From NCBI GenBank assembly GCA_021740845.1, contig JAIOYZ010000004.1, positions 118,142 to 182,141 on the forward strand: DNA of 64,000 bases. The letters are read 5' to 3'. Positions within the stretch are counted from its first letter, which is position 1, and every line of letters begins with the position of its first letter. Below, piece by piece: positions 1 to 64,000 of this stretch. Under the pieces are notes generated by a model that was not told the origin of the DNA, searched no databases, and saw nothing but the letters and a program-made list of their open reading frames with translations. This DNA comes from Bacteroidia bacterium. Its GTDB lineage: Bacteria > Bacteroidota > Bacteroidia > UKL13-3. Both the position numbers and the translations under genes were made by a program.

Positions 1-1268
1 ATAGGTATTTCAAATGGTCTTGCGCTAGCAATAATTCCTGTAGATTTAATTGTTGGCCAAGTTGGGTCAACCGGATTTACCAAAGCATTGTTATTTACTC
101 TAAATACTGAGCCCGCGGGCGGATTTACAAGGTTTTTAATGGGTGTCCAATCCAAGAAATTTGATAATGGATCAAAATTAGAGTTAATAGCAATTCCCAT
201 AAATAGAGTGCCACCTTTGGCAAAAAAATCTGCAGTGGTTCTTTGTCCGTAAGAGAAAGAAAAACTTGCATCGTCGCCAAACCATAATATATGTTTAAAG
301 AAGGCAAAGGTTTTCGTTTGCGATTGAAAATCGGGTTGCAATTGAGTATAATTCAAATTTTCAACCTCAGTAGCTTGAAGAGTATCGTATGCTAAAATGC
401 CAATTTTAGAAAGATTACTCGTAATAAAATTTTGAACAAATATTTTGTTACTGGTATATGCATTTACCAATAACAAATCTGAACTTACTTTTTTAACCCA
501 CATAACAGGGGTTGGTATATAAGCAGATTTAGATAAGGCTTGGTCTACAACCCTTACATATACAATGTTTTGAGCATTATGTTGTAGTCCTTTTGCCAAA
601 CCACTTAATGCATTATTGCTACCATTTACAAATACTTTACAATCACTAGAATCTCCTTTAGGGTTGGTAGATTCTAGTATAAATGAATTGGTATTTGCGG
701 GCAAAATATAAGGAGTTGTATTGGTATCGTTAATATACAATTCGTATTGTTTTATATCGTCTGTTCCATCTGGGTCTGAACCAAAAATGGTGTATTTTAA
801 AACTGGAAAAACAATACTTGGGTTGATGGATGCAATGCCGCCAAGTGGTTCAGAAAAAACAAACTTTACCTCAGGCCTAGAATTTTTAATAGGGTATAAG
901 GTGCTTGCTGGTGTGGCATCTGCCTGACCTAAATTATCAATTGCACGAACATAAATTACAATATCTGCACTGTCTTGTCCTGGAGGAATTTTTAACAAGA
1001 AACTACTGTCTTGGCGTTTGGTATAATGCCATGTTTGTTGGTTGTCGGTAGATATTTCAAATCCTGCAATAAAGCCTCCCTTAGAAATTCCCCACCAATT
1101 TGCATCCACTTGAGTGGTTAATCTGTTTTCACCTGTTCTAAAAATAGTATCCACTGCCATATAAGTTTCAGGCGCAGCAGTGGTTTGGCGTTCACCATCA
1201 AACCCTTTCTTGCAAGCCAAAAGGCCGCTTAGGGTAATTAAAATTAAAACTATTTTTCGGTTCAACAT
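1..1268 (-). CDS. Secreted lipoprotein of unknown function, 3' end cut by window
   Basis: An open frame runs from the ATG at 1268 to the left edge without a stop, about 422 codons. The N-terminus is a lipoprotein signal peptide: hydrophobic residues, then the lipobox LLAC with Cys at residue 19, followed by KK. The mature protein should therefore be lipid-anchored in the envelope. The following 250 residues alternate short hydrophobic strands with Gly/Asp/Asn turns and phrases such as YVRAIDNLGQ and YVRVVDQALS. This resembles fibronectin-III-like beta sandwiches, though I cannot assign a family. The remainder looks globular. It lies 72 bp downstream of ribH on the same strand and may be co-transcribed with it. 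The function is unrecognised. Confidence 0.8.
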   Translation of the reverse strand, partial: MLNRKIVLILITLSGLLACKKGFDGERQTTAAPETYMAVDTIFRTGENRLTTQVDANWWGISKGGFIAGFEISTDNQQTWHYTKRQDSSFLLKIPPGQDSADIVIYVRAIDNLGQADATPASTLYPIKNSRPEVKFVFSEPLGGIASINPSIVFPVLKYTIFGSDPDGTDDIKQYELYINDTNTTPYILPANTNSFILESTNPKGDSSDCKVFVNGSNNALSGLAKGLQHNAQNIVYVRVVDQALSKSAYIPTPVMWVKKVSSDLLLVNAYTSNKIFVQNFITSNLSKIGILAYDTLQATEVENLNYTQLQPDFQSQTKTFAFFKHILWFGDDASFSFSYGQRTTADFFAKGGTLFMGIAINSNFDPLSNFLDWTPIKNLVNPPAGSVFRVNNNALVNPVDPTWPTIKSTGIIASARPFEIP

Positions 1269-1340
1269 GCGTAAATTCTTGGTTCAAACATAAGAGAAAG
1301 AGCCTTTTTAAAAAAGACCTGTTTAAAATGTAATATTACA

Positions 1341-1832
1341 TTAATGCAACTCAGATTTTAGCAAAAGCATTTTCAATGCAGTTTCGGCCGCTTCAATTCC
1401 TTTATTTCCGTGTTTTCCTCCAGCTCTTTCCTGCGCTTGTTCTAAGTTTTGGGTTGTTAAAACACCAAAAATAATTGGCTTATTTGTTTTCAAGCCTACA
1501 TTCATTATCCCATTTGCGCAGGCATCACAAATAAAATCAAAATGGCGGGTTTCACCTTGTATTACACAGCCAATAGTTATTACAGCATCCACTTTTTTGT
1601 TTTCTGCCATCCATTGAGCTGCAAGAGGTAATTCAAAAGTTCCGGGTACGGTTTGAACCAAAATTTGGTTGGCTTTTAATCCTTGGTTTCTTAAAAATCC
1701 AATTGCTGCATCACGCATCGAATGGGTGATTTCTGAGTTCCAATCTGCTGTAACAATTGCTATGCTTAGTTTCTTGAACAATTTATTTTCAGCTAAATCG
1801 GTCTTGGATAAATTTTTTAATGCGGTTGCCAT
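1341..1832 (-). CDS. ribH: 6,7-dimethyl-8-ribityllumazine synthase
   Basis: RibH condenses 5-amino-6-ribitylaminouracil with dihydroxybutanone phosphate, the penultimate step of riboflavin synthesis, usually as a cytosolic icosahedral shell. The 163-residue length is typical. Visible family features are AIVTADWNSEIT near the N-terminus (substrate-binding Trp), GTFELP, and GCVIQGETRHFDFICD, which carries the catalytic His. The terminator at 1991-2026 separates it from the upstream TPR gene, so it probably has its own promoter. A TAGATTTG element at 1910-1903 is a candidate but gives a leader of about 65 bases. No FMN riboswitch is recognisable upstream. A 16-base palindrome, AATGTAATATTACATT, overlaps its stop codon. 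Confidence 0.96.
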   Translation of the reverse strand: MATALKNLSKTDLAENKLFKKLSIAIVTADWNSEITHSMRDAAIGFLRNQGLKANQILVQTVPGTFELPLAAQWMAENKKVDAVITIGCVIQGETRHFDFICDACANGIMNVGLKTNKPIIFGVLTTQNLEQAQERAGGKHGNKGIEAAETALKMLLLKSELH

Positions 1833-1990
1833 ATTTTACTTGATGTTTTCTAATTATTTACCGTTCCTTCTTTCCAGAGATTTGAAAAAAATAACTCGGC
1901 AACAAATCTAGATACAATTTTTGTTTCCGTGTAGATTATTCTACTTACATGAATTCTATTTTATAAATAGAGTTAGGTTCAAACCAAATT

Positions 1991-2026
1991 AAAAAAGCGC
2001 GAAGAGTTTATTCTTCGCGCTTTCTT
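1991..2026 (-). terminator. Rho-independent terminator after the pdhA-TPR unit
   Basis: A perfect 11-bp stem AAGCGCGAAGA / TCTTCGCGCTT (1995-2005 with 2012-2022) closes a 6-base loop. On the minus strand it is followed by an uninterrupted T run (the A run at 1991-1996 on the plus strand). It lies 21 bp past the stop of the TPR gene, so it ends that transcript before ribH. Confidence 0.85.
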
Positions 2027-2046
2027 GTTAATAGTATATAGTTTAA

Positions 2047-2742
2047 TTAGTTGCCTTGAGCAGCAGTAGCTCTAGCAATATACTTTTCAATTTCTTGAGA
2101 TTCTGGTGCTTCGCTATATTCGTTTTTGATTTTTTCGTAAGCAGAAATAGCATCCTTGTTTTCTTTTAATGCTTCATATGCAATACCTGCTTTTTTCAAA
2201 AAGATAGGAGCAGTTAATTTATTATGACCCATTGAAGCGGCTTTCATATATAATTTAGCACCTTTTTCAATTTCGTTTAATTCTACATATGCATCGCCTT
2301 TTAAGCCAATAGCTAAAGGTCCAACCATTTCGTTATTCGTGCTAAATTTGTCTAATTGATCAATTGCATTTTGGTATTCACCCTTACGCATATAGCATAT
2401 ACCTGCATAATAATGAGCCAAGTTACCTGTTTTGGTTAAACCATATTCGTCGGCAACAGTTTCAAATCCTGATATATCCCCTTGGCCTTTTAGTGCCAAA
2501 TCAAAGCTATCAGCTTCAAACCAAGTTTGTGCTTGAAACATAGAGGCTGCTGCTTCTTTTTCAAGTGGCTCAAGATAGTATTTGGTGAATCCAAAATATC
2601 CTAAAACTGCCACTATTAGAGCAATGCTCGCAATATTGATAATTTTTTTATTGGTATTGTAAAACGACTCTACCTTATGTGTAGTTTCAATAAGGGTGTG
2701 GTCTAATTCTAATTCTGAGTTGTGTTCTTCTTTGTGCTCCAT
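2047..2742 (-). CDS. Membrane-anchored tetratricopeptide-repeat protein
   Basis: This is a 231-residue protein with a charged N-terminus (EHKEEHNSELELDH), one transmembrane segment at about residues 36-53 (IINIASIALIVAVLGYFGF), and then TPR-like helical pairs. Examples are the stretches around LAHYYAGICYMRKGEYQNAI, GPLAIGLKGDAYVELNEIEKG and KAGIAYEALKENKDAISAY. The topology (short cytoplasmic tail, one membrane helix, extracytoplasmic TPRs) resembles YfgM-type proteins, which assist envelope protein handling; that role is an inference here. It starts 15 bp after the pdhA stop on the same strand and is followed by a terminator, so the two genes are probably one transcript. A TPR gene beside ribH and recF is a familiar arrangement in Bacteroidota. 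Confidence 0.85.
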   Translation of the reverse strand: MEHKEEHNSELELDHTLIETTHKVESFYNTNKKIINIASIALIVAVLGYFGFTKYYLEPLEKEAAASMFQAQTWFEADSFDLALKGQGDISGFETVADEYGLTKTGNLAHYYAGICYMRKGEYQNAIDQLDKFSTNNEMVGPLAIGLKGDAYVELNEIEKGAKLYMKAASMGHNKLTAPIFLKKAGIAYEALKENKDAISAYEKIKNEYSEAPESQEIEKYIARATAAQGN

Positions 2743-2757
2743 GAGAGTGGTTCTTAC

Positions 2758-3753
2758 TTATTCTTTTATAAACGGATAATTTGGTTCAAAATAAACATCA
2801 TTATACAAATCTGCTGCTTCTGGATATGGAGAGGCCTCACTAAATTCAACAGCTTCGTTGATAGTTGCCATAATTCCTTCTTCTATTTTCTCCAAATCTG
2901 CTTCAGTAGCGTATTTCTTTTTAAGAATTACAGCTTTTACTTGTTCAATTGGATCTTGTGATTTGTATTCTTCTACTTCTTCTTTGGTTCTGTATTTTGC
3001 TGGGTCGCTCATACTATGACCGCGGTAACGGTAGGTTCTAATTTCTAATAAAGTTGGTCCTCCGCCGCTTCTTCCTCTTTCAGCAGCCTCGGCAATTGCT
3101 TTATGCACGTCTTCTGCTTTCATGCCATCCACCGAAAAGGAAGGCATTTCGTAACTTTCACCAATTTTATACATTTCGCGAACAGTGGTAGTTCTACCTA
3201 CCGAAGTTCCCATTGCATAGCCATTGTTTTCAATTACAAAAATTACTGGTAGGTTCCAAAGCATAGCCATGTTAAAGGTTTCGTGCAATGCTCCTTGACG
3301 AGCAGCGCCATCACCAAAATAACATACTGTCACTTGATCGCCACCACGGTATTGATCAGCAAATGCAATACCTGCTCCCAAAGGAATTTGTCCACCCACA
3401 ATTCCATGTCCGCCAAAGAAATTGTGTTCTTTGCTAAACATGTGCATGGAGCCGCCTTTTCCTTTAGAACAGCCTGTTACTTTTCCATATAATTCTGCCA
3501 TTACTTCTCTTGCCGGAATACCACATGCCAAGGCATGCGCATGATCGCGGTAAGCAGTAATAAGTCTGTCTTCCTTTTTTAAAGCACTCATGGTTCCTGC
3601 AACCACTGCTTCTTGACCAATATACAAATGGCAAAAGCCTTTAATCTTTTGCTGCCCGTATAATTGTGCCGACTTCTCTTCAAACCTGCGCATGAGCATC
3701 ATTTGCTCATACCAGTTAAGATAGGTTTCCTTAGTAAAATTGTTTGTTGCCAT
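2758..3753 (-). CDS. pdhA: Pyruvate dehydrogenase E1 component, alpha subunit
   Basis: This is the thiamine-diphosphate-dependent E1-alpha subunit, which decarboxylates pyruvate and acetylates the lipoyl groups of E2 in the pyruvate dehydrogenase complex. The length (331 residues) and the thiamine-binding motif fit: GDGAARQGALHETFNM runs into VIENNGYAMGT, giving GDG, about 26 residues, then NN. Also visible are the family's GQEAVVAG, GGSMHMF, and the RTYRYRGHSMSDPAKYR loop that carries phosphorylation sites in eukaryotic homologues. E1-beta and E2 are not in this window. A good Bacteroidota promoter lies just upstream. The gene is divergent from recF, with 120 bp between the starts. Confidence 0.95.
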   Translation of the reverse strand: MATNNFTKETYLNWYEQMMLMRRFEEKSAQLYGQQKIKGFCHLYIGQEAVVAGTMSALKKEDRLITAYRDHAHALACGIPAREVMAELYGKVTGCSKGKGGSMHMFSKEHNFFGGHGIVGGQIPLGAGIAFADQYRGGDQVTVCYFGDGAARQGALHETFNMAMLWNLPVIFVIENNGYAMGTSVGRTTTVREMYKIGESYEMPSFSVDGMKAEDVHKAIAEAAERGRSGGGPTLLEIRTYRYRGHSMSDPAKYRTKEEVEEYKSQDPIEQVKAVILKKKYATEADLEKIEEGIMATINEAVEFSEASPYPEAADLYNDVYFEPNYPFIKE

Positions 3754-3766
3754 TTTTTAAGAATTG

Positions 3767-3796
3767 CAAAAGTATACAAAATATTACTTTTGACAA
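3767..3796 (-). promoter_or_regulatory. Candidate Bacteroidota-type promoter of pdhA
   Basis: On the minus strand, TTG (3796-3794), a 19-base spacer and TACTTTTG (3774-3767) match the Bacteroidota sigma-A consensus TTTG, 17-23 bases, TAnnTTTG. The pdhA ATG lies 13 bases beyond the -7 element, implying a very short leader. Confidence 0.55.
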
Positions 3797-3873
3797 GTAT
3801 TCTTTGTGGACTGATTATCAGTATAAAATAGATTTTTTACTTTCTGCAAGGGCGGTTTTGCTAAATTGCGACC

Positions 3874-4992
3874 ATGCACTTGCTCCAACTTTCCCTCACA
3901 CAATTTAAGAACTACCAATCGGCTAACTTTAGGTTCAGCCCGGAGGTAAATGTGTTGTATGGCAACAACGGTGCTGGCAAAACCAATGTTTTAGATGCCA
4001 TTTATTATTTATCTATTACCAAAAGTTATTTCAATTCCATAGACCACCAACAAATTTTGCAAGGCAGCCAATTTTTTATTGTAGAAGGTTTGCTGAACCG
4101 AAATGATTTGGAGGAAAAATACAGATTGGTTTTTCAAAAGGGAATTGGCAAAACCCTTTTGGTAAATAATAATGATATCGAAAAGTTTTCGGCACATATT
4201 GGTGCATTGCCAGTGGTAATGATTGCCCCGGGAGATATTTCTTTGATTAATGAAGGTAGCGAGGGGAGAAGGAAATTTGTAGACATGATTTTATCTCAAT
4301 GTGATAAAATGTACCTGCACGAATTAATGAATTACCAAAGAGCCATGGAGCAGCGCAATAAATTATTGAAAGATTTTTTTGATAACCGCTATTTCGACCG
4401 TGATTTATTGAATGTTTACAATGAGCAATTGAGTAGGAGTGGAACCTATATTTTTTATGAGCGTTCTAAGTTTTTGGATATTTTTAAGCCTTTATTTTTA
4501 GAAAACTACCAGAAACTTTCTGGCTTAAACGATGAGGTGGATTTGGTGTTTGAATCTGACTTAAACCGACAATTTTACCCAGATTTATTAACGGTTAGCG
4601 AGCCAGCAGATATAGATTTATTGCGCACAACGCGTGGAATTCACAAGGATGATTTGGTGTTTTTATTAAGACAAAGTCCTTTGAAAAAATTCGGTTCTCA
4701 GGGTCAACAGAAGTCATTTATCATCGCTCTTAAATTGGCTCAATTTCAATATTTAACTCAAGTGAAAGGGGAGAAGCCCATTTTGCTCCTCGACGATATT
4801 TTTGAAAAATTGGATCAAACCAGATTGAACCAGTTGTTTAATTGGATAGCAAAAGGAGATTTTGGCCAAATATTTATAACTGATACACAGCAAGAACGTT
4901 CTCAAGATTTGGTGAAGCAAACAGGTTTAGATTCTGCTTTTTTTAGGATTGAAAATGGAGAGGCTTTTTTGGTTCAAAACGAAATAGATTAA
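3874..4992 (+). CDS. recF: DNA replication and repair protein RecF
   Basis: RecF is an SMC-like ATPase that loads RecA at single-strand gaps with RecO and RecR. The 372-residue protein carries the Walker A motif GNNGAGKT at residues 30-37, the N-terminal LTQFKNY typical of RecF, the ABC-type signature GSQGQQKSF and the Walker B motif LLLDDIFEKLD. It stands alone on the plus strand here rather than beside dnaN and gyrB as in many proteobacteria. Its last four bases overlap the end of the convergent AsmA-like gene, with no room for a separate terminator. Confidence 0.96.
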   Translation: MHLLQLSLTQFKNYQSANFRFSPEVNVLYGNNGAGKTNVLDAIYYLSITKSYFNSIDHQQILQGSQFFIVEGLLNRNDLEEKYRLVFQKGIGKTLLVNNNDIEKFSAHIGALPVVMIAPGDISLINEGSEGRRKFVDMILSQCDKMYLHELMNYQRAMEQRNKLLKDFFDNRYFDRDLLNVYNEQLSRSGTYIFYERSKFLDIFKPLFLENYQKLSGLNDEVDLVFESDLNRQFYPDLLTVSEPADIDLLRTTRGIHKDDLVFLLRQSPLKKFGSQGQQKSFIIALKLAQFQYLTQVKGEKPILLLDDIFEKLDQTRLNQLFNWIAKGDFGQIFITDTQQERSQDLVKQTGLDSAFFRIENGEAFLVQNEID

Positions 4993-7427
4993 TCCTTTTT
5001 CTTTTTCGGAAAAGGCACATAATTTATTTTGAGTTTTCCTGATGCATCTTGCTTAATCCTCAAGAAAACACTAGCACCCATTTTTGCGTCTAAACCAATG
5101 TTTTCTGGTTTTAGATTTTTAGTATGTTTTTTCAAATTTGCCAAAGGGACTTGCACCAAAATATTTGTGCTGTCTTTAAGGGAATGTCGCCCCTCTACAA
5201 AGAATCGTATCACATTGGTGCTTATTTCTGCCCGGTCTATTTCAGATTCTGTTCCCGATGTTTTAAGGTGGGCTTGTATTTCTGCAAATTCAATATTTTT
5301 GAAATCTCTTTTGGTGAAAACCAAATCTCCATGGTCCATTATAGGCGCAAAATTGATCAATTTGCCATCGTAGATTTTTAATTTGGAATCTCCTCTTAAA
5401 AATTGATTTACTGGGTTAAGTTGGTGGTTAATTTTACTATTAAGGTTTACTAGCAAACTTAATTTTCCTGATATATTTTCATGAGTTAAGGTTTTCATTC
5501 CAAAACTATTAAATGCTTTAAGAAACTCTTGAATATTAACCTTGTTGAAATTAGCTTTTACCCATACTGGCGACCAGTCTTTATCTAATTGGGCAATTTC
5601 TGCCTGCAGTTTAAAAGTGCCTTTTGCAAATTGCATGGCAACCGTTTTAAGGGCTATTTTATCCTTTTCTAAAACAAGTTTTGCCTTAAGGTTTTTTGCA
5701 AGAAAAGTTCCTTTTTGAACCCAATTTGCTTGAATAGAAATTTGATAGGAAAGTTTCTCATTCATCTTTTTTAGCAGTTCATAAAGCCGCTTCTTCGACT
5801 TTAATTTTTCGCTCGCACTCTTCTTGGATTTTTGTCTGCGAATAAAATTTTCTAGATTAATCTTATCTGCAACAATATTTAAACTTATAAATGCTTTTGA
5901 TTTAGGTTCAGTAAAAAATGGAATAAAATCAACTATTTTTCCTTTAATCTGAATCCCATCTTTCCCCATCAAAAAAGCTAATGAGTGAAGGTTGAATTCT
6001 TTTTCGTTAAACTGAATATCGCAATTAATTTTGCTAATATCCAAATCCTTTCGTGCCCAATAGAGTAAGCCATCCTTTATTTTGAAAACACCTTTTAGCT
6101 TTCCCCTCAAGGTATAAACACTTTCGCTTTCATACTCTTTTAGTTTTCCCTCATAGGTAAAATTGCTTTCAACTTGTCCCTGTTTTATATAGAAATTAGA
6201 GCTGTCTAAATGCTTGTTAAATCCATCTAATTTGCCTTTCAAATGAAAAGAAATGGATAAATCTGGGTCGATAAAATTTCTAACATTTATTGCTGCCTGA
6301 ATTGGAATGCCGTGGAGTTCCGCTTTAAGCACTGTTATTTTTAAATTGGTGTTTTCTGCCCCAGTTGCTATGGAATCATCTTGATGATTGGTAAATAATC
6401 CCTTTAGGTTTATATGCTCCAACGCTACTTGTTTGTTGGTTATGGCAGCAGCATCTTTGCATGCAAATTCAATTTTAACTTTAGGCTGAATACCTGGCAA
6501 AGAATATCCCTCAATAGATACTTGGGTTGAAACCAAACCATTAAGGTTAAATCTGTTTAATTTAACTTTTATGTTTTCTGCCAATACTCCAATTCCTTCT
6601 TGGGCTGCAATTGAATTGCTCCAAAATTGTAGTGAATGCCAAAGTGGTTTGCCCAATTTAAGTAGTCCTTTTATTCCTACTATTCCTGTTTGCAACTCAA
6701 CAGAAGAGCTGTCTACTTCAATCCACCTTTTGTCTGAAAGGTAGCGTAGGTTTAAATCTACTTGAGTGTTTTTGTTCTTTAAAAAGGTGCCATTTTCCTC
6801 TTTAAATGTTAAGCCTAGAAAGTTAATATTTCCTGATAAATGAATCCCAATTGAGTTGCCCTTGGAGTGGACTTCATTGCTTGTTTTTACTAGGGTCAAG
6901 CCAATAAATTTTCCTTCTAAAGAATCAGAATAAATTATTTTGGTATTATTTATTTTTATGGATTCAAGGTGAAATAATAATGGGTCTATATTTTCGGTTT
7001 GAACCAAAGAACTATCCGCCTTCGATTTGAAAATATCAATATTGCTGAAGCCTGATTTTGTTTTGAAAATAAAGACCTCTGCGTCTTCTAAGCTTAGCTT
7101 TTTTAAGTTGATTTCATTTTGAAGTAGCTTGTAAATCTGAATGCTGATGAATACCTTTTTTACCTTTAGAAATTCCTTGTTATAGATTTCGTTTTGAGGG
7201 CCTTTAAAAGCAAAATCCGAAATTTCTAAACTTGCATCGGGGAGATTATAGAACAAGGTGAAATGGATTTTTCCAACCGCAATTTCACCTTGTACCGATT
7301 CTTTTAACTGTGCTTTTAATAAGTTAATAATCCTTTCTTGGTTAATTTCAACCAAGGCCAAAAGGATAAAATACAATCCAATTAGTACTCCGAAAAACCA
7401 AATAAGTACCTTTCCAGCTTTTTTCAT
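4989..7427 (-). CDS. AsmA-family large envelope protein
   Basis: This 812-residue protein has a single N-terminal membrane helix (VLIWFFGVLIGLYFILLALV, residues 7-26). A long beta-rich body follows, with the AsmA opening pattern of a charged helix, IAVGKIHF and ASLEISDFAF. The C-terminal third has the AsmA-C layout (LRGDSKLKIYDGKLINFAP, TEIDRAEISTNV-like strands). AsmA-like proteins are repeat-beta-groove proteins anchored in the inner membrane and linked to phospholipid transport to the outer membrane. That role is from family knowledge; the sequence shows only the fold. It lies 49 bp downstream of the deacetylase-like gene on the same strand. It ends on a basic KKKKD tail that overlaps the recF stop. 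Confidence 0.8.
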   Translation of the reverse strand: MKKAGKVLIWFFGVLIGLYFILLALVEINQERIINLLKAQLKESVQGEIAVGKIHFTLFYNLPDASLEISDFAFKGPQNEIYNKEFLKVKKVFISIQIYKLLQNEINLKKLSLEDAEVFIFKTKSGFSNIDIFKSKADSSLVQTENIDPLLFHLESIKINNTKIIYSDSLEGKFIGLTLVKTSNEVHSKGNSIGIHLSGNINFLGLTFKEENGTFLKNKNTQVDLNLRYLSDKRWIEVDSSSVELQTGIVGIKGLLKLGKPLWHSLQFWSNSIAAQEGIGVLAENIKVKLNRFNLNGLVSTQVSIEGYSLPGIQPKVKIEFACKDAAAITNKQVALEHINLKGLFTNHQDDSIATGAENTNLKITVLKAELHGIPIQAAINVRNFIDPDLSISFHLKGKLDGFNKHLDSSNFYIKQGQVESNFTYEGKLKEYESESVYTLRGKLKGVFKIKDGLLYWARKDLDISKINCDIQFNEKEFNLHSLAFLMGKDGIQIKGKIVDFIPFFTEPKSKAFISLNIVADKINLENFIRRQKSKKSASEKLKSKKRLYELLKKMNEKLSYQISIQANWVQKGTFLAKNLKAKLVLEKDKIALKTVAMQFAKGTFKLQAEIAQLDKDWSPVWVKANFNKVNIQEFLKAFNSFGMKTLTHENISGKLSLLVNLNSKINHQLNPVNQFLRGDSKLKIYDGKLINFAPIMDHGDLVFTKRDFKNIEFAEIQAHLKTSGTESEIDRAEISTNVIRFFVEGRHSLKDSTNILVQVPLANLKKHTKNLKPENIGLDAKMGASVFLRIKQDASGKLKINYVPFPKKKKD

Positions 7428-7476
7428 ATGACTAGAAACAAAGCTATTGATTTAGGAAGGATTATTTATGGATTCC

Positions 7477-10400
7477 TTATTCCTTCCTTATTTTTTTGAA
7501 AATGGTCTTGCCAGAAGCGTTTTGAATTGAGATAACATATAGCCCACTTGTTATATTTTCGGTAAATAAGTAAAACTCATTGTCGCCCAATTTCTCAATT
7601 GAGCATTCAACTTTTTTTCCTAGCATATCCCTTATTTCAATTGGATTTATCTCATCTGGGTTGTTAACCAAAATTTGCAAGTATTCTTGAAATGGATTTG
7701 GGAAAACCAAACTTGTATTTAAATCTGGGAAATTTGGATTTGGCTCAGATTTTTCTTCTTTATTTAGGGTTGCAGAAATTATTGAATTTTTGTTACTCTG
7801 AATTGGTAGCAATTGCATACCGCTTATTTTTACTGTTCCTCCATTACTTTGTTTTACTGTATAAAAGGTAAAAGTCATTCTAGAAACATGGTTGGGGATA
7901 GTAATAGAAATGGTATTCAAATTCCAATCTGATGTATTAGCAGGCACTTTAATATCTGTGTTTATATTTCCTAACTCTGGAAATGAATAATTAATACGCA
8001 CCGAATCGCCTAAATTTCCTTTTGTAGAAATATTAAAAGTGCAATTTCCTTTTTCTAAACCACCCAAATTTTGAACGCTTGCCATTACACCGCTATTAGT
8101 TCTTGATAAGGATTTGTTATTGCTCAAAGGTACTCCATCGTTAATATCGTAGCTTGCCGAAATGGAGGTGTAGCCATCTGGTTGGTTATTTGAGTTTAAA
8201 TCTGTTTGTAGATTTGGAAAAACATTTACAAATGGATTGGGTGTATGCGAATACAATGCTTGCGCCCATTCTTTGTATGTAAATACTGGAATTTCATTCT
8301 CATTACACCAAGTAAGTAAGGTGTCAATTCTTGCCAAATAGCCTGTAAAACCGCCAGTCATATTAGATAACATACTCATACCAAAACTAGAATGATGTTT
8401 TGCACTATTATCTGCTATAATTCCAGTAATACTTTTGGCTGTATTGTTTTCTTCCTTAAAATCTAAACCATGCATGGCAAATGCTTTGTCCTTGTTTTCG
8501 TCTATTTCGTTAAAACATTTATAGGCAACATCAACATAAACATCTCCAGCAATATAACCGTATGGTGCAGCAAAAAATTTCAACTCGGCTCGGTTCAGCA
8601 ATGCATTGTAATTGCTTGGAATTAGTAAAGTTTTTGGTTTAGGCAAACCTAAGATTTCAAATAAGCTAATACTTCTTTCTATCAATAAATTTATACCTGC
8701 GGCATTGGGTTTAATATCATATTGTGTAATTCTCTTGTATGCAATATTATTAAGGTTTCCAAGGTTTACAGTTTCTCCATAATAACCGCCAAGTGTGATG
8801 GTGTCTGGGTCGTTTGTATTTTTGTTTTTTAGGTTCGAATAAGTATAAACTCCTTGATTGAATGGAAGGTAAATATTCGAATAAAATACGGGTGAACTCA
8901 AGTTAGTAAACTCACCATTGTTTTGAGAAATCAATTGGTTGCCTGCAATATTAACTAAGCCTTCATTTGCATAATTAGTTGCTAAAACCGAATCAATTTT
9001 TAAACAAACCTTCCTTCCAATAAACTTAGTTATACCCGGATGTCCTACTAATGCAAGAGTATCAGCAAATGTGCTAACATTAAAAAAGGCCAAACTATGG
9101 TCGGGGGTATGATCTGCCAATTCATGACCAGCAGCTGCAATTTCCCTCAAGGCATTTGTAGCAGCAGTATCTCCAACAATTCTTGAAGCATTAATTCCTA
9201 GAGTAAATTTCTTTTGGTGAGCATTAAAAGTTTGGTTCAAAGCTCTCCAATAAGTAGGGTTTTGGTAATCATCAACCCTAAAACAGACGCCACCTTTTTT
9301 TTTAAAAGTAGAAGAATCTCCCTCAAATGGAATGTCAATTTGTGAGGTGGTATCTATACTACTAGTGTCTTCTGGAGTACTTTCAAAATACTTTTTCATT
9401 TCCATAAAACTCATACGAACCATACCCGGATTTGTCCTTTTAATTACAACAAATGAAACATTGATTTTACTAATATTTTCAGGGATATTCAGGTATTTAG
9501 TTTGTTTTTCGTAAGCGCTGGTTCCTGCTCCAAAAAGTAAGGATTGAGTTGGTAGCGAAATCTCCGGAAATGTAATCACCATTTTTATGGAATCGCCCAC
9601 TTGGCCTTTGGTATAAATGTTAATTTCATTTAGGCCTTTTTCTAGTCCGCCCAGATTATTTATACTGGCTAAAGTAGAGTTATTACTGGCTGAACCAAAA
9701 CTAGAATAATTACTTTCTATAACACCGTCGTTGCTTAGAAAATTGGTAGTAATAGTAAAGCCATCCGGAAGTGAATTTCCATTTATATCTTTATTCAAAA
9801 GTGGTAACACATTTGCCATTGGATTGCTGGTACTATCGTATATAATACTTGCCCATTGGTTATAGGTTCTTATAGGAATATTATTTTGAACACTCCAAAT
9901 TAATACGCTTTCAACTCTGTTCAAAAATGCTGCCCAGCCACCTGTTACATTATACATATGGCTCAATCCAAAACTTTGAAAATGGCGTGCAGAACGGTCG
10001 GCAAAAATATTAATAAGACCTTGGTAGGTATTTGTTTCTTCATAAAAATCTGGACCTTGCATGCCATATCTTTTATCTCCAATACTATCCACCTCATTAT
10101 AACATTTTTGAGCAGAAGCAATATTTACAGCACCGGCAGTATACCCAACTTGCTCAGAGAAAAGTTTTACTTCTTGCTTGTTTAGTAAGGCAAAGGAACC
10201 TCCAGGTTGAATCCAAGTTTTAGGTGCGGGTAGTCCAAATTCTGCAAAAAGTTGTTTGCTTCTTTGTGCTAATAGCAAGTTAGATGCAGAGTTTGTAACC
10301 ACATCTGATGTGCTAATTTTATGGTATGCAATGGAATAAAGGGTATCATTTTTCCAAGGCTCTTGCCAATAAGTTTGCAAGGTTAATGTGTCAGGGTCAT

Positions 10401-10962
10401 TGCTATTTTTATTGGAAACAGCGGTATAAACTGCATATTGGTTTGTACTGGGTAAGTAAACCAAAGGGAAATATGGGTTGCCATTTATTCCATGAAACTC
10501 ACCGTTATTATTACTTATTAATTTGTTGCCAATTAGGTTTACGGTTCCTTCGCCAATAAAGCTGGTGGTATTTGGAGCATCTATTTTAAGGCAAACTTTA
10601 GTGCCATTAAAATGATCAACAGCGGTATTTCCAACATAGGCCATGGTATCGCTTTTGGTTCTAACCGTAAAATAGCCCATATGATGGTCGGGTGTATGAT
10701 CCATTAACTCATGACCGCTGGCTGCAATTTCCTTAAGGGCATTTACAGCCGCTGTATCTGTATACAAGCGGGAGGCATTTATTGCTAAACTAAATTTTAA
10801 GTCGTACTTGTTAAATAAAGCATTCCAATCTCTCCATTTTGTAGCCCCTTGGTGGTCATCAGTTCGGAAGCAGATGCCGCCAACTTTGTTTTGTATTGGA
10901 CTTTGAGCCACAGCACAAAGAACAATAGTTACTAAGAAATTTAGTAGTACTAGTTTTTTCAT
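7477..10962 (-). CDS. Secreted tandem-duplicated polysaccharide-deacetylase-like protein with T9SS sorting domain
   Basis: I place the start at the ATG at 10962, giving 1161 residues, because a clean signal peptide follows (MKKLVLLNFLVTIVLCAVAQ). A longer in-frame start at 11007 would put 15 odd residues before it. Two near-identical units of about 525 residues follow one another. Each opens with a NodB-type domain: GGICFRTDD then DHTPDH in unit 1 (Asp35-Asp36, His89 and His93), and GGVCFRVDD then DHTPDH in unit 2 (Asp564-Asp565, His618 and His622). These match the catalytic/metal DD and HTxxH motifs of carbohydrate esterase family 4. Each unit ends with a jelly-roll-like module containing NLGGLEKG. 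The last 80 residues are a type A T9SS sorting domain (PNPFQEY to KKIRKE), so the protein should be exported and cell-attached. The substrate is unknown. Confidence 0.85.
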   Translation of the reverse strand: MKKLVLLNFLVTIVLCAVAQSPIQNKVGGICFRTDDHQGATKWRDWNALFNKYDLKFSLAINASRLYTDTAAVNALKEIAASGHELMDHTPDHHMGYFTVRTKSDTMAYVGNTAVDHFNGTKVCLKIDAPNTTSFIGEGTVNLIGNKLISNNNGEFHGINGNPYFPLVYLPSTNQYAVYTAVSNKNSNDPDTLTLQTYWQEPWKNDTLYSIAYHKISTSDVVTNSASNLLLAQRSKQLFAEFGLPAPKTWIQPGGSFALLNKQEVKLFSEQVGYTAGAVNIASAQKCYNEVDSIGDKRYGMQGPDFYEETNTYQGLINIFADRSARHFQSFGLSHMYNVTGGWAAFLNRVESVLIWSVQNNIPIRTYNQWASIIYDSTSNPMANVLPLLNKDINGNSLPDGFTITTNFLSNDGVIESNYSSFGSASNNSTLASINNLGGLEKGLNEINIYTKGQVGDSIKMVITFPEISLPTQSLLFGAGTSAYEKQTKYLNIPENISKINVSFVVIKRTNPGMVRMSFMEMKKYFESTPEDTSSIDTTSQIDIPFEGDSSTFKKKGGVCFRVDDYQNPTYWRALNQTFNAHQKKFTLGINASRIVGDTAATNALREIAAAGHELADHTPDHSLAFFNVSTFADTLALVGHPGITKFIGRKVCLKIDSVLATNYANEGLVNIAGNQLISQNNGEFTNLSSPVFYSNIYLPFNQGVYTYSNLKNKNTNDPDTITLGGYYGETVNLGNLNNIAYKRITQYDIKPNAAGINLLIERSISLFEILGLPKPKTLLIPSNYNALLNRAELKFFAAPYGYIAGDVYVDVAYKCFNEIDENKDKAFAMHGLDFKEENNTAKSITGIIADNSAKHHSSFGMSMLSNMTGGFTGYLARIDTLLTWCNENEIPVFTYKEWAQALYSHTPNPFVNVFPNLQTDLNSNNQPDGYTSISASYDINDGVPLSNNKSLSRTNSGVMASVQNLGGLEKGNCTFNISTKGNLGDSVRINYSFPELGNINTDIKVPANTSDWNLNTISITIPNHVSRMTFTFYTVKQSNGGTVKISGMQLLPIQSNKNSIISATLNKEEKSEPNPNFPDLNTSLVFPNPFQEYLQILVNNPDEINPIEIRDMLGKKVECSIEKLGDNEFYLFTENITSGLYVISIQNASGKTIFKKIRKE

Positions 10963-11240
10963 AGGATAATATTTAGTTGAAGGCAATGCTATCCAAATTG
11001 GTTCCAAATGTTTAACTAATAGATTTGTAGGCGATTAAAATTTGAATCGAAAATAGTTTGGGTTCAAAAAGGGATAAATTGATTCAATATGAAGCAAAGG
11101 GAGTGTCTTTAGGGGTTAGTCTTTGGTCTTTAGTTTTAAAAAATAGTATTTAATCCGCAAAAGGTCTGCAATAGCTTTAATTTTTATCTAATAGCTAATA
11201 GCTAATAGCCAAGAGCATTTTTGCATAGCTTTTTTGGGCA
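10963..11240. other. Intergenic region with simple repeats
   Basis: No gene is visible between the deacetylase-like gene and tRNA-Pro. The stretch is AT-rich. It contains a short run of the unit TAGCTAA (11187-11210, ending AATAGCCAAGAGC) resembling a run at 56379-56411. The near-motif GGTTCAAAAA occurs at 11061. The deacetylase promoter should lie in 10963-11050, but I find no perfect TAnnTTTG element there. Confidence 0.5.
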
Positions 11241-11274
11241 AAAAAAAAGTCCAACATTTCTGTTGAACTTTTTT
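11241..11274 (-). terminator. Terminator after tRNA-Pro
   Basis: Read on the minus strand, AAGTTCAACA, GAAA, TGTTGGACTT forms a 10-bp stem with one G-T pair and a stable GAAA tetraloop. Eight T residues follow. It starts about four bases after the 3' end of the tRNA. Confidence 0.85.
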
Positions 11275-11276
11275 CG

Positions 11277-11350
11277 TCGGGGTGGCAGGATTCGAACCTA
11301 CGACCTCCACATCCCAAATGTGGCGCGATACCAGGCTACGCTACACCCCG
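11277..11350 (-). tRNA. tRNA-Pro (UGG)
   Basis: The minus strand folds as a cloverleaf: the acceptor CGGGGTG pairs with CACCCCG. The anticodon stem-loop is CCACATTTGGGATGTGG with anticodon TGG. The T-arm is GTAGGTTCGAATCCTGC. The discriminator base is A and CCA is not encoded. The length is 74 nt. It reads proline codons CCN. A rho-independent terminator follows directly. Confidence 0.95.
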
Positions 11351-11621
11351 ATTCCTTGTTGATTAAGGAGGTGCAAAAATAAGGATAGTTGTGAATTTTG
11401 CAATTCAATCTTCATTATTCTTTATAAAATTTTCCAAGTGCTTGATTTTTTGGCAATTCAATTTAGGTTCCCTTTTCAAATTGCCATGCTTTATCCCCAA
11501 ATACTTCAATTTAGCTCTATTTTAAGCAACTAAATCTTGGTTCAAACCGACCTTTTATAATTTGCAGGTTTAGGAATAATGTGCCGCATTTGCTTTGAAT
11601 TACTTGTAAGGAAAAATTAAG

Positions 11622-13064
11622 TTATTTCTTTAAAGCTGCTTCTATAAGTTGTGAAATATAACTACTACTTGGTCTTGGAGCTGGAGAGGAAATAAATCGC
11701 CCGTCTTTTCCAATTAAGAAATAGGCAGGAATAGAAGAAATTTTATAAGCTTGTAATACCTCTGGATTGTTAGTAGAATTAGCAATTAAATGCGTGCCAC
11801 TAATTTGATTTCTTCTAACACTTTCCCTCCATTTTCCTTCATCTTCATCAATAGAAATGTTTAAGAAAACTACATCAGCATTGGCAAATTGCTTCTTCAA
11901 TTCTTCACCTGCAGGTACTTCTCTCATGCATGGGCCGCACCAGCTCGCCCAGAAATCTAAATAAATAACTTTTCCTTTATAATCACTCAAAGATACTTTG
12001 CCGCCATCTATAGTTCTTAAAGTAAATGGTGGTGCAACTGCACCTTCGGTAAAGGGTAATTTGTCTTTGTATTTTGCTTCTAATATTGCAAATTCAGGGT
12101 ATTTAGAAAGTTCGGTTTGAGCCAAAGAATAGATCGTTTTAGCATCGTTTATATGACCATATTGAATAACATCAGCCCAAAGGTTGAGTTTGAAAATTGG
12201 CAATACCTCTCCTTTAAAAAATTGATTGGAGAATTGGTATAATTCTGAAGATCCAAAATTTTTACCTGCCAATTTTATTTGGTACATGAAATAATATTTT
12301 AACCAAGTTCTATATTGAACAGATCTTAGATAATTAGAATTATTGATGGTCATGGTTTTTAGATAATCATAATAGTTGCTATCCACATCTAAACTCTTAT
12401 CATTAATGCCACGCATGCTATAGTACCAAGTTGGATAATTTATTTTAAAAGCCTCCCATTCGAATTTTATTTCTGCTGTTTGCCAGTTTATAAATTCGGG
12501 CGAAAGTCCTTTGCCTTCTTGTTTTAAGTACTTTAGTTTTATCGCAATTATACTGTCTAAATAATTCTTAAAGCCATGAGCCGTTCTGGTACTCATTTCT
12601 TCCAAAATCTTTTGAGTAAATGTTGGACTTTCAAACGTGTATTCGAATTGTGTTTTTTGTTTTTCTGGCCAAGCAGCATCTTTAGCGCCATTTCCATAGA
12701 AGGTTTGGCTGCGTGCGGCATTATTGTGTTGTATGTCAATAAATATGCTGTCTTTAGGTTTTATATGCAGCCTAATTATGTCTGAACCTAAAAACAAAAA
12801 TGCAACTTGATCTTCCATCAAAGGCACCTTTGTTTTAAAATATCCTTCTTCAGATACTTGTAAATCCAACTGGTCTATATTGGTTTGAACCGATGTGCTA
12901 TAGAATTGCAAACTGATTAATTCGCCTTTAAATTTGGGAACCTTTCCACTTAATACGGCGTCTGTTTTAACTACTGTTTGACCCAAAGCAGTATGAAAAA
13001 TTACAGTTAACAAGGCTAGGTTCAAACCGAAATAACGGAAATGTTTTGCAGAGAAAATATACAT
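11622..13064 (-). CDS. TlpA-type thiol-disulfide oxidoreductase with N-terminal DUF4369-like region
   Basis: This 480-residue secreted protein has a signal peptide of about 28 residues (ALLTVIFHTALGQ). An N-terminal beta-rich region follows (VLSGKVPKFKGELISLQFYS and VAFLFLGSDIIRLHIKPKDS), resembling DUF4369, then a helical middle. The C-terminal thioredoxin domain has its redox motif in DFWASWCGPCMREVP at about residue 375. VKLKD-type family features include PPFTLRTIDGGKVSLSDYKGKVIYLDFW and the cis-proline segment ISSIPAYFLI. Such proteins reduce or shuffle disulfides in the periplasm; the client is unknown. It follows maf by 44 bp on the same strand. No obvious terminator lies between it and the tRNA-Pro gene 270 bp downstream. 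Confidence 0.9.
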   Translation of the reverse strand: MYIFSAKHFRYFGLNLALLTVIFHTALGQTVVKTDAVLSGKVPKFKGELISLQFYSTSVQTNIDQLDLQVSEEGYFKTKVPLMEDQVAFLFLGSDIIRLHIKPKDSIFIDIQHNNAARSQTFYGNGAKDAAWPEKQKTQFEYTFESPTFTQKILEEMSTRTAHGFKNYLDSIIAIKLKYLKQEGKGLSPEFINWQTAEIKFEWEAFKINYPTWYYSMRGINDKSLDVDSNYYDYLKTMTINNSNYLRSVQYRTWLKYYFMYQIKLAGKNFGSSELYQFSNQFFKGEVLPIFKLNLWADVIQYGHINDAKTIYSLAQTELSKYPEFAILEAKYKDKLPFTEGAVAPPFTLRTIDGGKVSLSDYKGKVIYLDFWASWCGPCMREVPAGEELKKQFANADVVFLNISIDEDEGKWRESVRRNQISGTHLIANSTNNPEVLQAYKISSIPAYFLIGKDGRFISSPAPRPSSSYISQLIEAALKK

Positions 13065-13108
13065 GCTAAAAAATAAAATTGAGAACGGAAAGATAGGTTG
13101 AATGCCTT

Positions 13109-13675
13109 TTATTTTTTCTTAATTTTTTTTAACTCCTCATAAATGCGGCTAACCGGTAAGCCCATTACATTGTAAAAGCAACCATCTATTTTTTCTACAG
13201 CTGTATATCCAAACCAATCTTGTATGCCGTAACTTCCAGCTTTATCAAAAGGTTTGTAGTTGCGTATATAATGGTAAATTTCTTCGTCGCTTAGCTTTTT
13301 ACAGGTTACCGAACTCATCTCAGAAAATGAAATTTCTTTGTCTATTGTTTTTAGGCAAACTCCGGTAAAAACCTGGTGAGTTGCACCACAAATTGTTGAA
13401 AGCATTTCAAAGGATTCTTGTTCGTTTGCAGGCTTATTTAAAACTTTTCCATTTATCCAAACAATGGTATCAGCCGTTAATAAAACCTCATCATCTATTA
13501 GGGTGTTAGGGAAATGATGTGCCTTTTTTACGGCTAATTTTCTGGCAATATCAGAAGGTAAATCTGAAGCATCAAAATCTTCATCTACCTCATATGTAAC
13601 AATTGAAAAGTTGAGTTCCAATCCTTTTATAAGCTCTTGTCTGCGGGGAGATTTAGATGCTAAAATTATCTTCAT
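13109..13675 (-). CDS. maf: Maf-like nucleoside triphosphate pyrophosphatase
   Basis: Maf/YhdE-type enzymes hydrolyse non-canonical or methylated nucleotides (dTTP/UTP/m5UTP class) to monophosphates. The protein is 188 residues, the usual length. It shows the N-terminal ASKSPRRQELI signature, TADTIVW with the catalytic Asp, and the GSYGIQDWFG segment followed by VMGLPVSRIYEEL at the C-terminus. It starts 8 bp after the MORN/VWA gene and is followed by the TlpA gene, so the three may form one transcript driven from 14.87 kb. Confidence 0.94.
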   Translation of the reverse strand: MKIILASKSPRRQELIKGLELNFSIVTYEVDEDFDASDLPSDIARKLAVKKAHHFPNTLIDDEVLLTADTIVWINGKVLNKPANEQESFEMLSTICGATHQVFTGVCLKTIDKEISFSEMSSVTCKKLSDEEIYHYIRNYKPFDKAGSYGIQDWFGYTAVEKIDGCFYNVMGLPVSRIYEELKKIKKK

Positions 13676-13683
13676 GCTAATAA

Positions 13684-14835
13684 TTAATCTGTAGTGTCAA
13701 CCCAAATAAATTGGCCACCACTTAGTCTAAAAATATCTTTATCAATCACAAATTCTTCACCTTCTTTTAATTTTTTTAGGTCAATATCGTGCGAAGAAGT
13801 GTGTATGGTACCTTTGGTTTGCAGAGCTAATTTCAAATATTGATCATTGATGCCTTTTCGTGTTCCACACATAATTACATGAACCGGCTTTCTGATTCTT
13901 TTCAAAAGCGCCATGTCTCTAATTGGACTATCATCTGCAAGCAATACAATATCTGAATAGTCCCTATTATTAATAATGGAGTATAGAATTGCTTCAAGGT
14001 CGTTTTCTGGATCATCGCCACCTTCACCTTTTTTGCGTACATCCTCTATATCTTTCTTTAGTTTTCTGTAATCTTTGGCTTCAAATGAATGAATTCCGCC
14101 TGTTCTTCCAATTACCTTTTTTTCGTCAGACAAATTATCTCCGTCGTTAAAGAGAACAAAATATTTTACCCTGCCATCTTCATAGGTCATCTTATACCAA
14201 ACCAAAAGCTGACCAATATATGGAAACATACTTCCGGTCATATCCACCACCAACATTATATTTTTCCAATCTTTGTTTCTTTTAAAAACATTAAACAAAG
14301 TGGAGTCTTTTATTTTGTATTCTCCCGTTAAAAATTTGTCGAATTTTAGAGTTGTTTCCTTGGTAGGACTTTCATAAGTAACATAACCTTTTTTGTCAAA
14401 ATGAGCGTAACTTCCTTCCAATTCTCCGCCTACAAATTGTGCTTCATTGGTTAGTACTCCGTTTTGATCGTAGTTTCTTTCGTAGCCATTTTTTAATCCT
14501 GCTTTAAAAACTTCTTCTACACGAGTACTGCAATTAGGGTAAAACATTACACGAGGTCCTTCTAAAATTCCATGGTGGTATGAGTTGCTATATTCTAGAC
14601 AATCTTGATTGTCGTAATAACTAATTTCTAATCCTTCTTTCTCACCTTTTTCATAAAACACCTCGTATTTTAAATCGCCATTTGCCCAGAAATAACGCCA
14701 AAAACCTTCCTTTTTTCCATTGGATAAGGTGAGGTTTATTGTGTCGCCATTATCAATAGTAAAGGTTTGACCCAATGAAATAAAGGGCAGAAATAAAAGT
14801 AAAGATAATGCAAGTTTATTCCGAAAGATATACAT
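13684..14835 (-). CDS. Secreted MORN-repeat / von Willebrand factor A fusion protein
   Basis: The start is set at the ATG at 14835: a signal peptide follows at once (MYIFRNKLALSLLLFLPFISLGQ). A TTG start nine bases upstream would lie inside the -7 promoter element. Residues 35-155 hold MORN-variant repeats: NGKKEGFWRYFWANGDLKYE, EKGEKEGLEISYYDNQ, HGILEGPRVMFYPN, AGLKNGYERNYDQNG and GGELEGSYAHFDKKG. Residues 190-350 form a vWA-like domain opening with IMLVVDMTGSMFPYI, where Asp198, Thr200 and Ser202 are a MIDAS-like DxTxS. Further on come the GGDDPENDLEAILYSI and DIVLLADDSPIRDM segments. MORN variants are common in Bacteroidota, but joining them to a metal-site vWA domain is unusual. The likely role is surface or periplasmic binding; this is inference. 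Confidence 0.82.
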   Translation of the reverse strand: MYIFRNKLALSLLLFLPFISLGQTFTIDNGDTINLTLSNGKKEGFWRYFWANGDLKYEVFYEKGEKEGLEISYYDNQDCLEYSNSYHHGILEGPRVMFYPNCSTRVEEVFKAGLKNGYERNYDQNGVLTNEAQFVGGELEGSYAHFDKKGYVTYESPTKETTLKFDKFLTGEYKIKDSTLFNVFKRNKDWKNIMLVVDMTGSMFPYIGQLLVWYKMTYEDGRVKYFVLFNDGDNLSDEKKVIGRTGGIHSFEAKDYRKLKKDIEDVRKKGEGGDDPENDLEAILYSIINNRDYSDIVLLADDSPIRDMALLKRIRKPVHVIMCGTRKGINDQYLKLALQTKGTIHTSSHDIDLKKLKEGEEFVIDKDIFRLSGGQFIWVDTTD

Positions 14836-14841
14836 TCTGGC

Positions 14842-14873
14842 CAAAGATAGTTAAGGCTATTGGTTCCACCAAA
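14842..14873 (-). promoter_or_regulatory. Candidate Bacteroidota promoter of the MORN/VWA-maf-tlpA unit
   Basis: On the minus strand TTTG (14873-14870), a 20-base spacer, then TATCTTTG (14849-14842) is a full match to the TTTG / TAnnTTTG consensus. The ATG at 14835 is only seven bases past the -7 element, so the mRNA should be leaderless or nearly so. Confidence 0.55.
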
Positions 14874-14905
14874 ATATGAAATAAAAAGGAAGTTGTTTGT
14901 GAATA

Positions 14906-15523
14906 TTAATTTACCCTTTTCCAGATTTTTTCTTCAAAATCATATTGTTTGATAACCCTTGCAGGATTTCCAACTGCGATACTAAAGGGAGGAATAGATT
15001 TAGTTACCACAGCTCCTGCAGCTACCACACAATGTTTGCCAATTGTTACCCCAGATGTAACAACTACATTGGCTCCAAGCCAAGAATCATCTTCAATAAC
15101 AATTGGTTGTGTACTCACTGGCTGTTTGTGTATTGGCAAATTCACATCTTCATATCCATGGTTCAAACCGCTTACTACAATATTTTGAGCTAGGATAACA
15201 TTATTGCCAATAGTTACTGGTCCAATTAGTACATTCCCAATTCCTACTCTTGAGTTTTTTCCAATATGAACGGCACCAACGCCATTATTTATGGTTGAAA
15301 AATCCTCAATTGTGCTGCCAGCACCTAAAGAAAATTCATTGAAAGGCAATACATCCATTCTGGTATTTCTTCTTATGGTGCTGCCTCTTTCTACTTTGTG
15401 GTAAAATGGATTTACCAATAATTTAACCCAAAATCTTGGCCTTGCTTGTCCGCTAGGAATAAGCATCCAATGAACTATTTTTTTTAGGGTAGGATTAGAC
15501 TTTATAGTTTGAGCAATAGACAT
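14906..15523 (-). CDS. Left-handed beta-helix acyltransferase (hexapeptide family)
   Basis: I choose the ATG at 15523 (205 residues, MSIAQTIKSNPT), which leaves a 7-bp gap from the glycosyltransferase stop. A longer frame up to 15604 would overlap that gene. The centre is a run of hexapeptide repeats typical of the LbH fold (IGKNSRVGIGNVLIGPVTIG, WLGANVVVTSGVTIGKHCVV, AAGAVVTKSIPPFSIAVGNP). HGYEDVNLPIHKQP is the loop carrying the probable catalytic His, as in WcaF/maltose-acetyltransferase-like enzymes. It probably O-acetylates a sugar of the surface polysaccharide encoded next door, using acetyl-CoA in the cytosol. The acceptor cannot be told from sequence. Confidence 0.88.
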   Translation of the reverse strand: MSIAQTIKSNPTLKKIVHWMLIPSGQARPRFWVKLLVNPFYHKVERGSTIRRNTRMDVLPFNEFSLGAGSTIEDFSTINNGVGAVHIGKNSRVGIGNVLIGPVTIGNNVILAQNIVVSGLNHGYEDVNLPIHKQPVSTQPIVIEDDSWLGANVVVTSGVTIGKHCVVAAGAVVTKSIPPFSIAVGNPARVIKQYDFEEKIWKRVN

Positions 15524-15530
15524 GGTACTT

Positions 15531-16724
15531 CTATTTATTTTTAACAGTTGAAATAGCTTGGTAAATAGCTTCAACGCTGTTTTCCCAAGTATGAGATTGA
15601 GCAAATGTAATTCTTTCTTCTTCTTTCAATTTAGAATTTTCGGACAAAGCTTTTTCTATTAAAGCAGGGTACTCCGATTTATTTTGAGCCAAATAGGTAT
15701 GCTCACTAAAAATACTCATAGCCTTAGTTCCAGTAGCAACAGTTGGTTTTCCCATTGCTAAGTATTCATCTATTTTTCTAGGGTAATTGCCAATGGTAAC
15801 CTCATTTAATATTTGCGGGTTGATTGCCACATCAAATGCGGCCAAGTAATTTGGCAAAACACTGCCATCTTTTAAACCTAAAAAATGCACGTTTTTAAGT
15901 TGGTGTAATTCCGATTTCTTAAAATTTTCATCTTCAGGCCCAATTAACACAACCGACCAGTTTTCATTAGCATGAGCAATAGTTTTTAGGATTTCTAGGT
16001 CTAAGCGCTGTGTGTATAATGCACCAATATAACCAATTATTGGCTTTGGTATGGATGCAATATCGCTTGGGATGTTTGAAACTTTATTTTTATCAAAAGC
16101 AGAAACATCGCAGCCTTGACCAACATAAAAACTATTCTTATTATCCCTAGAAGCTAGGTCTCTTAAATAGGTAGAATTAGCGCAAACCAAATCGGATTTT
16201 GCCATTAATTCGGCTTCCAATTTTAACCCATGTTTTCTCCAATATGGAACGCTCATCATATTGTCACGGGTATAATAAATTGAGCAATCTGGTTGCAGCA
16301 TTTCTTTTAGGTAAAAACTCCTAAACATATCGCTATCATTAAAGAGAATAAAATCCTTAAACTCTAGCTTTTTTATCGCTTTTTTTATTTCTGAGGCAAA
16401 TCGTTTGTTGTTGATAAAGTTTGCAATACGAAATAAAGGTGTGAAAGGAATCCAGTTAATAGATTCTAATAATGTATCTGGATAAAGAGTCCATAAATTG
16501 TTTTTTACACGAATCAGGTTTTCACTTTTATTGACCCTCATTTCGATGCGCTTTTTAACATTTGGAAGGTCTTTTTCTCTTTTAATAGATGCCCTATCAA
16601 AAGCGTAATTTACATAGAGAACTCTATTATTTAAAGCAAATTCCTCTGCAATGTTAATGCAATTGCTTCCAATGAGGCTATCGTATGGCTGAAGACCAAC
16701 AACAAGGATATCACGGTTTTTCAT
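15531..16724 (-). CDS. Glycosyltransferase, family 1-like (GT-B)
   Basis: This 397-residue cytosolic enzyme starts MKNRDILVVGLQPYDSLIGS. The C-terminal half has GT-B features: PKPIIGYIGALYTQRLDLEI, WSVVLIGPEDENF, VHFLGLKDGSVLPNYLAAFDVAINP, and the nucleotide-sugar site PRKIDEYLAMGKPTVATG with conserved Glu. It resembles TuaH/GumK-like transferases of polysaccharide loci. With the acetyltransferase it forms a minus-strand pair diverging from the polysaccharide operon, with 169 bp between the start codons. It is likely part of the same pathway. Confidence 0.85.
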   Translation of the reverse strand: MKNRDILVVGLQPYDSLIGSNCINIAEEFALNNRVLYVNYAFDRASIKREKDLPNVKKRIEMRVNKSENLIRVKNNLWTLYPDTLLESINWIPFTPLFRIANFINNKRFASEIKKAIKKLEFKDFILFNDSDMFRSFYLKEMLQPDCSIYYTRDNMMSVPYWRKHGLKLEAELMAKSDLVCANSTYLRDLASRDNKNSFYVGQGCDVSAFDKNKVSNIPSDIASIPKPIIGYIGALYTQRLDLEILKTIAHANENWSVVLIGPEDENFKKSELHQLKNVHFLGLKDGSVLPNYLAAFDVAINPQILNEVTIGNYPRKIDEYLAMGKPTVATGTKAMSIFSEHTYLAQNKSEYPALIEKALSENSKLKEEERITFAQSHTWENSVEAIYQAISTVKNK

Positions 16725-16893
16725 TCAACTAATTATTTCACTCTCAAAAAACATCAAATTAATTGAGAAATCCTATTTGTCAAAAAAATGGACACCCATA
16801 AACACAGGGTTAATAAGTGAATACCCTTCGCATAGTATTGTGCATTTACTTTGTTGGTACAATAAAATACTAAAGCTATATCCTTTTTTGAAT

Positions 16894-17661
16894 ATGAAAA
16901 ACCTTAAACTATTGTTAGTTTTTATGGTGGGACTATTAAGCCTCGCAAAGCCCTCCAAGGCTCAGAAACAAGAGGTGGATTCTTTGTTCCTTAACCCTAA
17001 AATCGACATAGCTGCACTTTTGCCTAGCTTGGATTCAATGTATGAAATCGCAAAAAGTGTAAACCCAACCTTAAAACAAGAGGCGGCAGCTATGCGCGCA
17101 AATCAATGGACTGTTCATTATACTCGTTGGATTTGGGCTCAAAATTTAAGTGTATTTTATAATTACTCTTTTGGTAGCTTACCTTTCTTTGCTTATCAAG
17201 ACCCAACCCAACCTCAGGGGCAAACCTTAATTCAGGTAAAAAGTGGTTATAGGGCTGGCGTAAATTTACAGCTATCTGTTTTTGATGTATTGGGTCAACG
17301 CGGTAAAGTAAATGAAGCTAAGGAAAAAGTTATCCTTCAAAAGTATAAAAGAGATGCAGAAGCAATGGAGTTGAAAAGGAAATTGGCGCAATTTTATGCA
17401 GATATGGTGGGTTATGATAGACTATACCAAGGAAGAAATGAGGATTATTTAATGCAGATGGTTGCTTGCCAGGTGGCAGAAAAAGAATATCGTGAAGGAA
17501 CTATTCATATTTCTGAATATAGCCGTCAAAAAAATGTATTGGCAGATGCTGAAGCTGCCTACCATGAGTCGTTCCGTTTTTATTATAGTTCCTTATTACA
17601 GTTTGAAGCCATTTTAGGAGTGCCACTTCATACAGTAATGATAAAACCAAAAAGAAATTAA
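16894..17661 (+). CDS. Short TolC-like outer membrane channel protein
   Basis: The start at 16894 gives a good signal peptide (MKNLKLLLVFMVGLLSLAKPSKAQ), better than the 39-residue longer frame. The mature part shows TolC-family features: SLDSMYEIAKSVNPTLKQEAAAMRA, beta segments LSVFYNYSFGSLP and YRAGVNLQLSVFDVLGQRGK, then long coiled-coil helices ending with YREGTIHISEYSRQKNVLADAEAAYHES and LLQFEAILGVPL. At 255 residues it is little more than half the usual 420-490 of TolC proteins, roughly one of the two internal repeats. It is first in the polysaccharide operon, 11 bp before the Wzc-like gene. It may replace or assist the missing Wza exporter; this is inference. Confidence 0.75.
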   Translation: MKNLKLLLVFMVGLLSLAKPSKAQKQEVDSLFLNPKIDIAALLPSLDSMYEIAKSVNPTLKQEAAAMRANQWTVHYTRWIWAQNLSVFYNYSFGSLPFFAYQDPTQPQGQTLIQVKSGYRAGVNLQLSVFDVLGQRGKVNEAKEKVILQKYKRDAEAMELKRKLAQFYADMVGYDRLYQGRNEDYLMQMVACQVAEKEYREGTIHISEYSRQKNVLADAEAAYHESFRFYYSSLLQFEAILGVPLHTVMIKPKRN

Positions 17662-17672
17662 TTGTAACTAAG

Positions 17673-19880
17673 ATGAATTTTATACAATTTATACGCGTAT
17701 TAAGTAAAAACCTAAAATGGCTAATCATTTTCCCAGTGTTAGTTGCTATTTTAGTGTACTTTTTAACGGGCAAATTGCCACGCGAATATCAAGCCGCCAC
17801 AACTGTTTATACCGGTATTGCATCTGGTTATAGTTTAACATCTAGTGAAGATGCTCCTAGAGCTGATTACTTCTCTATTAATAATGCTTTTGATAATTTA
17901 TTAGCAACAGTAACTGCTCGTCAGACTTTAGAAGATGTGGCCATTAAATTATTGGCTCAACACCTTTTATTAGAGATGCCAGATCCACTTATTTTAAGTG
18001 AAAAGAGTTTTGCCCAATTAAAGAATGAAATTACCGATGAGCGCGCATTAATGGTTACGCCAGGTAATTTTAATGCTACCGTTGAGAGAATTACTAAATA
18101 TAAGAATTCATCTACAGATAATATTGTTGTTAAATTACTGTCTGATCCAAAAGGCCATTATAGTTTAACTAATATCAATAAGAACCTTACTGCTTCCCGT
18201 AAATCTAGTTCCGATTTCATTGATTTAACCTATAAATCTGATGACCCTGGTGTATGTTTAAATACATTGAAATTTTTAACTGAAGTATTTATCGATAAAT
18301 ATAAGTTTTTAAAAGGTTCTGAAACGGTTAACGTAATCAAGTGGTTTGAAGCTCGATTGAAAGATGCCGCTGAGCAATTAAATAACTCTGAGAATAAGTT
18401 AAAAGACTTCGGTATCAGAAATAAAATTATTAATTACTACGAGCAAGCAAAAGCAGTAGCAATTGAAAATGAAACCAATGAAACTGATTACTACAAGGAA
18501 TTAATGGCTTACGAATCTCATAAAAGAGCTGTTGCTAGGTTAGAAGATCAATTAGAATCAAGGGAGATTCTCTTGAGGAATAATACAGAACTTAATAAGC
18601 TTAGAAAAGAACTTGGTATAGCTCATGAAGAATTTGAAAGAGCTAAAATTTATGGCAACTCAACAGAAAAGGTTGAAAAATTGGCCACAAAAGTGGATGC
18701 AATTAAGCAAGAAATACGCTTATGGGTACTTCAATACTATAGCCTAAACAATACCATAGAATCTGTTCCAATGAATGTGGTTTTGGAAAGTTGGTTAAAA
18801 GAGATTTTAGGTATGGACGCCTCTGAAGCTCGCCTTCAAGTTTATATTGATAGAAGAAAAGAGTTCGATCGTAAGTACAATGAATTCTCACCTTTAAACA
18901 TGCAGGTTAGTAGGTTAGAGCGTGAGATTAGTGTTGCAGAAAAACAATATTTAGAGATTTTACATGGGTATCATTTGGCTAAATTAAGACAACAAAACAT
19001 TGAGATGTCTAATAATTTGCAGGTGATGGATAACCCAGTTTTTCCAACTAAACCATTGGCCTCTAAGCGTGCATTATTGGTTATTCTATCGTTTTTGGCA
19101 TCCTTCTTTTTCTTATTAGTATATTTTATTGCAAGAGAATTATTAGATGCCTCTGTAAAAAATACAGCTCGTGCCGAAGAATTAACCGGATTGAAAATAT
19201 TCAGTGCTTTGCCAAATAGACTATCGTTAAGCAATAGTTTACAAATGGGAAGGATTGAAAATACACTTTTGGATTATGCCGTTTCTAACCTGAAAATTGA
19301 ATTAGAGAATAATCCACAGGGTGGCAATAATTACCTAATTACAGTTATTAGTTCCCGAGAGTTTGAAGGAAAGTCTTACGCTGCCCAAAAACTAGCGGAG
19401 AAATTATATAGTCTTGATTATTCTGTATTGTATATTTCAAACGACGACAATATGGAGGATGCAGAAACGGAGGATAGGAAGTTTAGAACCTTGCGTTACG
19501 ATATTACTTCAAGATTCTTCTCAGCTAAAACAGAAGAGAATCTATTGCCTGAGTTCTCTAGAGTTAACCGTAGTGCATTTAATTTTATAATTGTTGAGGT
19601 ACCTGCAATTTCTGTAAATGCTATACCAAACCAGTTAATTAAAAACTCGCGTCTATCTTTATTAGTTTTAGATGCTCGTAGAAGTTGGACTGCCTCGGAT
19701 GAGAATATTCTTAAGTTATTCCGCAAAGCTGCTGGTGAGGAGAATAAAATTATGCTTTGGTTGAACCAAGTTGAACCAGAAGATTTAGAAAATATGGTTG
19801 GAGCAATGCCTAAAGTTAAAAGAAATGCACCTAAGCCTGCCTTAAAACAGCAAGAGGATGTAGAGGTAGAGGAAGCATAA
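17673..19880 (+). CDS. Wzc-like polysaccharide co-polymerase with degenerate kinase domain
   Basis: This 735-residue inner-membrane protein has the Wzz/GNVR layout. There is a first membrane helix at about 15-33, a large periplasmic domain with coiled coils (about 240-330) and the QVMDNPVFPTKP stretch before helix 2 (about 465-486). A cytosolic region of about 240 residues follows. That region has the position and strand order of a BY-kinase, but the motifs are eroded. Walker A is SSREFEGKS (560-568), lacking the usual PGEGKS. Walker A' has become YSVLYISNDDNM. Walker B is FNFIIVEVPAI instead of a D-x-P-P type motif. No C-terminal tyrosine cluster exists; the tail is Lys/Glu-rich. It likely controls chain length and scaffolds Wzy without phosphorylation. 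Confidence 0.85.
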   Translation: MNFIQFIRVLSKNLKWLIIFPVLVAILVYFLTGKLPREYQAATTVYTGIASGYSLTSSEDAPRADYFSINNAFDNLLATVTARQTLEDVAIKLLAQHLLLEMPDPLILSEKSFAQLKNEITDERALMVTPGNFNATVERITKYKNSSTDNIVVKLLSDPKGHYSLTNINKNLTASRKSSSDFIDLTYKSDDPGVCLNTLKFLTEVFIDKYKFLKGSETVNVIKWFEARLKDAAEQLNNSENKLKDFGIRNKIINYYEQAKAVAIENETNETDYYKELMAYESHKRAVARLEDQLESREILLRNNTELNKLRKELGIAHEEFERAKIYGNSTEKVEKLATKVDAIKQEIRLWVLQYYSLNNTIESVPMNVVLESWLKEILGMDASEARLQVYIDRRKEFDRKYNEFSPLNMQVSRLEREISVAEKQYLEILHGYHLAKLRQQNIEMSNNLQVMDNPVFPTKPLASKRALLVILSFLASFFFLLVYFIARELLDASVKNTARAEELTGLKIFSALPNRLSLSNSLQMGRIENTLLDYAVSNLKIELENNPQGGNNYLITVISSREFEGKSYAAQKLAEKLYSLDYSVLYISNDDNMEDAETEDRKFRTLRYDITSRFFSAKTEENLLPEFSRVNRSAFNFIIVEVPAISVNAIPNQLIKNSRLSLLVLDARRSWTASDENILKLFRKAAGEENKIMLWLNQVEPEDLENMVGAMPKVKRNAPKPALKQQEDVEVEEA

Positions 19881-19895
19881 TTACAGCTAAAATGC

Positions 19896-21224
19896 ATGCA
19901 GGCAATTACACAAATTCTCAAGAGTAAAAGTTTTTCTTCCTTATTGGGCAACGGTTTCGGTGCCTTATTGGGAGTAATTACTTTTGCCCTTTTAGCAAGG
20001 GTTTTGCCTAAAGATGTTTTTGGTCCATATATCGTTTTTCTGGCCTTATACGGTATTTTTGAAACCCTTCGAATAGGCATGGTAATGAATGCCATGGTTA
20101 GAAGTTTGGCCCAATGTACCAATTCAGATGAGGAGGATGTGGTTATCGGTTCAACCGTATTTATTACTATTGGTTTAACAGTAATTTATTCTCTCCTAAT
20201 TACTGTACTTTATTTTGTTTTTAAAGCATTTGGCATTTTTACTGAGTATCTGTTTTTCTTTAAATGGATGGTGATTATGGCCTTATTTTCTGCACCAAAT
20301 AATTACGCAACTTGGTATTTAAATGCAAAATTGAAAATCATTTCTATGAGTTCAATTCGTATTTTGAACCAATTGGTTTTTATAAGTTTAATCTGGTTTT
20401 ATATTAAGGCTGAACCAAACATATATGCAGTTTTAATTAGTTATTCAATAGCTCATTTGGTTGTTAGTTTATTGGCCATTTTTGCTGGTTGGAGTGGGAT
20501 TCAACATTTCTTTAAGTATGCAAAGAAAAATATGTTGGAAATATTCCATTTTGGTAAATACAGTATGGGTACATTAATAGGTTCAAACCTATTAAGAAGT
20601 TCTGATACCTTTATTATTGGTAGTAGTTTATTGGGTAGTGCTGGTGTTGCCATGTTTAATGTACCCTCACGGATTCTTGAAATAATTGAAATGCCATTAA
20701 GAAGTTTTGCGATTACTGCCATGCCAAAGTTCGCTAAACTTAATGCAGAGAAAGCTTTTGATGCTCTAAGGTTGGATTTTGAACGCAAAACAGGTTTGGT
20801 GTTTTTCCTTTTACTCCCAATTTCAATAATGTGTTTTGTTATGGCAGATTGGGTGGTTTTTCTTATTGGAGGAAAGGGATATTCAGAATCAGCAATATTA
20901 TTAAGATTTTTTGCTAGTTATATGGCAATTCTTCCATTAGACAAGTTTGCTGGTGTAATGTTAGATACCATTAACAAACCAAACCTTAATTTTTATAAAG
21001 TAATGATCCAATTGGCAGTAAATATTATTGGGGATTATTTAGGAATTATGATTTTTGGGAATTTAGAATCTGTTGCATTTGTAAGCACGGCAACCTTTGT
21101 TGCAGGTGTTTTGTTTGGGTATTATCAATTAAATAAGCACATGGGAATTCAATTTAAAAATGTGTTGGTATTTGGTTGGACAGAGTTTAGAAATAAGAGT
21201 TTGGAAATTATTAAATTAAAGTAA
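19896..21224 (+). CDS. Polysaccharide flippase, Wzx-like
   Basis: This 442-residue integral membrane protein of the MOP superfamily has about 12-14 hydrophobic segments. It opens with SLLGNGFGALLGVITFALLARVLPKDVFGPY, the classic N-terminus of polysaccharide transporters. Other family features are MVMNAMVRSLA and FGKYSMGTLIGSNLLRSSDTFIIG, where the charged Asp/Arg pair lies in a helix. It would flip the undecaprenyl-linked repeat unit to the periplasm for the polymerase encoded next. Its stop is followed by a GTG start one base later. Confidence 0.88.
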   Translation: MQAITQILKSKSFSSLLGNGFGALLGVITFALLARVLPKDVFGPYIVFLALYGIFETLRIGMVMNAMVRSLAQCTNSDEEDVVIGSTVFITIGLTVIYSLLITVLYFVFKAFGIFTEYLFFFKWMVIMALFSAPNNYATWYLNAKLKIISMSSIRILNQLVFISLIWFYIKAEPNIYAVLISYSIAHLVVSLLAIFAGWSGIQHFFKYAKKNMLEIFHFGKYSMGTLIGSNLLRSSDTFIIGSSLLGSAGVAMFNVPSRILEIIEMPLRSFAITAMPKFAKLNAEKAFDALRLDFERKTGLVFFLLLPISIMCFVMADWVVFLIGGKGYSESAILLRFFASYMAILPLDKFAGVMLDTINKPNLNFYKVMIQLAVNIIGDYLGIMIFGNLESVAFVSTATFVAGVLFGYYQLNKHMGIQFKNVLVFGWTEFRNKSLEIIKLK

Positions 21225-21225
21225 C

Positions 21226-22671
21226 GTGAGACCAACTAGTAGTGCCGTAAATAATCAGAGTAATACGTTTGTTATTGCAGGTTTGCTTGCTATGACGGGT
21301 GTTACTATGGCAGGTGTATTGGCCGCCGGAGATATTGGTATTGGAAGTTTGGTAGCCTTCCTGCCAGTATTGGTAGGTCTAATTGCTTTGATTATTTCTA
21401 ATCCATATTATGGATTAGCTTTTTATATTCACTATTCTTTTTTCTTTATTGGTGTAAACCGTTATGTAGTGGGTATTCCTCTGGGGTTATCTATTGATGC
21501 GGTATTGGCACTTACAACATTATCATTGCTTTTTAGGCTTTATAAGGACAATATTATTAAGCTTAACAATGGATTTTTTTACCTTACTATCCTTTGGTTC
21601 TTTTATACCATTTTTGAAGCTTTTAACCCAGATGCAGAGAATTTTAGTGCTTGGGCATATGCGGTAAGGGGAATTTCCTTTTATGCAATTCAAACGGTTC
21701 CATTAACCTTATTGCTTTTTGATAAAAAAGAGAATTTAAATTACCTCATTCGTTTGTTGTTAATCTGGGGAGTATTTGGGGCAATCTGGGGATGGAAGCA
21801 AATTAATATTGGTCTGGATCCATTTGAACAAGGATGGTTAGATGCGGGAGGAAATATAACTCACGTTTTGGGTGGTCAGCTTAGGGCATTCTCCTTTTTC
21901 TCTGATGCAGGCCAGTTTGGTGTAACCATGGCATATATAGCATTTATTGCTTTAATTATGGCATTAGGACCTTATAAAGTATCGGCTAGAATATGGTATG
22001 CCATTGCCTTTGTGGTTTGTTTGGTGGGCATGAGTACCTCAGGAAGTAGAGGGCCAGTATTCGTTATTTTCTTTGGGGTAATTACTTACCTTTTGCTAAT
22101 TCGAAGGTTTAGAATTTTGGTTCCTGGTATCTTTATGATTTTAGTGATTTTTGCCTTCTTGAAATTTACATTTATTGGAAATTCAAGTTACCAAATTTAT
22201 CGTATTCGTACAGCACTCGATCCAAAAGAAGCTTCACTCTTGGTTCGCTTAACTAACCAAGATAAATTAAGAGAATACTTAAAAAATAGACCTATTGGTT
22301 CTGGTATTGGTACTACCGACTCTTGGGCAGCTCGTTTTTATCCTTCAAGTTATTTGGTTAATATTCCTACAGATAGCTGGTTTGTTAAGATTTGGGTTGA
22401 AAATGGTATTGTGGGTCTTACCATTTATGCTTTAGGCTTAGCATTTGTAATTGTAATGGGTGTGGTGAAAATTAGGTTGGTGAAAAATCCAGACTCTAGA
22501 CAAAAATTGATTGCCTTGTATGGTGGTTTCTTGGGGATTGTAACAGCGAGTTTTGGTAATCCAGTGTTTGGTCAGGCGCCTTTGGGTGCGCTCATGTATA
22601 TTACCATGACCATGCTTTCAACTGCAGAAAACTACGACGAAATTGAAGTAGAAAAAATAGAGGATTACTAA
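21226..22671 (+). CDS. O-antigen ligase/polymerase (Wzy-like)
   Basis: This 481-residue protein has about 12 membrane segments. The start is GTG at 21226, one base after the flippase stop. The large periplasmic loop carries the O-antigen ligase/polymerase hallmarks: MSTSGSRGPVFVIFFG (SGSRG motif) and, after it, NRPIGSGIGTTDSWAARFYP and PTDSWFVKIWVENGIVGL. It should polymerise flipped repeat units in the periplasm. Polymerases and WaaL-type ligases share this domain, so ligase activity cannot be excluded. The flippase and chain-length genes beside it favour polymerase. Its stop TAA overlaps the ATG of the next gene by one base. Confidence 0.85.
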   Translation: MRPTSSAVNNQSNTFVIAGLLAMTGVTMAGVLAAGDIGIGSLVAFLPVLVGLIALIISNPYYGLAFYIHYSFFFIGVNRYVVGIPLGLSIDAVLALTTLSLLFRLYKDNIIKLNNGFFYLTILWFFYTIFEAFNPDAENFSAWAYAVRGISFYAIQTVPLTLLLFDKKENLNYLIRLLLIWGVFGAIWGWKQINIGLDPFEQGWLDAGGNITHVLGGQLRAFSFFSDAGQFGVTMAYIAFIALIMALGPYKVSARIWYAIAFVVCLVGMSTSGSRGPVFVIFFGVITYLLLIRRFRILVPGIFMILVIFAFLKFTFIGNSSYQIYRIRTALDPKEASLLVRLTNQDKLREYLKNRPIGSGIGTTDSWAARFYPSSYLVNIPTDSWFVKIWVENGIVGLTIYALGLAFVIVMGVVKIRLVKNPDSRQKLIALYGGFLGIVTASFGNPVFGQAPLGALMYITMTMLSTAENYDEIEVEKIEDY

Positions 22672-23585
22672 TGAAAACTTCACCATTAATCAGTATTATA
22701 ACTGTAAACTATAATGGGTTGGTTCATACCGAGGCCTTTTTAAATTCTCTAAGGGAAATTACCTACAGAAATATTGAAATTTTTGTAGTGGATAATGCCT
22801 CAAGTGAATCAATTGAACCCCTAAAAAAATCATTTCCTGAAGTTTTGTTTATTGAAAGCAAGGAGAACCTTGGATTTGCTGGTGGTAATAATTTGGCAAT
22901 GCAAGCGGCAAAAGGCAAATATTTCTTTTTGCTAAATAACGATACCGAATTAGAAAAAGGTTTCCTTGAACCTATTGTTAATTTAATGGAAAGCAATGAA
23001 AATATTGGTATTGCTTCCTCAAAATTGGTTTATTATACCATGCCAGATGTATTGCAATTTGCAGGAAGTAAAGGCATAAATATGTATACCGGAAGGGGTT
23101 TTGCCATTGGACATAAAGAAAAAGATAAACTAGAATTTGACCAATCTTACAGAACTCAATTGGCACATGGTGCTGCTATGATGATTAGTAGAAAAGTGGT
23201 TGAGAAAATTGGCTTAATGGCCGAATTATACTTTCTGTATTACGAGGAAACAGATTTTTGTGAGCGTGTAAAAAGGGCCGGTTTTGAAATTTGGTATTGT
23301 GGAGCTTCTAAAGTATTGCATAAAGAATCCATGTCGGTTGGAAAGGAAAGCCCAATGAAAACCTATTACTTAACTAGAAACAGGTTAATATTTACACGTA
23401 GAAATACGCAAGGTGTTCAACGTATAATGGCGGTATTATTTTTTTATTTTATCTCATTTCCTAAAGGTATTTTTAAGTATTTATTAAAAAAAGAGTATAA
23501 ATTGCTCGATGCATTTGTTAATGGGGCTGTTTGGAATTTGACAAATTTCAATATCTACCAAAACACAGGCTTAATTATAAAATAA
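22671..23585 (+). CDS. GT2 glycosyltransferase, rhamnosyltransferase-like
   Basis: This is a 304-residue inverting GT-A transferase. It begins ISIITVNYNGLVHTEAFLNS, then FVVDNASSES, the nucleotide-sugar metal site FFLLNNDTELEKG, and LYFLYYEETDFCERVKRAGF, which is the acidic catalytic segment. This is the layout of WbbL/RfbF-type rhamnosyltransferases, although the sugar cannot be read from sequence. It lacks N-terminal membrane helices; a hydrophobic patch near residue 255 may attach it to the membrane. It starts within the stop of the polymerase gene, so the two are translationally coupled. Confidence 0.87.
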   Translation: MKTSPLISIITVNYNGLVHTEAFLNSLREITYRNIEIFVVDNASSESIEPLKKSFPEVLFIESKENLGFAGGNNLAMQAAKGKYFFLLNNDTELEKGFLEPIVNLMESNENIGIASSKLVYYTMPDVLQFAGSKGINMYTGRGFAIGHKEKDKLEFDQSYRTQLAHGAAMMISRKVVEKIGLMAELYFLYYEETDFCERVKRAGFEIWYCGASKVLHKESMSVGKESPMKTYYLTRNRLIFTRRNTQGVQRIMAVLFFYFISFPKGIFKYLLKKEYKLLDAFVNGAVWNLTNFNIYQNTGLIIK

Positions 23586-24779
23586 GTGAATATTTATATT
23601 GATATTTTTCTTTGGGTAGTTTTTGCAATATTAGTTTTTAATGTTGCCTACATGACCCTTTATGCAATTGCTGGTTTGTTTTATGGAAAAGAGCATTTTC
23701 CTATTATAGAAAACAAATTGAGGTTTGCCATTTTTATTCCTGCCTATAAAGGTGATGAGGTAATTATTCATACTGCAACAGAAACTCTGAAACAAGCTTA
23801 TCCCAAAGAAGCCTTTGATGTAATTGTTATTGCTGATAGTTTACGGGAGGAGTCTGTTGCTATATTGAAGTCGTTGCCACTTATAGTTGTGGAGGTGAAA
23901 TTTGAAAATAGCACTAAAGGTAAGTCTATCAATGCGGCAATTCAAGAAGTAGCACACAACCATTATGATTACGCAGTAATATTAGATATTGATAATATTG
24001 TTGAAGAGAGATTTTTAGAGAAAATGAACTCTGCTTTGCAAAAGGATCAATTGGTTTTACAAGCACATCGTTTAGCAAAAAATGAAGATACTGGATTCTC
24101 AATTTTAGATGGAATAAGCGAAGAAATTAATAATCATATTTTTAGAAAAGGCCACAAGGTTTTAGGTATCTCGGCAGCATTAATTGGTTCAGGAAAAGCT
24201 ATAAAGTATCCATTTTTTGTGGAGATTATGAAAGATATTAATGCCATCGGTGGTTTTGATAAACAAATGGAAATTTTAATTATTTCTAAAAAGATAATAA
24301 TTGATTATGCCCATGAGATTTTAGTGTACGACGAAAAAGTCCAAAAATCAGAAGTTTTCCAAAATCAAAGGAAGCGCTGGATGTCGGCACAATTTACCTA
24401 CATGAAAAAATATGCCCTTAAAGGTATTTGGACGTCCATAACTACCTTTAATTTGGATTATCTTGATAAGTCTATTCAATTGGTTTTATTACCTCGCCTA
24501 ATTAATTTAGGTATGAGTATAATATTCTGTTTGGTTTGGTTTACACCTTCTGTTTTGGGTAATTGGTTTGTTATTATTTTAGTAATACAAATTTTTGCAT
24601 TGCTTTTAGCTACACCAATTAAGTATTATAACAAAAACACCTTAAAAGCACTGCTAAACTTACCTTATGGTTTTCTGCTCATGTTTCTTAATTTCTTTAA
24701 ATTACGTGGGGCAAATAAAAAATTTATTCATACTCCACACTCAGTTAGTGAAAACACTAACAGTAAGGGTTCATCCTAA
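23586..24779 (+). CDS. Membrane GT2 synthase-like glycosyltransferase (first of tandem pair)
   Basis: This 397-residue protein starts with GTG immediately after the preceding stop. It has an N-terminal membrane helix and a GT-A core: FAIFIPAYKGDEVI, VIADSLREES, the metal motif AVILDIDNIVEERF, a GFDKQMEI acidic segment, and the processive-type QRKRW motif. Two or three C-terminal membrane helices follow. This is the organisation of cellulose/hyaluronan-synthase-like enzymes, though short. It is clearly paralogous to the next gene: both share NKFAILIPAYK-like, SEEINNHIFRKGH, YDEKVQ and a KKFIHTPHS/KKFIHTEHS C-terminus. The product is not predictable. Confidence 0.85.
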   Translation: MNIYIDIFLWVVFAILVFNVAYMTLYAIAGLFYGKEHFPIIENKLRFAIFIPAYKGDEVIIHTATETLKQAYPKEAFDVIVIADSLREESVAILKSLPLIVVEVKFENSTKGKSINAAIQEVAHNHYDYAVILDIDNIVEERFLEKMNSALQKDQLVLQAHRLAKNEDTGFSILDGISEEINNHIFRKGHKVLGISAALIGSGKAIKYPFFVEIMKDINAIGGFDKQMEILIISKKIIIDYAHEILVYDEKVQKSEVFQNQRKRWMSAQFTYMKKYALKGIWTSITTFNLDYLDKSIQLVLLPRLINLGMSIIFCLVWFTPSVLGNWFVIILVIQIFALLLATPIKYYNKNTLKALLNLPYGFLLMFLNFFKLRGANKKFIHTPHSVSENTNSKGSS

Positions 24780-24793
24780 AAAGAAAATGTTAA

Positions 24794-25981
24794 ATGTTTG
24801 AGAAACTCTTTTTAGTCTTTGAGATTATTTTATTTTTTTACCTAGCATTTAATGTTGGGTATGTTTTCTTATTTAGTATCTCTGGACTTTTCTATAAGGC
24901 AACCGATTTCAATAAATTAAAGGTTACTAAGCAAAATAAATTTGCCATTCTTATTCCTGCCTACAAACACGATGAAGTAATTTTAAATACAGTAGGGCAC
25001 TGTTTGAACCAAAATTATCCTACAGATAAATTTGATGTGGTAGTAATTGCAGATTCACTTTCGCAATTAACCATTGGTGAGCTTTTAGTTATGCCAATTA
25101 AGTTAATTCCTGTTCAATTTGAAGAAAGCACAAAAGCTAAATCTCTTAATATGGCAATGGCTATAATTCCAGATTTAGATTACGACTATTGCCTTGTGTT
25201 GGATGTAGATAATATAATGGAAAAGGATTTTTTGAAGAAAATTAATGCCCGTCTTCAAAATGATGAAATGATTATCCAGTCGCATAGAACAGCAAAAAAT
25301 TTAGATACTCCTTTCTCTGTTTTAGATGGATTAAGTGAAGAAATAAACAATCATATTTTTAGAAAAGGACATGTTTCTATAAATGTAACTTCTGCTTTAT
25401 CAGGTTCGGGTCAAGCCATGAAATACAAGGAATTTAAGGAAATCATGTCTAAGATTACTTCACCAGTTGAAGATAAAGAATTGGAGTTTGCCTTGGTGAA
25501 AAATGGAATAAAGGTTTTGTTTGAAAACGATGCCTATGTATACGATGAAAAGGTTCAAAATGCTAAGGTTTTTTCATCTCAAAGAAGAAGATGGGTTGCT
25601 TCTCAATTCTTTGATTTCAATGCGATTTTCATTGAGGGAATAGCAAATTTAGTATTAAGAGGGAATATTGATTATTTTGATAAAGCTTTACAAAGAATAA
25701 TCTTGCCTAGGGTTTTATTATTAGGTTTATCATTCTTTTCTGCCTTTCTGTTTTTTGTTCCTTTTTGCACTATGGACATTTGGTTTTTAGGTCAATTTTT
25801 TGCTTGTGCTTTAGCCTATTTAATTGCTATACCGTCTTCGTTCTTTAATTTAAGAACACTCAATGCTGCTTTACGGTTGCCTCAAGCTTTTTACTTAATG
25901 GTAATGGCAATGGCAAAAAGTAAAGGAGCCACCAAAAAGTTTATTCATACAGAACATTCAAGCACTGTTCAGCAAAGATAG
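24794..25981 (+). CDS. Membrane GT2 synthase-like glycosyltransferase (second of tandem pair)
   Basis: This is a 395-residue paralogue of the previous gene with the same plan. It has an N-terminal helix, FAILIPAYKHDEVI, VIADSLSQLT, CLVLDVDNIMEKDF (DxD), the acidic VEDKELEFALVKNG (catalytic base more canonical than in its partner), QRRRW, and C-terminal helices ending in KKFIHTEHS. The two copies are diverged enough for separate acceptor or donor specificity. A 14-base gap separates them. The pair probably acts on consecutive linkages of the repeat unit; this is inference. Confidence 0.85.
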   Translation: MFEKLFLVFEIILFFYLAFNVGYVFLFSISGLFYKATDFNKLKVTKQNKFAILIPAYKHDEVILNTVGHCLNQNYPTDKFDVVVIADSLSQLTIGELLVMPIKLIPVQFEESTKAKSLNMAMAIIPDLDYDYCLVLDVDNIMEKDFLKKINARLQNDEMIIQSHRTAKNLDTPFSVLDGLSEEINNHIFRKGHVSINVTSALSGSGQAMKYKEFKEIMSKITSPVEDKELEFALVKNGIKVLFENDAYVYDEKVQNAKVFSSQRRRWVASQFFDFNAIFIEGIANLVLRGNIDYFDKALQRIILPRVLLLGLSFFSAFLFFVPFCTMDIWFLGQFFACALAYLIAIPSSFFNLRTLNAALRLPQAFYLMVMAMAKSKGATKKFIHTEHSSTVQQR

Positions 25982-25985
25982 AATT

Positions 25986-27113
25986 ATGAGAATTGGTATT
26001 GAAGCTCAGCGTATATTTAGAAAGAAAAAGCATGGCATGGACATGGTGGCTCTTGAATTAATTAAAGCACTCCAAAATTTACCATCTCCTCACCAGTATT
26101 TTATTTTTGTTCAACCAGATGAAGATTCTGATTGCTTAAAGGAAAGTGAGAACGTGAAAATTATCACTTTGCCAAAATCACCTTATCCAATTTGGGAGCA
26201 ATTTTACCTGCCTAAAGCAGTAAAAAAATACAAGGTTGATTTATTGCATTGCACCAGTAATACAGCACCACTATTTTTAAGTGTTCCATTAATACTTACC
26301 CTGCATGATATCATTTATTTGGAGAAAATAAGTCTTAGTCAAGGTACAGCTTATCAAAAATTTGGAAACATATATAGAAAATGGAATGTACCTTTAATTG
26401 TTAGAAAAGCGAAAATGATATTGACAGTTTCTGATTTTGAAAGGAAACGAATAATGGATCATTTTCATTTTTCATCAGATAGAGTTCAAACTGCATACAA
26501 TGGTGTAGGGGAGCATTTTCAAAGAATTGTAGACTCTGATAAATTAAGGGAATGCAAGGAAAAATTCAATTTGCCCGATCAGTTTTTATTCTTTTTAGGA
26601 AATACTGATCCAAAGAAAAATGTAATAGGAGTTTTAAAAGCAATAAGCATTCTAAAAGCAGAAAATAAGTTGCCATGCAAACTTCTAATGTTAGATATCA
26701 ATAGAGATTATTTAAAGAAATTGGCTGAAGAAATTGGTGATTTATCTGTATTAGATGAAATTACATTTACAGGTTATGTTCCCAATAAAGACCTACCTGC
26801 AATTTATAGTCAGGCTTCACTTTTTTTATATCCTTCCTTAAGAGAAAGTTTTGGAATTCCTTTAGTTGAGGCAATGAAATGTGAAGTGCCAATAATCACC
26901 TCTAATACTTCCTCAATGCCCGAAATTGTGGGCGATGCAGCGCTTATTTGTGATCCTTTTAATGCGCAATCACTTGCAGATGCTATTCAAAAATTATGGA
27001 ACGATAGAGTTTTGCAAAAAGATTTAAGTGAAATTGGCAAAGAACGCGCAAATATTTTCTCTTGGGAAGCAAATGCCAAACAAACTTTGGCTATTTACGA
27101 AAGCAAATTGTAA
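25986..27113 (+). CDS. GT1/GT4 family glycosyltransferase (mannosyltransferase-like)
   Basis: This 375-residue GT-B enzyme starts MRIGIEAQRIFRKKKHGMDMV, resembling WbaZ/mannosyltransferase-like proteins. Visible are DLLHCTSNTAPL, the TLHDIIYLE segment, AKMILTVSDFERKRI, FFLGNTDPKKNVIGVLKAI, and the EX7E site RESFGIPLVEAMKCEVPIIT followed by PEIVGDAALICDP. It is cytosolic and probably membrane-associated through basic patches. It lies four bases after the preceding stop in the operon. Donor sugar is unknown. Confidence 0.88.
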   Translation: MRIGIEAQRIFRKKKHGMDMVALELIKALQNLPSPHQYFIFVQPDEDSDCLKESENVKIITLPKSPYPIWEQFYLPKAVKKYKVDLLHCTSNTAPLFLSVPLILTLHDIIYLEKISLSQGTAYQKFGNIYRKWNVPLIVRKAKMILTVSDFERKRIMDHFHFSSDRVQTAYNGVGEHFQRIVDSDKLRECKEKFNLPDQFLFFLGNTDPKKNVIGVLKAISILKAENKLPCKLLMLDINRDYLKKLAEEIGDLSVLDEITFTGYVPNKDLPAIYSQASLFLYPSLRESFGIPLVEAMKCEVPIITSNTSSMPEIVGDAALICDPFNAQSLADAIQKLWNDRVLQKDLSEIGKERANIFSWEANAKQTLAIYESKL

Positions 27114-27154
27114 CTTTATACTGTTATTTAAAATAGAAAAATAATATACTCATC

Positions 27155-27925
27155 ATGGAAAACAAAGATTATGTAAAATTTACAACCTACTCTGATATTG
27201 AAGATCTAAAAAGACTCGATTTTATTGTAAGGTCTATTAAAGGTCTCAATAATCCAGAGGCTAAAGTATTAGATATTGGATGTGGAAACGGTAATATCAG
27301 TTTGGCTTTAGGCTCTATTGGTTACCAAGTAACAGGTGTAGATATTGACCAAGGAAGTATTGATAAAGCAAGTAGCAGAAATACATTTGCTAATGTAAGT
27401 TTTCAAGTTTTAGATGCCAATTCATTTTCTATGAATGATGGTTTTGACGCCGTGGTTTGTAGTGAGGTTTTAGAACACTTACATAAACCTTATGAATTGT
27501 CTGAAAGCATATATAGAATACTGAAGCCAGGTGGTGTGTTTGTTGCAACCGTACCAAATGGTTATGGCCCAAGAGAATTATTAATTACCAGACCGATGCA
27601 ATACCTTGCCAAAAAAGGTTGGGACGCTCCTTTAGTAGCATTTAAAAAAGTATTGGGTTATGATGCTAAAACTTTGCAATCCTCTAATGAAGATTTAACC
27701 CATGTACAGTATTTTAGTGTAGGTGGTTTTAATCGTCTACTTAAAGGCGTTGGGTTCAAACAAATTGATTACCAAAATGCAGATTTTTTAGAGAGAATAT
27801 TTCCTTTTTCTCTATTTACGCGTAGAATTAAATTATTGCAAAAAATTGATTGTGCTGTTGTTGATTATTTACCAAGACATTTTACATGTGGTTTTTATAC
27901 TTCATGGACTAAAATTGGAAAGTAA
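27155..27925 (+). CDS. Class I SAM-dependent methyltransferase
   Basis: This 256-residue enzyme has the Rossmann motif I VLDIGCGNGNISLALG. Motif II GYQVTGVDIDQGSID follows, then DAVVCSEVLEHLHKPYE (motif IV) and LKPGGVFVATVPNGYGPRE. These are the marks of UbiG/type 11-12 methyltransferases. Within a polysaccharide operon the likely substrate is a sugar hydroxyl or a lipid-linked intermediate, but this is inferred from context only. Its last base overlaps the ATG of the final glycosyltransferase (TAATG), so the two are coupled. Confidence 0.88.
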   Translation: MENKDYVKFTTYSDIEDLKRLDFIVRSIKGLNNPEAKVLDIGCGNGNISLALGSIGYQVTGVDIDQGSIDKASSRNTFANVSFQVLDANSFSMNDGFDAVVCSEVLEHLHKPYELSESIYRILKPGGVFVATVPNGYGPRELLITRPMQYLAKKGWDAPLVAFKKVLGYDAKTLQSSNEDLTHVQYFSVGGFNRLLKGVGFKQIDYQNADFLERIFPFSLFTRRIKLLQKIDCAVVDYLPRHFTCGFYTSWTKIGK

Positions 27926-29094
27926 TGAATAGTTTAGAGTGTATATTTTGGTTAGGAGTTGGAATTGTTTTGTACAGCTATTTTGGGTATGGCATTTTGC
28001 TGTACTTTATGGTAAAGATTAAAAAACTCTTTCAAAAAGAAGCCTCGTTTGATCCAACTTTTGAGCCAAAAGTAAGTTTGGTAGTGCCTTGTTTTAATGA
28101 GGCTGAATACATTGAAGATAAAATAATAAATAGTTTGGCTTTGGATTATCCTAAAGATAAACTTCAACTTATTTTTATTAGTGATGGCTCCAATGACGAC
28201 ACTCCGGATAGAATTAAAAAATATCCCCAAGTATTAGCATTACATGAGAATGCGAGAAATGGCAAAGCCGCAGCCATGAATCGTGCAATGGCTTATGTAA
28301 ATTCATCTATAGTTGTTTTTTGCGATGCCAATACGGATTTAAATCCTGAAGCAATTAAAGAAATGGTAAAGCATTATGCTGATCCAAAAGTTGGAGCAGT
28401 TACTGGCGAAAAACGTATCATCACAAAAGATCTTGAAAACGCAAGCGGAGCAGGAGAGGGGATTTATTGGAAATACGAAAGCTTCTTGAAGCAATTAGAT
28501 TCTGATTTTTATACCATTGTAGGTGCTGCAGGCGAGTTAATGAGCTACAGAACTGAGTTGTATAAAGAATTGCCAAAAGACTCTCTATTGGACGATTTAA
28601 TGCAAAGCATGCAAATTGCTAATGATGGTTACCGAGTTATTTATGAAAAGAATGCCTGGGCAGCAGAAACTGCAAGTGCCAATGTTGGTGAAGAACTAAA
28701 ACGTAAGGTGAGAATTGCTGCTGGTGCATTCCAAAGTATGGGCCGATTACCAAAAGCATTTAACTTAATTACTAATTTTAGAGTTAGCTTTTTGTTTATT
28801 TCCCACAGAGTTTTACGTTGGACATTAGCTCCATTATCTCTATTAGTTTTATTAATTGTAAATTCTATTTTAGCTTGTAATGTGGGTGGAATTTATCTTT
28901 TGTTCTTAATTGGTCAATTACTTTTCTACGGTATGGCCTTGCTAGGTTGGTACCTTGCCAATAAACAAATTAAAGTAAAGGTTCTATTTGTACCTTATTA
29001 CTTTTTTATAATGAACCTATGTATGTATTTAGGTTTGATCCGATTTATACGCGGCAAACAAAGCGCAAATTGGGAAAGAGCAAAAAGGGCTTAA
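27925..29094 (+). CDS. Membrane GT2 glycosyltransferase, last gene of polysaccharide operon
   Basis: This 389-residue protein has an N-terminal helix (CIFWLGVGIVLYSYFGYGILLYF), then a GT-A core: KVSLVVPCFNEAEYIEDKI, LIFISDGSNDDTPD, FCDANTDLNPEA (DxD-like DAN) and LLDDLMQSMQIANDGYRVIY (acidic base region). In place of QxxRW it has KRKVRIAAGAFQSM. Three C-terminal membrane helices follow. It resembles the icaA/poly-GlcNAc and biofilm PGA synthase type of GT2. It is the last operon gene: a strong terminator follows 8 bp after its stop. Confidence 0.87.
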   Translation: MNSLECIFWLGVGIVLYSYFGYGILLYFMVKIKKLFQKEASFDPTFEPKVSLVVPCFNEAEYIEDKIINSLALDYPKDKLQLIFISDGSNDDTPDRIKKYPQVLALHENARNGKAAAMNRAMAYVNSSIVVFCDANTDLNPEAIKEMVKHYADPKVGAVTGEKRIITKDLENASGAGEGIYWKYESFLKQLDSDFYTIVGAAGELMSYRTELYKELPKDSLLDDLMQSMQIANDGYRVIYEKNAWAAETASANVGEELKRKVRIAAGAFQSMGRLPKAFNLITNFRVSFLFISHRVLRWTLAPLSLLVLLIVNSILACNVGGIYLLFLIGQLLFYGMALLGWYLANKQIKVKVLFVPYYFFIMNLCMYLGLIRFIRGKQSANWERAKRA

Positions 29095-29102
29095 AACAGG
29101 CA

Positions 29103-29146
29103 TAAAAAAAATCCCCCACCAACTTAAGTTAGTGGGGGATTTTTTT
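29103..29146. terminator. Strong bidirectional terminator between polysaccharide operon and ilvE
   Basis: The stem AAATCCCCCAC / GTGGGGGATTT (29109-29119 with 29132-29142) continues with AACTT/AAGTT after a single C-A mismatch. It has a run of A on the left and T on the right, so it can serve the plus-strand polysaccharide operon and the convergent ilvE gene alike. Confidence 0.92.
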
Positions 29147-30206
29147 ATATAGCCATCACCCAATTTAGAGTGTCTTCCTGTTTACCAGTTTGTATTTGAT
29201 AAATATTTTGGTAAAGCCAATTAGAAACCAATCTGCTTTCTGCTGGTGGTAATTCATAATCCACCCCTTCATAACCAATGCTGGCAATTTTAGCAATAAT
29301 AGCAGCGGTTCCAGTTCCAAAAGCATCTGTTAATTTATTAGCTTTAGCAGCATCAATTATTTCAATTATACTTATATCTCTTTCTTGTACCTCATATCCT
29401 TTGTTTCTCAAAAGTTTGATACAACTATCTCTAGTTATTCCCTCTAAAATATTTCCGTCCAATTTTGGAGTTAAAATAAGTTTGTCTTCCATTACAAAAA
29501 ACAAATTAGTTGTTCCAGATTCCTCAACATGCTCATGAGTTCTACCATCTGTCCAAATTATTTGGTCGTATCCATCCTTTTTAGCTTCCGCAGTTGGTAG
29601 CATACTTATACCATAATTTCCAGCGGCTTTTGCATAGCCTGCCATTCCATCGCTTGCCCTTACAAATTTCTTCTCAACCCTAACTTTTATTGGCTTTGGA
29701 TAGTAGCTGTTTACAGGACAACAGAAAATCATGAAAGAGTAATTTAAACTTGACCTTACTCCTACAAAATCGTCTGTTGCAAACATAAATGGCCTTAAAT
29801 ATAAAGCGCTTCCTTCTGCTGTAGGTATCCAGTTTTGATCCAAATTTACCAATTGTTTTAAGCCTTCTAAGAAAAGTTCCTCAGGGATAATTGGCATTCC
29901 CATTCTTTCTGCAGATTTATTTAAACGCTTGATGTTTTCCAAGGGCCTAAATAATTGAGGTTTCCCTTCCGGATTTTTAAAGGCTTTCATTCCTTCAAAA
30001 ATAGATTGGCCATAATGAATTGCTGATAAAGAAGGGGCTATGGAAATATTTCCATAAGGTAGAATTTCTGGTTCTTGCCAAACGCCATTTAAACAATCAA
30101 CCCGAAACATGTGGTCTGAGAATATTTTACCAAATTCAATATTGTTAAAATCAAATAGATGAATTCTCGATTGTGGTGTTTTGCTAATTTTTATTGAAAT
30201 TGCCAT
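29145..30206 (-). CDS. ilvE: Branched-chain amino acid aminotransferase
   Basis: This is a PLP-dependent fold-IV transaminase that interconverts branched-chain amino acids and 2-oxo acids with glutamate. The 353-residue length matches the long (BCAT2-like) class. Seen are the N-terminal MFRVDCLNGVWQEPEILPYG, SIFEGMKAF, the PLP lysine region VRASDGMAGYAKAAGNYG, EHVEESGTTNLFFV and DAFGTGTAAIIAKI. The ATG lies only three bases from the start of the divergent gene at 30210, so its promoter must overlap that gene. Confidence 0.95.
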   Translation of the reverse strand: MAISIKISKTPQSRIHLFDFNNIEFGKIFSDHMFRVDCLNGVWQEPEILPYGNISIAPSLSAIHYGQSIFEGMKAFKNPEGKPQLFRPLENIKRLNKSAERMGMPIIPEELFLEGLKQLVNLDQNWIPTAEGSALYLRPFMFATDDFVGVRSSLNYSFMIFCCPVNSYYPKPIKVRVEKKFVRASDGMAGYAKAAGNYGISMLPTAEAKKDGYDQIIWTDGRTHEHVEESGTTNLFFVMEDKLILTPKLDGNILEGITRDSCIKLLRNKGYEVQERDISIIEIIDAAKANKLTDAFGTGTAAIIAKIASIGYEGVDYELPPAESRLVSNWLYQNIYQIQTGKQEDTLNWVMAI

Positions 30207-30209
30207 GGT

Positions 30210-30689
30210 ATGAATGATGATTTACAAATGTCGGATGAATATATTCTCCCGCTATTCAATGAAATTTATGTGGTCAAAGAAAGAGATTTTTCTATAGAAT
30301 ACCACCCTTTGGGCCAAGGCAAACAAAAACTTTTGCTTCTGGTTTCCAGTCATTCCGAGGAATTTCTTGAAAATAACGAATTTCAGTTGCTAAATACCAT
30401 CATAGAAAAGGGGCTAAGAAGAACTCTTGATGATGTTTGGATAGTTAATATAAATCGTTTTCCAGACCCAACTTTAAATCATATTTGGGATTATTTTCAA
30501 CCCAGTCAAGTTATTATTTGGGGTTGTGCAGATTGGATTAAAAAGCAAGATATTACTTCTGCAATGCATCAACCTGCCTATATTAATGGTTCTGAAGTTT
30601 TATTCGCAAATTCACTAAGTTCTTACCTAACAGACATTGGCGCAAAAGGGAAATTATGGTCGGCAATGCAAAGAATGTTTTTTAACTAG
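30210..30689 (+). CDS. Small protein of unknown function, possibly HolD (DNA polymerase III psi)-like
   Basis: This 159-residue cytosolic protein has no signal peptide or membrane segment. It alternates strands and helices (KLLLLVSSHSEEFLENNEFQ, DVWIVNINRFPDP, PSQVIIWGCADW) and ends with FANSLSSYLTDIGAKGKLWSAMQRMF. That ending recalls by eye the C-terminal SLxxLxxNPxxKxxLW type helix of HolD/psi proteins. The overall plan, a sheet with Trp/Gly-rich strands, also suits the psi fold. This is a weak inference. Start choice is uncertain: ATG 30210 or ATG 30228 (MSDEYILPLF). It is followed by rdgB after three bases, suggesting a two-gene transcript. Confidence 0.6.
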   Translation: MNDDLQMSDEYILPLFNEIYVVKERDFSIEYHPLGQGKQKLLLLVSSHSEEFLENNEFQLLNTIIEKGLRRTLDDVWIVNINRFPDPTLNHIWDYFQPSQVIIWGCADWIKKQDITSAMHQPAYINGSEVLFANSLSSYLTDIGAKGKLWSAMQRMFFN

Positions 30690-30692
30690 TTT

Positions 30693-31280
30693 ATGGAAGA
30701 GCTTATTTTCGCTTCTCATAATAGCAACAAAACCAAAGAAATTGGGGCCCTACTTGGAGATTTATTTCAAGTAGTTTCTTTAACAGATATTGGGTTCAAC
30801 CAAGAAATTATTGAAAATGGTTTGACCCTAAAAGAAAATGCCTGGATTAAAGCTTCTACCATTAATAAACAAACGTCTAAAAATTGTTTTGCAGATGATA
30901 CAGGATTATTAGTTGACGCTCTAAATGGTGAGCCAGGAGTTTATAGTGCACGTTATGCTGGTCCTGAAAAATCAGATCAAAAGAACATGGATAAACTTCT
31001 AACAAATCTTAGTGAAAAAGAAATAAGAACTGCCAGATTTGTGACTGTCATTTGCCTTATTTATAAAGGAGAAAACTATTTTTTTGAAGGAGCCTGTGAG
31101 GGCGAAATTATAAAGGAAAAGCGAGGTACAATGGGCTTTGGTTACGACCCAATTTTTTTGCCTACAGGATTAAATAAAACTTTAGCTGAATTGACTTTAG
31201 ATGAGAAAAATAAAATAAGTCATCGCGCAATTGCTTTCAGGAAAATGGAACAATTTTTAAGTGGTTTGAACCAAGATTAA
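30693..31280 (+). CDS. rdgB: dITP/XTP pyrophosphatase (RdgB/HAM1)
   Basis: RdgB hydrolyses dITP, ITP and XTP to monophosphates, keeping deaminated purines out of DNA. The 195 residues open with the signature IFASHNSNKTKEI. They continue with CFADDTGLLVDALNGEPGVYSARYAGP (catalytic Asp-Asp and ribose/phosphate loop), GTMGFGYDPIFLP and KISHRAIAFRKM, all canonical. One copy of the iterated motif (31263) encodes part of its last residues (GLNQD). The gene converges on the WecA-like gene with only four bases between stops and no separate terminator visible. Confidence 0.96.
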   Translation: MEELIFASHNSNKTKEIGALLGDLFQVVSLTDIGFNQEIIENGLTLKENAWIKASTINKQTSKNCFADDTGLLVDALNGEPGVYSARYAGPEKSDQKNMDKLLTNLSEKEIRTARFVTVICLIYKGENYFFEGACEGEIIKEKRGTMGFGYDPIFLPTGLNKTLAELTLDEKNKISHRAIAFRKMEQFLSGLNQD

Positions 31281-31284
31281 ACTA

Positions 31285-32400
31285 TCATTTGTTTTTAAAT
31301 TCTCCTTGATACAGACTTTGTTCAATCTCTTCTTGAACATCTTCATCAGCTTCAATATCTGATATTTTATGTCGGTAAAAATAAATAGGTAATTGGCCAA
31401 CAATTAATGCCAATGAACCAATTATTGTTAATACCAAATAGGCAGGATTATCTCTAAGTGCAATTGCAATTAAAATAAAAAGCACATTCACCAACGACAT
31501 TATTAGGGTAACTTGTTTGTGCGATTGTCCATTCTTAATTAGCCAATGGTGTAAATGGTTTTTATCAGCCTTAAATGGGGAGGTTCGGTTCAAACTTCTT
31601 AATACAAAAACTCTCAATGTATCATATAGCGGCACAACTAGTATAGCAAGTGCCAGCCCCGGTGCAGATTTAATTCTTATAATACTACCAAATGAAGGTG
31701 AATTGGATTCTATGAAATGAATAGTGAAAATAGACAATAAAAATCCAACTGTTAGTGAGCCTGCATCACCCATAAAAATTTTAGCAGGACTAAAATTAAA
31801 AAACAGAAATCCCAAAATTGCTCCAGATAATGTAAAAGCAATTAAGGCCCAATCATATTCTGCTGCATCATAAAAATATAGGCCAAAAGTTAAACTCATT
31901 ATCAATGATAAACTACCCGCTAAGCCATCCACACCATCTATAAGGTTAACAGAGTTGGTGATTACAATTATCATAAACATACTTAATGAAATACTTGCAA
32001 CTAATGGAATTTCATTAACTCCAAATACACCATGTAAATCAGTAATTTTAATATTAGTAAAATATGTTACTAGGCCTGCAGATAACAATTGAGTATAAAG
32101 TTTTTTAAGAGGTGAAAGAATTATAATATCATCCTTTAAGCCGCCAAAAAATAACATAATAAGCGCAGCTCCAATAAATTGAGCTCCCTCAATTCCTTTA
32201 AAATCTCCAAAAAGTAATATAGCCAAAGAAAACGCAACAAATATTGCTAAGCCGCCTAATCTTGGAATTTTTAGGGTGTGGATTTTTCTTTCCTCAGGCT
32301 TATCATATAAGTTTTTGAGTTTTGCTACCGTTATTATAGAAGGTATGGCAAATATGGCTATTAAAAAGGAACTAACTACGGCGAGAATGGTGCTTATCAT
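31285..32400 (-). CDS. WecA/TagO-type undecaprenyl-phosphate GlcNAc-1-phosphate transferase
   Basis: This 371-residue polytopic enzyme (about 10-11 helices) of the MraY/WecA family transfers a sugar-1-phosphate to undecaprenyl phosphate, starting lipid-linked glycan assembly. Visible are IHTLKIPRLGGLAIF, FGGLKDDIIILSPLKKL (catalytic DD), NSVNLIDGVDGLAGSLS, FFNFSPAKIFMGDAGSLTVGF, and the C-terminal KNHLHHWLIKNG histidine motif of the WecA branch. It lacks MraY-specific features. It is a plausible initiating transferase for the polysaccharide operon 2 kb away, which has none of its own. A TATATTGC element about 20 bases upstream may be its -7 box. Confidence 0.9.
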   Translation of the reverse strand: MISTILAVVSSFLIAIFAIPSIITVAKLKNLYDKPEERKIHTLKIPRLGGLAIFVAFSLAILLFGDFKGIEGAQFIGAALIMLFFGGLKDDIIILSPLKKLYTQLLSAGLVTYFTNIKITDLHGVFGVNEIPLVASISLSMFMIIVITNSVNLIDGVDGLAGSLSLIMSLTFGLYFYDAAEYDWALIAFTLSGAILGFLFFNFSPAKIFMGDAGSLTVGFLLSIFTIHFIESNSPSFGSIIRIKSAPGLALAILVVPLYDTLRVFVLRSLNRTSPFKADKNHLHHWLIKNGQSHKQVTLIMSLVNVLFILIAIALRDNPAYLVLTIIGSLALIVGQLPIYFYRHKISDIEADEDVQEEIEQSLYQGEFKNK

Positions 32401-32481
32401 AATTTTTTCTTAATAGCAATATATTAATTAATTGTAAATAAGCAAAAATCTCGTCAAAATACTTTTTGAAATAGATTTTAA

Positions 32482-33132
32482 TTAGGGTGCTAAACGCTTC
32501 CATTCCCAAGTTTCTTCGTCATTTAAAATAAATTGAAATCTATCATGAAGCCTGCTTGCTCTACCTTGCCAGAATTCAATTAAATCTGGTTTTAAAACAA
32601 ATCCCCCCCAATGACGAGGCCTTACTAATGGTTGTTCTTTAAATAATTCCTCCATTTTTAAATAAAGATCTACTAATTCTTTTCTATCTTTTATAGGTTC
32701 ACTTTGTGGTGAGGCATGTGCCCCAATTTGACTTTCTTTAGGTCTAGATAAGAAATAGTCGTCGGAATCTTTTTCACTATTTTTAATAATAGTTCCTTCT
32801 ATTCTAACTTGCCTTTGTAATTCTGGCCAAAAAAATACCATCGCACCTTGAGGGTTCGAATTAATTTGTTTGCCTTTTTGACTATCATAATTTGTAAAAA
32901 ATACAAACCCATTTTCCTCAATTGCCTTCAGCAAAACTATTCTGGCTGCTGGCCGTCCATTAAATTTAGTAGTTGCCAAAGTAAATGCATTTGGTTCCAT
33001 AACCTCAGCATCCATTGCTTCTTTAAACCAAGATTTAAACTGTTCTATTGGGTTAAGAATTAAATGTTTTTCATCAAATTCTTTTAAGGTATAATCCTTC
33101 CTAATTCCCGCAATAATTTTGTTGCTTACCAT
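32482..33132 (-). CDS. pdxH: Pyridoxamine 5'-phosphate oxidase
   Basis: PdxH is an FMN enzyme that oxidises pyridoxine- or pyridoxamine-5'-phosphate to pyridoxal phosphate. The 216-residue length is standard. Features include EPNAFTLATTKFNGRPAARIVLLK (FMN-binding), GFVFFTNYDSQKGKQI, SRPKESQIGAHASPQSEPI, and the C-terminal PRHWGGFVLKPDLIEFWQGRASRLHDR signature ending in W-KRLAP. pdxJ, from the same pathway, is also in this window at 41.6-42.4 kb but not linked. Confidence 0.96.
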   Translation of the reverse strand: MVSNKIIAGIRKDYTLKEFDEKHLILNPIEQFKSWFKEAMDAEVMEPNAFTLATTKFNGRPAARIVLLKAIEENGFVFFTNYDSQKGKQINSNPQGAMVFFWPELQRQVRIEGTIIKNSEKDSDDYFLSRPKESQIGAHASPQSEPIKDRKELVDLYLKMEELFKEQPLVRPRHWGGFVLKPDLIEFWQGRASRLHDRFQFILNDEETWEWKRLAP

Positions 33133-33149
33133 AATCCAGAAATTTTTAC

Positions 33150-33157
33150 CAAAGCTA
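33150..33157 (-). promoter_or_regulatory. Candidate -7 element for pdxH
   Basis: TAGCTTTG on the minus strand matches the Bacteroidota TAnnTTTG consensus and ends 18 bases upstream of the pdxH ATG. No convincing -33 TTTG is present at the right spacing. Confidence 0.35.
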
Positions 33158-33287
33158 TGAAATTAAATAGGTCGTTTGAATGATTTTCCTCAGAAATTAT
33201 TTGATAAATAATAATCAAATTTCTTGTAAATCGTTTTAGTTAATAAAATGTAGAAAACAGAGGTATTCATTTTTATACATTGCTACT

Positions 33288-33863
33288 ATGGAGATAAAAT
33301 ACAAAAATTACCAATTTAGCCCTGATAGCGGTAAGTTGTTAGTTAGTGAGCCATTTTTGGCTGATCCAAATTTTAAAAAATCTGTTATCCTTTTGTGCGA
33401 ACATGAAGCACAAGGAAGTGTTGGATTTATTTTAAATAGATTGTTGGAAGTAGATTCCGACGATTTATTGCCAGGTATTTTGGATGTAAATTTTCCCATT
33501 TATTTTGGTGGACCAGTAGAGCAAAATACACTTCATTTTATCCATAAGTTAGGGCATTTAATTGAAGATTCATTTCCAATTGGAAGTGGTGTTTATTGGG
33601 GTGGAAACTTAGATACCATTAATGAAATTTTTAAATCGGGTCAAGCAAATACTAACGATATAAAGTTTTTTATAGGCTATAGTGGATGGGCGGAAGGACA
33701 ATTAAATATAGAAATAGAACAAAAATCTTGGTGGCTAACAGATATGGATTCGGATATTATTTTCAATGAAGAAATTGAAGAAATTTGGCCTGATACTGTA
33801 AAAAAATTGGGTTCAGATTTCGCTTACCTCGCAGATTCGCCAGAAGATTTTAACTGGAATTGA
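33288..33863 (+). CDS. YqgE/AlgH family protein
   Basis: This 191-residue member of the UPF0301 (YqgE/AlgH) family has an unestablished biochemical role. Seen are the signature SGKLLVSEPFLADPNFKKSVILLCEHEAQGSVGFILNRLL, the short FPIYFGGPVEQNTLHFIHKLG segment, and FFIGYSGWAEGQLNIEIEQKSWWL. All are conserved in the family. It is cytosolic with no signal peptide. Its last 40 bases overlap the 3' end of the convergent TatD-like gene, so the two transcripts are complementary there. Confidence 0.92.
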   Translation: MEIKYKNYQFSPDSGKLLVSEPFLADPNFKKSVILLCEHEAQGSVGFILNRLLEVDSDDLLPGILDVNFPIYFGGPVEQNTLHFIHKLGHLIEDSFPIGSGVYWGGNLDTINEIFKSGQANTNDIKFFIGYSGWAEGQLNIEIEQKSWWLTDMDSDIIFNEEIEEIWPDTVKKLGSDFAYLADSPEDFNWN

Positions 33864-34531
33864 AATTGAGGAAATACCAATCTAAAATTTTCTTCCACAA
33901 TTAATTTGAGTTCAACCAAAGAGATTCCTCTTATCCCAGCAAAAGCCTCATAAATTTCATTAATTTTTGCAGAGGAATTGTCGGTTTCAAAAAGCACGTT
34001 TTTTAAAGGTATGGTTTGAACCAAATCTAATAGCTTAGTACTTGGCTTCTTTAGGTTCAAACCGAATGATGCATAGGTTTTACCTGAAACATTTAATTGT
34101 TGGAAAACTGCAAGATTGCCATTAAACCCATGTAAAATAATGGGCTCTTTGAAGTTTTTAATGTATTGGTAGGTGTCATCAACGGCTTTTACTATATGCA
34201 ATACAACTGGCAATTTTGCCTCAGAAGCAATTTTTAATTGATGTTCGAAAGCCAATTTTTGTTTTTCATAATTTGGTGCAACTTTATCTAATCCAATTTC
34301 GCCAATGGCAGCAATACTTTTTTGACTAATATTACTTTCCAATACCATACTAATTTCTTCTAAATTATATTGATTAACAAACCATGGGTGCAAACCTGAA
34401 CTTAAGGCATAGGAAACAGCTAGATTTTCTGTAAATTTTAAATAGGCATTTCTAATGCAAAACTCCTGTATATGCTGTGGTTTCCTGTGGGTGTGTATAT
34501 TAAAAAATAAAGTAGATTCTTGATTTTCCAT
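33824..34531 (-). CDS. TatD-family metal-dependent hydrolase
   Basis: This 235-residue protein is slightly shorter than the usual 255-265. All metal-binding positions of the family can be found: NIHTH near the N-terminus, AAIGEIGLD (Glu), VVLHIVKA (His), IILHGFNG (His) and LFETDNSS (Asp). TatD enzymes are DNases/3'-exonucleases or D-aminoacyl-hydrolase-like, so the substrate is uncertain. Two copies of the iterated motif lie 41 bases apart in opposite orientation inside it (34013 and 34054). It ends within yqgE by a 40-bp antisense overlap. Confidence 0.88.
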   Translation of the reverse strand: MENQESTLFFNIHTHRKPQHIQEFCIRNAYLKFTENLAVSYALSSGLHPWFVNQYNLEEISMVLESNISQKSIAAIGEIGLDKVAPNYEKQKLAFEHQLKIASEAKLPVVLHIVKAVDDTYQYIKNFKEPIILHGFNGNLAVFQQLNVSGKTYASFGLNLKKPSTKLLDLVQTIPLKNVLFETDNSSAKINEIYEAFAGIRGISLVELKLIVEENFRLVFPQFQFQLKSSGESAR

Positions 34532-34584
34532 GGAGAGGTAAAAATAGGAAGTTTTTTCAAATTATTATTTTACCTTCGAAGGCT

Positions 34585-35568
34585 ATGACAAATCAAAAAA
34601 TGAGTCCAAGTAGAATAGAGGTAATGAACTTCATAGGGAAAGATGTTGAAGCCATTGCTAGTGAATATCTTAAACCTGTTGAAACCAATTGGCAGGCTTC
34701 GGAACTGCTTCCACTTACATCGGATACAACATTTGTTAAAGATTTAAAGGAAATTCAAGACCAAGCGGCAAACCATTCTTATGATTTAATGGCAGTTCTT
34801 GTTGCAGATACAATTACGGAGGAAGCATTACCAACTTATGAAAGTTGGTTGTCTAATTTGGTAGGGGTAGATCAAGAGAATAATAATGGTTGGATGAAAT
34901 GGCTAAGAAGTTGGTCTGCTGAAGAAAATAGACATGGTGATGTGCTAAATAGATATTTGTATTTGTGTGGTAGAATCAACATGAAAGAATTTGAAGCTAG
35001 CACTCAATTTTTAATTGCTGATGGTTTTAATAACGGTGCTGGTACAGATCCTTACCGTAATTTTGTTTATACCAGTTTTCAAGAATTAGCTACAAATGTT
35101 TCCCACCGCCGTGTTGCTACTTTAGCTAAAAAAGATGGCAATACATTACTTTCTAAAATTTGTGGTTTAGTAGCTGCTGATGAAGCCCGTCATGCAAGGG
35201 CTTACCAGAATTTTGTTACTCGTATTTTTGAATTGGATCCAAATGAAATGATGTTAGCATTTGAAGATATGATGCGTAGAAAAATTGTAATGCCTGCTCA
35301 ATGCATGAGGGAACTTGGTGGTGAATTAAATACCTTCTCTAATTTTAGTGACGCTGCTACCCGTCTTGGAATTTATACCTCTTTCGATTATATCGAGATT
35401 TTAAGAGACGTAATAAACGAATGGAAAATTGAAAATATAAGAGGTTTGGTAGAAAGTGGCGAGAAAGCAAGAGACTATTTATTGGCTTTGCCAGATCGTT
35501 TAGCAAGAATTGCTGATCGTGCTCCAATCCCTCAAACCAGGCATCAATTTGGCTGGATTTTGTCGTAG
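34585..35568 (+). CDS. Acyl-ACP desaturase (ferritin-like di-iron)
   Basis: This 327-residue soluble desaturase introduces a double bond into acyl-ACP using O2 and ferredoxin. The two di-iron motifs are intact: SAEENRHGDVLNRYLYL (EENRH, about residue 113) and AADEARHARAYQNF (DEARH, about residue 199). PLTSDTTFVKDL and AVLVADTITEEALPTYE are family segments. It is monocistronic: the gene is divergent from the TatD-like gene and followed by its own terminator. A TACCTTCG sequence about 16 bases upstream is one mismatch from the -7 consensus. Confidence 0.92.
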   Translation: MTNQKMSPSRIEVMNFIGKDVEAIASEYLKPVETNWQASELLPLTSDTTFVKDLKEIQDQAANHSYDLMAVLVADTITEEALPTYESWLSNLVGVDQENNNGWMKWLRSWSAEENRHGDVLNRYLYLCGRINMKEFEASTQFLIADGFNNGAGTDPYRNFVYTSFQELATNVSHRRVATLAKKDGNTLLSKICGLVAADEARHARAYQNFVTRIFELDPNEMMLAFEDMMRRKIVMPAQCMRELGGELNTFSNFSDAATRLGIYTSFDYIEILRDVINEWKIENIRGLVESGEKARDYLLALPDRLARIADRAPIPQTRHQFGWILS

Positions 35569-35582
35569 ACTGAATTCTAATT

Positions 35583-35629
35583 ATAAAAAAAGCTGTTCTA
35601 AATAATATTTAGAGCAGCTTTTTTTGTTT
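35583..35629 (+). terminator. Terminator after acyl-ACP desaturase
   Basis: AGCTGTTCTAAAT pairs with ATTTAGAGCAGCT (13 bp with one G-T) across a short AAT loop. A runs flank it on the left and TTTTTTT on the right. It lies 14 bp after the desaturase stop. Confidence 0.88.
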
Positions 35630-35663
35630 ACTATTTTCAAAATCTAAACTTGGTATATATGAA

Positions 35664-35699
35664 ATAAAAAAGGCTGCTCTTTTGGAGCAGCCTTTTTAG
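35664..35699. terminator. Second terminator, downstream of trigger factor gene
   Basis: AGGCTGCTC (35671-35679) pairs perfectly with GAGCAGCCT (35685-35693) around TTTTG. It is flanked by AAAAAA and TTTTT, so it works in both directions. On the minus strand it follows the tig stop by about 20 bp. Its GAGCAGC arm repeats that of the neighbouring desaturase terminator. Confidence 0.88.
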
Positions 35700-35718
35700 C
35701 AATATAATTTGTTTAAAC

Positions 35719-37104
35719 TTATTCAGCGTGTTGGTGGTGACTGTGATTATGTGTTTCCATCACTTTAAAAAACTCTTCTGCAGAAATTTCTTTAGGCTCA
35801 ATAGTAATGGTATTTAAAATATACTCATTAACTCTTTGTCTAACTGCCATGTTAATCATTTTACTTCTGAAATCGTCTTTCTTCAATTGTGGTTCAACAA
35901 TGCTCATTAATAAATCATCACTTAAACCTTGATTACCGTAAGCACCAAACATTTGTTTAGTATATGCCATTGCAGCATCTTTAATTTCCTCTTCGCTAAC
36001 AACTATTTTATTTTCTACCAAGATTTTTTCTTCAAGGATATGATTTCTTAAATAGTTAGCTTCAGGAATATAAGCCTCATCAATATTTTCATTGGTGAAT
36101 TTATCAGTATGACGATCCATTAACCAACGCTTTAAAAAGGCATCAGGTAATTGAATATTGTGTTTTGCAACCAAAGTATCAAATAACTCATGCTCTAATA
36201 AATGTTGAGCTTGTTGGTTAAAATATCCATTCAATTCTTCTTTAACCTTTTCTTTTAATTGCTCTTCACTGGTTACAACATCCTTACCATATAACTTGTC
36301 AAAGAATTCTTGGTTCATTTCAGAAGCTTCTGTGCGCTTAACCTCATTAATAACCATTTTGAAAGTTGGGTTCAAATCAGCAACAGTTTGTTTTTGAATT
36401 CCTAATGCATGGCCCATTTCACTTTCATCGTTATTAAACAAAGCAAAAATGTTTACATTTAACTCAGTACCTTTTGCTTTACCAATAATTTCGTCAGATA
36501 AATCTGTATCTTTAATTGTATTTACTGCAACAGGAACTGAAGCCGCATCTACACCACCTTCAAATGCTTCGTTTGCATCGTTTAGTTCTGTTAACGCTAC
36601 ATAAATCATGTCGTTTTCACCAACGGTTTCTACATCGGTTAAAGTTCCAAATTGTTTTTTCATACGAGCCAACTCATCTTCAATCATGGCATCAGTAACA
36701 ATAGGACTGTATTTAGTAAAAACATCTGCATTACTAATATTCAATGAAATTTCAGGTGTTAAACCCAAATCAAATTTGAAAGTATAGTTTGCTTCCTTGC
36801 TTAATTCGTCAATTTTGGTATCCTCAGTTAGGATAGGCTGACCCAAAATATTTAATTTATTTTCTTCAATATAATCGAACAAACCTTTACTAGCTAAAGC
36901 ATTGATTTCTTCTAATAACATGTTGTTTCCAACCATCTTTTCTACCATGCTTTTTGGGGCATGACCGGCTCTAAATCCAGGGATATTGGCTTTTTTGCTG
37001 TAATCTTTTAACTTCTTGTCATAAGATGGAAGATAATCTTCCGTGCTGATACCAACGGAAATTGTTCCGTTTAATTCATCTTTTTTTTCGAATGTTACGT
37101 TCAT
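35719..37104 (-). CDS. tig: Trigger factor (ribosome-associated chaperone)
   Basis: Trigger factor binds the ribosomal exit tunnel and shields nascent chains. The 461-residue protein has the ribosome-binding tail with the signature region IPGFRAGHAPKSMVEKMVG at about residues 40-58 (family GFRxGxxP). A diverged middle domain lies where the FKBP-type PPIase sits; classic PPIase residues are not obvious. A long helical C-terminal domain ends HNHSHHQHAE, a histidine-rich tail that could bind metal. Divergence in the middle domain is usual for Bacteroidota trigger factors. The gene is preceded by tRNA-Leu and its terminator. Confidence 0.9.
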   Translation of the reverse strand: MNVTFEKKDELNGTISVGISTEDYLPSYDKKLKDYSKKANIPGFRAGHAPKSMVEKMVGNNMLLEEINALASKGLFDYIEENKLNILGQPILTEDTKIDELSKEANYTFKFDLGLTPEISLNISNADVFTKYSPIVTDAMIEDELARMKKQFGTLTDVETVGENDMIYVALTELNDANEAFEGGVDAASVPVAVNTIKDTDLSDEIIGKAKGTELNVNIFALFNNDESEMGHALGIQKQTVADLNPTFKMVINEVKRTEASEMNQEFFDKLYGKDVVTSEEQLKEKVKEELNGYFNQQAQHLLEHELFDTLVAKHNIQLPDAFLKRWLMDRHTDKFTNENIDEAYIPEANYLRNHILEEKILVENKIVVSEEEIKDAAMAYTKQMFGAYGNQGLSDDLLMSIVEPQLKKDDFRSKMINMAVRQRVNEYILNTITIEPKEISAEEFFKVMETHNHSHHQHAE

Positions 37105-37132
37105 CGCTTTGTTGTTTTCAAAAATGCCATTT

Positions 37133-37168
37133 AAAAAATAAGACTGACAAGGTCAGTCTTATTTTTTT
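37133..37168 (-). terminator. Terminator after tRNA-Leu
   Basis: AATAAGACTGAC, AAG, GTCAGTCTTATT is a perfect 12-bp stem with a three-base loop (about 37137-37163). Poly-A lies on the left and poly-T on the right. On the minus strand it follows tRNA-Leu by about 30 bases and precedes tig, so it separates the two. Confidence 0.85.
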
Positions 37169-37196
37169 GAATCCATTTTTCGATTCTTTTTTTTTG

Positions 37197-37278
37197 TGCG
37201 CATGGAGGGACTCGAACCCCCACGCCTCTCGGCACCAGATCCTAAGTCTGGCACGGCTACCAATTACGCCACATGCGC
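37197..37278 (-). tRNA. tRNA-Leu (UAG)
   Basis: The minus strand has acceptor GCGCATG paired with CATGCGC, the D-arm GGCGTAATTGGTAGCC, and the anticodon stem-loop CCAGACTTAGGATCTGG with anticodon TAG. A class-II variable arm (TGCCGAGAGGCGT) and T-arm GGGGGTTCGAGTCCCTCC follow. The discriminator is A, CCA is not encoded, and the length is 82 nt. It reads CUA and other CUN leucine codons. Confidence 0.94.
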
Positions 37279-37504
37279 CTCTTCCTTAAAAAGGGATGCA
37301 AATATATGATTATTATTTATTGCAACACTTTTCTTGTAAGAAATGTGCAGTGGATTTTTCAAATAATATTGATAATCAGTCGGATAATAAATTTTTTTTG
37401 TATGTTTTTCTTTTTGAACCTAAAAGTAATAAACATTTTAAGGAAAAACCTTTCGTTAAACAATTGCTAAAAAAGGCTTATTTTGAGCCCACATAGCGCG
37501 AGAA

Positions 37505-39721
37505 ATGGGCAAAGAGATTAAAGAAATAGATTTGGATCAAGAAAATAAAATCATTGTAAAATCGTATCGAAGTTTATTAAAAAGCATTCGAAGGGTTCTT
37601 ACCAAAGAGGATAAAGCCTTAATTCGCGAAGCTTTTGAACTCTCCTTGGAGGCGCATAAGAATATGCGTCGCAAAAGTGGTGAACCTTATATTTTACATC
37701 CACTTGCAGTTGCTCAAATTTGTGCAGAAGAAATTGGCCTTGGAGTTACTTCTGTAGTTTGTGCATTATTGCACGATACTGTTGAAGATACAGACATAAC
37801 GCTTGATTTGGTGAAATTGAAATTTGGGTCCAAAGTGTCAAGAATTATTGATGGTTTAACTAAAATTTCTGGCGTTTTTGATCAACCTGATAGAAGTATA
37901 CAGGCCGAAAATTTCAAGAAAATGTTGCTCACCCTAAGTGATGATGTTAGAGTTATCTTGATAAAATTGGCAGATAGGCTACATAATATGAGAACCTTGG
38001 ACAGTATGAGTCCAAAATCGCAATTGAAAATTGCTTCAGAAACAGCTTATGTTTATGCTCCTCTTGCCCATAGATTAGGTTTGTATGCTATTAAATCTGA
38101 ATTAGAAGATTTAAGTACCAAATACCTACAGGCAGAAAATTATGCTTTTGTTAAAAATAAGCTAAATGAAACCAAAGTTCAACGCAATAAATACATAAGG
38201 AATTTTATTGAACCCCTGAATTCTGATATGGAAAAAGCGGGTTTCAAATTTGAGATTAAAGGAAGACCAAAAAGCATTCATTCCATCCTTAATAAAATGA
38301 AGAAGCAAAACGTAACTTTTGAGGAAGTTTACGATTTGTTTGCCATCCGCGTTATTGTTGATACCGATATAGAACACGAAAAAAGTGATTGTTGGAAAGT
38401 ATATTCTATAGTTACCGATCATTATACCCCAAACCCAGATAGGTTAAGAGATTGGGTAAGCACGCCTAAAGCAAATGGGTATGAAAGTTTGCATACTACC
38501 CTAATGGGACCCAAAGGTCGTTGGGTAGAGGTTCAAATAAGAACCAAGCGAATGGATGAAATTGCAGAAAAAGGTTTTGCGGCACACTGGAAATACAAGG
38601 AAAGTAGCGCAAATAGTGATAATGGACTAGAAGGTTGGTTAGCTCGTATTAGAGATGTATTAGAAAATCAAGATGCTAATGCATTGGAGTTTTTAGACGA
38701 TTTTAAATTAGCGCTTTATTCTGATGAGATTTTTGTTTTTACTCCTAAAGGGGATTTGAAAAAATTGCCTGCAGGTGCAACCGTACTTGATTTTGCGTTT
38801 GATATTCATACCGATTTAGGTGCGAAGTGTATTGGGGCTAAATTAAATAACAAACTCGTTCCTTTAAACCATCAATTGAATAACGGCGACCAAGTAGAAA
38901 TTTTATCTAGTGCCAAACAAAAGCCTAATGAAGAATGGTTGGATTTTGTTGTAACCGCTAAGGCTAAATCTAAGATTAGGGAGTATTTTAAACAATTGCG
39001 ACTAAAAGCTTCGGCTTTGGGTAAAGAAATATTAGAACGTAAGTTTAAAAATGCAAAAATCCCATACTCATCAGATGCCTTGCATTCATTAATGAAGCAT
39101 TTTAAATTAAAAACCGTTACCGATTTGTATTATCAATTAGCCAATGAAATAATTGATAGAACCAAGATAGATATTGAATCAATCCTTGCTGCAGAAAAGA
39201 ATAGAGTGCCAGAATTACCTTCGGTTCAACCCAAAACCAAAACAGTTATTCTACCTAATGATGCTATTATTTTAAGTGAAAACGAAGCCAATATGGATTA
39301 TGGTTTTGCTAAATGTTGTAGCCCAATTCCTGGAGACGAGATTTTTGGCTTCATTACTGTTGGTGAAGGAGTTAAAATACACAGAACTTCTTGTCCAAAT
39401 GCAGTTGCCTTAATGAGTAATTATGGTTATAGAATTATAAAAGCCAAATGGGCAAATGCAAGTGATGTTAGTCCCAAAGCATTCTTATCCTCCATTAAAG
39501 TTTCTGGAATTGACAGTGTGGGAATTGTAAGTATAATCACAGATATAATTTCAAAACAACTTCAGATAAACATGAAATCTATAAGCATTACTAGTAATGA
39601 GGGAATGTTTGAAGGAAATATTGTTTTGCAGGTACACGATACTCGCCAACTGGAGAATATTATGGATTCCATTAAAAGTGCGAGTGAATTAATCACGGTA
39701 AATAGAGTGGATTTGGGTTAA
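37505..39721 (+). CDS. Bifunctional (p)ppGpp synthetase/hydrolase, RelA/SpoT type
   Basis: This 738-residue stringent-response enzyme has four regions. The HD hydrolase domain (HPLAVAQICAEE, ALLHDTVEDTD) is followed by the synthetase domain, with KGRPKSIHSILNKM, PDRLRDWVSTPKANGYESLHTT and VEVQIRTKRMDEIAEKGFAAHWKYKE. A TGS domain follows (DEIFVFTPKGDLKKLPAGATVLDFA). A zinc-finger/CC segment (AKCCSPIPGDEIFGFITVGEGVKIH) and an ACT domain complete it. The HD residues are intact and the RxKD-like basic motif (RLRD) is of the bifunctional class rather than acidic ExDD. It should therefore both make and degrade (p)ppGpp. A weak hairpin lies after its stop. Confidence 0.95.
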   Translation: MGKEIKEIDLDQENKIIVKSYRSLLKSIRRVLTKEDKALIREAFELSLEAHKNMRRKSGEPYILHPLAVAQICAEEIGLGVTSVVCALLHDTVEDTDITLDLVKLKFGSKVSRIIDGLTKISGVFDQPDRSIQAENFKKMLLTLSDDVRVILIKLADRLHNMRTLDSMSPKSQLKIASETAYVYAPLAHRLGLYAIKSELEDLSTKYLQAENYAFVKNKLNETKVQRNKYIRNFIEPLNSDMEKAGFKFEIKGRPKSIHSILNKMKKQNVTFEEVYDLFAIRVIVDTDIEHEKSDCWKVYSIVTDHYTPNPDRLRDWVSTPKANGYESLHTTLMGPKGRWVEVQIRTKRMDEIAEKGFAAHWKYKESSANSDNGLEGWLARIRDVLENQDANALEFLDDFKLALYSDEIFVFTPKGDLKKLPAGATVLDFAFDIHTDLGAKCIGAKLNNKLVPLNHQLNNGDQVEILSSAKQKPNEEWLDFVVTAKAKSKIREYFKQLRLKASALGKEILERKFKNAKIPYSSDALHSLMKHFKLKTVTDLYYQLANEIIDRTKIDIESILAAEKNRVPELPSVQPKTKTVILPNDAIILSENEANMDYGFAKCCSPIPGDEIFGFITVGEGVKIHRTSCPNAVALMSNYGYRIIKAKWANASDVSPKAFLSSIKVSGIDSVGIVSIITDIISKQLQINMKSISITSNEGMFEGNIVLQVHDTRQLENIMDSIKSASELITVNRVDLG

Positions 39722-39731
39722 ATGATTTTTC

Positions 39732-39771
39732 GGTTTTCTGTTTCTGTTTGAAAACCAGTGGTTTGTTTTTT
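39732..39771 (+). terminator. Weak terminator candidate after rel/spoT
   Basis: GGTTTTC (39732-39738) and GAAAACC (39750-39756) form a 7-bp stem. The next bases are AGTGGTTTG and a T6 run at 39766-39771, so the T tract is somewhat distant. Confidence 0.35.
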
Positions 39772-39843
39772 GAGCCAAGGAAGAGGATATCAACTTTATT
39801 TCAACACAAACCAACTCCATGAAGGAACTCTAATGGATAATGT

Positions 39844-39851
39844 TAACTTTG
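39844..39851 (+). promoter_or_regulatory. Candidate -7 element for fur-purA
   Basis: TAACTTTG matches TAnnTTTG exactly and ends 18 bases before the fur ATG. A TTTG at -33 spacing is not evident. Confidence 0.4.
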
Positions 39852-39869
39852 GCACTTTATTGATAAACA

Positions 39870-40370
39870 ATGTCGATGGATGTGCAAAATGCTGAAAAGC
39901 TAAAAGTAGAGGTTAAAAATAAATTCGTGGAATACCTGGAGAATAATCAACAGCGTAAAACCCCGGAGCGCTTTGCCATACTCGACGAAATATATTCAAA
40001 CAAAGAGCATTTTGATGTGGAGACTCTATTTGACCACATGAAAAATAGAAATTATCGAGTTAGCAGGGCCACAGTTTACAATACTCTTGATTTGTTGTTG
40101 GATTGTGGTTTGGTAATTAAACACCAATTTGGTAGAAATATCTCTCGTTACGAACGTGCTTATGGTTTTAGGCAACACGACCATTTAATCTGTAACGTTT
40201 GCAATGAGGTTTTAGAATTTTGTGATCCCAGAATTCAACAGATAAAAACCACCATGGGAGAATTAATGCAATTTCAAATCACCAATCATTCGCTTTATTT
40301 GTTTGGTGATCCAAAATTGGATGCGGATCAAAAATGTTTATCATGTAACAAAGATTGTAAAAAAGGATAA
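39870..40370 (+). CDS. fur: Fur-family metal-responsive transcriptional regulator
   Basis: This 166-residue winged-helix repressor of the Fur/PerR/Zur family shows [30 protein letters not shown] and [20 protein letters not shown] (recognition helix region). [15 protein letters not shown] has the metal site HDH and a structural-zinc CxxC. A second Cys pair (KCLSCNKDC) lies at the C-terminus. Whether it senses iron, zinc or peroxide cannot be decided from sequence. An alternative ATG lies two codons in. The next gene, purA, starts 8 bp after its stop, an arrangement that implies co-transcription. Confidence 0.92.
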
Positions 40371-40378
40371 TTAGAAAT

Positions 40379-41644
40379 ATGAAGGTTGATGTTGTTTTAG
40401 GATTGCAATGGGGAGACGAGGGTAAAGGCAAAATCGTTGATGTGCTTACCCCAAAATACGATGTAGTAGCAAGATTTCAAGGTGGTCCAAATGCTGGCCA
40501 TTCTTTGGAGTTTGGTGGGAACAAATACGTTTTAAACACAATTCCTTCTGGAATTTTCCATGAACATTGCATCAATATTATTGGCAATGGAGTGGTTATA
40601 GACCCTGTGCAATTGCGTAAAGAAATTGAAAAGGCAGAAACTACAGGTGTTGACATTCGTAAAAATTTATACATTTCAGAAAAAGCACATGTAATTTTGC
40701 CAACTCACAGATTGGTAGATGCTGCAAGTGAAGCCCATAAAGGTGTTCATAAAGTTGGGTCAACCCTAAGAGGCATTAGCCCAACCTACCAAGATAAAAT
40801 TGGAAGAAGTGGTTTGCGTATTGGTGATTTAATGGGAAACCAATTTAAGGCTAAATACGATTCGGTTGTTAGTAACCATGTGAAATTATTAAATTCACTC
40901 AACTTCGAATATAATTTGGCCGATCATGAACCTGCATTTTTTGAGGCAGTTGAGTATTTAAAATCATTTAAGATTATTAATTCAGAATACTACATCAACC
41001 AGTTAATAAAAGATGGCAAAAAAGTATTGGCAGAAGGCGCTCAAGGAACATTATTAGATATCGATTTTGGTTCTTATCCTTTTGTTACTTCATCTAATAC
41101 AATTACTGGTGGAGCCTGCAGTGGCTTAGGGATTTCACCTCAAAAAATCGATAAAGTTTATGGCATTTTCAAAGCCTATTGTACTCGTGTAGGAAACGGA
41201 CCTTTCCCTACAGAACAAGAAAATGAAACGGGTGAATTATTAAGAAAATTAGGTCATGAATTTGGCGCAACAACTGGTCGTCCGCGAAGAACAGGTTGGT
41301 TAGATTTGCCAACTCTTAAATATGCCATTATGTTAAACGGGGTTACCGATTTAATTTGCACCAAGAGCGATGTTTTAAGTGGCTTTGACCAAGTTCAACT
41401 TTGTGATTCTTACTCAATCAATGGTAAAGTAACAAGCGAACTTCCTTTCAATTTATACGACGAGTCGGTTCAGCCTAATTATAAATCTTTCCCCGGTTGG
41501 TCTGGTGATTTAACTAAGGTAAGAGAATACAATAATTTACCAGAAACCTTTAGAAATTATATGGATTACGTGGAATCTCAAATTGAAGTTCCTGTGAGCA
41601 TTATTTCTGTTGGTCCTGATAGAGAAGAAACGATTGTAAAATAG
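40379..41644 (+). CDS. purA: Adenylosuccinate synthetase
   Basis: PurA makes adenylosuccinate from IMP, aspartate and GTP, the first committed AMP step. The 421-residue length is standard. Seen are LGLQWGDEGKGKIVD (GTP loop and catalytic Asp), FQGGPNAGHS, RGISPTYQDKIGRSGLRI, EGAQGTLLDIDFGSYPFVTSSNT and TTGRPRRTGWLDLPTLKYA. It is probably translated from a fur-purA message, so AMP synthesis may share fur control. Its stop abuts the pdxJ stop on the other strand with no intervening base. Confidence 0.97.
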   Translation: MKVDVVLGLQWGDEGKGKIVDVLTPKYDVVARFQGGPNAGHSLEFGGNKYVLNTIPSGIFHEHCINIIGNGVVIDPVQLRKEIEKAETTGVDIRKNLYISEKAHVILPTHRLVDAASEAHKGVHKVGSTLRGISPTYQDKIGRSGLRIGDLMGNQFKAKYDSVVSNHVKLLNSLNFEYNLADHEPAFFEAVEYLKSFKIINSEYYINQLIKDGKKVLAEGAQGTLLDIDFGSYPFVTSSNTITGGACSGLGISPQKIDKVYGIFKAYCTRVGNGPFPTEQENETGELLRKLGHEFGATTGRPRRTGWLDLPTLKYAIMLNGVTDLICTKSDVLSGFDQVQLCDSYSINGKVTSELPFNLYDESVQPNYKSFPGWSGDLTKVREYNNLPETFRNYMDYVESQIEVPVSIISVGPDREETIVK

Positions 41645-42361
41645 TTATTTTAAGCAGCGCTTATATAGCTGAATCGTGTTTTCTAATCCCAAATAAATGG
41701 CATCGCAAACCAAAGCATGTCCTATGGATACTTCCAATAATTCCGGAATGTTTTTAGAAAAATAAGCAAGGTTTTCTAAGCTCAAATCATGTCCAGCATT
41801 TATCCCTAGCCCAAGGGTATTGGCATGCTTGGCTGCAATAATATAGGGCTCAATCGCCTTCTCCTTATCCAAAATGTAATTTGCCGCATAAGCTTCTGTA
41901 TAGAGTTCAATTCGGTCTGAACCAACCAATTTTGCTCCATCTATCATTTCAATTATTGGGTCAACAAAAACGGAAGTTCGTATTCCTGCCTCCTTGAATA
42001 TTGAAATAATATTTTTTAGAAATTCTTGATGGGTAACAGTATCCCAACCGTGGTCGCTGGTTAATTGGTCTGTTGAATCTGGTACCAAAGTTACTTGAGT
42101 AGGTTTTGATTTTAGAACCATTTCCACAAATTTATCTTCTCTAGGATTTCCTTCTATGTTGAACTCCGTTTTAAGAATAGGCTTAAGTTCAAAAACATCG
42201 GCATATTTTATATGTCTTTCGTCTGGCCTAGGGTGAACTGTAATGCCTTCTGCACCGAATAACTCGCAGTCCAAAGCAGATTTGAGGATGTTTGGATTAT
42301 TTCCTCCGCGCGAATTGCGAATGAGCGCTAGTTTATTTATGTTTACCGATAATTTAGCCAT
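41645..42361 (-). CDS. pdxJ: Pyridoxine 5'-phosphate synthase
   Basis: PdxJ condenses 3-amino-2-oxopropyl phosphate with deoxyxylulose phosphate to form PNP. I set the start at the ATG at 42361 (238 residues, MAKLSVNINKLALIRNSRGG). The family begins this way, and the extra upstream residues of the longer frame overlap the divergent kinase gene. Other hallmarks are GITVHPRPDERHIKYADV, FVDPIIEMIDGAKLVGSDRIELYTEAYA, GLGINAGHDLSLENL and VSIGHALVCDAIYLGLE. Its start is 34 bp from that of the histidine kinase, so the promoters overlap. Confidence 0.95.
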   Translation of the reverse strand: MAKLSVNINKLALIRNSRGGNNPNILKSALDCELFGAEGITVHPRPDERHIKYADVFELKPILKTEFNIEGNPREDKFVEMVLKSKPTQVTLVPDSTDQLTSDHGWDTVTHQEFLKNIISIFKEAGIRTSVFVDPIIEMIDGAKLVGSDRIELYTEAYAANYILDKEKAIEPYIIAAKHANTLGLGINAGHDLSLENLAYFSKNIPELLEVSIGHALVCDAIYLGLENTIQLYKRCLK

Positions 42362-42395
42362 AAAAAGTGTTTTGTATTCAACAAAATTAGGTTTT

Positions 42396-44963
42396 ATGTT
42401 TAATTTGCAAAGCTTGGGTAAGAAAAGGACAAACATATTTAATAGGCTACTTCAGCTATTTTTTATTTTATTATTTAACCTATCATTTGTGATGGGTGAT
42501 AATTCTGTGGATAGCCTTAAGCAAATAATCCATGGAGATGGCGATGGTAAAGCAAAGGTCGACGCATATTACAAATTAGCCATAGAATTTTCTAAAACAC
42601 AAAATCCAGAAATGATAACCTATGTCATAGACGGATTGGAATTGTCTGAGAAAATTAATTATCATTTGGGAATAGGACGTTTCAATATGTTTTTATTTCA
42701 GATAAATGAAAATAATCTTGAAAAGGATACCCTTTTTAATTTTCTGGTAAAGGCAATTGAAGAATTTAATTTAGCCAAAAATCAATTCGGTGAGGCAAAT
42801 GCACTAAACCTTTGCGGTATTTTTTTTGAAAGGCAAGGTAAATATAGGATAGCTCTAAAATATTATTACCAAGCTCTGTTTATTTTTCAAAATACTGGTG
42901 ACGAAAAGGGTGTGGCCAATGAAAAAAATAATATTGGTTTAATCCACCAACTCCAAAAGCATTATACTAGTGCAATTTTCTTTTATAATCAGGCAATTCA
43001 AATAGGTCAAAAACTTAACGACTTGGATGTTTTGGCAAATGCATATAACAATATGGCAATTTGTTACCAAGAACAACGAAATCCAACGAAAGCATTGAAG
43101 TATTTTGAGTTAGTTTACGAAATTGATTTAAAAGAAAACAACCCTTCTAATTTAGCATTATCATATAATAACCTTGGAGTAATTCAATGCGATATGGGCA
43201 ATTACGACCTATCAAAAGAGTTATTGTTTAATTCGTTAAACCAAAAGAAATTGGCTGATGAATATCTTGATTTGTCCAATACGTTTAATAATTTAGCAAC
43301 TGTTTATCAAAAAACACATAAATATGATTCTGCAATTTATTTTCTAAATCTTGCCATACCTGATGCTAAGAAACAATTGGCCACACCTAATTTGTCAGAA
43401 TCTTACAAAATTTACTCCGAAATACTTGAAGCAAAAGGTGATTTTGCTGGTTCTCTTAAATATAGAAAATTATCAAGCTCTTTAATTGATAGTTTAAATT
43501 TCACTGAAAGTCAATTGGCGCTTAATCAATTAGAAAACGAATTTCAACAGTTGGTTCAAGAAAAAAATGAAGTAGAAAGAATTGCGGCCGAAGAAAAATC
43601 TTCACTTCAAACCAGTTTGTATTTATTAGGGATTATAGTAGTTCTTATTATAGTTATTGGTATGGTTTACTATGTGGTAAAAGTTAAAAATGCATATAAA
43701 AACCTTCAATTAAAACAAAAGAAAATAGAGGTTCAAAATAAAATCCTCCAAGTTAAAAATATTGAGGTAGTTCAAGCTAAAGAAGCTGCCGAGGAAGCCG
43801 CAAATACAAAGACTCAGTTTATTTCTACTATAAGTCATGAAATTAGAACTCCTTTAAATGCAATTATTGGTGTTTCTAATTTATTACAACAAAGTAATCC
43901 CAAAGATGATCAAGTTGAGAATTTGAACATCTTAAAAATTAGTAGTGAAAACTTGTTACAGCTGGTTAATAATATTTTAGATTTCAGTAAAATGGAGGCT
44001 GGAAAACTCCAATTAGAAAGTATTGATTTTAATCTGCGAAATTTGGTTTTTGATGTGAAGGAATTATTCTCCATAAAAGCAATGGAAAAAGGAATAGAAC
44101 TTATGATCAATTTCGATGATAAGATTCCTGCTGTATTAAAAGGAGATCCTCTTCGGATCAACCAGTTATTAATAAATTTGGTAAACAATGCTATTAAGTT
44201 TACCGAAACAGGCTATGTTAGAATAGAAATTGTTAACCAGCTTTCTACTATTAATCATGCCTTGATTCATTTTGCTGTAACTGATACTGGTATTGGAATT
44301 CATAAGTCAAAGCAAGAGCAAATATTTCAAAGCTTTACCCAAGCGGATTCAAATACAACCAGAAAGTTTGGTGGAACAGGTTTAGGTTTATCAATTTGCA
44401 AACGCATCCTTGAGAATTTAAATAGCAAATTGCAAATTGAAAGTGTGGTTGGTAGAGGTTCTAAATTTTATTTCACAATCAATTTTGATGTAAGTAGAAA
44501 TGCATCCATTGGCAAGAGTTCAAGAACAGCATCTTTTGAAGATTCTATTAAAGGCAAGCGCGTTCTAGTTGTAGAAGACAATATGATGAACATTATGGTG
44601 ATTAGACAATTCCTTCAGAAATGGGGTGTAATTACCGAAGTTGCTTTAAATGGAAGAGAAGGTTATAATAGGGTAGTGGATTCTAATTTTGATGCCGTGC
44701 TAATGGATATTCACATGCCAGAAATGGATGGAATTGAAGCTACAATGTTGATTCGTAAATTGGTTGATGAACGTAAAAAGAATATTCCAATTATCGCTCT
44801 TACCGCAGAAAATGAAATGCAATTCAGGCAGAAAGTTTATGAGGTAGGTATGAACGATTATATCTTTAAACCATTTAATCCAGACGACTTAAAAGAACGT
44901 TTGGGTTATGCCTTATTTAATAGCAACAATGGCAACAAGCGTACACCAGCCGTTATCAATTAG
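42396..44963 (+). CDS. Hybrid sensor histidine kinase with periplasmic TPR domain
   Basis: The start at 42396 is chosen because a signal peptide follows (FFILLFNLSFVMG); the longer frame runs through pdxJ on the other strand. Of 855 residues, about 40-360 are TPR repeats (NAYNNMAICYQEQRNPTKALKYF, LSYNNLGVIQCDMGNYDLSK). A membrane helix lies at about 405-425, then a coiled coil. The HisKA box is FISTISHEIRTPLN (His481), and HATPase motifs are NQLLINLVNNAIKFTETGYV, DTGIGI and GGTGLGLSI. A C-terminal receiver is VLMDIHMPEMDG (Asp771). The signal is unknown and no separate response regulator is adjacent. The end overlaps the DUF4783 gene by 35 bases. Confidence 0.92.
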   Translation: MFNLQSLGKKRTNIFNRLLQLFFILLFNLSFVMGDNSVDSLKQIIHGDGDGKAKVDAYYKLAIEFSKTQNPEMITYVIDGLELSEKINYHLGIGRFNMFLFQINENNLEKDTLFNFLVKAIEEFNLAKNQFGEANALNLCGIFFERQGKYRIALKYYYQALFIFQNTGDEKGVANEKNNIGLIHQLQKHYTSAIFFYNQAIQIGQKLNDLDVLANAYNNMAICYQEQRNPTKALKYFELVYEIDLKENNPSNLALSYNNLGVIQCDMGNYDLSKELLFNSLNQKKLADEYLDLSNTFNNLATVYQKTHKYDSAIYFLNLAIPDAKKQLATPNLSESYKIYSEILEAKGDFAGSLKYRKLSSSLIDSLNFTESQLALNQLENEFQQLVQEKNEVERIAAEEKSSLQTSLYLLGIIVVLIIVIGMVYYVVKVKNAYKNLQLKQKKIEVQNKILQVKNIEVVQAKEAAEEAANTKTQFISTISHEIRTPLNAIIGVSNLLQQSNPKDDQVENLNILKISSENLLQLVNNILDFSKMEAGKLQLESIDFNLRNLVFDVKELFSIKAMEKGIELMINFDDKIPAVLKGDPLRINQLLINLVNNAIKFTETGYVRIEIVNQLSTINHALIHFAVTDTGIGIHKSKQEQIFQSFTQADSNTTRKFGGTGLGLSICKRILENLNSKLQIESVVGRGSKFYFTINFDVSRNASIGKSSRTASFEDSIKGKRVLVVEDNMMNIMVIRQFLQKWGVITEVALNGREGYNRVVDSNFDAVLMDIHMPEMDGIEATMLIRKLVDERKKNIPIIALTAENEMQFRQKVYEVGMNDYIFKPFNPDDLKERLGYALFNSNNGNKRTPAVIN

Positions 44964-45414
44964 AGGCTTTATAAGTCTATTTGTTTTATCTTTACTCTCT
45001 CTTATTCCAAAAAGTTCTGAAGCGCAAAACTCAAATGTAATTGAGGCAAAAGTAAATGCCTTTTTTTCTGATTTCGCAAAAAAAGATACCAATGCCTTAA
45101 GAAATTATTTTCGGTTTGAACCAAGCCTTCAATCTGCATTTATAAATAAAAAAGGGGAGTCTGTTTTATCCGAAGAAAGTCTATCTGATTTCTTAATTGG
45201 AATTGCTTCCATTCCAGATAGCATTCATTTTGAAGAAAGGATTACAAAGGTCACAATCCTAGAAGATGGAAATCTGGCCATTGCTTATTGCCAATATGAG
45301 TTTTATTTTAACCAGCACTTATCTCATGTAGGTGTAGATGTTTTCACCTTTTTCAACGACTTAAAGGATTGGAAAATCATTCAACTTTGCGACACTAGAA
45401 GGCAAAAAAAATGA
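44929..45414 (+). CDS. Secreted DUF4783-like (NTF2-fold) protein
   Basis: This small secreted protein has a signal sequence ending near IPKSSEAQ. About 130 residues of mixed helix and sheet follow, typical of DUF4783 (VNAFFSDFAKKDTNALRNYF, EERITKVTILEDGNLAIAYCQYEFYF, VGVDVFTFFNDLKDWKIIQLCDTRR). The family is common in Bacteroidota, lacks a known function and looks NTF2-like. The start at 44929 gives 161 residues; ATG 44908 is also in frame. Overlap with the end of the kinase gene suggests translational coupling and a shared role. A terminator follows at once. Confidence 0.8.
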   Translation: MATSVHQPLSIRGFISLFVLSLLSLIPKSSEAQNSNVIEAKVNAFFSDFAKKDTNALRNYFRFEPSLQSAFINKKGESVLSEESLSDFLIGIASIPDSIHFEERITKVTILEDGNLAIAYCQYEFYFNQHLSHVGVDVFTFFNDLKDWKIIQLCDTRRQKK

Positions 45415-45436
45415 CCAACTAGTGGTCATTTTTTTA
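45404..45436. terminator. Bidirectional terminator between DUF4783 gene and Omp28-like gene
   Basis: ATGACCA (45411-45417), loop ACTAG, TGGTCAT (45423-45429), extended by A-T pairs. A7 lies on the left and T7 on the right. The stop of the DUF4783 gene is inside the left arm, and the Omp28-like gene ends 18 bp to the right. Confidence 0.9.
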
Positions 45437-45453
45437 TTGAAAAAGTTTTGTGC

Positions 45454-46308
45454 TTAATCGTATTTCTTAGTTTCTCCAGCTTTTACAGCTTGTACATTTA
45501 ATACTTTATGCTTATTGCTACTTGAACCAACTTCATTAATAAAAGCTACAACTTCTACCTCAGAAGATTGGTAGCTTGAGATGTCGATATCTTTAAACTC
45601 AACCATTTTGTAGTTACCTGTTTTCAAATCAATTTTATCGCCCAAACCACTACTTGCCACTTTTCTAAGTGTATGCTCATGAATATAAGGACTAGTGGTT
45701 GCTCCAATTTGTTTAATTGCAGTAATTTTATTTTCCAAAATGTAAACAGTTAAACGTGTATCGTTCATGTTCGTTTCTTTATAACCAACATGTACTTTTA
45801 CATTTAATTTTCCTTCTGTAATTGTACTTTCTAAGGCTAAACCTAGATCTCCTGTTGGAGCATTCACATCAATTTGTCTAGCTACATTAGATTCCCAATT
45901 TCCTCTGCTATAAACCACCAATCCATCTTGTCCATTTGTAGTATTAGTAGCCGGTGTGCGGTTAATTGATGCTCTTGGATATCCTCCAATACCTCCCAAA
46001 TGTGTGCTTAAAACACCTAATTGCGCAAACTCTAACCAATCACCTTGATGAACACCAACTGGAATCATTTGAGTTGGGTATTTTGTTAAAATATCATGTA
46101 CGTATTTTGCACCGTCAGGACAATTAACACACCATTCTCCAGTGTATTCTTCCAATAAAACTTTTTTTGTAAAAGCACTTGGTAAAGTTTCAAATTCATT
46201 ACCTGTAGTGGTAGTTGTATTTGGACTAGAACTTTCGTCTTTTTTACAACCAGCTTGAACCAAAGTTAGGATCAAAAGAAGGTTGAACATTTTTCTTAGT
46301 TTCGACAT
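45454..46308 (-). CDS. Omp28-like surface lipoprotein with CxxC motif
   Basis: This 284-residue lipoprotein has signal LLILTLVQAGC, with lipidation Cys21 followed by KKDESS. A short Thr-rich linker follows, then a thioredoxin-like domain starting KKVLLEEYTGEWCVNCPDGAKYV with Cys60-x-x-Cys63. A beta-rich C-terminal half follows (LGLALESTITEGKLNVKVHVGY, KVASSGLGDKIDLKTG). This is the Omp28 family, abundant outer-membrane lipoproteins of Bacteroidota. The Lys/Asp/Glu residues after the Cys resemble surface-export signals of the phylum. Whether it has redox activity is unknown. It precedes a copy of the iterated motif at 46373. Confidence 0.88.
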   Translation of the reverse strand: MSKLRKMFNLLLILTLVQAGCKKDESSSPNTTTTTGNEFETLPSAFTKKVLLEEYTGEWCVNCPDGAKYVHDILTKYPTQMIPVGVHQGDWLEFAQLGVLSTHLGGIGGYPRASINRTPATNTTNGQDGLVVYSRGNWESNVARQIDVNAPTGDLGLALESTITEGKLNVKVHVGYKETNMNDTRLTVYILENKITAIKQIGATTSPYIHEHTLRKVASSGLGDKIDLKTGNYKMVEFKDIDISSYQSSEVEVVAFINEVGSSSNKHKVLNVQAVKAGETKKYD

Positions 46309-46389
46309 TTGTTTTAAAATTTATAGCATATTAAAAATAATATTGCTCATTTCCAAGTGGTTTAAGTATTTCGGTTTGAACCAAAAGGT

Positions 46390-49300
46390 TTACATGTTTC
46401 TCCTATACTGTCCGCCCACTTCAAATAAGGCACTCGTGATTTGACCCAATGAACAGAATTTTACAGTTTCCATTAATTCTTCAAAAATATTCTCGTTATG
46501 GATGGCTTTCTTTTGAAGGATTTTTAACATCTCAATGCCTTTTTCTTTATTTCCTTGCTTCAATTGGTTCAGCATAGAAATTTGGTATTCTTTTTCTTCT
46601 GTTGTAGAACGAATAACTTCTTTAGGCAAAACAGTTGGCGAGCCTTTAGACGACAAGAATGTATTTACACCAATAATTGGGAATTCTCCTGTATGTTTTA
46701 AGGTTTCGTAATACAAGCTTTCTTCTTGTATTTTGGTTCTTTGGTACATGGTTTCCATTGCACCTAAAACGCCACCACGTTCTGTAATTTTATCAAATTC
46801 ACTTAATACTGCTTCTTCAACCAAATCAGTTAACTCTTCAATAATAAATGAACCTTGTAATGGATTCTCGTTTTTAGCTAATCCCAATTCTCTATTAATA
46901 ATTAATTGAATAGCCATTGCTCTTCTCACAGATTCCTCTGTTGGAGTTGTAATGGCTTCGTCGTAAGCATTTGTATGAAGTGAATTACAATTATCATAAA
47001 TAGCATACAATGCTTGAAGCGTTGTTCTAATATCATTGAAGTCGATTTCTTGAGCATGCAAGCTTCTGCCAGAAGTTTGTATATGGTATTTCAACATTTG
47101 GCTTCTTTCGTTACCACCATATTTTAACTTCATCGCTTTCGACCAAATTCTTCTGGCAACTCTACCAATTACTGCGTATTCAGGATCAATACCATTTGAA
47201 AAGAAGAAGGATAAATTTGGTGCAAAATCATCGATGTTCATTCCTCTGCTGAGGTAGTATTCTACAAAGGTAAATCCATTAGAGAGCGTTAATGCCAATT
47301 GTGTAATTGGATTAGCTCCTGCTTCCGCAATATGATAACCACTAATAGAAACTGAATAGAAATTACGTACCGCATTATTGATGAAATACTGTTGCACATC
47401 ACCCATTACGCGAAGACTAAATTCGGTAGAGAAGATACAAGTGTTTTGTGCTTGATCTTCTTTTAAAATATCTGCTTGTACCGTTCCTCTAACTTGCTTT
47501 AGGGTATCAATTTTAATTTTGGAATAAACATCTGCTGGCAAAACCATATCTCCGGTAACTCCCAATAGCATTAGGCCTAAACCATTGTTTCCTTCAGGAA
47601 GTGTTTCGTTGTAAGTTGGGCGCGTAGTTCCTTTTTCCTTAAAGATAGCAGCAATTTTATTTTCAATTTCTTCCTCTAAGCCATTTTTTCTAATATACAA
47701 CTCACACTGTTGGTCGATGGCTGCATTCATAAAAAATGCACAAATAATAGCTGCCGGTCCATTGATGGTCATTGAAACAGAAGTTTTTGGATCAGCCAAA
47801 TTGAAACCAGAATACAATTTTTTGGCAGCATCTAAACTCCAAACACTAACCCCAGAATTGCCAATTTTACCATAAATATCAGGTCTATGATCAGGATCAT
47901 TACCATATAATGTTACAGAATCAAAGGCTGTACTCAATCGTGCAGCGGGCATTCCCAAACTTACATAGTGAAAACGTTTGTTGGTTCTTTCTGGCCCACC
48001 TTCTCCAGCAAACATCCTTGTTGGATCTTCACCTTCACGTTTGAAAGGATAAATACCAGATGTATAAGGAAACTCCCCAGGGAAGTTTTCACTCAAAGCC
48101 CATCTTAAAATATCACCCCATCCTTTAAATCTTGGTGTTGCTACCTTTGGAATTTGACTATGAGAAAGGGATTCGCTATGTGTTTGAATTTTTATTTCTT
48201 TATCACGAACCCTAAAAATATAAAACTCGTCTTTGTAGGATTGAAGTTTTTGTTCCCAAGTATCCAAGATGATTTTATTGCGTGGATCTAAATCTAAAAG
48301 GGTTTGCTCATAAACTTCATCCAATGATTTTACCAAACGATCTTTGTCATCATATGCAGATTCTTTCATGGTAGAAATTGCCGATTTTAAACCATAAAGT
48401 TTATCGGCAATGGTGGCTTGTTTTTGAACCCACTTATCGTAGTTTCTATTAGTTTCAGAAATCTCAGATAAATAGCGAGTACGGGAAGGAGGGATGATGA
48501 AAATTTTCTCACTCATCTCTTCGCTTATCACATAATTTGATTTTAAATCTGCTCCTGTTTTCTCAACAACTTTATCCATAATGGCTTTGTAAAGCCTGTT
48601 CATTCCAGGGTCGTTAAATTGAGATGCGATGGTGCCATAAACTGGCATATCATCTGGGTTTTTGTCAAATAATTGATGGTTTCTTTGGTATTGTTTTTTT
48701 ACATCCCTCAAGGCATCCAAAGAACCTTTTTTGTCAAATTTATTTATGGCAATTATGTCGGCAAAATCCAACATATCTATTTTCTCTAATTGAGTTGCAG
48801 CACCATATTCTGGTGTCATTACATAAAGAGATGTATTGCTATGTTCTATAATTTCTGTATCACTTTGTCCAATTCCAGAAGTCTCCAAAATGATTAAATC
48901 AAAACCCGCAGCTTTTACAATTTCTATGGCTTCATTTACATATTTAGATAATGCCAAATTACTTTGTCTGGTGGCCAATGAACGCATATAAACTCTAGGG
49001 TTTTTAATAGAATTCATTCTGATCCTATCTCCCAAAAGCGCTCCTCCAGTTTTTCTTTTACTTGGGTCAACCGAAATAATAGCGATGCTTTTGCTTTCAA
49101 AATCTAATAAGAATCTTCTTACCAATTCATCAACCAATGACGATTTACCTGCTCCGCCAGTTCCTGTAATTCCTAATACAGGTACATTGCCAATATCCCA
49201 AGCTTTATTCTCTCTAAGTTTATGAAACTCTTCAGGGAAATTTTCTGCAGCAGAAATTAATTTGGCAATAGATTTATAATCTTTTTCAACCAAATGGCTT

Positions 49301-49764
49301 ACTTCACCATTCAAATTAGTTCCCGTTGCAAAGTCGCATTTTTCAAGCATGTCGTTAATCATGCCTTGCAATCCCATTGACCTACCATCATCTGGATGGT
49401 AAATTCTAGTAATTCCGTAAGCTTGCAATTCAGCTATCTCTTCAGGTAAAATGGTTCCGCCACCACCACCAAAAATGCGGATATGTCCACAACCTTTTTC
49501 TTTCAATAAATCGTGCATGTATTTAAAATACTCCACGTGACCGCCTTGGTAGCTGGTCATGGCAATTGCATTGGCATCTTCTTGGATGGCAGTATCAACT
49601 ACTTCTTCTGCACTTCTATCATGACCTAAATGTATCACCTCAGCGCCACTTGCTTGAATAATTCTACGCATTATATTGATGGCAGCATCGTGCCCATCAA
49701 ATAAACTGGCGGCGGTTACAATACGAACTTTATTTTTAAGAATATATTTCTCGATATTTTCCAT
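46390..49764 (-). CDS. icmF: Fused isobutyryl-CoA mutase IcmF-type enzyme
   Basis: This 1124-residue fusion has three parts. A cobalamin-binding domain (about 15-150: [18 protein letters not shown] with the DxH base-off His, [18 protein letters not shown]) comes first. A MeaB-type G-protein chaperone (about 200-420: [40 protein letters not shown]) follows, then the mutase barrel (about 550-1124). The substrate loop reads [33 protein letters not shown], as in IcmF rather than YTRGPYPTMY of methylmalonyl-CoA mutase; a Phe sits where MCM has Tyr. The enzyme probably interconverts isobutyryl- and butyryl-CoA (or isovaleryl/pivalyl), needing adenosylcobalamin. All modules appear intact. A candidate -7 element lies upstream. 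Confidence 0.93.
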
Positions 49765-49787
49765 AGCCTTTTGGTGTGGTTAAGCAG

Positions 49788-49795
49788 CAAAAATA
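49788..49795 (-). promoter_or_regulatory. Candidate -7 element for icmF
   Basis: TATTTTTG on the minus strand matches TAnnTTTG and ends 24 bases before the icmF ATG. The -33 region is T-rich but without a clear TTTG. Confidence 0.35.
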
Positions 49796-49832
49796 GGCTT
49801 TTAGGGCATAAAAAGAAGTCTTTTTTGAGAGC

Positions 49833-50651
49833 TTAAAATCGGTAGAGAAATGAGTTCCTCACATTTAAAATATTATTGGGAATTCCTTTTGGTGGCAAGG
49901 AGTTATAGCTCTGAGTTAAAGTGAATTTGAAACCTAGTTTTTTTGTTATCAACCATTCTGCCTTAAATTCCGACATCAATCTAAAGTCGTAAAAATTAAT
50001 TAAGTCGGGTTGGTAATACATCACAAAATCAAAATTGAAATTCTTCTCTTTGAAATATAAAAAGGAGGCATAAAGACTCAATCTGTTTTTTATATTTTTG
50101 GTATTTTCGTCGGTAGTTTTCTCGTATTCATACATCCACATTGGCCCAACAAATACTTTCATGCTGTCGTCGTAGAATAACCTAAAGCGTGGGCCTGCGC
50201 CAAGTAATCCTCTAAATTTTAATCCAATTTGTTGGTTAAATTGAGTTTGCATAAACGCTTCTCCACTGAGCCAAGGTTCAATTGCTCTTTTGTAACGCAA
50301 ATGCTGGTAGCTATTGTAATCTAAATTTTGAGAATTTGCTTGAACAAAATTAAATTCATTAACAAAAAGATAAGAATGAATGTCTTTATTTATGCCAATA
50401 TTAAACTTGTTTCCGAGCGAAATTATTTGATTTTGATTTTGGATCAGGCTAAATAAAAACTCCATATTGCCATGCCAGCCAGTATCTCGGTTATCGTATT
50501 TTTTAGATTCAATATTGATAACTTGTTGAGCGCTAGTTTGAACAGCAATCAGAATAAGAATAAATAATAGGAATTTATTTTTCAAGGCCACAAAAATAAG
50601 TCTAGTAATAATTAAAAGCGCTCGAAATATTATTTTTATTACATTTGCCAT
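49833..50651 (-). CDS. DUF481-like outer membrane beta-barrel protein
   Basis: After a hydrophobic N-terminus ending FLLFILILIAVQTSAQ, the protein is an alternating-strand beta barrel of about 230 residues (MEFLFSLIQNQNQIISLGNKF, YQHLRYKRAIEPWLSGEAFMQTQFNQQIGLKFRGLLGAGPRFRL, SFLYRF at the end). It resembles DUF481/YdiY-type barrels. The C-terminal aromatic residue is the usual barrel insertion signal. The start is uncertain. ATG 50651 gives 272 residues but sits 17 bp from the divergent gene and puts 23 residues before the signal peptide. A TTG at 50585 would yield MKNKFLLFILILIAVQTSAQ directly, and TATTTTTG (50598-50591) just upstream could be its -7 box. The function is unknown. Confidence 0.78.
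   Translation of the reverse strand: MANVIKIIFRALLIITRLIFVALKNKFLLFILILIAVQTSAQQVINIESKKYDNRDTGWHGNMEFLFSLIQNQNQIISLGNKFNIGINKDIHSYLFVNEFNFVQANSQNLDYNSYQHLRYKRAIEPWLSGEAFMQTQFNQQIGLKFRGLLGAGPRFRLFYDDSMKVFVGPMWMYEYEKTTDENTKNIKNRLSLYASFLYFKEKNFNFDFVMYYQPDLINFYDFRLMSEFKAEWLITKKLGFKFTLTQSYNSLPPKGIPNNILNVRNSFLYRF
50640..50647 (+). promoter_or_regulatory. Candidate -7 element for the DUF5606 gene
   Basis: TACATTTG matches TAnnTTTG and ends 21 bases before the ATG at 50669. The upstream -33 region has no clear TTTG. It overlaps the annotated start of the divergent barrel gene. Confidence 0.4.
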
Positions 50652-50668
50652 CCTAAGTAAAAACTAGC

Positions 50669-51259
50669 ATGGAATTAAAAGACATCGTTGCAATTGCCGG
50701 ACAAAGCGGCCTGCATAAAATAGTTGGAAGAAGTAAAAATGGTTTAATTGTAGAAACCATCGGAACAGGTAGAAGATTCTCAACCAGTTTTCAAGATAAG
50801 GTATCTGTTTTAGAAGATATCTCTATTTATACTGTAGAAGAAGATCTTCGTTTGAACCTAGTTTTAATTAAATTAAAAGAAGCTGGCGAAGTGCCAACTG
50901 CAAAAGAAGACATGAAGAAATTGCGTGAATTCTTAATTGCTACCATTAACTTGGATAGCGAAAGAGTTTACGATAACGATATCAAGAAACTTTTGAATTG
51001 GTACCATGCATTAAAAGATGTATTGGATTTTGCCAAATTAGCTGAAACAGATTCTGCTGATGATTCATCTTCTGAAGCATCTGGTGAAGAAAAATCTGCC
51101 GATACTGAAGTTGAAGCAACAACAGAAGAAGTGAAGCCTAAAAAAGTAGCTGCAAAAAAGGCAACAACTCCAAAAGCAACTGCACCTAAATCGGCACCAA
51201 AAGCCAATTCTAAAGGCGCTGGAGGTTCTAAAACAACTTACAGACCTAAGTCGGTATAA
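50669..51259 (+). CDS. DUF5606-like protein with histone H1-like Lys/Ala tail
   Basis: The 196-residue protein has a conserved N-terminal domain (1-125: MELKDIVAIAGQSGLHKIVG, NGLIVETIGTGRRFSTSF, LEDISIYTVEEDLRLNLVL, NWYHALKDVLDFAKL), which I recognise as the Bacteroidota DUF5606 type. An acidic Ser/Glu stretch follows (DSADDSSSEASGEEKS). A basic low-complexity tail completes it: KPKKVAAKKATTPKATAPK then SAPKANSKGAGG. That tail looks like histone H1/nucleic-acid-binding tails. The domain's function is unknown. A compact terminator follows. Confidence 0.82.
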   Translation: MELKDIVAIAGQSGLHKIVGRSKNGLIVETIGTGRRFSTSFQDKVSVLEDISIYTVEEDLRLNLVLIKLKEAGEVPTAKEDMKKLREFLIATINLDSERVYDNDIKKLLNWYHALKDVLDFAKLAETDSADDSSSEASGEEKSADTEVEATTEEVKPKKVAAKKATTPKATAPKSAPKANSKGAGGSKTTYRPKSV

Positions 51260-51278
51260 ATTAAATTAAAACGCATAA

Positions 51279-51319
51279 AAAAGGCCATTGGAATTTCCAT
51301 TGGCCTTTTCTTTTTTTTT
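51279..51319 (+). terminator. Terminator after DUF5606 gene
   Basis: AAAAGGCCA (51279-51287) pairs with TGGCCTTTT (51301-51309), with a smaller inner TGG/CCA pairing. A ten-base T-rich tract follows. It can also terminate the convergent tryptophanase gene, which ends at 51336. The palindromic motif variant GGTTCGAACC starts at 51320. Confidence 0.85.
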
Positions 51320-51335
51320 GGTTCGAACCAAACTT

Positions 51336-52772
51336 TTATACAGTTTCTTCTTGCTCTTCTTGTTGGAAGGCTTTGATGAAATTTTCCTTTTGTTGGCATT
51401 CACAATTCATTGGTAAAAAACGAGCACTAAAATGACGCAATTGTTTTGGTTGCCAAACAATTTTCATCCCTTTTAAAGATTCCTTATTTTGATTTATTTC
51501 TAATAAAGATTCAATCACATAATCAATATGACTTTGGGTATAAACCCTTCTAGGAATAGCCAAACGCACTAAATCCATCGGTGCTGCTTTTTCAGAGCCA
51601 TCCATTTGCAAGCCAAACATAACGGTTCCAATTTCGCAAGCACGAATACCAGCATTTAAATACAATTCAACTGCTAAGGCTTGTCCTGGATATTCTAATG
51701 GATCGATATGAGGCAACATGCTTCTTGCATCAATATAAACTGCATGTCCACCCGCAGGTCTAACAATTGGTATTCCTGCCGCCGTTAAATGATCTGCCAA
51801 ATATTGTGTGGAGCTAATTCTATAATGCAAATAATCTTGGTCAACTACTTCTTCTAAACCTGTTGCGATTGCCTCTAAATCCCTTCCAGCTAATCCACCA
51901 TAAGTTGGAAAGCCTTCTGTTAAAATCAATAAATTTCTAGCTGCTTCTGCCCATTCTGGATTGTTCATGGCTAACCATCCGCCCATGTTTACCAAAGCGT
52001 CTTTTTTTGCACTCATTGTACAACCATCCGCATAGGAAAACATTTCTTGTACAATATCTATTATAGCTACATTTTCATAACCGGGTTCTCTTAATTGAAT
52101 GAAGTATGCATTTTCGGCGAACCTACAAGCGTCCATAAACAAAGGGATATCGTATTTCATACAGATATACTTGGTTTGTTTAATGTTTTCCATAGAAACA
52201 GGCTGACCACCTCCCGAATTATTGGTAATAGTTAGCATTACCAATGGAATGTTTTCAGCACCTTTTTCTTTGATAAAAGCTTCCAATCTTTCGATATCCA
52301 TATTTCCTTTAAAAGGATGAACAAGGTTTGGAATTTTACCTTCAGCAATTACCAAATCAATAGCTTCTGCACCTGTAAATTCAATATTAGCGCGAGTAGT
52401 ATCAAAGTGAGTATTGTTTAAAATGTATTTTCCTGGCTTGCCAATGATGGAAAATAAAATCTTCTCTGCGGCCCTTCCTTGATGGGTAGGAATGATATTG
52501 GTAAACGGCATTAACTTATAAACTGCCTTATGAAATCTATCAAAAGATGGACTACCTGCATAGGATTCATCTCCTCGCATCATAGACGCCCATTGGTTGG
52601 CGCTCATACTGCTCGTTCCGCTATCTGTAAGTAAATCAATAATTACATTTTCGCTATCTAAAGCAAATAAATTATAATGTGCTTTTTCTAGAAAAGAAGT
52701 TCTTTCCTGTCGGTTGGTCATTCTAATAGGCTCAACAGATTTGATCCTAAATGGCTCAATTATAGTTCTCAT
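51336..52772 (-). CDS. tnaA: Tryptophanase (L-tryptophan indole-lyase)
   Basis: This PLP enzyme splits tryptophan to indole, pyruvate and ammonia. The 478-residue protein shows the beta-eliminating lyase hallmarks: EPFRIKSVEPIRM, DLLTDSGTSSMS, PTHQGRAAE, AYFIQLREPGYEN, the PLP lysine in DGCTMSAKKDALVNMGG, and YGGLAGRDLEAIATGLEE. Tyrosine phenol-lyase is the nearest alternative. There the segment after GxR reads MERG, with the substrate-binding Arg. Here it is ACEIG as in E. coli TnaA, favouring tryptophanase. No tnaC-type leader or tnaB permease is visible; the downstream neighbour is DUF5606. Confidence 0.88.
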   Translation of the reverse strand: MRTIIEPFRIKSVEPIRMTNRQERTSFLEKAHYNLFALDSENVIIDLLTDSGTSSMSANQWASMMRGDESYAGSPSFDRFHKAVYKLMPFTNIIPTHQGRAAEKILFSIIGKPGKYILNNTHFDTTRANIEFTGAEAIDLVIAEGKIPNLVHPFKGNMDIERLEAFIKEKGAENIPLVMLTITNNSGGGQPVSMENIKQTKYICMKYDIPLFMDACRFAENAYFIQLREPGYENVAIIDIVQEMFSYADGCTMSAKKDALVNMGGWLAMNNPEWAEAARNLLILTEGFPTYGGLAGRDLEAIATGLEEVVDQDYLHYRISSTQYLADHLTAAGIPIVRPAGGHAVYIDARSMLPHIDPLEYPGQALAVELYLNAGIRACEIGTVMFGLQMDGSEKAAPMDLVRLAIPRRVYTQSHIDYVIESLLEINQNKESLKGMKIVWQPKQLRHFSARFLPMNCECQQKENFIKAFQQEEQEETV

Positions 52773-52901
52773 AAAATATGAATTTTTGGTCGAATTAAGA
52801 GCTAGAGGTCTTGTTAAAAAATGATATAAATCTGTTTTTAGTGTTGCATCATTTTTTTTTAATTAAAATGACAGATTCTCTTTATTTTTATCCGACATTT
52901 T

Positions 52902-53987
52902 ATGAAAGAAATTACACAAAAAATACTTGCTGGAACCTCTTTTTTGCTTCTGCTTTTAGGTCTGTTTTGGATGGGTCAAAATAAACCAGTAAAGGCCGTT
53001 AAGGCGGTTTACCATTGGAAAACTGATTTTGAAGAATCTTGGGTAAGTGCTGCAAGAGATTCTTTTTTGGAGGAGCATTCTATCAGAAAAGTTTATGTTA
53101 AAATGTTGGATGTTGACTACAGCGAAGCTGCCGGAATATTTCCAGCTTCTAAAACTAATATGCCTTATTCCTTCAGTCATATTTTTGATAGTGTAACATT
53201 TGTTCCAGTAGTTTATATTTCAAATTTGGTAATGAAAAACATGAATTCCAGCCAAATTGAATTTTTCTCAAAACAATTTTTGGTTCACGCTTTAAGAATT
53301 GAAACCTATACAAATAAAAAGGTGAGCGAAATTCAGGTTGATTGCGATTGGACTGAAGGAACTAAAGAAACCTATTTTCAAGTATTAAAAACAATGAAAA
53401 AATGGGCTCCGCAATTGCAAATTACGGTAACATTGCGCTTGTATCCATTTAAGTATAGGGAGGAGTTGGGGATACCGCCTGCGGATAGAGTTATGCTTAT
53501 GGTTTATAATATTAATAATGCCAAAAAGTTCTCCAATAAAAATAGCATTTTTGATGCTCATGAAGCATCGAAATACTTGAAAAGAAAATCCTATCCATTG
53601 CCAATGGATATTGCATTGCCAGTTTTTAGTTGGTCATTGATTTTTAGAAATCAACAATTTTTAAAAGTATTTTCTTCTTCTATTATTCCAACAATTTATA
53701 GTAGAGAAATGGAAGATGAGTCTAAAGAAACCTGCCTAAAGAAATTGACAAATAGAATGTATTTGGTTCAACAAAAACCTAGTGGTTATGATCCATTTGA
53801 TTTGCGAGCCGGGGATATTATCAAAATTGAATCTTGTGGCGAAATGGAGTTAAAAGAAGCAAGTTTAATTACCTATGGTTTGCCAATTAATGAGAATTCT
53901 ACAATTGCTTTATTCGACCTTGATATGAACGATTTAAACCAAATTTCTTATGACCAAATTGAAAGCGCTTTTACTCTTTTTCATTAG
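52902..53987 (+). CDS. Secreted/anchored protein of unknown function (DUF3142-like TIM barrel?)
   Basis: This 361-residue protein has one hydrophobic N-terminal segment (ILAGTSFLLLLLGLFWMGQ). Its body begins AVYHWKTDFEESWVSAARDSFLEEHSIRKVYVKMLDVDY and continues with VYISNLVMKNM and EIQVDCDWTEGTKETYFQVLKTMKKWAPQLQITVTLRLYPFKYR. This order of strands and an acidic DCDW at a strand end suggest a TIM-barrel glycosidase-like fold, loosely like DUF3142, without proof. It overlaps the next gene by 38 bases, so the two are translationally coupled and likely work together. Start: ATG 52902. Confidence 0.75.
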   Translation: MKEITQKILAGTSFLLLLLGLFWMGQNKPVKAVKAVYHWKTDFEESWVSAARDSFLEEHSIRKVYVKMLDVDYSEAAGIFPASKTNMPYSFSHIFDSVTFVPVVYISNLVMKNMNSSQIEFFSKQFLVHALRIETYTNKKVSEIQVDCDWTEGTKETYFQVLKTMKKWAPQLQITVTLRLYPFKYREELGIPPADRVMLMVYNINNAKKFSNKNSIFDAHEASKYLKRKSYPLPMDIALPVFSWSLIFRNQQFLKVFSSSIIPTIYSREMEDESKETCLKKLTNRMYLVQQKPSGYDPFDLRAGDIIKIESCGEMELKEASLITYGLPINENSTIALFDLDMNDLNQISYDQIESAFTLFH

Positions 53988-56355
53988 TCTGTTCTTGTTA
54001 GTTTGGCCACCAAAACAAACCAATAGTTGTGGCTTTTATATTCTGCAAGAAGAGTACAGATTTTGGTCGTTTGATCCAAGTAATAATGCTGTTGCAGGCA
54101 TGCATCCATTTTTCTATTCTATGGAATTATACCATAATGGATTTGATATAGAAAACCGCTTTTATGTGAATGAAATAAATACAAATTCAATCGATGAATA
54201 CGAGCAAAATATGGATCAATGGTTAAAATATATTTATAAGGTTGATCCAAACGCAAAGGTAATTAAGGATGATATTTATGAAGTATTGTATGAAATTAAT
54301 CCCATTGATTATTTTGCAATTTTGGATGGGTTAAAAAAGGAAAATTCCTTTGTTGAATTTGCCTCAAAATATCCTTCTGTTTTGGAGTATCTCAGTTATG
54401 CTAAAAAATCAGAATACCAAAGTAACTATAAGGATGGATGGATTTGTGAATCTTGCCCAGAATTGGTTTCTCCAGGAAATTTTAAACCAGGAGATAGATA
54501 TTTTTCCAATTACAATGTAAATCCAGATCCAAATAATGGAATGGAGTTAATTGAAAATGGATTGAAATATTTAACAAAAGAGAAAGATAAATTTCTTCAA
54601 GAAAGATTTGCGTTTCAAATTGTTCGTTTAGCTTATTATAATTTAGATTCCTTGAATTTAAATGAAGCTTATTTGAAATATTTAGAACCTTTAACCGATC
54701 AAAATTGGTTAAAGGGTGCTGCCAATATGTACCATGTTTTAAATCTTACGGGTCCAAAAAGAAATTTAGGATTAGCCAGAATTTTTGATGCTTGTCCTGA
54801 TAAAAGATATCGCTGCCAGCAGTTGTTTCAAAATGATTTATTTGATGAAACAGTAGAATTAGCCAATAATAATCATGAAAGAATGTTGTTGGAAGTTATT
54901 CATTCAATTAGTAATCCAAATGAGCAACTTCAAATCATTAAGAAAATTGGTCGGTTTGAACCAAATAGTAAGTACCTGCCAGCATTGTGGGTGCGCGAAA
55001 TAAATAAGTTGGAAGACTGGATTTTAGGTCCTCTTTATTCTGATTTTGGTTCTACGAAAAATGATCATATGAGGTATGAATCTGAAATTAGAAATGCTGT
55101 TCAAAGTCAATTGACGAAAGATAAAAAATATGCTCTGGAAGTAGCCCAATACCTTGAAAATTCTAATTCGCTAGTAAGTTCTTCCTCAAAATCTTTTCAT
55201 CATTTGTGCTTGGGTTATTTGTATTTTATTTTAAAAGATTTGAATAAGGCAGAAGAAAATTATTCTAAGGTTATTCCAAATGAATTGGATGAAATTGGCA
55301 AGGTGCAATTCAGTTTGAACCAATTTATGCTTCACCTTTCTCAAACTCAAAAAGTTACCCCTCAACTCGAAAGTGATTTAGCTAACTGCCTACAACTTTT
55401 GGTTCAAACCGAAACCAAATACCCACAACGTAAAATGATGAAATTCCAGTTGATAAATTTTGCTGCAAAAGAATTTTTTGATAGGGGAGAACGAGCTAAA
55501 GGGTTGCTTTTATTTGGTTTTTCAGCAAAACCATATGCTAGCCATTCTTTATTAGGAATTGGAAATATGTATACCCAAATTTATTCTTTGGCTGAACCAA
55601 AGGACATAGATGAAATGCTATTTGTTTTAAGTAAAAGAAATCCAAATTCATTGGAGAAATATATTCAAACCCATAAAGTATATTCTTATACGTATGATTA
55701 TGGTGATAACATGGAATTCATAAACAAGAATAAATTGCTTGATCTAAAAAGTATGCTTTTGGTTCAAACAGATAAATTGCTTGAAGCCCACGCTGCTGTA
55801 AATAAAATTGATACTGCCTATTGGAGCAATGAAGTGTATAGTTTATTTAAAAACGACAATCCATTTTTAATCAATCCGTGGAATGGTCATGCTCCTATGA
55901 ACGAAAGGAAGCTGGTTTATAATAAAGCCACTTTCCTAAAAGAATTAATAGAATTAAAGCAAAAAGCTGCCTTGGCTCAAGGTGAACAAAAAGCCAAATT
56001 GAACCTGAAAATTGCGAATGCTTATTATAGCATGTCGTATATGGGCAAGTATTGGATTATGCAGAAAAATTATCAAGGTGGTTCTGAACCCGACGAAGAT
56101 AAAACTGATGTAAATCCAGAATATTATTCAGCTGCAAGAGCAAAATATTATTACCACCAAGTGCTAAATTCTACTAAAGACCCCCAATTAATAGGTATGG
56201 TGGTTTATATCTTGCAAGTTGCATTTTCGCCCAACTCTTCAGAAATTGCTCAAAATAAGTCATATCTGAAAAAGAAATCTGGAGCTTTAGATATTTATGA
56301 ACAATTAAGCGGAAACTGCGCATTGTTCTATGAAATGGCTGAAAGATATAATTAA
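53950..56355 (+). CDS. Large secreted helical-repeat protein of unknown function
   Basis: This 801-residue protein has a signal peptide (ALLLFFISLFLLVWPPKQ) followed by TNSCGFYILQEEYRFWSFDP. The Cys at residue 27 could be a lipidation site, but the TNSC box is poor. The rest is helical and repeat-like, with TPR/Sel1-like character (LCLGYLYFILKDLNKAEENYSKVIP, AYYSMSYMGKYWIMQKNYQGG). Aromatic residues are frequent. It carries two exact copies of the iterated motif (54953, 55401). It overlaps the previous gene by 38 bases; I recognise no family. The pair is probably an envelope-associated two-protein system; this is inference. Confidence 0.78.
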   Translation: MTKLKALLLFFISLFLLVWPPKQTNSCGFYILQEEYRFWSFDPSNNAVAGMHPFFYSMELYHNGFDIENRFYVNEINTNSIDEYEQNMDQWLKYIYKVDPNAKVIKDDIYEVLYEINPIDYFAILDGLKKENSFVEFASKYPSVLEYLSYAKKSEYQSNYKDGWICESCPELVSPGNFKPGDRYFSNYNVNPDPNNGMELIENGLKYLTKEKDKFLQERFAFQIVRLAYYNLDSLNLNEAYLKYLEPLTDQNWLKGAANMYHVLNLTGPKRNLGLARIFDACPDKRYRCQQLFQNDLFDETVELANNNHERMLLEVIHSISNPNEQLQIIKKIGRFEPNSKYLPALWVREINKLEDWILGPLYSDFGSTKNDHMRYESEIRNAVQSQLTKDKKYALEVAQYLENSNSLVSSSSKSFHHLCLGYLYFILKDLNKAEENYSKVIPNELDEIGKVQFSLNQFMLHLSQTQKVTPQLESDLANCLQLLVQTETKYPQRKMMKFQLINFAAKEFFDRGERAKGLLLFGFSAKPYASHSLLGIGNMYTQIYSLAEPKDIDEMLFVLSKRNPNSLEKYIQTHKVYSYTYDYGDNMEFINKNKLLDLKSMLLVQTDKLLEAHAAVNKIDTAYWSNEVYSLFKNDNPFLINPWNGHAPMNERKLVYNKATFLKELIELKQKAALAQGEQKAKLNLKIANAYYSMSYMGKYWIMQKNYQGGSEPDEDKTDVNPEYYSAARAKYYYHQVLNSTKDPQLIGMVVYILQVAFSPNSSEIAQNKSYLKKKSGALDIYEQLSGNCALFYEMAERYN

Positions 56356-56378
56356 TTTGAAGTACAAAGCTTAAGGAA

Positions 56379-56582
56379 AAGCTATTAGCCATTAGCTCTT
56401 AGCCATTGGCCTTTTTTAAAACAAAAATTGAAATAAATAAACCACAAATTTAATTAGCCAAAGATCAACAACTCATCCTAAACTAAAGCTCCGGCTGACA
56501 AAGCCAACCCAAAACTTTAAACTTTAAACTTAAAACTTAACACTTTAAACTTAACACTTTAAACTTAACACTCAAAACTCCA
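56379..56582. repeat. Low-complexity simple repeats before the M3 peptidase gene
   Basis: The first part (56379-56411) has short repeats of TTAGC: AGCTATTAGCCATTAGC then TCTTAGCCATTGG. The second part (56515-56575) is a run of variants of CTTTAAACTTAA and ACTTAACA, including two ACTTAACACTTTAA copies. Neither shows a strong hairpin. A similar TAGCTAA run exists at 11187. No gene lies here. Confidence 0.6.
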
Positions 56583-56587
56583 TTCAT

Positions 56588-58285
56588 ATGCTAACCATAA
56601 TCCATCACAAATTCTTAGCCGACAAGTTAAAAATAACTTCTTGGGAAATACTTGAACCCTATTTTACACAATTACTTAATCGTGAGATAAACTCCAAACA
56701 AGAATTGGAGCTTTGGTTAAAACACCGCAGCGAGCTAGAAGCTTTTGTGAGTGAAGATTTAGCTTGGCGTTATGTTAAAATGACTTGCGATACAACTAAT
56801 AAAGCATTAGAAGAATCGTACTTGTTTTTTGTTAGCGAAATTGAACCAAAGATTTCTCCTTTCAACGATGCTTTAAATAAGAAATTAGTTGCTTGCCCTT
56901 TCCTTACTGAATTGGATCAAGACAAATACTTTATTTATTTGAGAGGTTTGAAAAAAGAGATTGAATTGTTTAGAGAAGAGAACATTCCAATTTATGCTAA
57001 AATAGCTGCAGAATCTCAAAAATATGGCACCATAATGGGTGCTATGAGTGTGGAAATGGAAGGTAAAGAACTTACACTTCAACAAGCAGCAAACTATCTC
57101 AAAAATCCAAATAGAACATTGCGCGAAGAGGCTTTTCGTAAAATAAATGAAAAGCGAGCTGCACATACAGAAGAGTTAGATTCTTTGTTTGATGAGCTTA
57201 TTTCTTTGCGCCACCAATTGGCTATTAATGCGGGTTTTGAAAACTACAGAGATTATATGTTTGCTGCCATGGGTCGTTTTGATTATACCCCAGCAGATTG
57301 TTCTAATTTTCATGAAGCAATACAAAAGCAAGTATTGCCTTTGGTAAAAGTTTTTAATGAGAAAAGAAAAGCAGATTTAGGCCATGATCTTCGCCCTTGG
57401 GATATGGAAGTGGATGTTGCCAATCGCCCCGGTTTGGAGCCTTTCACCAGTGGTGCAGATTTGCTAGAGAAAACCATAAAATGCTTTGCCAAGGTGGATG
57501 ATTATTTTGCTTATTGCATCAAAACAATGGACGATATGAATCGTTTGGATTTGGAGAGCAGAAAAGGAAAAGCACCGGGTGGATATAATTATCCAATGGC
57601 AGAAACTAGTGTTCCTTTTATTTTTATGAACGCTGCCAGCAGTACTCGCGATGTAGAAACTATGGTTCATGAGGGTGGCCATGCAGTTCATTCTTTTTTA
57701 TCCAAAGATTTGGAATTAGCTGCCTTTAAAAATTGCCCAAGTGAAGTTGCCGAATTGGCAAGTATGAGCATGGAATTGATAAGTTATGATGGTCAAGATG
57801 AGTTTTATCCAAACCCAGAAGATTTTAAAAGGGCAAAAGATGAACATTTAGAAGGCATTATTAAAATTTTACCTTGGATAGCAACTATCGATAAATTTCA
57901 ACATTGGATTTATACCCACCCAACACACACACGTGAAGAAAGAAAAGCTTATTGGGCGCAATTAAGCAAAGATTTTGGAACAGGAATGGTAAATTGGGAA
58001 GGCCTAGAAATGTATCAAGCTTATACTTGGCAACGTCAATTGCATTTGTATGAAGTTCCTTTCTATTACATTGAATATGGCATGGCTCAATTAGGTGCTT
58101 TATCTGTTTGGCGCAACTTTTTAAACAATAAAACCAAAGCCATTGAGCAATACAAAAAAGCTTTGAGTTTAGGCTATACAAAAACCATAGGCGAGATATA
58201 TGAAACAGCTGGAATCAAATTTGATTTCTCCGAAAATTATATCAAAGATTTAATGGACTTTGTTTCTGCTGAATTAAAAAAATAA
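56588..58285 (+). CDS. M3 family oligoendopeptidase (PepF-like)
   Basis: This 565-residue cytosolic zinc metallopeptidase cuts oligopeptides. The zinc motif is VETMVHEGGHAVHSFL (HExxH with two His and Glu), followed downstream by the third ligand region EVAELASMSMELISYDG. Other family segments are AMSVEMEGKELTLQQAANYL, NRTLREEAFRKIN and QAYTWQRQLHLYEVPFYYIEYGMAQLGALSVW. It is slightly shorter than classical PepF (about 600). It stands alone on the plus strand, and a motif copy (58311) lies before the next gene. Confidence 0.93.
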   Translation: MLTIIHHKFLADKLKITSWEILEPYFTQLLNREINSKQELELWLKHRSELEAFVSEDLAWRYVKMTCDTTNKALEESYLFFVSEIEPKISPFNDALNKKLVACPFLTELDQDKYFIYLRGLKKEIELFREENIPIYAKIAAESQKYGTIMGAMSVEMEGKELTLQQAANYLKNPNRTLREEAFRKINEKRAAHTEELDSLFDELISLRHQLAINAGFENYRDYMFAAMGRFDYTPADCSNFHEAIQKQVLPLVKVFNEKRKADLGHDLRPWDMEVDVANRPGLEPFTSGADLLEKTIKCFAKVDDYFAYCIKTMDDMNRLDLESRKGKAPGGYNYPMAETSVPFIFMNAASSTRDVETMVHEGGHAVHSFLSKDLELAAFKNCPSEVAELASMSMELISYDGQDEFYPNPEDFKRAKDEHLEGIIKILPWIATIDKFQHWIYTHPTHTREERKAYWAQLSKDFGTGMVNWEGLEMYQAYTWQRQLHLYEVPFYYIEYGMAQLGALSVWRNFLNNKTKAIEQYKKALSLGYTKTIGEIYETAGIKFDFSENYIKDLMDFVSAELKK

Positions 58286-58331
58286 CTCTAACCAATATTT
58301 GGTTCAAACCGAAAAACTAACATAACAAGGA

Positions 58332-58940
58332 ATGAAGATTTTTTGCATAGGTAGAAATTATAGCGAGCACGCAAAAGAATTAGGAAACGCAGTGCCTGAA
58401 AACCCTGTTGTTTTCTCTAAACCCGATACAGCTTTACTAAAAAATGGGGAGCCTTTTTATTTGCCTAGTTTTAGTAACGATGTTCACCACGAGGTGGAAT
58501 TGGTTATTAAAATTAGCAAAGTGGGCAAAAATATTCAGGAGAAATTTGCAAGAAATTATTTCAATGAAATTGGCTTGGGAGTTGACTTTACAGCTCGCGA
58601 TTTACAAACTCAGCTAAAATCAAAAGGACTACCATGGGAATTGGCAAAAGGATTTGATGGTTCCGCTCCAATAGGGGAGTTTTGGAATGTAGAGGGTTCC
58701 GGTTTGAACCAAATTGAGTTTTCGTTAACAAAAAACGGAACCTTGGTTCAAGCCGGAAATACCAAAGACATGATTTTTTCTTTTGAGAAAATTGTGAGTT
58801 TTATTTCACATTATTTTACACTAAAAGTTGGTGATCTAATATACACCGGAACACCTGCTGGTGTTGGTCCTGTGGTAATTGGCGATGTATTGGAAGGCTT
58901 TGTTGGGGACAAATCCTTATTGCGTTTTGAAGTGAAGTAG
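58332..58940 (+). CDS. Fumarylacetoacetate hydrolase family protein
   Basis: This 202-residue member of the FAH superfamily includes acylpyruvases and oxaloacetate tautomerases/decarboxylases. Seen are FCIGRNYSEHAKELGNAVPENPVVFSKPDTAL, HHEVELVIKI (metal Glu-x-Glu), GLGVDFTARDLQTQLKSKGLPWELAKGFDGSAPIGEF and GDLIYTGTPAGVGPV. The short length corresponds to the catalytic domain alone, close to FAHD1 (acylpyruvase). The precise substrate is not decided. A copy of the iterated motif at 58701 encodes GLNQ. Confidence 0.92.
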   Translation: MKIFCIGRNYSEHAKELGNAVPENPVVFSKPDTALLKNGEPFYLPSFSNDVHHEVELVIKISKVGKNIQEKFARNYFNEIGLGVDFTARDLQTQLKSKGLPWELAKGFDGSAPIGEFWNVEGSGLNQIEFSLTKNGTLVQAGNTKDMIFSFEKIVSFISHYFTLKVGDLIYTGTPAGVGPVVIGDVLEGFVGDKSLLRFEVK

Positions 58941-58968
58941 GTTACCTTTAAGACTTCAATACGTTTTC

Positions 58969-60756
58969 ATGAGGGTAATTTCATTCGTTCGTCTGCTTCT
59001 TTTTGTTCCATTATTTTTTGTTGGTTTGATGGCTTCTGCCCAAAAATACCCGCAAAATTATTTTCGCTATCCACTCGATTCACTTCCTAATTTGGCCAGC
59101 CCTTTTGGTGGTTTAAGACCGAATCATTTTCATAGTGGAATAGATTTGAGAACGAATGGAAAGGAAGGTCTTCCCGTTTATGCCGCCGCCGATGGAATGA
59201 TTTCTAGAATTAAGGTTCAAAGAGGTGGTTATGGAAGAGCAATATATATTGATCATCCCAATGGATACACCACTGTTTACGGGCATTTACAGCAATATAA
59301 AGGACCCGTTGCGCAATGGATTCATCAATACCAATACATCAACGAATCTTTTGAATTTGATAAGATTTTTCTAAAACCTTTCCTTGCCGTAAAAAAGGGA
59401 GATACTATCGGTTTAAGTGGAAATAGTGGAGGAAGTTCTGGTCCTCATTTGCATTATGAAATAAGAAATACGCATACCGAAAATATTGTCAATCCTGGCC
59501 TTTTGGGTTTAATTCCTTTTGATACTTTAGACCCCGCTATTGAGCAAGTTTTAATTTATAAATTTGTTACAGAAGGTTTGATTCTAAAGAAGAAAATTGT
59601 TCCCAATTCTAAAAATTGCCAATTGATAGATAGCTTTTGGGTAATGAAAGATACCTTGTTTTTAGATGCAGATACCTATGGTTTTGGAATGGAAACCTAC
59701 GATTTTATACATAATTCCAAAGACCACAAAGATGTATTTACGTATTCATTACTTCAAAATAATAAATTGGTATTTCGTCACATGCTAGACAATTTTGCTT
59801 TCTCAGAAAGTAAATATATCAATGCGCATTTAGATTTTCCATATTATAAAATAAACCAAACGCGCATTCAAAAGTGTTTTGTAGACGATGGTAATGAATT
59901 TAGCACTTATACATTTGATAAACGTAGGGGTAAGGTTCGTTTTGAACCAAATGAAAATGGTGAATTACTATTTCAATCCAGCGATATAAGCGGGAATACT
60001 TGTTACTTGAAAATCCCGTATCAAATTACTTCGGTTCAACCCGATTTAGATAAAATTGTATACAAGAATAGTATTTTGGGGAAACCTGCCATTTACCCTG
60101 GAAAAGTTACACATATTAGCAGGCCAGGGTTAGATATAAAGATGAAACCTAAGTCTGTTTACGATACGGTTTATTACGATATTGAAATCAATCCAACTAA
60201 GAAAGGAACTTTGTCTCCCGAGTATGCCTTTCATACTTCAAATGTGCCCATTCATGCAGCATTTGATATTGCAATCAAAGTAGATTCTATTCCAGATTAT
60301 TTGAAGAGCAAATTGCTTTTGGCTTATTCTAATTCTAAATCAAATTATCTAAGTAGCGCTGGTGGAACATATAGTAATGGTTGGGTTCGCGGAACAGGTA
60401 GCAACTTTGGAGATTATTCTGTTGTATTGGATTCCATTGCTCCAACTATCAAGAAAATGCGCTTCAAGAATGATGACGATGCTTCCGACTCGCTCCGTTT
60501 TGATTTTGAGATAAAGGATAATTTTTCTGGAATCAAATCTGTAACTGGATACATCAATGGCACATGGATTTTGTTGGATTATGATCCTAAAAACAACCAA
60601 GTTACATACCGTTTTGATGAAGTCTATTATTCTGAATCTGATAAATTAAAAGCAAGTGCAGAAGGACTTGTACCTTCCTTTTTAGTTTTAAAATTAAAGG
60701 TAGAAGATTACAGAGGAAATAAGAATGAAAAGGAATTTGAAATTCCATTGAGGTAA
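58969..60756 (+). CDS. Secreted M23 family peptidase (LytM-like)
   Basis: This 595-residue protein has a signal peptide (LLLFVPLFFVGLMASAQ). An M23 zinc endopeptidase domain lies at about residues 55-165: NHFHSGIDLRTNGKEGLPVYAAADG (HxxxD), IYIDHPNGYTTVYGHL, and GNSGGSSGPHLHYEIRN (HxH). A long C-terminal region of about 420 residues is beta-rich and family-specific in Bacteroidota, ending with LKASAEGLVPSFLVLKLKVED. All zinc-site residues are present, so it should cut peptidoglycan cross-bridges or other Gly-rich peptides in the periplasm. It is 28 bp after the FAH-like gene. Confidence 0.93.
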   Translation: MRVISFVRLLLFVPLFFVGLMASAQKYPQNYFRYPLDSLPNLASPFGGLRPNHFHSGIDLRTNGKEGLPVYAAADGMISRIKVQRGGYGRAIYIDHPNGYTTVYGHLQQYKGPVAQWIHQYQYINESFEFDKIFLKPFLAVKKGDTIGLSGNSGGSSGPHLHYEIRNTHTENIVNPGLLGLIPFDTLDPAIEQVLIYKFVTEGLILKKKIVPNSKNCQLIDSFWVMKDTLFLDADTYGFGMETYDFIHNSKDHKDVFTYSLLQNNKLVFRHMLDNFAFSESKYINAHLDFPYYKINQTRIQKCFVDDGNEFSTYTFDKRRGKVRFEPNENGELLFQSSDISGNTCYLKIPYQITSVQPDLDKIVYKNSILGKPAIYPGKVTHISRPGLDIKMKPKSVYDTVYYDIEINPTKKGTLSPEYAFHTSNVPIHAAFDIAIKVDSIPDYLKSKLLLAYSNSKSNYLSSAGGTYSNGWVRGTGSNFGDYSVVLDSIAPTIKKMRFKNDDDASDSLRFDFEIKDNFSGIKSVTGYINGTWILLDYDPKNNQVTYRFDEVYYSESDKLKASAEGLVPSFLVLKLKVEDYRGNKNEKEFEIPLR

Positions 60757-60798
60757 AACCTTTTGCTAGGTTTCAGGTTTTAATAAATAAAATTAGTC

Positions 60799-61263
60799 AT
60801 GGCAATCACATTAAAAATTGGCGATAAAGCTCCTGCTTTCAAAGCAAAAAACGAATTGGGTGAAATGATTTCACTTGGAGATTTCAAAGGCAAGAAATTG
60901 GTTTTGTACTTTTATCCTAAAGATGATACTCCAGGTTGTACTGCAGAAGCTTGCGATTTAAGAGATAATTACGATCGTTTTCTAGCAAATGGGTACGCTA
61001 TTTTGGGTGTTAGTCCAGATGGGCCAACAAAGCACCAAAAGTTTATCGCCAAACATGAATTGCCGTTTTCCCTTTTGGCAGATGACGACAATGTTGTGGC
61101 AACTGCATATGGAACTTGGGGTGAAAAAAGCATGTATGGCAAAAGATACATGGGAATACTAAGAACAACTTTCATAATCGACGAAAAAGGAAAAATAGAA
61201 AACATCATTGAAAAAGTAGATACAAAAAAGCACTCTACTCAAATCATTCCCACTCATCTGTAA
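60799..61263 (+). CDS. bcp: Thioredoxin-dependent thiol peroxidase (Bcp)
   Basis: This 154-residue peroxiredoxin reduces H2O2 and organic peroxides using thioredoxin. The peroxidatic motif is YFYPKDDTPGCTAEACDLRD, with Cys47 and the resolving Cys52 five residues on, the Bcp alpha class. Other segments are GVSPDGPTKHQKFIAKHELPF and YGKRYMGILRTTFIIDEKGKIE. No signal peptide is seen, so it is cytosolic. It is 42 bp after the M23 gene on the same strand and convergent with the GT9 gene, whose stop lies 28 bp away. Confidence 0.95.
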   Translation: MAITLKIGDKAPAFKAKNELGEMISLGDFKGKKLVLYFYPKDDTPGCTAEACDLRDNYDRFLANGYAILGVSPDGPTKHQKFIAKHELPFSLLADDDNVVATAYGTWGEKSMYGKRYMGILRTTFIIDEKGKIENIIEKVDTKKHSTQIIPTHL

Positions 61264-61291
61264 TGACAGGTCTAGACCTGGCCCATTTCCC

Positions 61292-62362
61292 CTAATAATG
61301 CCTCAACACAGCCTCAGCAATCTTAGATGCTGGAAGCTCTTCCATACAGCTCGTGCCATCTAAACAACTTCCACGGTAAAAGCACTTACATGATTTATTT
61401 GGCATCACAATTTCACCTTTTCCAAATAAATCAAATTCATTCGGATTAAAGATATTATTCATCAGAATAATTTTCTTTCCTAACGCCAAAGTAATATGCA
61501 TTCCCATGGTAACTTGGGTAATTACCATATGACAATGGTTTACCAAATTAATGAACTCAAACAAACTATAATATCCTAAATAGCTAGCCCCAGATCTAGC
61601 TTGAATTTCCTTATTTCTCGCATCTTCTGCTTCGCCACCTAATAATAAAATAAATGCATCTGGATTTTGAGTTTTTAATTCTGCAACCAACTCCACCCAT
61701 TTATCTATTGTCCACAAGCGTGTAGTCCAGCGGCCACCACAACCAGTGTTTAATCCAATTATTTTTTTATCAGTTGGCAAATTCCATTGATACCCTTTTT
61801 CAGAATGAGTATCCATTAAATAAGGTTCGCCTTGGTGTTCAAAACCACAGATTTCAAAAATTTCTTGCAAATAACTTTTGGTATTTGCTTTACTTACATC
61901 ATCAAACATGCCTGTAAAAAACTTGTGTTGAGCCAACTCATTTATAGGTTGGATTTCATTGTTTTTTAAAACAAAGCCATATTTTTCTTTTGCGTCAATT
62001 ACCTTTAATAATGCACCTGCTTCTTTTTCCTTGTCTAAATTAATGGCAATATCCCATTCGCTATTTTGGGCATACATCAATGAATTGTGGTCCCATTTCA
62101 AAATTTCATCTATTTGGGAAGAAGGCAGAATGTCTGGTGTCCAGGTTAGCCAAGTAATTTTACAATTTGGGTAAAGTTTTTTAAATTTCACTACCAAGGG
62201 AGTTGTTCTAATTACATCTCCAATAGCACCCAATTTAATAATTAATATTCTTTTTGAAACGGGTGTATAGGCTGAACAATCCGCACAATGAAATCCATTC
62301 TCTTTATGTGGTTTGCAAGGAATATGTCCTTTGAAATGCAAACAGTCTGCTTTGTAAATCAT
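61292..62362 (-). CDS. GT9 (heptosyltransferase-type) glycosyltransferase with Cys-rich ends
   Basis: I prefer ATG 62362 (356 residues, MIYKADCLHFKGHIPCKPHK) over a TTG 25 codons upstream. After a short Cys-rich N-terminus (C, C, then HCADC), the GT-B core reads RILIIKLGAIGDVIRTTPLVVKFKKLYPN, GLNTGCGGRWTTRLWTIDKWVELV, ILLLGGEAEDARNKE and TQVTMGMHITLALGKKIILMNN. This is the layout of LPS heptosyltransferases. The C-terminus again has a Cys cluster (KSCKCFYRGSCLDGTSC). The two clusters may together bind a zinc ion. It likely acts on lipopolysaccharide core or a surface glycan; the donor is unknown. Confidence 0.85.
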   Translation of the reverse strand: MIYKADCLHFKGHIPCKPHKENGFHCADCSAYTPVSKRILIIKLGAIGDVIRTTPLVVKFKKLYPNCKITWLTWTPDILPSSQIDEILKWDHNSLMYAQNSEWDIAINLDKEKEAGALLKVIDAKEKYGFVLKNNEIQPINELAQHKFFTGMFDDVSKANTKSYLQEIFEICGFEHQGEPYLMDTHSEKGYQWNLPTDKKIIGLNTGCGGRWTTRLWTIDKWVELVAELKTQNPDAFILLLGGEAEDARNKEIQARSGASYLGYYSLFEFINLVNHCHMVITQVTMGMHITLALGKKIILMNNIFNPNEFDLFGKGEIVMPNKSCKCFYRGSCLDGTSCMEELPASKIAEAVLRHY

Positions 62363-62481
62363 TTTCTTCTTCAGTTTTGGTTGGGAATATTCCCCAACAT
62401 TTTTGGCAAACCTAAGGTTTATGACCTTAAAAGACAATTACTCGTTAAATTAATATCGTTGGTCGATATGCATTGTACATT

Positions 62482-62494
62482 TTGTCAGTGACAA
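62482..62494. promoter_or_regulatory. Perfect inverted repeat TTGTCA-G-TGACAA upstream of lemA and the GT9 gene
   Basis: A 13-base palindrome with 6-bp arms lies in the 186-bp space between the divergent GT9 (start 62362) and LemA (start 62549) genes. The symmetry suits a dimeric regulator. No known consensus fits exactly. The AT content makes chance possible. Confidence 0.35.
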
Positions 62495-62548
62495 GAGTAA
62501 TTGGTCAGGAATTTGTATCTTGCCATGTCTATAACAAATTTTAAAAAT

Positions 62549-63139
62549 ATGAAAACAAGCAACATTATTCTTTTAGTTATTGGAGCAGCACTGTTATTGT
62601 TGGGATTTAGCGGTTGTGGAGCATACAACAGCATGGTAACCAAACAAGAATCTGTTAGTTCTGCATGGGCAGATGTAGAAAACGTTTATCAACGCAGAAG
62701 CGACCTTATCCCAAACTTGGTAAATACAGTTAAAGGTGTTGCCAATTTTGAGCAAAAAACATTGACAGATGTAATTAGTGCTAGAGCAAGTGCTACTCAA
62801 ATGAAAGTAGATGCAAGTAAATTAAGTCCAGAGCAAATTTCTAAATTCCAATCTTCACAAGGAGAATTATCTCAAGCTTTGGGACGTTTAATGATGGTTG
62901 CAGAGCAATATCCGCAATTAAAGGCAACAGAAAATTTCAAAGAACTTCAATCCCAATTGGAAGGTACTGAAAACAGAATTGCTGTTGAGCGTGGCAAATT
63001 CAATGGTATTGTTAAAGAATACAATGCCTATATCCGCAAGTTTCCTCAAGTTTTATTTGCAGGTATGTTAGGCTTCGACAAAAAAGGATATTTCGAAGCA
63101 GATAAAGGTGCTGAAAAAGCTCCTGAAGTTCAGTTTTAA
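62549..63139 (+). CDS. lemA: LemA family protein
   Basis: This small membrane-anchored protein takes its start at 62549 (196 residues) so that the hydrophobic segment IILLVIGAALLLLGFSGCG falls at the N-terminus. A frame 16 codons longer is open. The soluble part is helical: YNSMVTKQESVSSAWADVENVYQRRSDLIPNLVNTVKG is the LemA signature, followed by VISARASATQMKVD and long coiled-coil helices to FKELQSQLEGTENRIAVERGKFNGIVKEYN. LemA proteins have unclear roles and commonly occur beside TPM-domain proteins, as here. The GC in FSGCG could be a lipid-anchor Cys; the preceding box is GFSGC. Confidence 0.9.
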   Translation: MKTSNIILLVIGAALLLLGFSGCGAYNSMVTKQESVSSAWADVENVYQRRSDLIPNLVNTVKGVANFEQKTLTDVISARASATQMKVDASKLSPEQISKFQSSQGELSQALGRLMMVAEQYPQLKATENFKELQSQLEGTENRIAVERGKFNGIVKEYNAYIRKFPQVLFAGMLGFDKKGYFEADKGAEKAPEVQF

Positions 63140-63160
63140 CTACAAAAGATTAATAATATC

Positions 63161-63195
63161 AAGAGAGTCTGCCTATTAGGCCGACTCTCTTTTAA
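63161..63195 (+). terminator. Hairpin after lemA
   Basis: AAGAGAGTC (63161-63169) pairs with GACTCTCTT (63183-63191). An inner GCC/GGC pair lies in the loop and TTTT follows. It lies between lemA and the TPM gene, so it may attenuate readthrough and make the downstream genes less expressed. Confidence 0.75.
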
Positions 63196-63203
63196 CTAAA
63201 AAT

Positions 63204-63650
63204 ATGTCCAAAAACTATTTATCAAAAGAAGATCAAGAGCTAATTGTATCTGCAATTCAATCTGCAGAATTGGCTACTTCTGGCGAAATAAGAGTTCATA
63301 TAGAACCAACTGTTTCTATTGACCCAATGAAGCGAGCTCAAGAAGTTTTTTTTAGTTTGGGAATGGAAAAAACAGAACAAAAAAATGGGGTGCTTATTTA
63401 TTTAGCAATGGAGGATAGAAAGCTTGCCATTGTTGGGGATGAAGGCATTCACCAAAAAGTTGGTAGTTCTTTTTGGGAGGAAGAAAAGGAGTTGATGAAA
63501 TCTCATTTCTTAAAAGGTGAATTTGCTATTGGATTAAGCTCAGCCATTGAAAAAGTAGGTGAGAAATTAAGAGCTTATTTTCCTTACCAATCTGATGATG
63601 TTAACGAACTTAATAACGAAATTTCTTTTGGAGGAAGTGAAAATGAATAA
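63204..63650 (+). CDS. TPM-domain protein (first of two)
   Basis: This 148-residue protein has a TPM domain: LSKEDQELIVSAIQSAELATSGEIRVHIEPTVSIDPMKRAQEVFFSLGM, NGVLIYLAMEDRKLAIVGDEGIHQKVGSSFW and FAIGLSSAIEKVGEKLRAYFP. Several TPM proteins are thylakoid/membrane-related phosphatase-like folds, but bacterial roles are unclear. It has no signal peptide or membrane segment, so this copy may be cytosolic. Its end overlaps the start of the next TPM gene by 8 bases. The lemA-TPM-TPM order is widespread. Confidence 0.88.
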   Translation: MSKNYLSKEDQELIVSAIQSAELATSGEIRVHIEPTVSIDPMKRAQEVFFSLGMEKTEQKNGVLIYLAMEDRKLAIVGDEGIHQKVGSSFWEEEKELMKSHFLKGEFAIGLSSAIEKVGEKLRAYFPYQSDDVNELNNEISFGGSENE

Positions 63651-64000
63651 ACTATTTTCATTAATTCTTCTAGGTATTTTAAGTTTTACCTCCTTTGCAA
63701 AAGAACTTCCTAGTAAACCAAATCCTCCTCGTTTGGTAAATGATTTTTCTGGCGTTTTGAACCAAACCGAGGTTGCTAGTTTAGAAGCAAAACTATTGAC
63801 ATATAGCGATAGCACTTCCACTCAAATTTCAATTGTTCTTGAAAATAGCCTAGATGGTGATGAAATTTTCGATTATAGCCATCGCTTAGCAGAAAATTGG
63901 GGAATAGGCACTAAAGGCAAAAATAATGGCCTATTGATTTATGTAGCAGTTAAGGATAGAAAAATTAGGATTCAAACTGGCTATGGCATGGAAGCCACCA
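63643..64000 (+). CDS. Secreted TPM-domain (YgcG-like) protein, cut by right edge
   Basis: The frame opens at ATG 63643, inside the end of the previous gene, with signal peptide MNKLFSLILLGILSFTSFAK. The mature part begins ELPSKPNPPRLVNDFSGVLN. The TPM core continues STQISIVLENSLDGDEIFDYSH, NWGIGTKGKNNGLLIYVAV and IRIQTGYGMEAT up to the window edge, 119 codons in total. Family members continue with a C-terminal membrane helix and a Gly-rich tail, which would lie beyond this window. It is the envelope-facing partner of the cytosolic TPM protein and LemA. Confidence 0.85.
   Translation, partial: MNKLFSLILLGILSFTSFAKELPSKPNPPRLVNDFSGVLNQTEVASLEAKLLTYSDSTSTQISIVLENSLDGDEIFDYSHRLAENWGIGTKGKNNGLLIYVAVKDRKIRIQTGYGMEAT

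Follow-up and report, generated by a model that had tools for sequence, protein, structure and literature searches.

Do two overlapping genes that encode exported proteins of no named family serve a common function, and if so, on what substrate? The question is raised by a gene pair in a Bacteroidia bacterium (GCA_021740845.1), located in a 64,000-nucleotide stretch of contig JAIOYZ010000004.1 that we refer to as the window. An original prediction, made from the sequence alone, had read the pair as a coupled envelope module, for example a carbohydrate-processing enzyme with its scaffold, and the follow-up described here partly supports that interpretation as a whole. Our tentative reading is that the two proteins, A and B, could form a two-protein periplasmic module handling a cell-envelope glycan, the two probably working as one machine on that sugar polymer. 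The features of the pair, all on the forward strand and in window coordinates, are as follows.

52902..53987, forward strand: gene A, an ORF of 361 aa (stop included) starting with ATG; GH18-fold TIM-barrel protein. In the AF2 model, helix 2-24 is the N-terminal membrane anchor and residues ~31-345 form the barrel.
53340..53354, forward strand: DCDWT codons (A residues 147-151), where barrel strand 4 ends; coordinates derived from residue numbers.
53950..53987, forward strand: overlap of the end of A with the start of B, 38 bases; recurs in relatives.
53950..56355, forward strand: gene B, an ORF of 801 aa (stop included) starting with ATG; predicted exported all-helical TPR-like solenoid.
54028..54030, forward strand: codon of B Cys27, at the predicted end of the signal peptide; invariant in 67/67.
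56317..56319, forward strand: codon of B Cys790, invariant in 67/67; candidate disulfide partner of Cys27, the pairing being putative.

Neither protein of the window had a Pfam or NCBIfam family above the cut-off, in keeping with the earlier statement that no family was recognisable, and comparison of both with the PDB by sequence gave nothing credible. A search for viral relatives with the window's A as query yielded no pattern match, and PADLOC returned no anti-phage defence match for A or B in the window or in one Chryseobacterium locus. The structural models were more informative. A had been described as TIM-barrel-like, and its AF2 model was a TIM barrel (pLDDT 93.6, pTM 0.90) that structure comparison sharpened to GH18-like: A matched the GH18 chitinase fold by Foldseek (E 5.5e-9) and by VIA (Z 17.6, rmsd 4.6, 289 aligned), and the best fold matches by both programs were chitinase-type enzymes. 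The acidic DCDW noted earlier (residues 147-150) fell on the strand-4 DxDxE motif of GH18 (PF00704), with Thr at the position of the catalytic Glu, and the strand-6 MxYD corresponded to MxYN; the motif register, with an hhalign E of 0.019 and a probability of 2.4%, leans also on the shared fold. The GH18 Pfam model itself did not match the window protein, and its best E among relatives was 0.045 in alignment A1 and 0.075 in alignment A3. A suggested check against DUF3142 (PF11340) did uncover a distant relationship: 7 of the 79 A proteins matched (best E 6.1e-7), a weak but credible similarity, with no match to the window's A. A DUF3142 search of 198 phylum genomes gave 0 matches, with the controls equally silent.

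We then asked where conserved residues lie on the barrel. The relatives scan used the patterns E[IY]QxD[CA]DW[TS] and [VA][DNE][RK][GV][MLT]LMxYN and, out of 578 confirmed relatives, retained the best 80. Part of the conservation that A3 shows across residues 143-151 and 194-203 is therefore built in by the search. Because A3 is motif-selected, the enrichment analysis was repeated on A1, whose 22 members were not selected by motif (the two alignments share L046, L047, L048 and L070, which are contigs of G001, G002, G011 and G037), and again after excluding strands 4 and 6. With strand limits taken as DSSP ranges, residues identical across the 22 A1 members made up 12/48 of the C-terminal strand ends compared to 8/267 elsewhere (p 2e-6); the enrichment at the mouth held without strands 4 and 6 (6/36 vs 6/252, p 0.0013), and the opposite barrel face was not enriched (p 0.58). 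A is thus modelled as a GH18-type TIM barrel with its conserved residues concentrated around the catalytic mouth. Judged from its sequence, it is not a canonical chitinase, since the catalytic Glu is replaced and MxYD is altered.

With the canonical general acid missing, A may be catalytically dead. A would then be a pseudo-enzyme: its GH18 fold would serve as a lectin, holding glycan but leaving it uncut, and B would act as its scaffold or adaptor. The position of the catalytic Glu was Thr, Ser, Asn or Gly in 22/22 of A1 and acidic in 0/79 of A3, residue 203 was Asn in 78/79 of A3 and Asn, Ser or Gln in A1, and chitinase-like proteins without activity are known (PMC3662789, PMC11190707). However, Asp147, Asp149, Arg179 and Tyr202 were kept in 22/22 of A1 and an acid at residue 70 (Asp or Glu) in 78/79 of A3, which in our judgement exceeds what a binding groove usually needs. 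PMC5933820 further indicates that a barrel without the Glu is able to cleave: the catalytic Asp of related families is matched by Asp474 in the PgaB GH153 domain, which has no counterpart of the Glu. We consider the lectin reading rather unlikely.

The export signal predicted earlier was borne out in A by the hydrophobic N-terminal helix of the model. A strict lipobox was found in 50 of the 79 A proteins and a loose one in at most 71, a count to which chance matches in N-termini that are too long, that of L047 for instance, contribute. On these sequences most A relatives look like lipoproteins and carry a lipid cysteine; the anchor in the window's lineage, the window's A included, lacks it.

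A carbohydrate ligand for A is suggested by the modelled fold, the conservation of the pocket and a gene fusion. Gene neighbourhoods offered little more: across the 80 named loci (best 80 of 578 relatives) no recurrent neighbour was found beyond A and B, the next commonest gene family occurring in 10. Because no third gene recurs beside the pair, a polysaccharide-operon context gives no support for a substrate. The fusion is found in genus g142 (G270, G739, G757), where A is joined to a polytopic membrane protein; the fused G270 protein scored 14.3 bits with DUF3142, below the 30-bit cut-off. In 8 of the 12 loci read (out of 28 genomes matching the domain), a stand-alone relative of this membrane protein had a GT2 glycosyltransferase close by, compared to 0/57 A/B loci. 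For that comparison p is optimistic, the GT2 profile having been built from the test loci's own GT2 genes and the neighbourhood being conserved among several of those loci. For the fused membrane domain, Pfam gave nothing better than E 0.98, and neither plasmid nor PDB matches were found; presumably it has a GT-C or YYY-like look. A search for the family in the window's genome and 59 relatives gave 0 matches, the search being silent throughout. The membrane protein is therefore no more than a candidate general partner of A/B.

TIM barrels serve many chemistries, and the pocket of A might instead act on a non-carbohydrate (e.g. a peptide, a lipid headgroup or a phosphorylated metabolite), the pair being an envelope maintenance or signalling complex. 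The lack of recurrent glycan-synthesis genes beside A/B would fit, as would the weaker Foldseek matches of A, which included glycerophosphodiester phosphodiesterase and methylene-tetrahydrofolate reductase barrels. We find this alternative improbable, given that the top matches of both programs are chitinase-type, that the GH18 motifs are in register and that the fusion partner is linked to glycosyltransferases.

B, called a helical-repeat protein in the original prediction, gave an all-helical AF2 model (pLDDT 86.9, pTM 0.84) with few short strands and no beta-barrel, and its structure matches agreed with that description. The N-terminus carries a signal-peptide-like leader (AF2 helix 2-18), the second of the two export signals that had been called. 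In the suggested comparison with TPR families, the B model resembled a TPR-like solenoid, with its best VIA match to the LGN TPR (Z 11.8, rmsd 6.9, 303 aligned), and no TPR profile exceeded its cut-off: the only Pfam row was a TPR_1-like stretch at residues 419-442 scoring 17.9 bits against a cut-off of 27.8. A helical-repeat Z below 13 may reflect a common arrangement alone, and the Foldseek matches of B were weak (best E 6.4e-3). We describe B as a predicted exported TPR-like helical solenoid, its ends perhaps joined by a disulfide between Cys27 and Cys790.

At rank 4, Foldseek matched B to chain I (E 0.013) of 8gl8, a type 9 translocon entry that includes SprE among its subunits. B could on this basis be an assembly factor (e.g. 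a type 9 secretion accessory or an outer-membrane biogenesis scaffold) with A as its membrane tether. We regard this as very improbable: the match is weak and one among many repeat-protein chains, A occurs in only 82 of 395 class genomes, and a mere tether has no need of a conserved barrel mouth. The 50 VIA-align rows listed for B did not include 8gl8, which carries no weight against the idea.

The 38-base overlap of the two ORFs was confirmed. In alignment A4, which holds 67 B rows, of which 65 were measurable (one is without A in the alignment and one without an ATG), B starts were assigned by a fixed rule as the first ATG yielding a 16-34 residue leader. The overlap was present in 63/65 measurable rows, in the same relative phase in 62/65, and was exactly 35, 38 or 41 bases long in 50/65. 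Because it recurs in relatives, the overlap is more than chance. Among the 80 named loci (best 80 of 578), B started -150 to +100 bases from the end of A in 75. In L097 and L109 the called ORFs overlap by more than that, the gap from A to B is ~390 bases in L075 and 4.4 kb in L098, and in L108 B is absent near A but present on another contig.

Co-occurrence had been named as a check on the coupling, and the genes were not separate in most genomes. Among 395 class genomes A was found in 82 and B in 77, with both in 76, A only in 6 and B only in 1 (Fisher p 5e-73), and in 70 of the 76 B lay downstream of A in the same orientation with no more than 3 kb between match ends, a limit chosen because B matches were often partial. 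When deep profiles were applied to 345 phylum genomes, some of which also belong to the class set, the 43 with a clear A were also the 43 with a clear B. Absences in both searches are provisional, as the class search scored the best 5 (A) and 2 (B) first-look candidates per genome and the phylum search up to 6 (A) and 3 (B); every candidate was scored for G119, G120 and the genome of L108. The 43 genomes are those that remained after weak or non-intact matches were set aside: B matches of E 3.9e-5 to 9.6e-4 in 11 phylum genomes, taken as generic helical-repeat matches, and A matches in G143 (8.3e-5, 38 positions) and G067 (a fragment), which were not intact. Several of the A-only class genomes have a particular explanation: in G386 and G289 A runs off the contig end, and in G201 the deeper profile places B next to A. 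In G119, A was present and B was not found with all candidates scored; G120 has an intact A with B only as decayed pieces, and is counted among the 76 only via a decayed second copy. The A proteins of G119 and G120 have the residue 70 acid replaced by Asn, and residues 179, 202 and 203 are changed too in that of G119.

Six genomes (G051, G210, G246, G336, G385 and that of L108) hold both genes on different contigs; both neighbourhoods were read in three of the first five, and the unlinked B of the L108 genome was looked for and found at E 1.3e-174. Linkage alone is thus insufficient for the co-retention of A and B. Tree distances of A and B correlated with r 0.976 (29 pairs from one genus; for L230 (G548), whose B is broken, the larger piece alone was compared), and the subtypes of A and B matched in 11/11 two-copy genomes, although linked duplication alone can be sufficient to produce congruence of paralogous pairs. 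A and B are kept as a pair across Bacteroidota, and the earlier suggestion of a coupled functional unit gains support from co-occurrence, gene order and matched subtypes. That A and B are mere neighbours of unrelated function, as linkage-driven co-inheritance of adjacent genes and the B-less G119 might suggest, is scarcely credible and largely refuted by their presence in the same 43 of 345 genomes, by the six split-contig genomes and by an overlap kept with its phase in 62/65.

Returning to a module that handles an envelope glycan, we note a likeness to the Pga system. PMC5933820 and PMC9384988 present PgaB as a lipoprotein that works with the TPR scaffold of PgaA, so that a GH18-related barrel, a catalytic Asp without Glu and a lipoprotein with a TPR scaffold all have counterparts there. 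In direct comparisons, Foldseek matched A only weakly to PgaB (4p7q, E 1.5e-3), and hhalign to a single PgaB sequence gave a 13-column match only. PgaB also has an N-terminal deacetylase domain, whereas A is a single barrel without one; PgaA has a C-terminal outer-membrane beta-barrel that the B model lacks; and no synthase genes recur near A/B. Our best reading is that A/B would resemble PgaB/PgaA in its working, yet would not be a member of that system. A would be attached to a membrane on its periplasmic side, being a lipoprotein in most relatives and using an N-terminal anchor in the window's genus, and a glycan chain would lie across its pocket. Asp149, at the position of the GH18 catalytic Asp, could act without a Glu and with help from the residue 70 acid, a mechanism like that put forward for the PgaB GH153 domain. 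B, perhaps pinned by a Cys27-Cys790 disulfide, would be the scaffold that binds A and would guide or present the polymer, a role that the PgaA TPR domain plays for PgaB. Because the unit has no synthase or porin of its own, it would act on glycan made elsewhere.

A more far-reaching version, which we regard as doubtful, is that A founds a new Glu-less glycoside-hydrolase-type family with the GH18 fold, and that A and B, in matched subtypes, make up a bicistronic enzyme-scaffold machine, complete in itself and spread through the phylum, which trims or remodels a Bacteroidota envelope glycan not yet described. Should our best reading hold, the pair would contribute a GH18-type catalytic centre that lacks the Glu, and an enzyme and scaffold that move together with no synthase operon. 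The pair occurs in about one-fifth of the sampled class genomes and one-eighth of those of the phylum, yet neither protein is named in Pfam or NCBIfam. Its hosts include Flavobacterium, Chryseobacterium, Pedobacter and Mucilaginibacter records, and which glycan A and B handle would be directly testable in laboratory strains of Flavobacterium.

The locus consists of two overlapping genes, A, encoding a predicted TIM-barrel protein of GH18 fold, and B, encoding a predicted exported helical-solenoid protein, with the following neighbours:

51336-52772, minus strand, beta-eliminating-lyase gene, upstream of A and divergent
52902-53987, plus strand, gene A, open reading frame of 361 residues
53950-56355, plus strand, gene B, open reading frame of 801 residues
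56588-58285, plus strand, peptidase M3 gene, downstream of B

These coordinates bear out the noted 38-base overlap of A and B. Both proteins fell below every Pfam and NCBIfam cut-off, in agreement with the earlier statement that neither has a recognisable family.

The original prediction held A and B to be coupled, and the co-occurrence check showed this to be real. Profile searches of 395 class genomes found A in 82 and B in 77, with both in 76, A alone in six and B alone in one (Fisher p = 5e-73). In 70 of these 76 genomes, B lay no more than 3 kb downstream of A, in the same orientation. Among the six non-adjacent genomes, G124 had both genes at contig starts, and G051, G210, G246, G336 and G385 had them on separate contigs; both neighbourhoods were inspected for G051, G210 and G385, and in G246 and G336 A likewise had no adjoining B. 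As for genomes scored as A-only, B adjoined A in G201 once a deeper profile was used, A was truncated by a contig end in G386 and G289, G067 held only an A fragment, and G409 had a 2e-4 match. The divergent A of G119 had no B within 3.3 kb upstream or 5.6 kb downstream, nor elsewhere in the genome. G120, scored as having both, carried an intact A with no adjoining B, and only pieces of B were found in its genome. A second A-B copy in G120 (locus L292) had stop codons in both genes; in this copy the pair decays together. With deeper profiles, 43 of 345 phylum genomes had a clear A and the identical 43 a clear B, six of them outside the class. A/B is therefore an accessory unit that most genomes lack and that has mostly been gained or lost entire. 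When the window's own A and B served as single queries against 60 relatives, 22 gave an A match and 16 a B match. The six genomes with an A match but no B match included one (G016) that held a fragment at a contig end; by eye, the gene after A had a B-type leader and Cys in four others (loci L016, L017, L019 and L021) and lacked them in the fifth (L020).

Further features point to a single unit. B started between -150 and +100 bases from the end of A in 75 of 80 named loci; the genes overlapped in 63 of 65 measurable pairs, with the same phase in 62 and a length of 35, 38 or 41 bases in 50. At L108, an A without a nearby B, we expected an unlinked B in the genome, and the search found one on another contig (E = 1.3e-174). 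When all 29 A/B places from 18 genomes of genus g70 were compared (11 genomes had two pairs), the A and B trees gave the same three subtypes (r = 0.976). The matching subtypes fit co-evolution, and linked duplication would look identical. In Flavobacterium reichenbachii (L072), two A-B pairs, both complete, follow each other directly in tandem; G537 carried three B genes in tandem (L248) and its A on another contig (L247).

The TIM barrel and helical repeats anticipated for A and B both appeared in the AlphaFold2 models. A was modelled as a TIM barrel (mean pLDDT 93.6). Its top Foldseek matches were chitinases and the spore cortex-lytic enzyme SleL, a GH18 protein (best E = 5.5e-9). Nearly all entries in the VIA-align list were chitinases and chitinase-like proteins, among them a putative chitinase domain (Z = 17.6, rmsd 4.6, 289 residues). 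Profile alignment with 15 Bacteroidota GH18 domains set VDCDWT against IDIDWE and MLMVYN against MMTYD; the profile match alone was of low probability (E = 0.019), but its register agrees with the fold. From this register and the shared fold, Asp147 and Asp149 of the DCDW motif (residues 147-150) thus appear to be the GH18 aspartates, whereas Thr151 would occupy the position of the catalytic Glu and Tyr202-Asn203 that of YD. In 22 A members not selected by motif, Asp147, Asp149, Trp150, Thr177, Arg179 and Tyr202 were invariant and position 151 was T, S, N or G. Residues identical in this set were enriched at the C-terminal strand ends (12 of 48 positions versus 8 of 267, p = 2e-6), with no enrichment at the N-terminal ends (p = 0.58). 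This conserved catalytic mouth lacking the standard acid would point to an enzyme of non-standard type or else to a binding protein. Residue 70 was acidic in 78 of 79 A proteins of a partly motif-selected set, and was Asn in the A proteins without an intact B of G119 (L165) and G120 (L291). The G119 protein was also altered at Arg179, Tyr202 and Asn203, all retained in G120. At most, these two cases hint that loss of the acid may go with absence of an intact B.

The model of B (mean pLDDT 86.9) was all-helical except for a few short strands, with modest matches to TPR and other helical-repeat proteins (Foldseek best E = 6.4e-3; VIA Z = 11.8). The sole invariant cysteines (67 of 67 B proteins) were Cys27, where the predicted signal peptide ends, and Cys790, close to the C-terminus. 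Cys27 may be lipidated or may form a disulfide with Cys790; we favour the disulfide because both cysteines share this invariance.

The nearest working model is PgaB/PgaA, a lipoprotein enzyme and TPR-domain porin acting on PNAG. Passages of one study describe a PgaB hydrolase domain that cleaves deacetylated PNAG. In alignment its Asp474 matches the catalytic Asp of DspB, a GH20 enzyme, and it has no equivalent of Glu184, the second DspB catalytic residue; the comparison with a GH18 chitinase is described as similar (PMC5933820). The PgaA TPR domain, according to part of another, binds PgaB and the polymer and raises PgaB activities (PMC9384988). By analogy, A would take the role of PgaB and B that of the PgaA TPR domain. 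The two roles agree in outline, but A has no deacetylase domain, B has no porin, and comparison with one PgaB sequence found no relationship to A; we therefore propose that A/B works like PgaB/PgaA, not that it is a member. The alternative that A is a lectin comes second to this PgaB/PgaA-like working, close behind. Among the papers listed in searches of the open-licence literature, DUF3142 included, none described the pair, judging by titles and abstract openings.

The predicted membrane attachment of A varied. A strict lipobox was present in 50 of 79 A proteins and a loose one in at most 71. A hydrophobic anchor is present in the window lineage (52902-53020; close relatives L002-L012), but no lipid-attachment cysteine, although most relatives keep one; this is possibly a switch from lipoprotein to inner-membrane anchoring. 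In genus g142, A forms the C-terminal part of an 874-residue fusion behind an N-terminal membrane domain (G270, L175:5928-8549), conserved over its full length in G757 (89% identity) and G739 (91%). The fused membrane protein, aligned across 17 family members, is polytopic, of ~490 residues, with seven separate hydrophobic regions on a simple scale and no Pfam family. A GT2 glycosyltransferase lay near its stand-alone relatives in 8 of 12 loci read, drawn from 28 genomes with a stand-alone match, whereas none of the 57 A/B loci exceeding 11.5 kb had such a gene. This comparison is optimistic, as the profile was built from the test loci's own GT2 genes and several loci share a neighbourhood. 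Pfam confirmed nine GT2 proteins and one DegT aminotransferase near the stand-alone genes. No member of the membrane family turned up in the genome of the window or in 59 relatives. The fusion, the best substrate clue, indirectly suggests a tie between A and glycan assembly at a membrane.

Two pairs were found on contigs labelled as other phyla. That of L117 lies on a contig of 91 kb bearing the label Deltaproteobacteria (G+C 73.6% over the 13 kb examined), which may reflect a binning error or transfer beyond the phylum. That of L082, at 30.4% G+C on a contig labelled Actinomyces viscosus, most likely belongs to a misassigned Bacteroidota contig.
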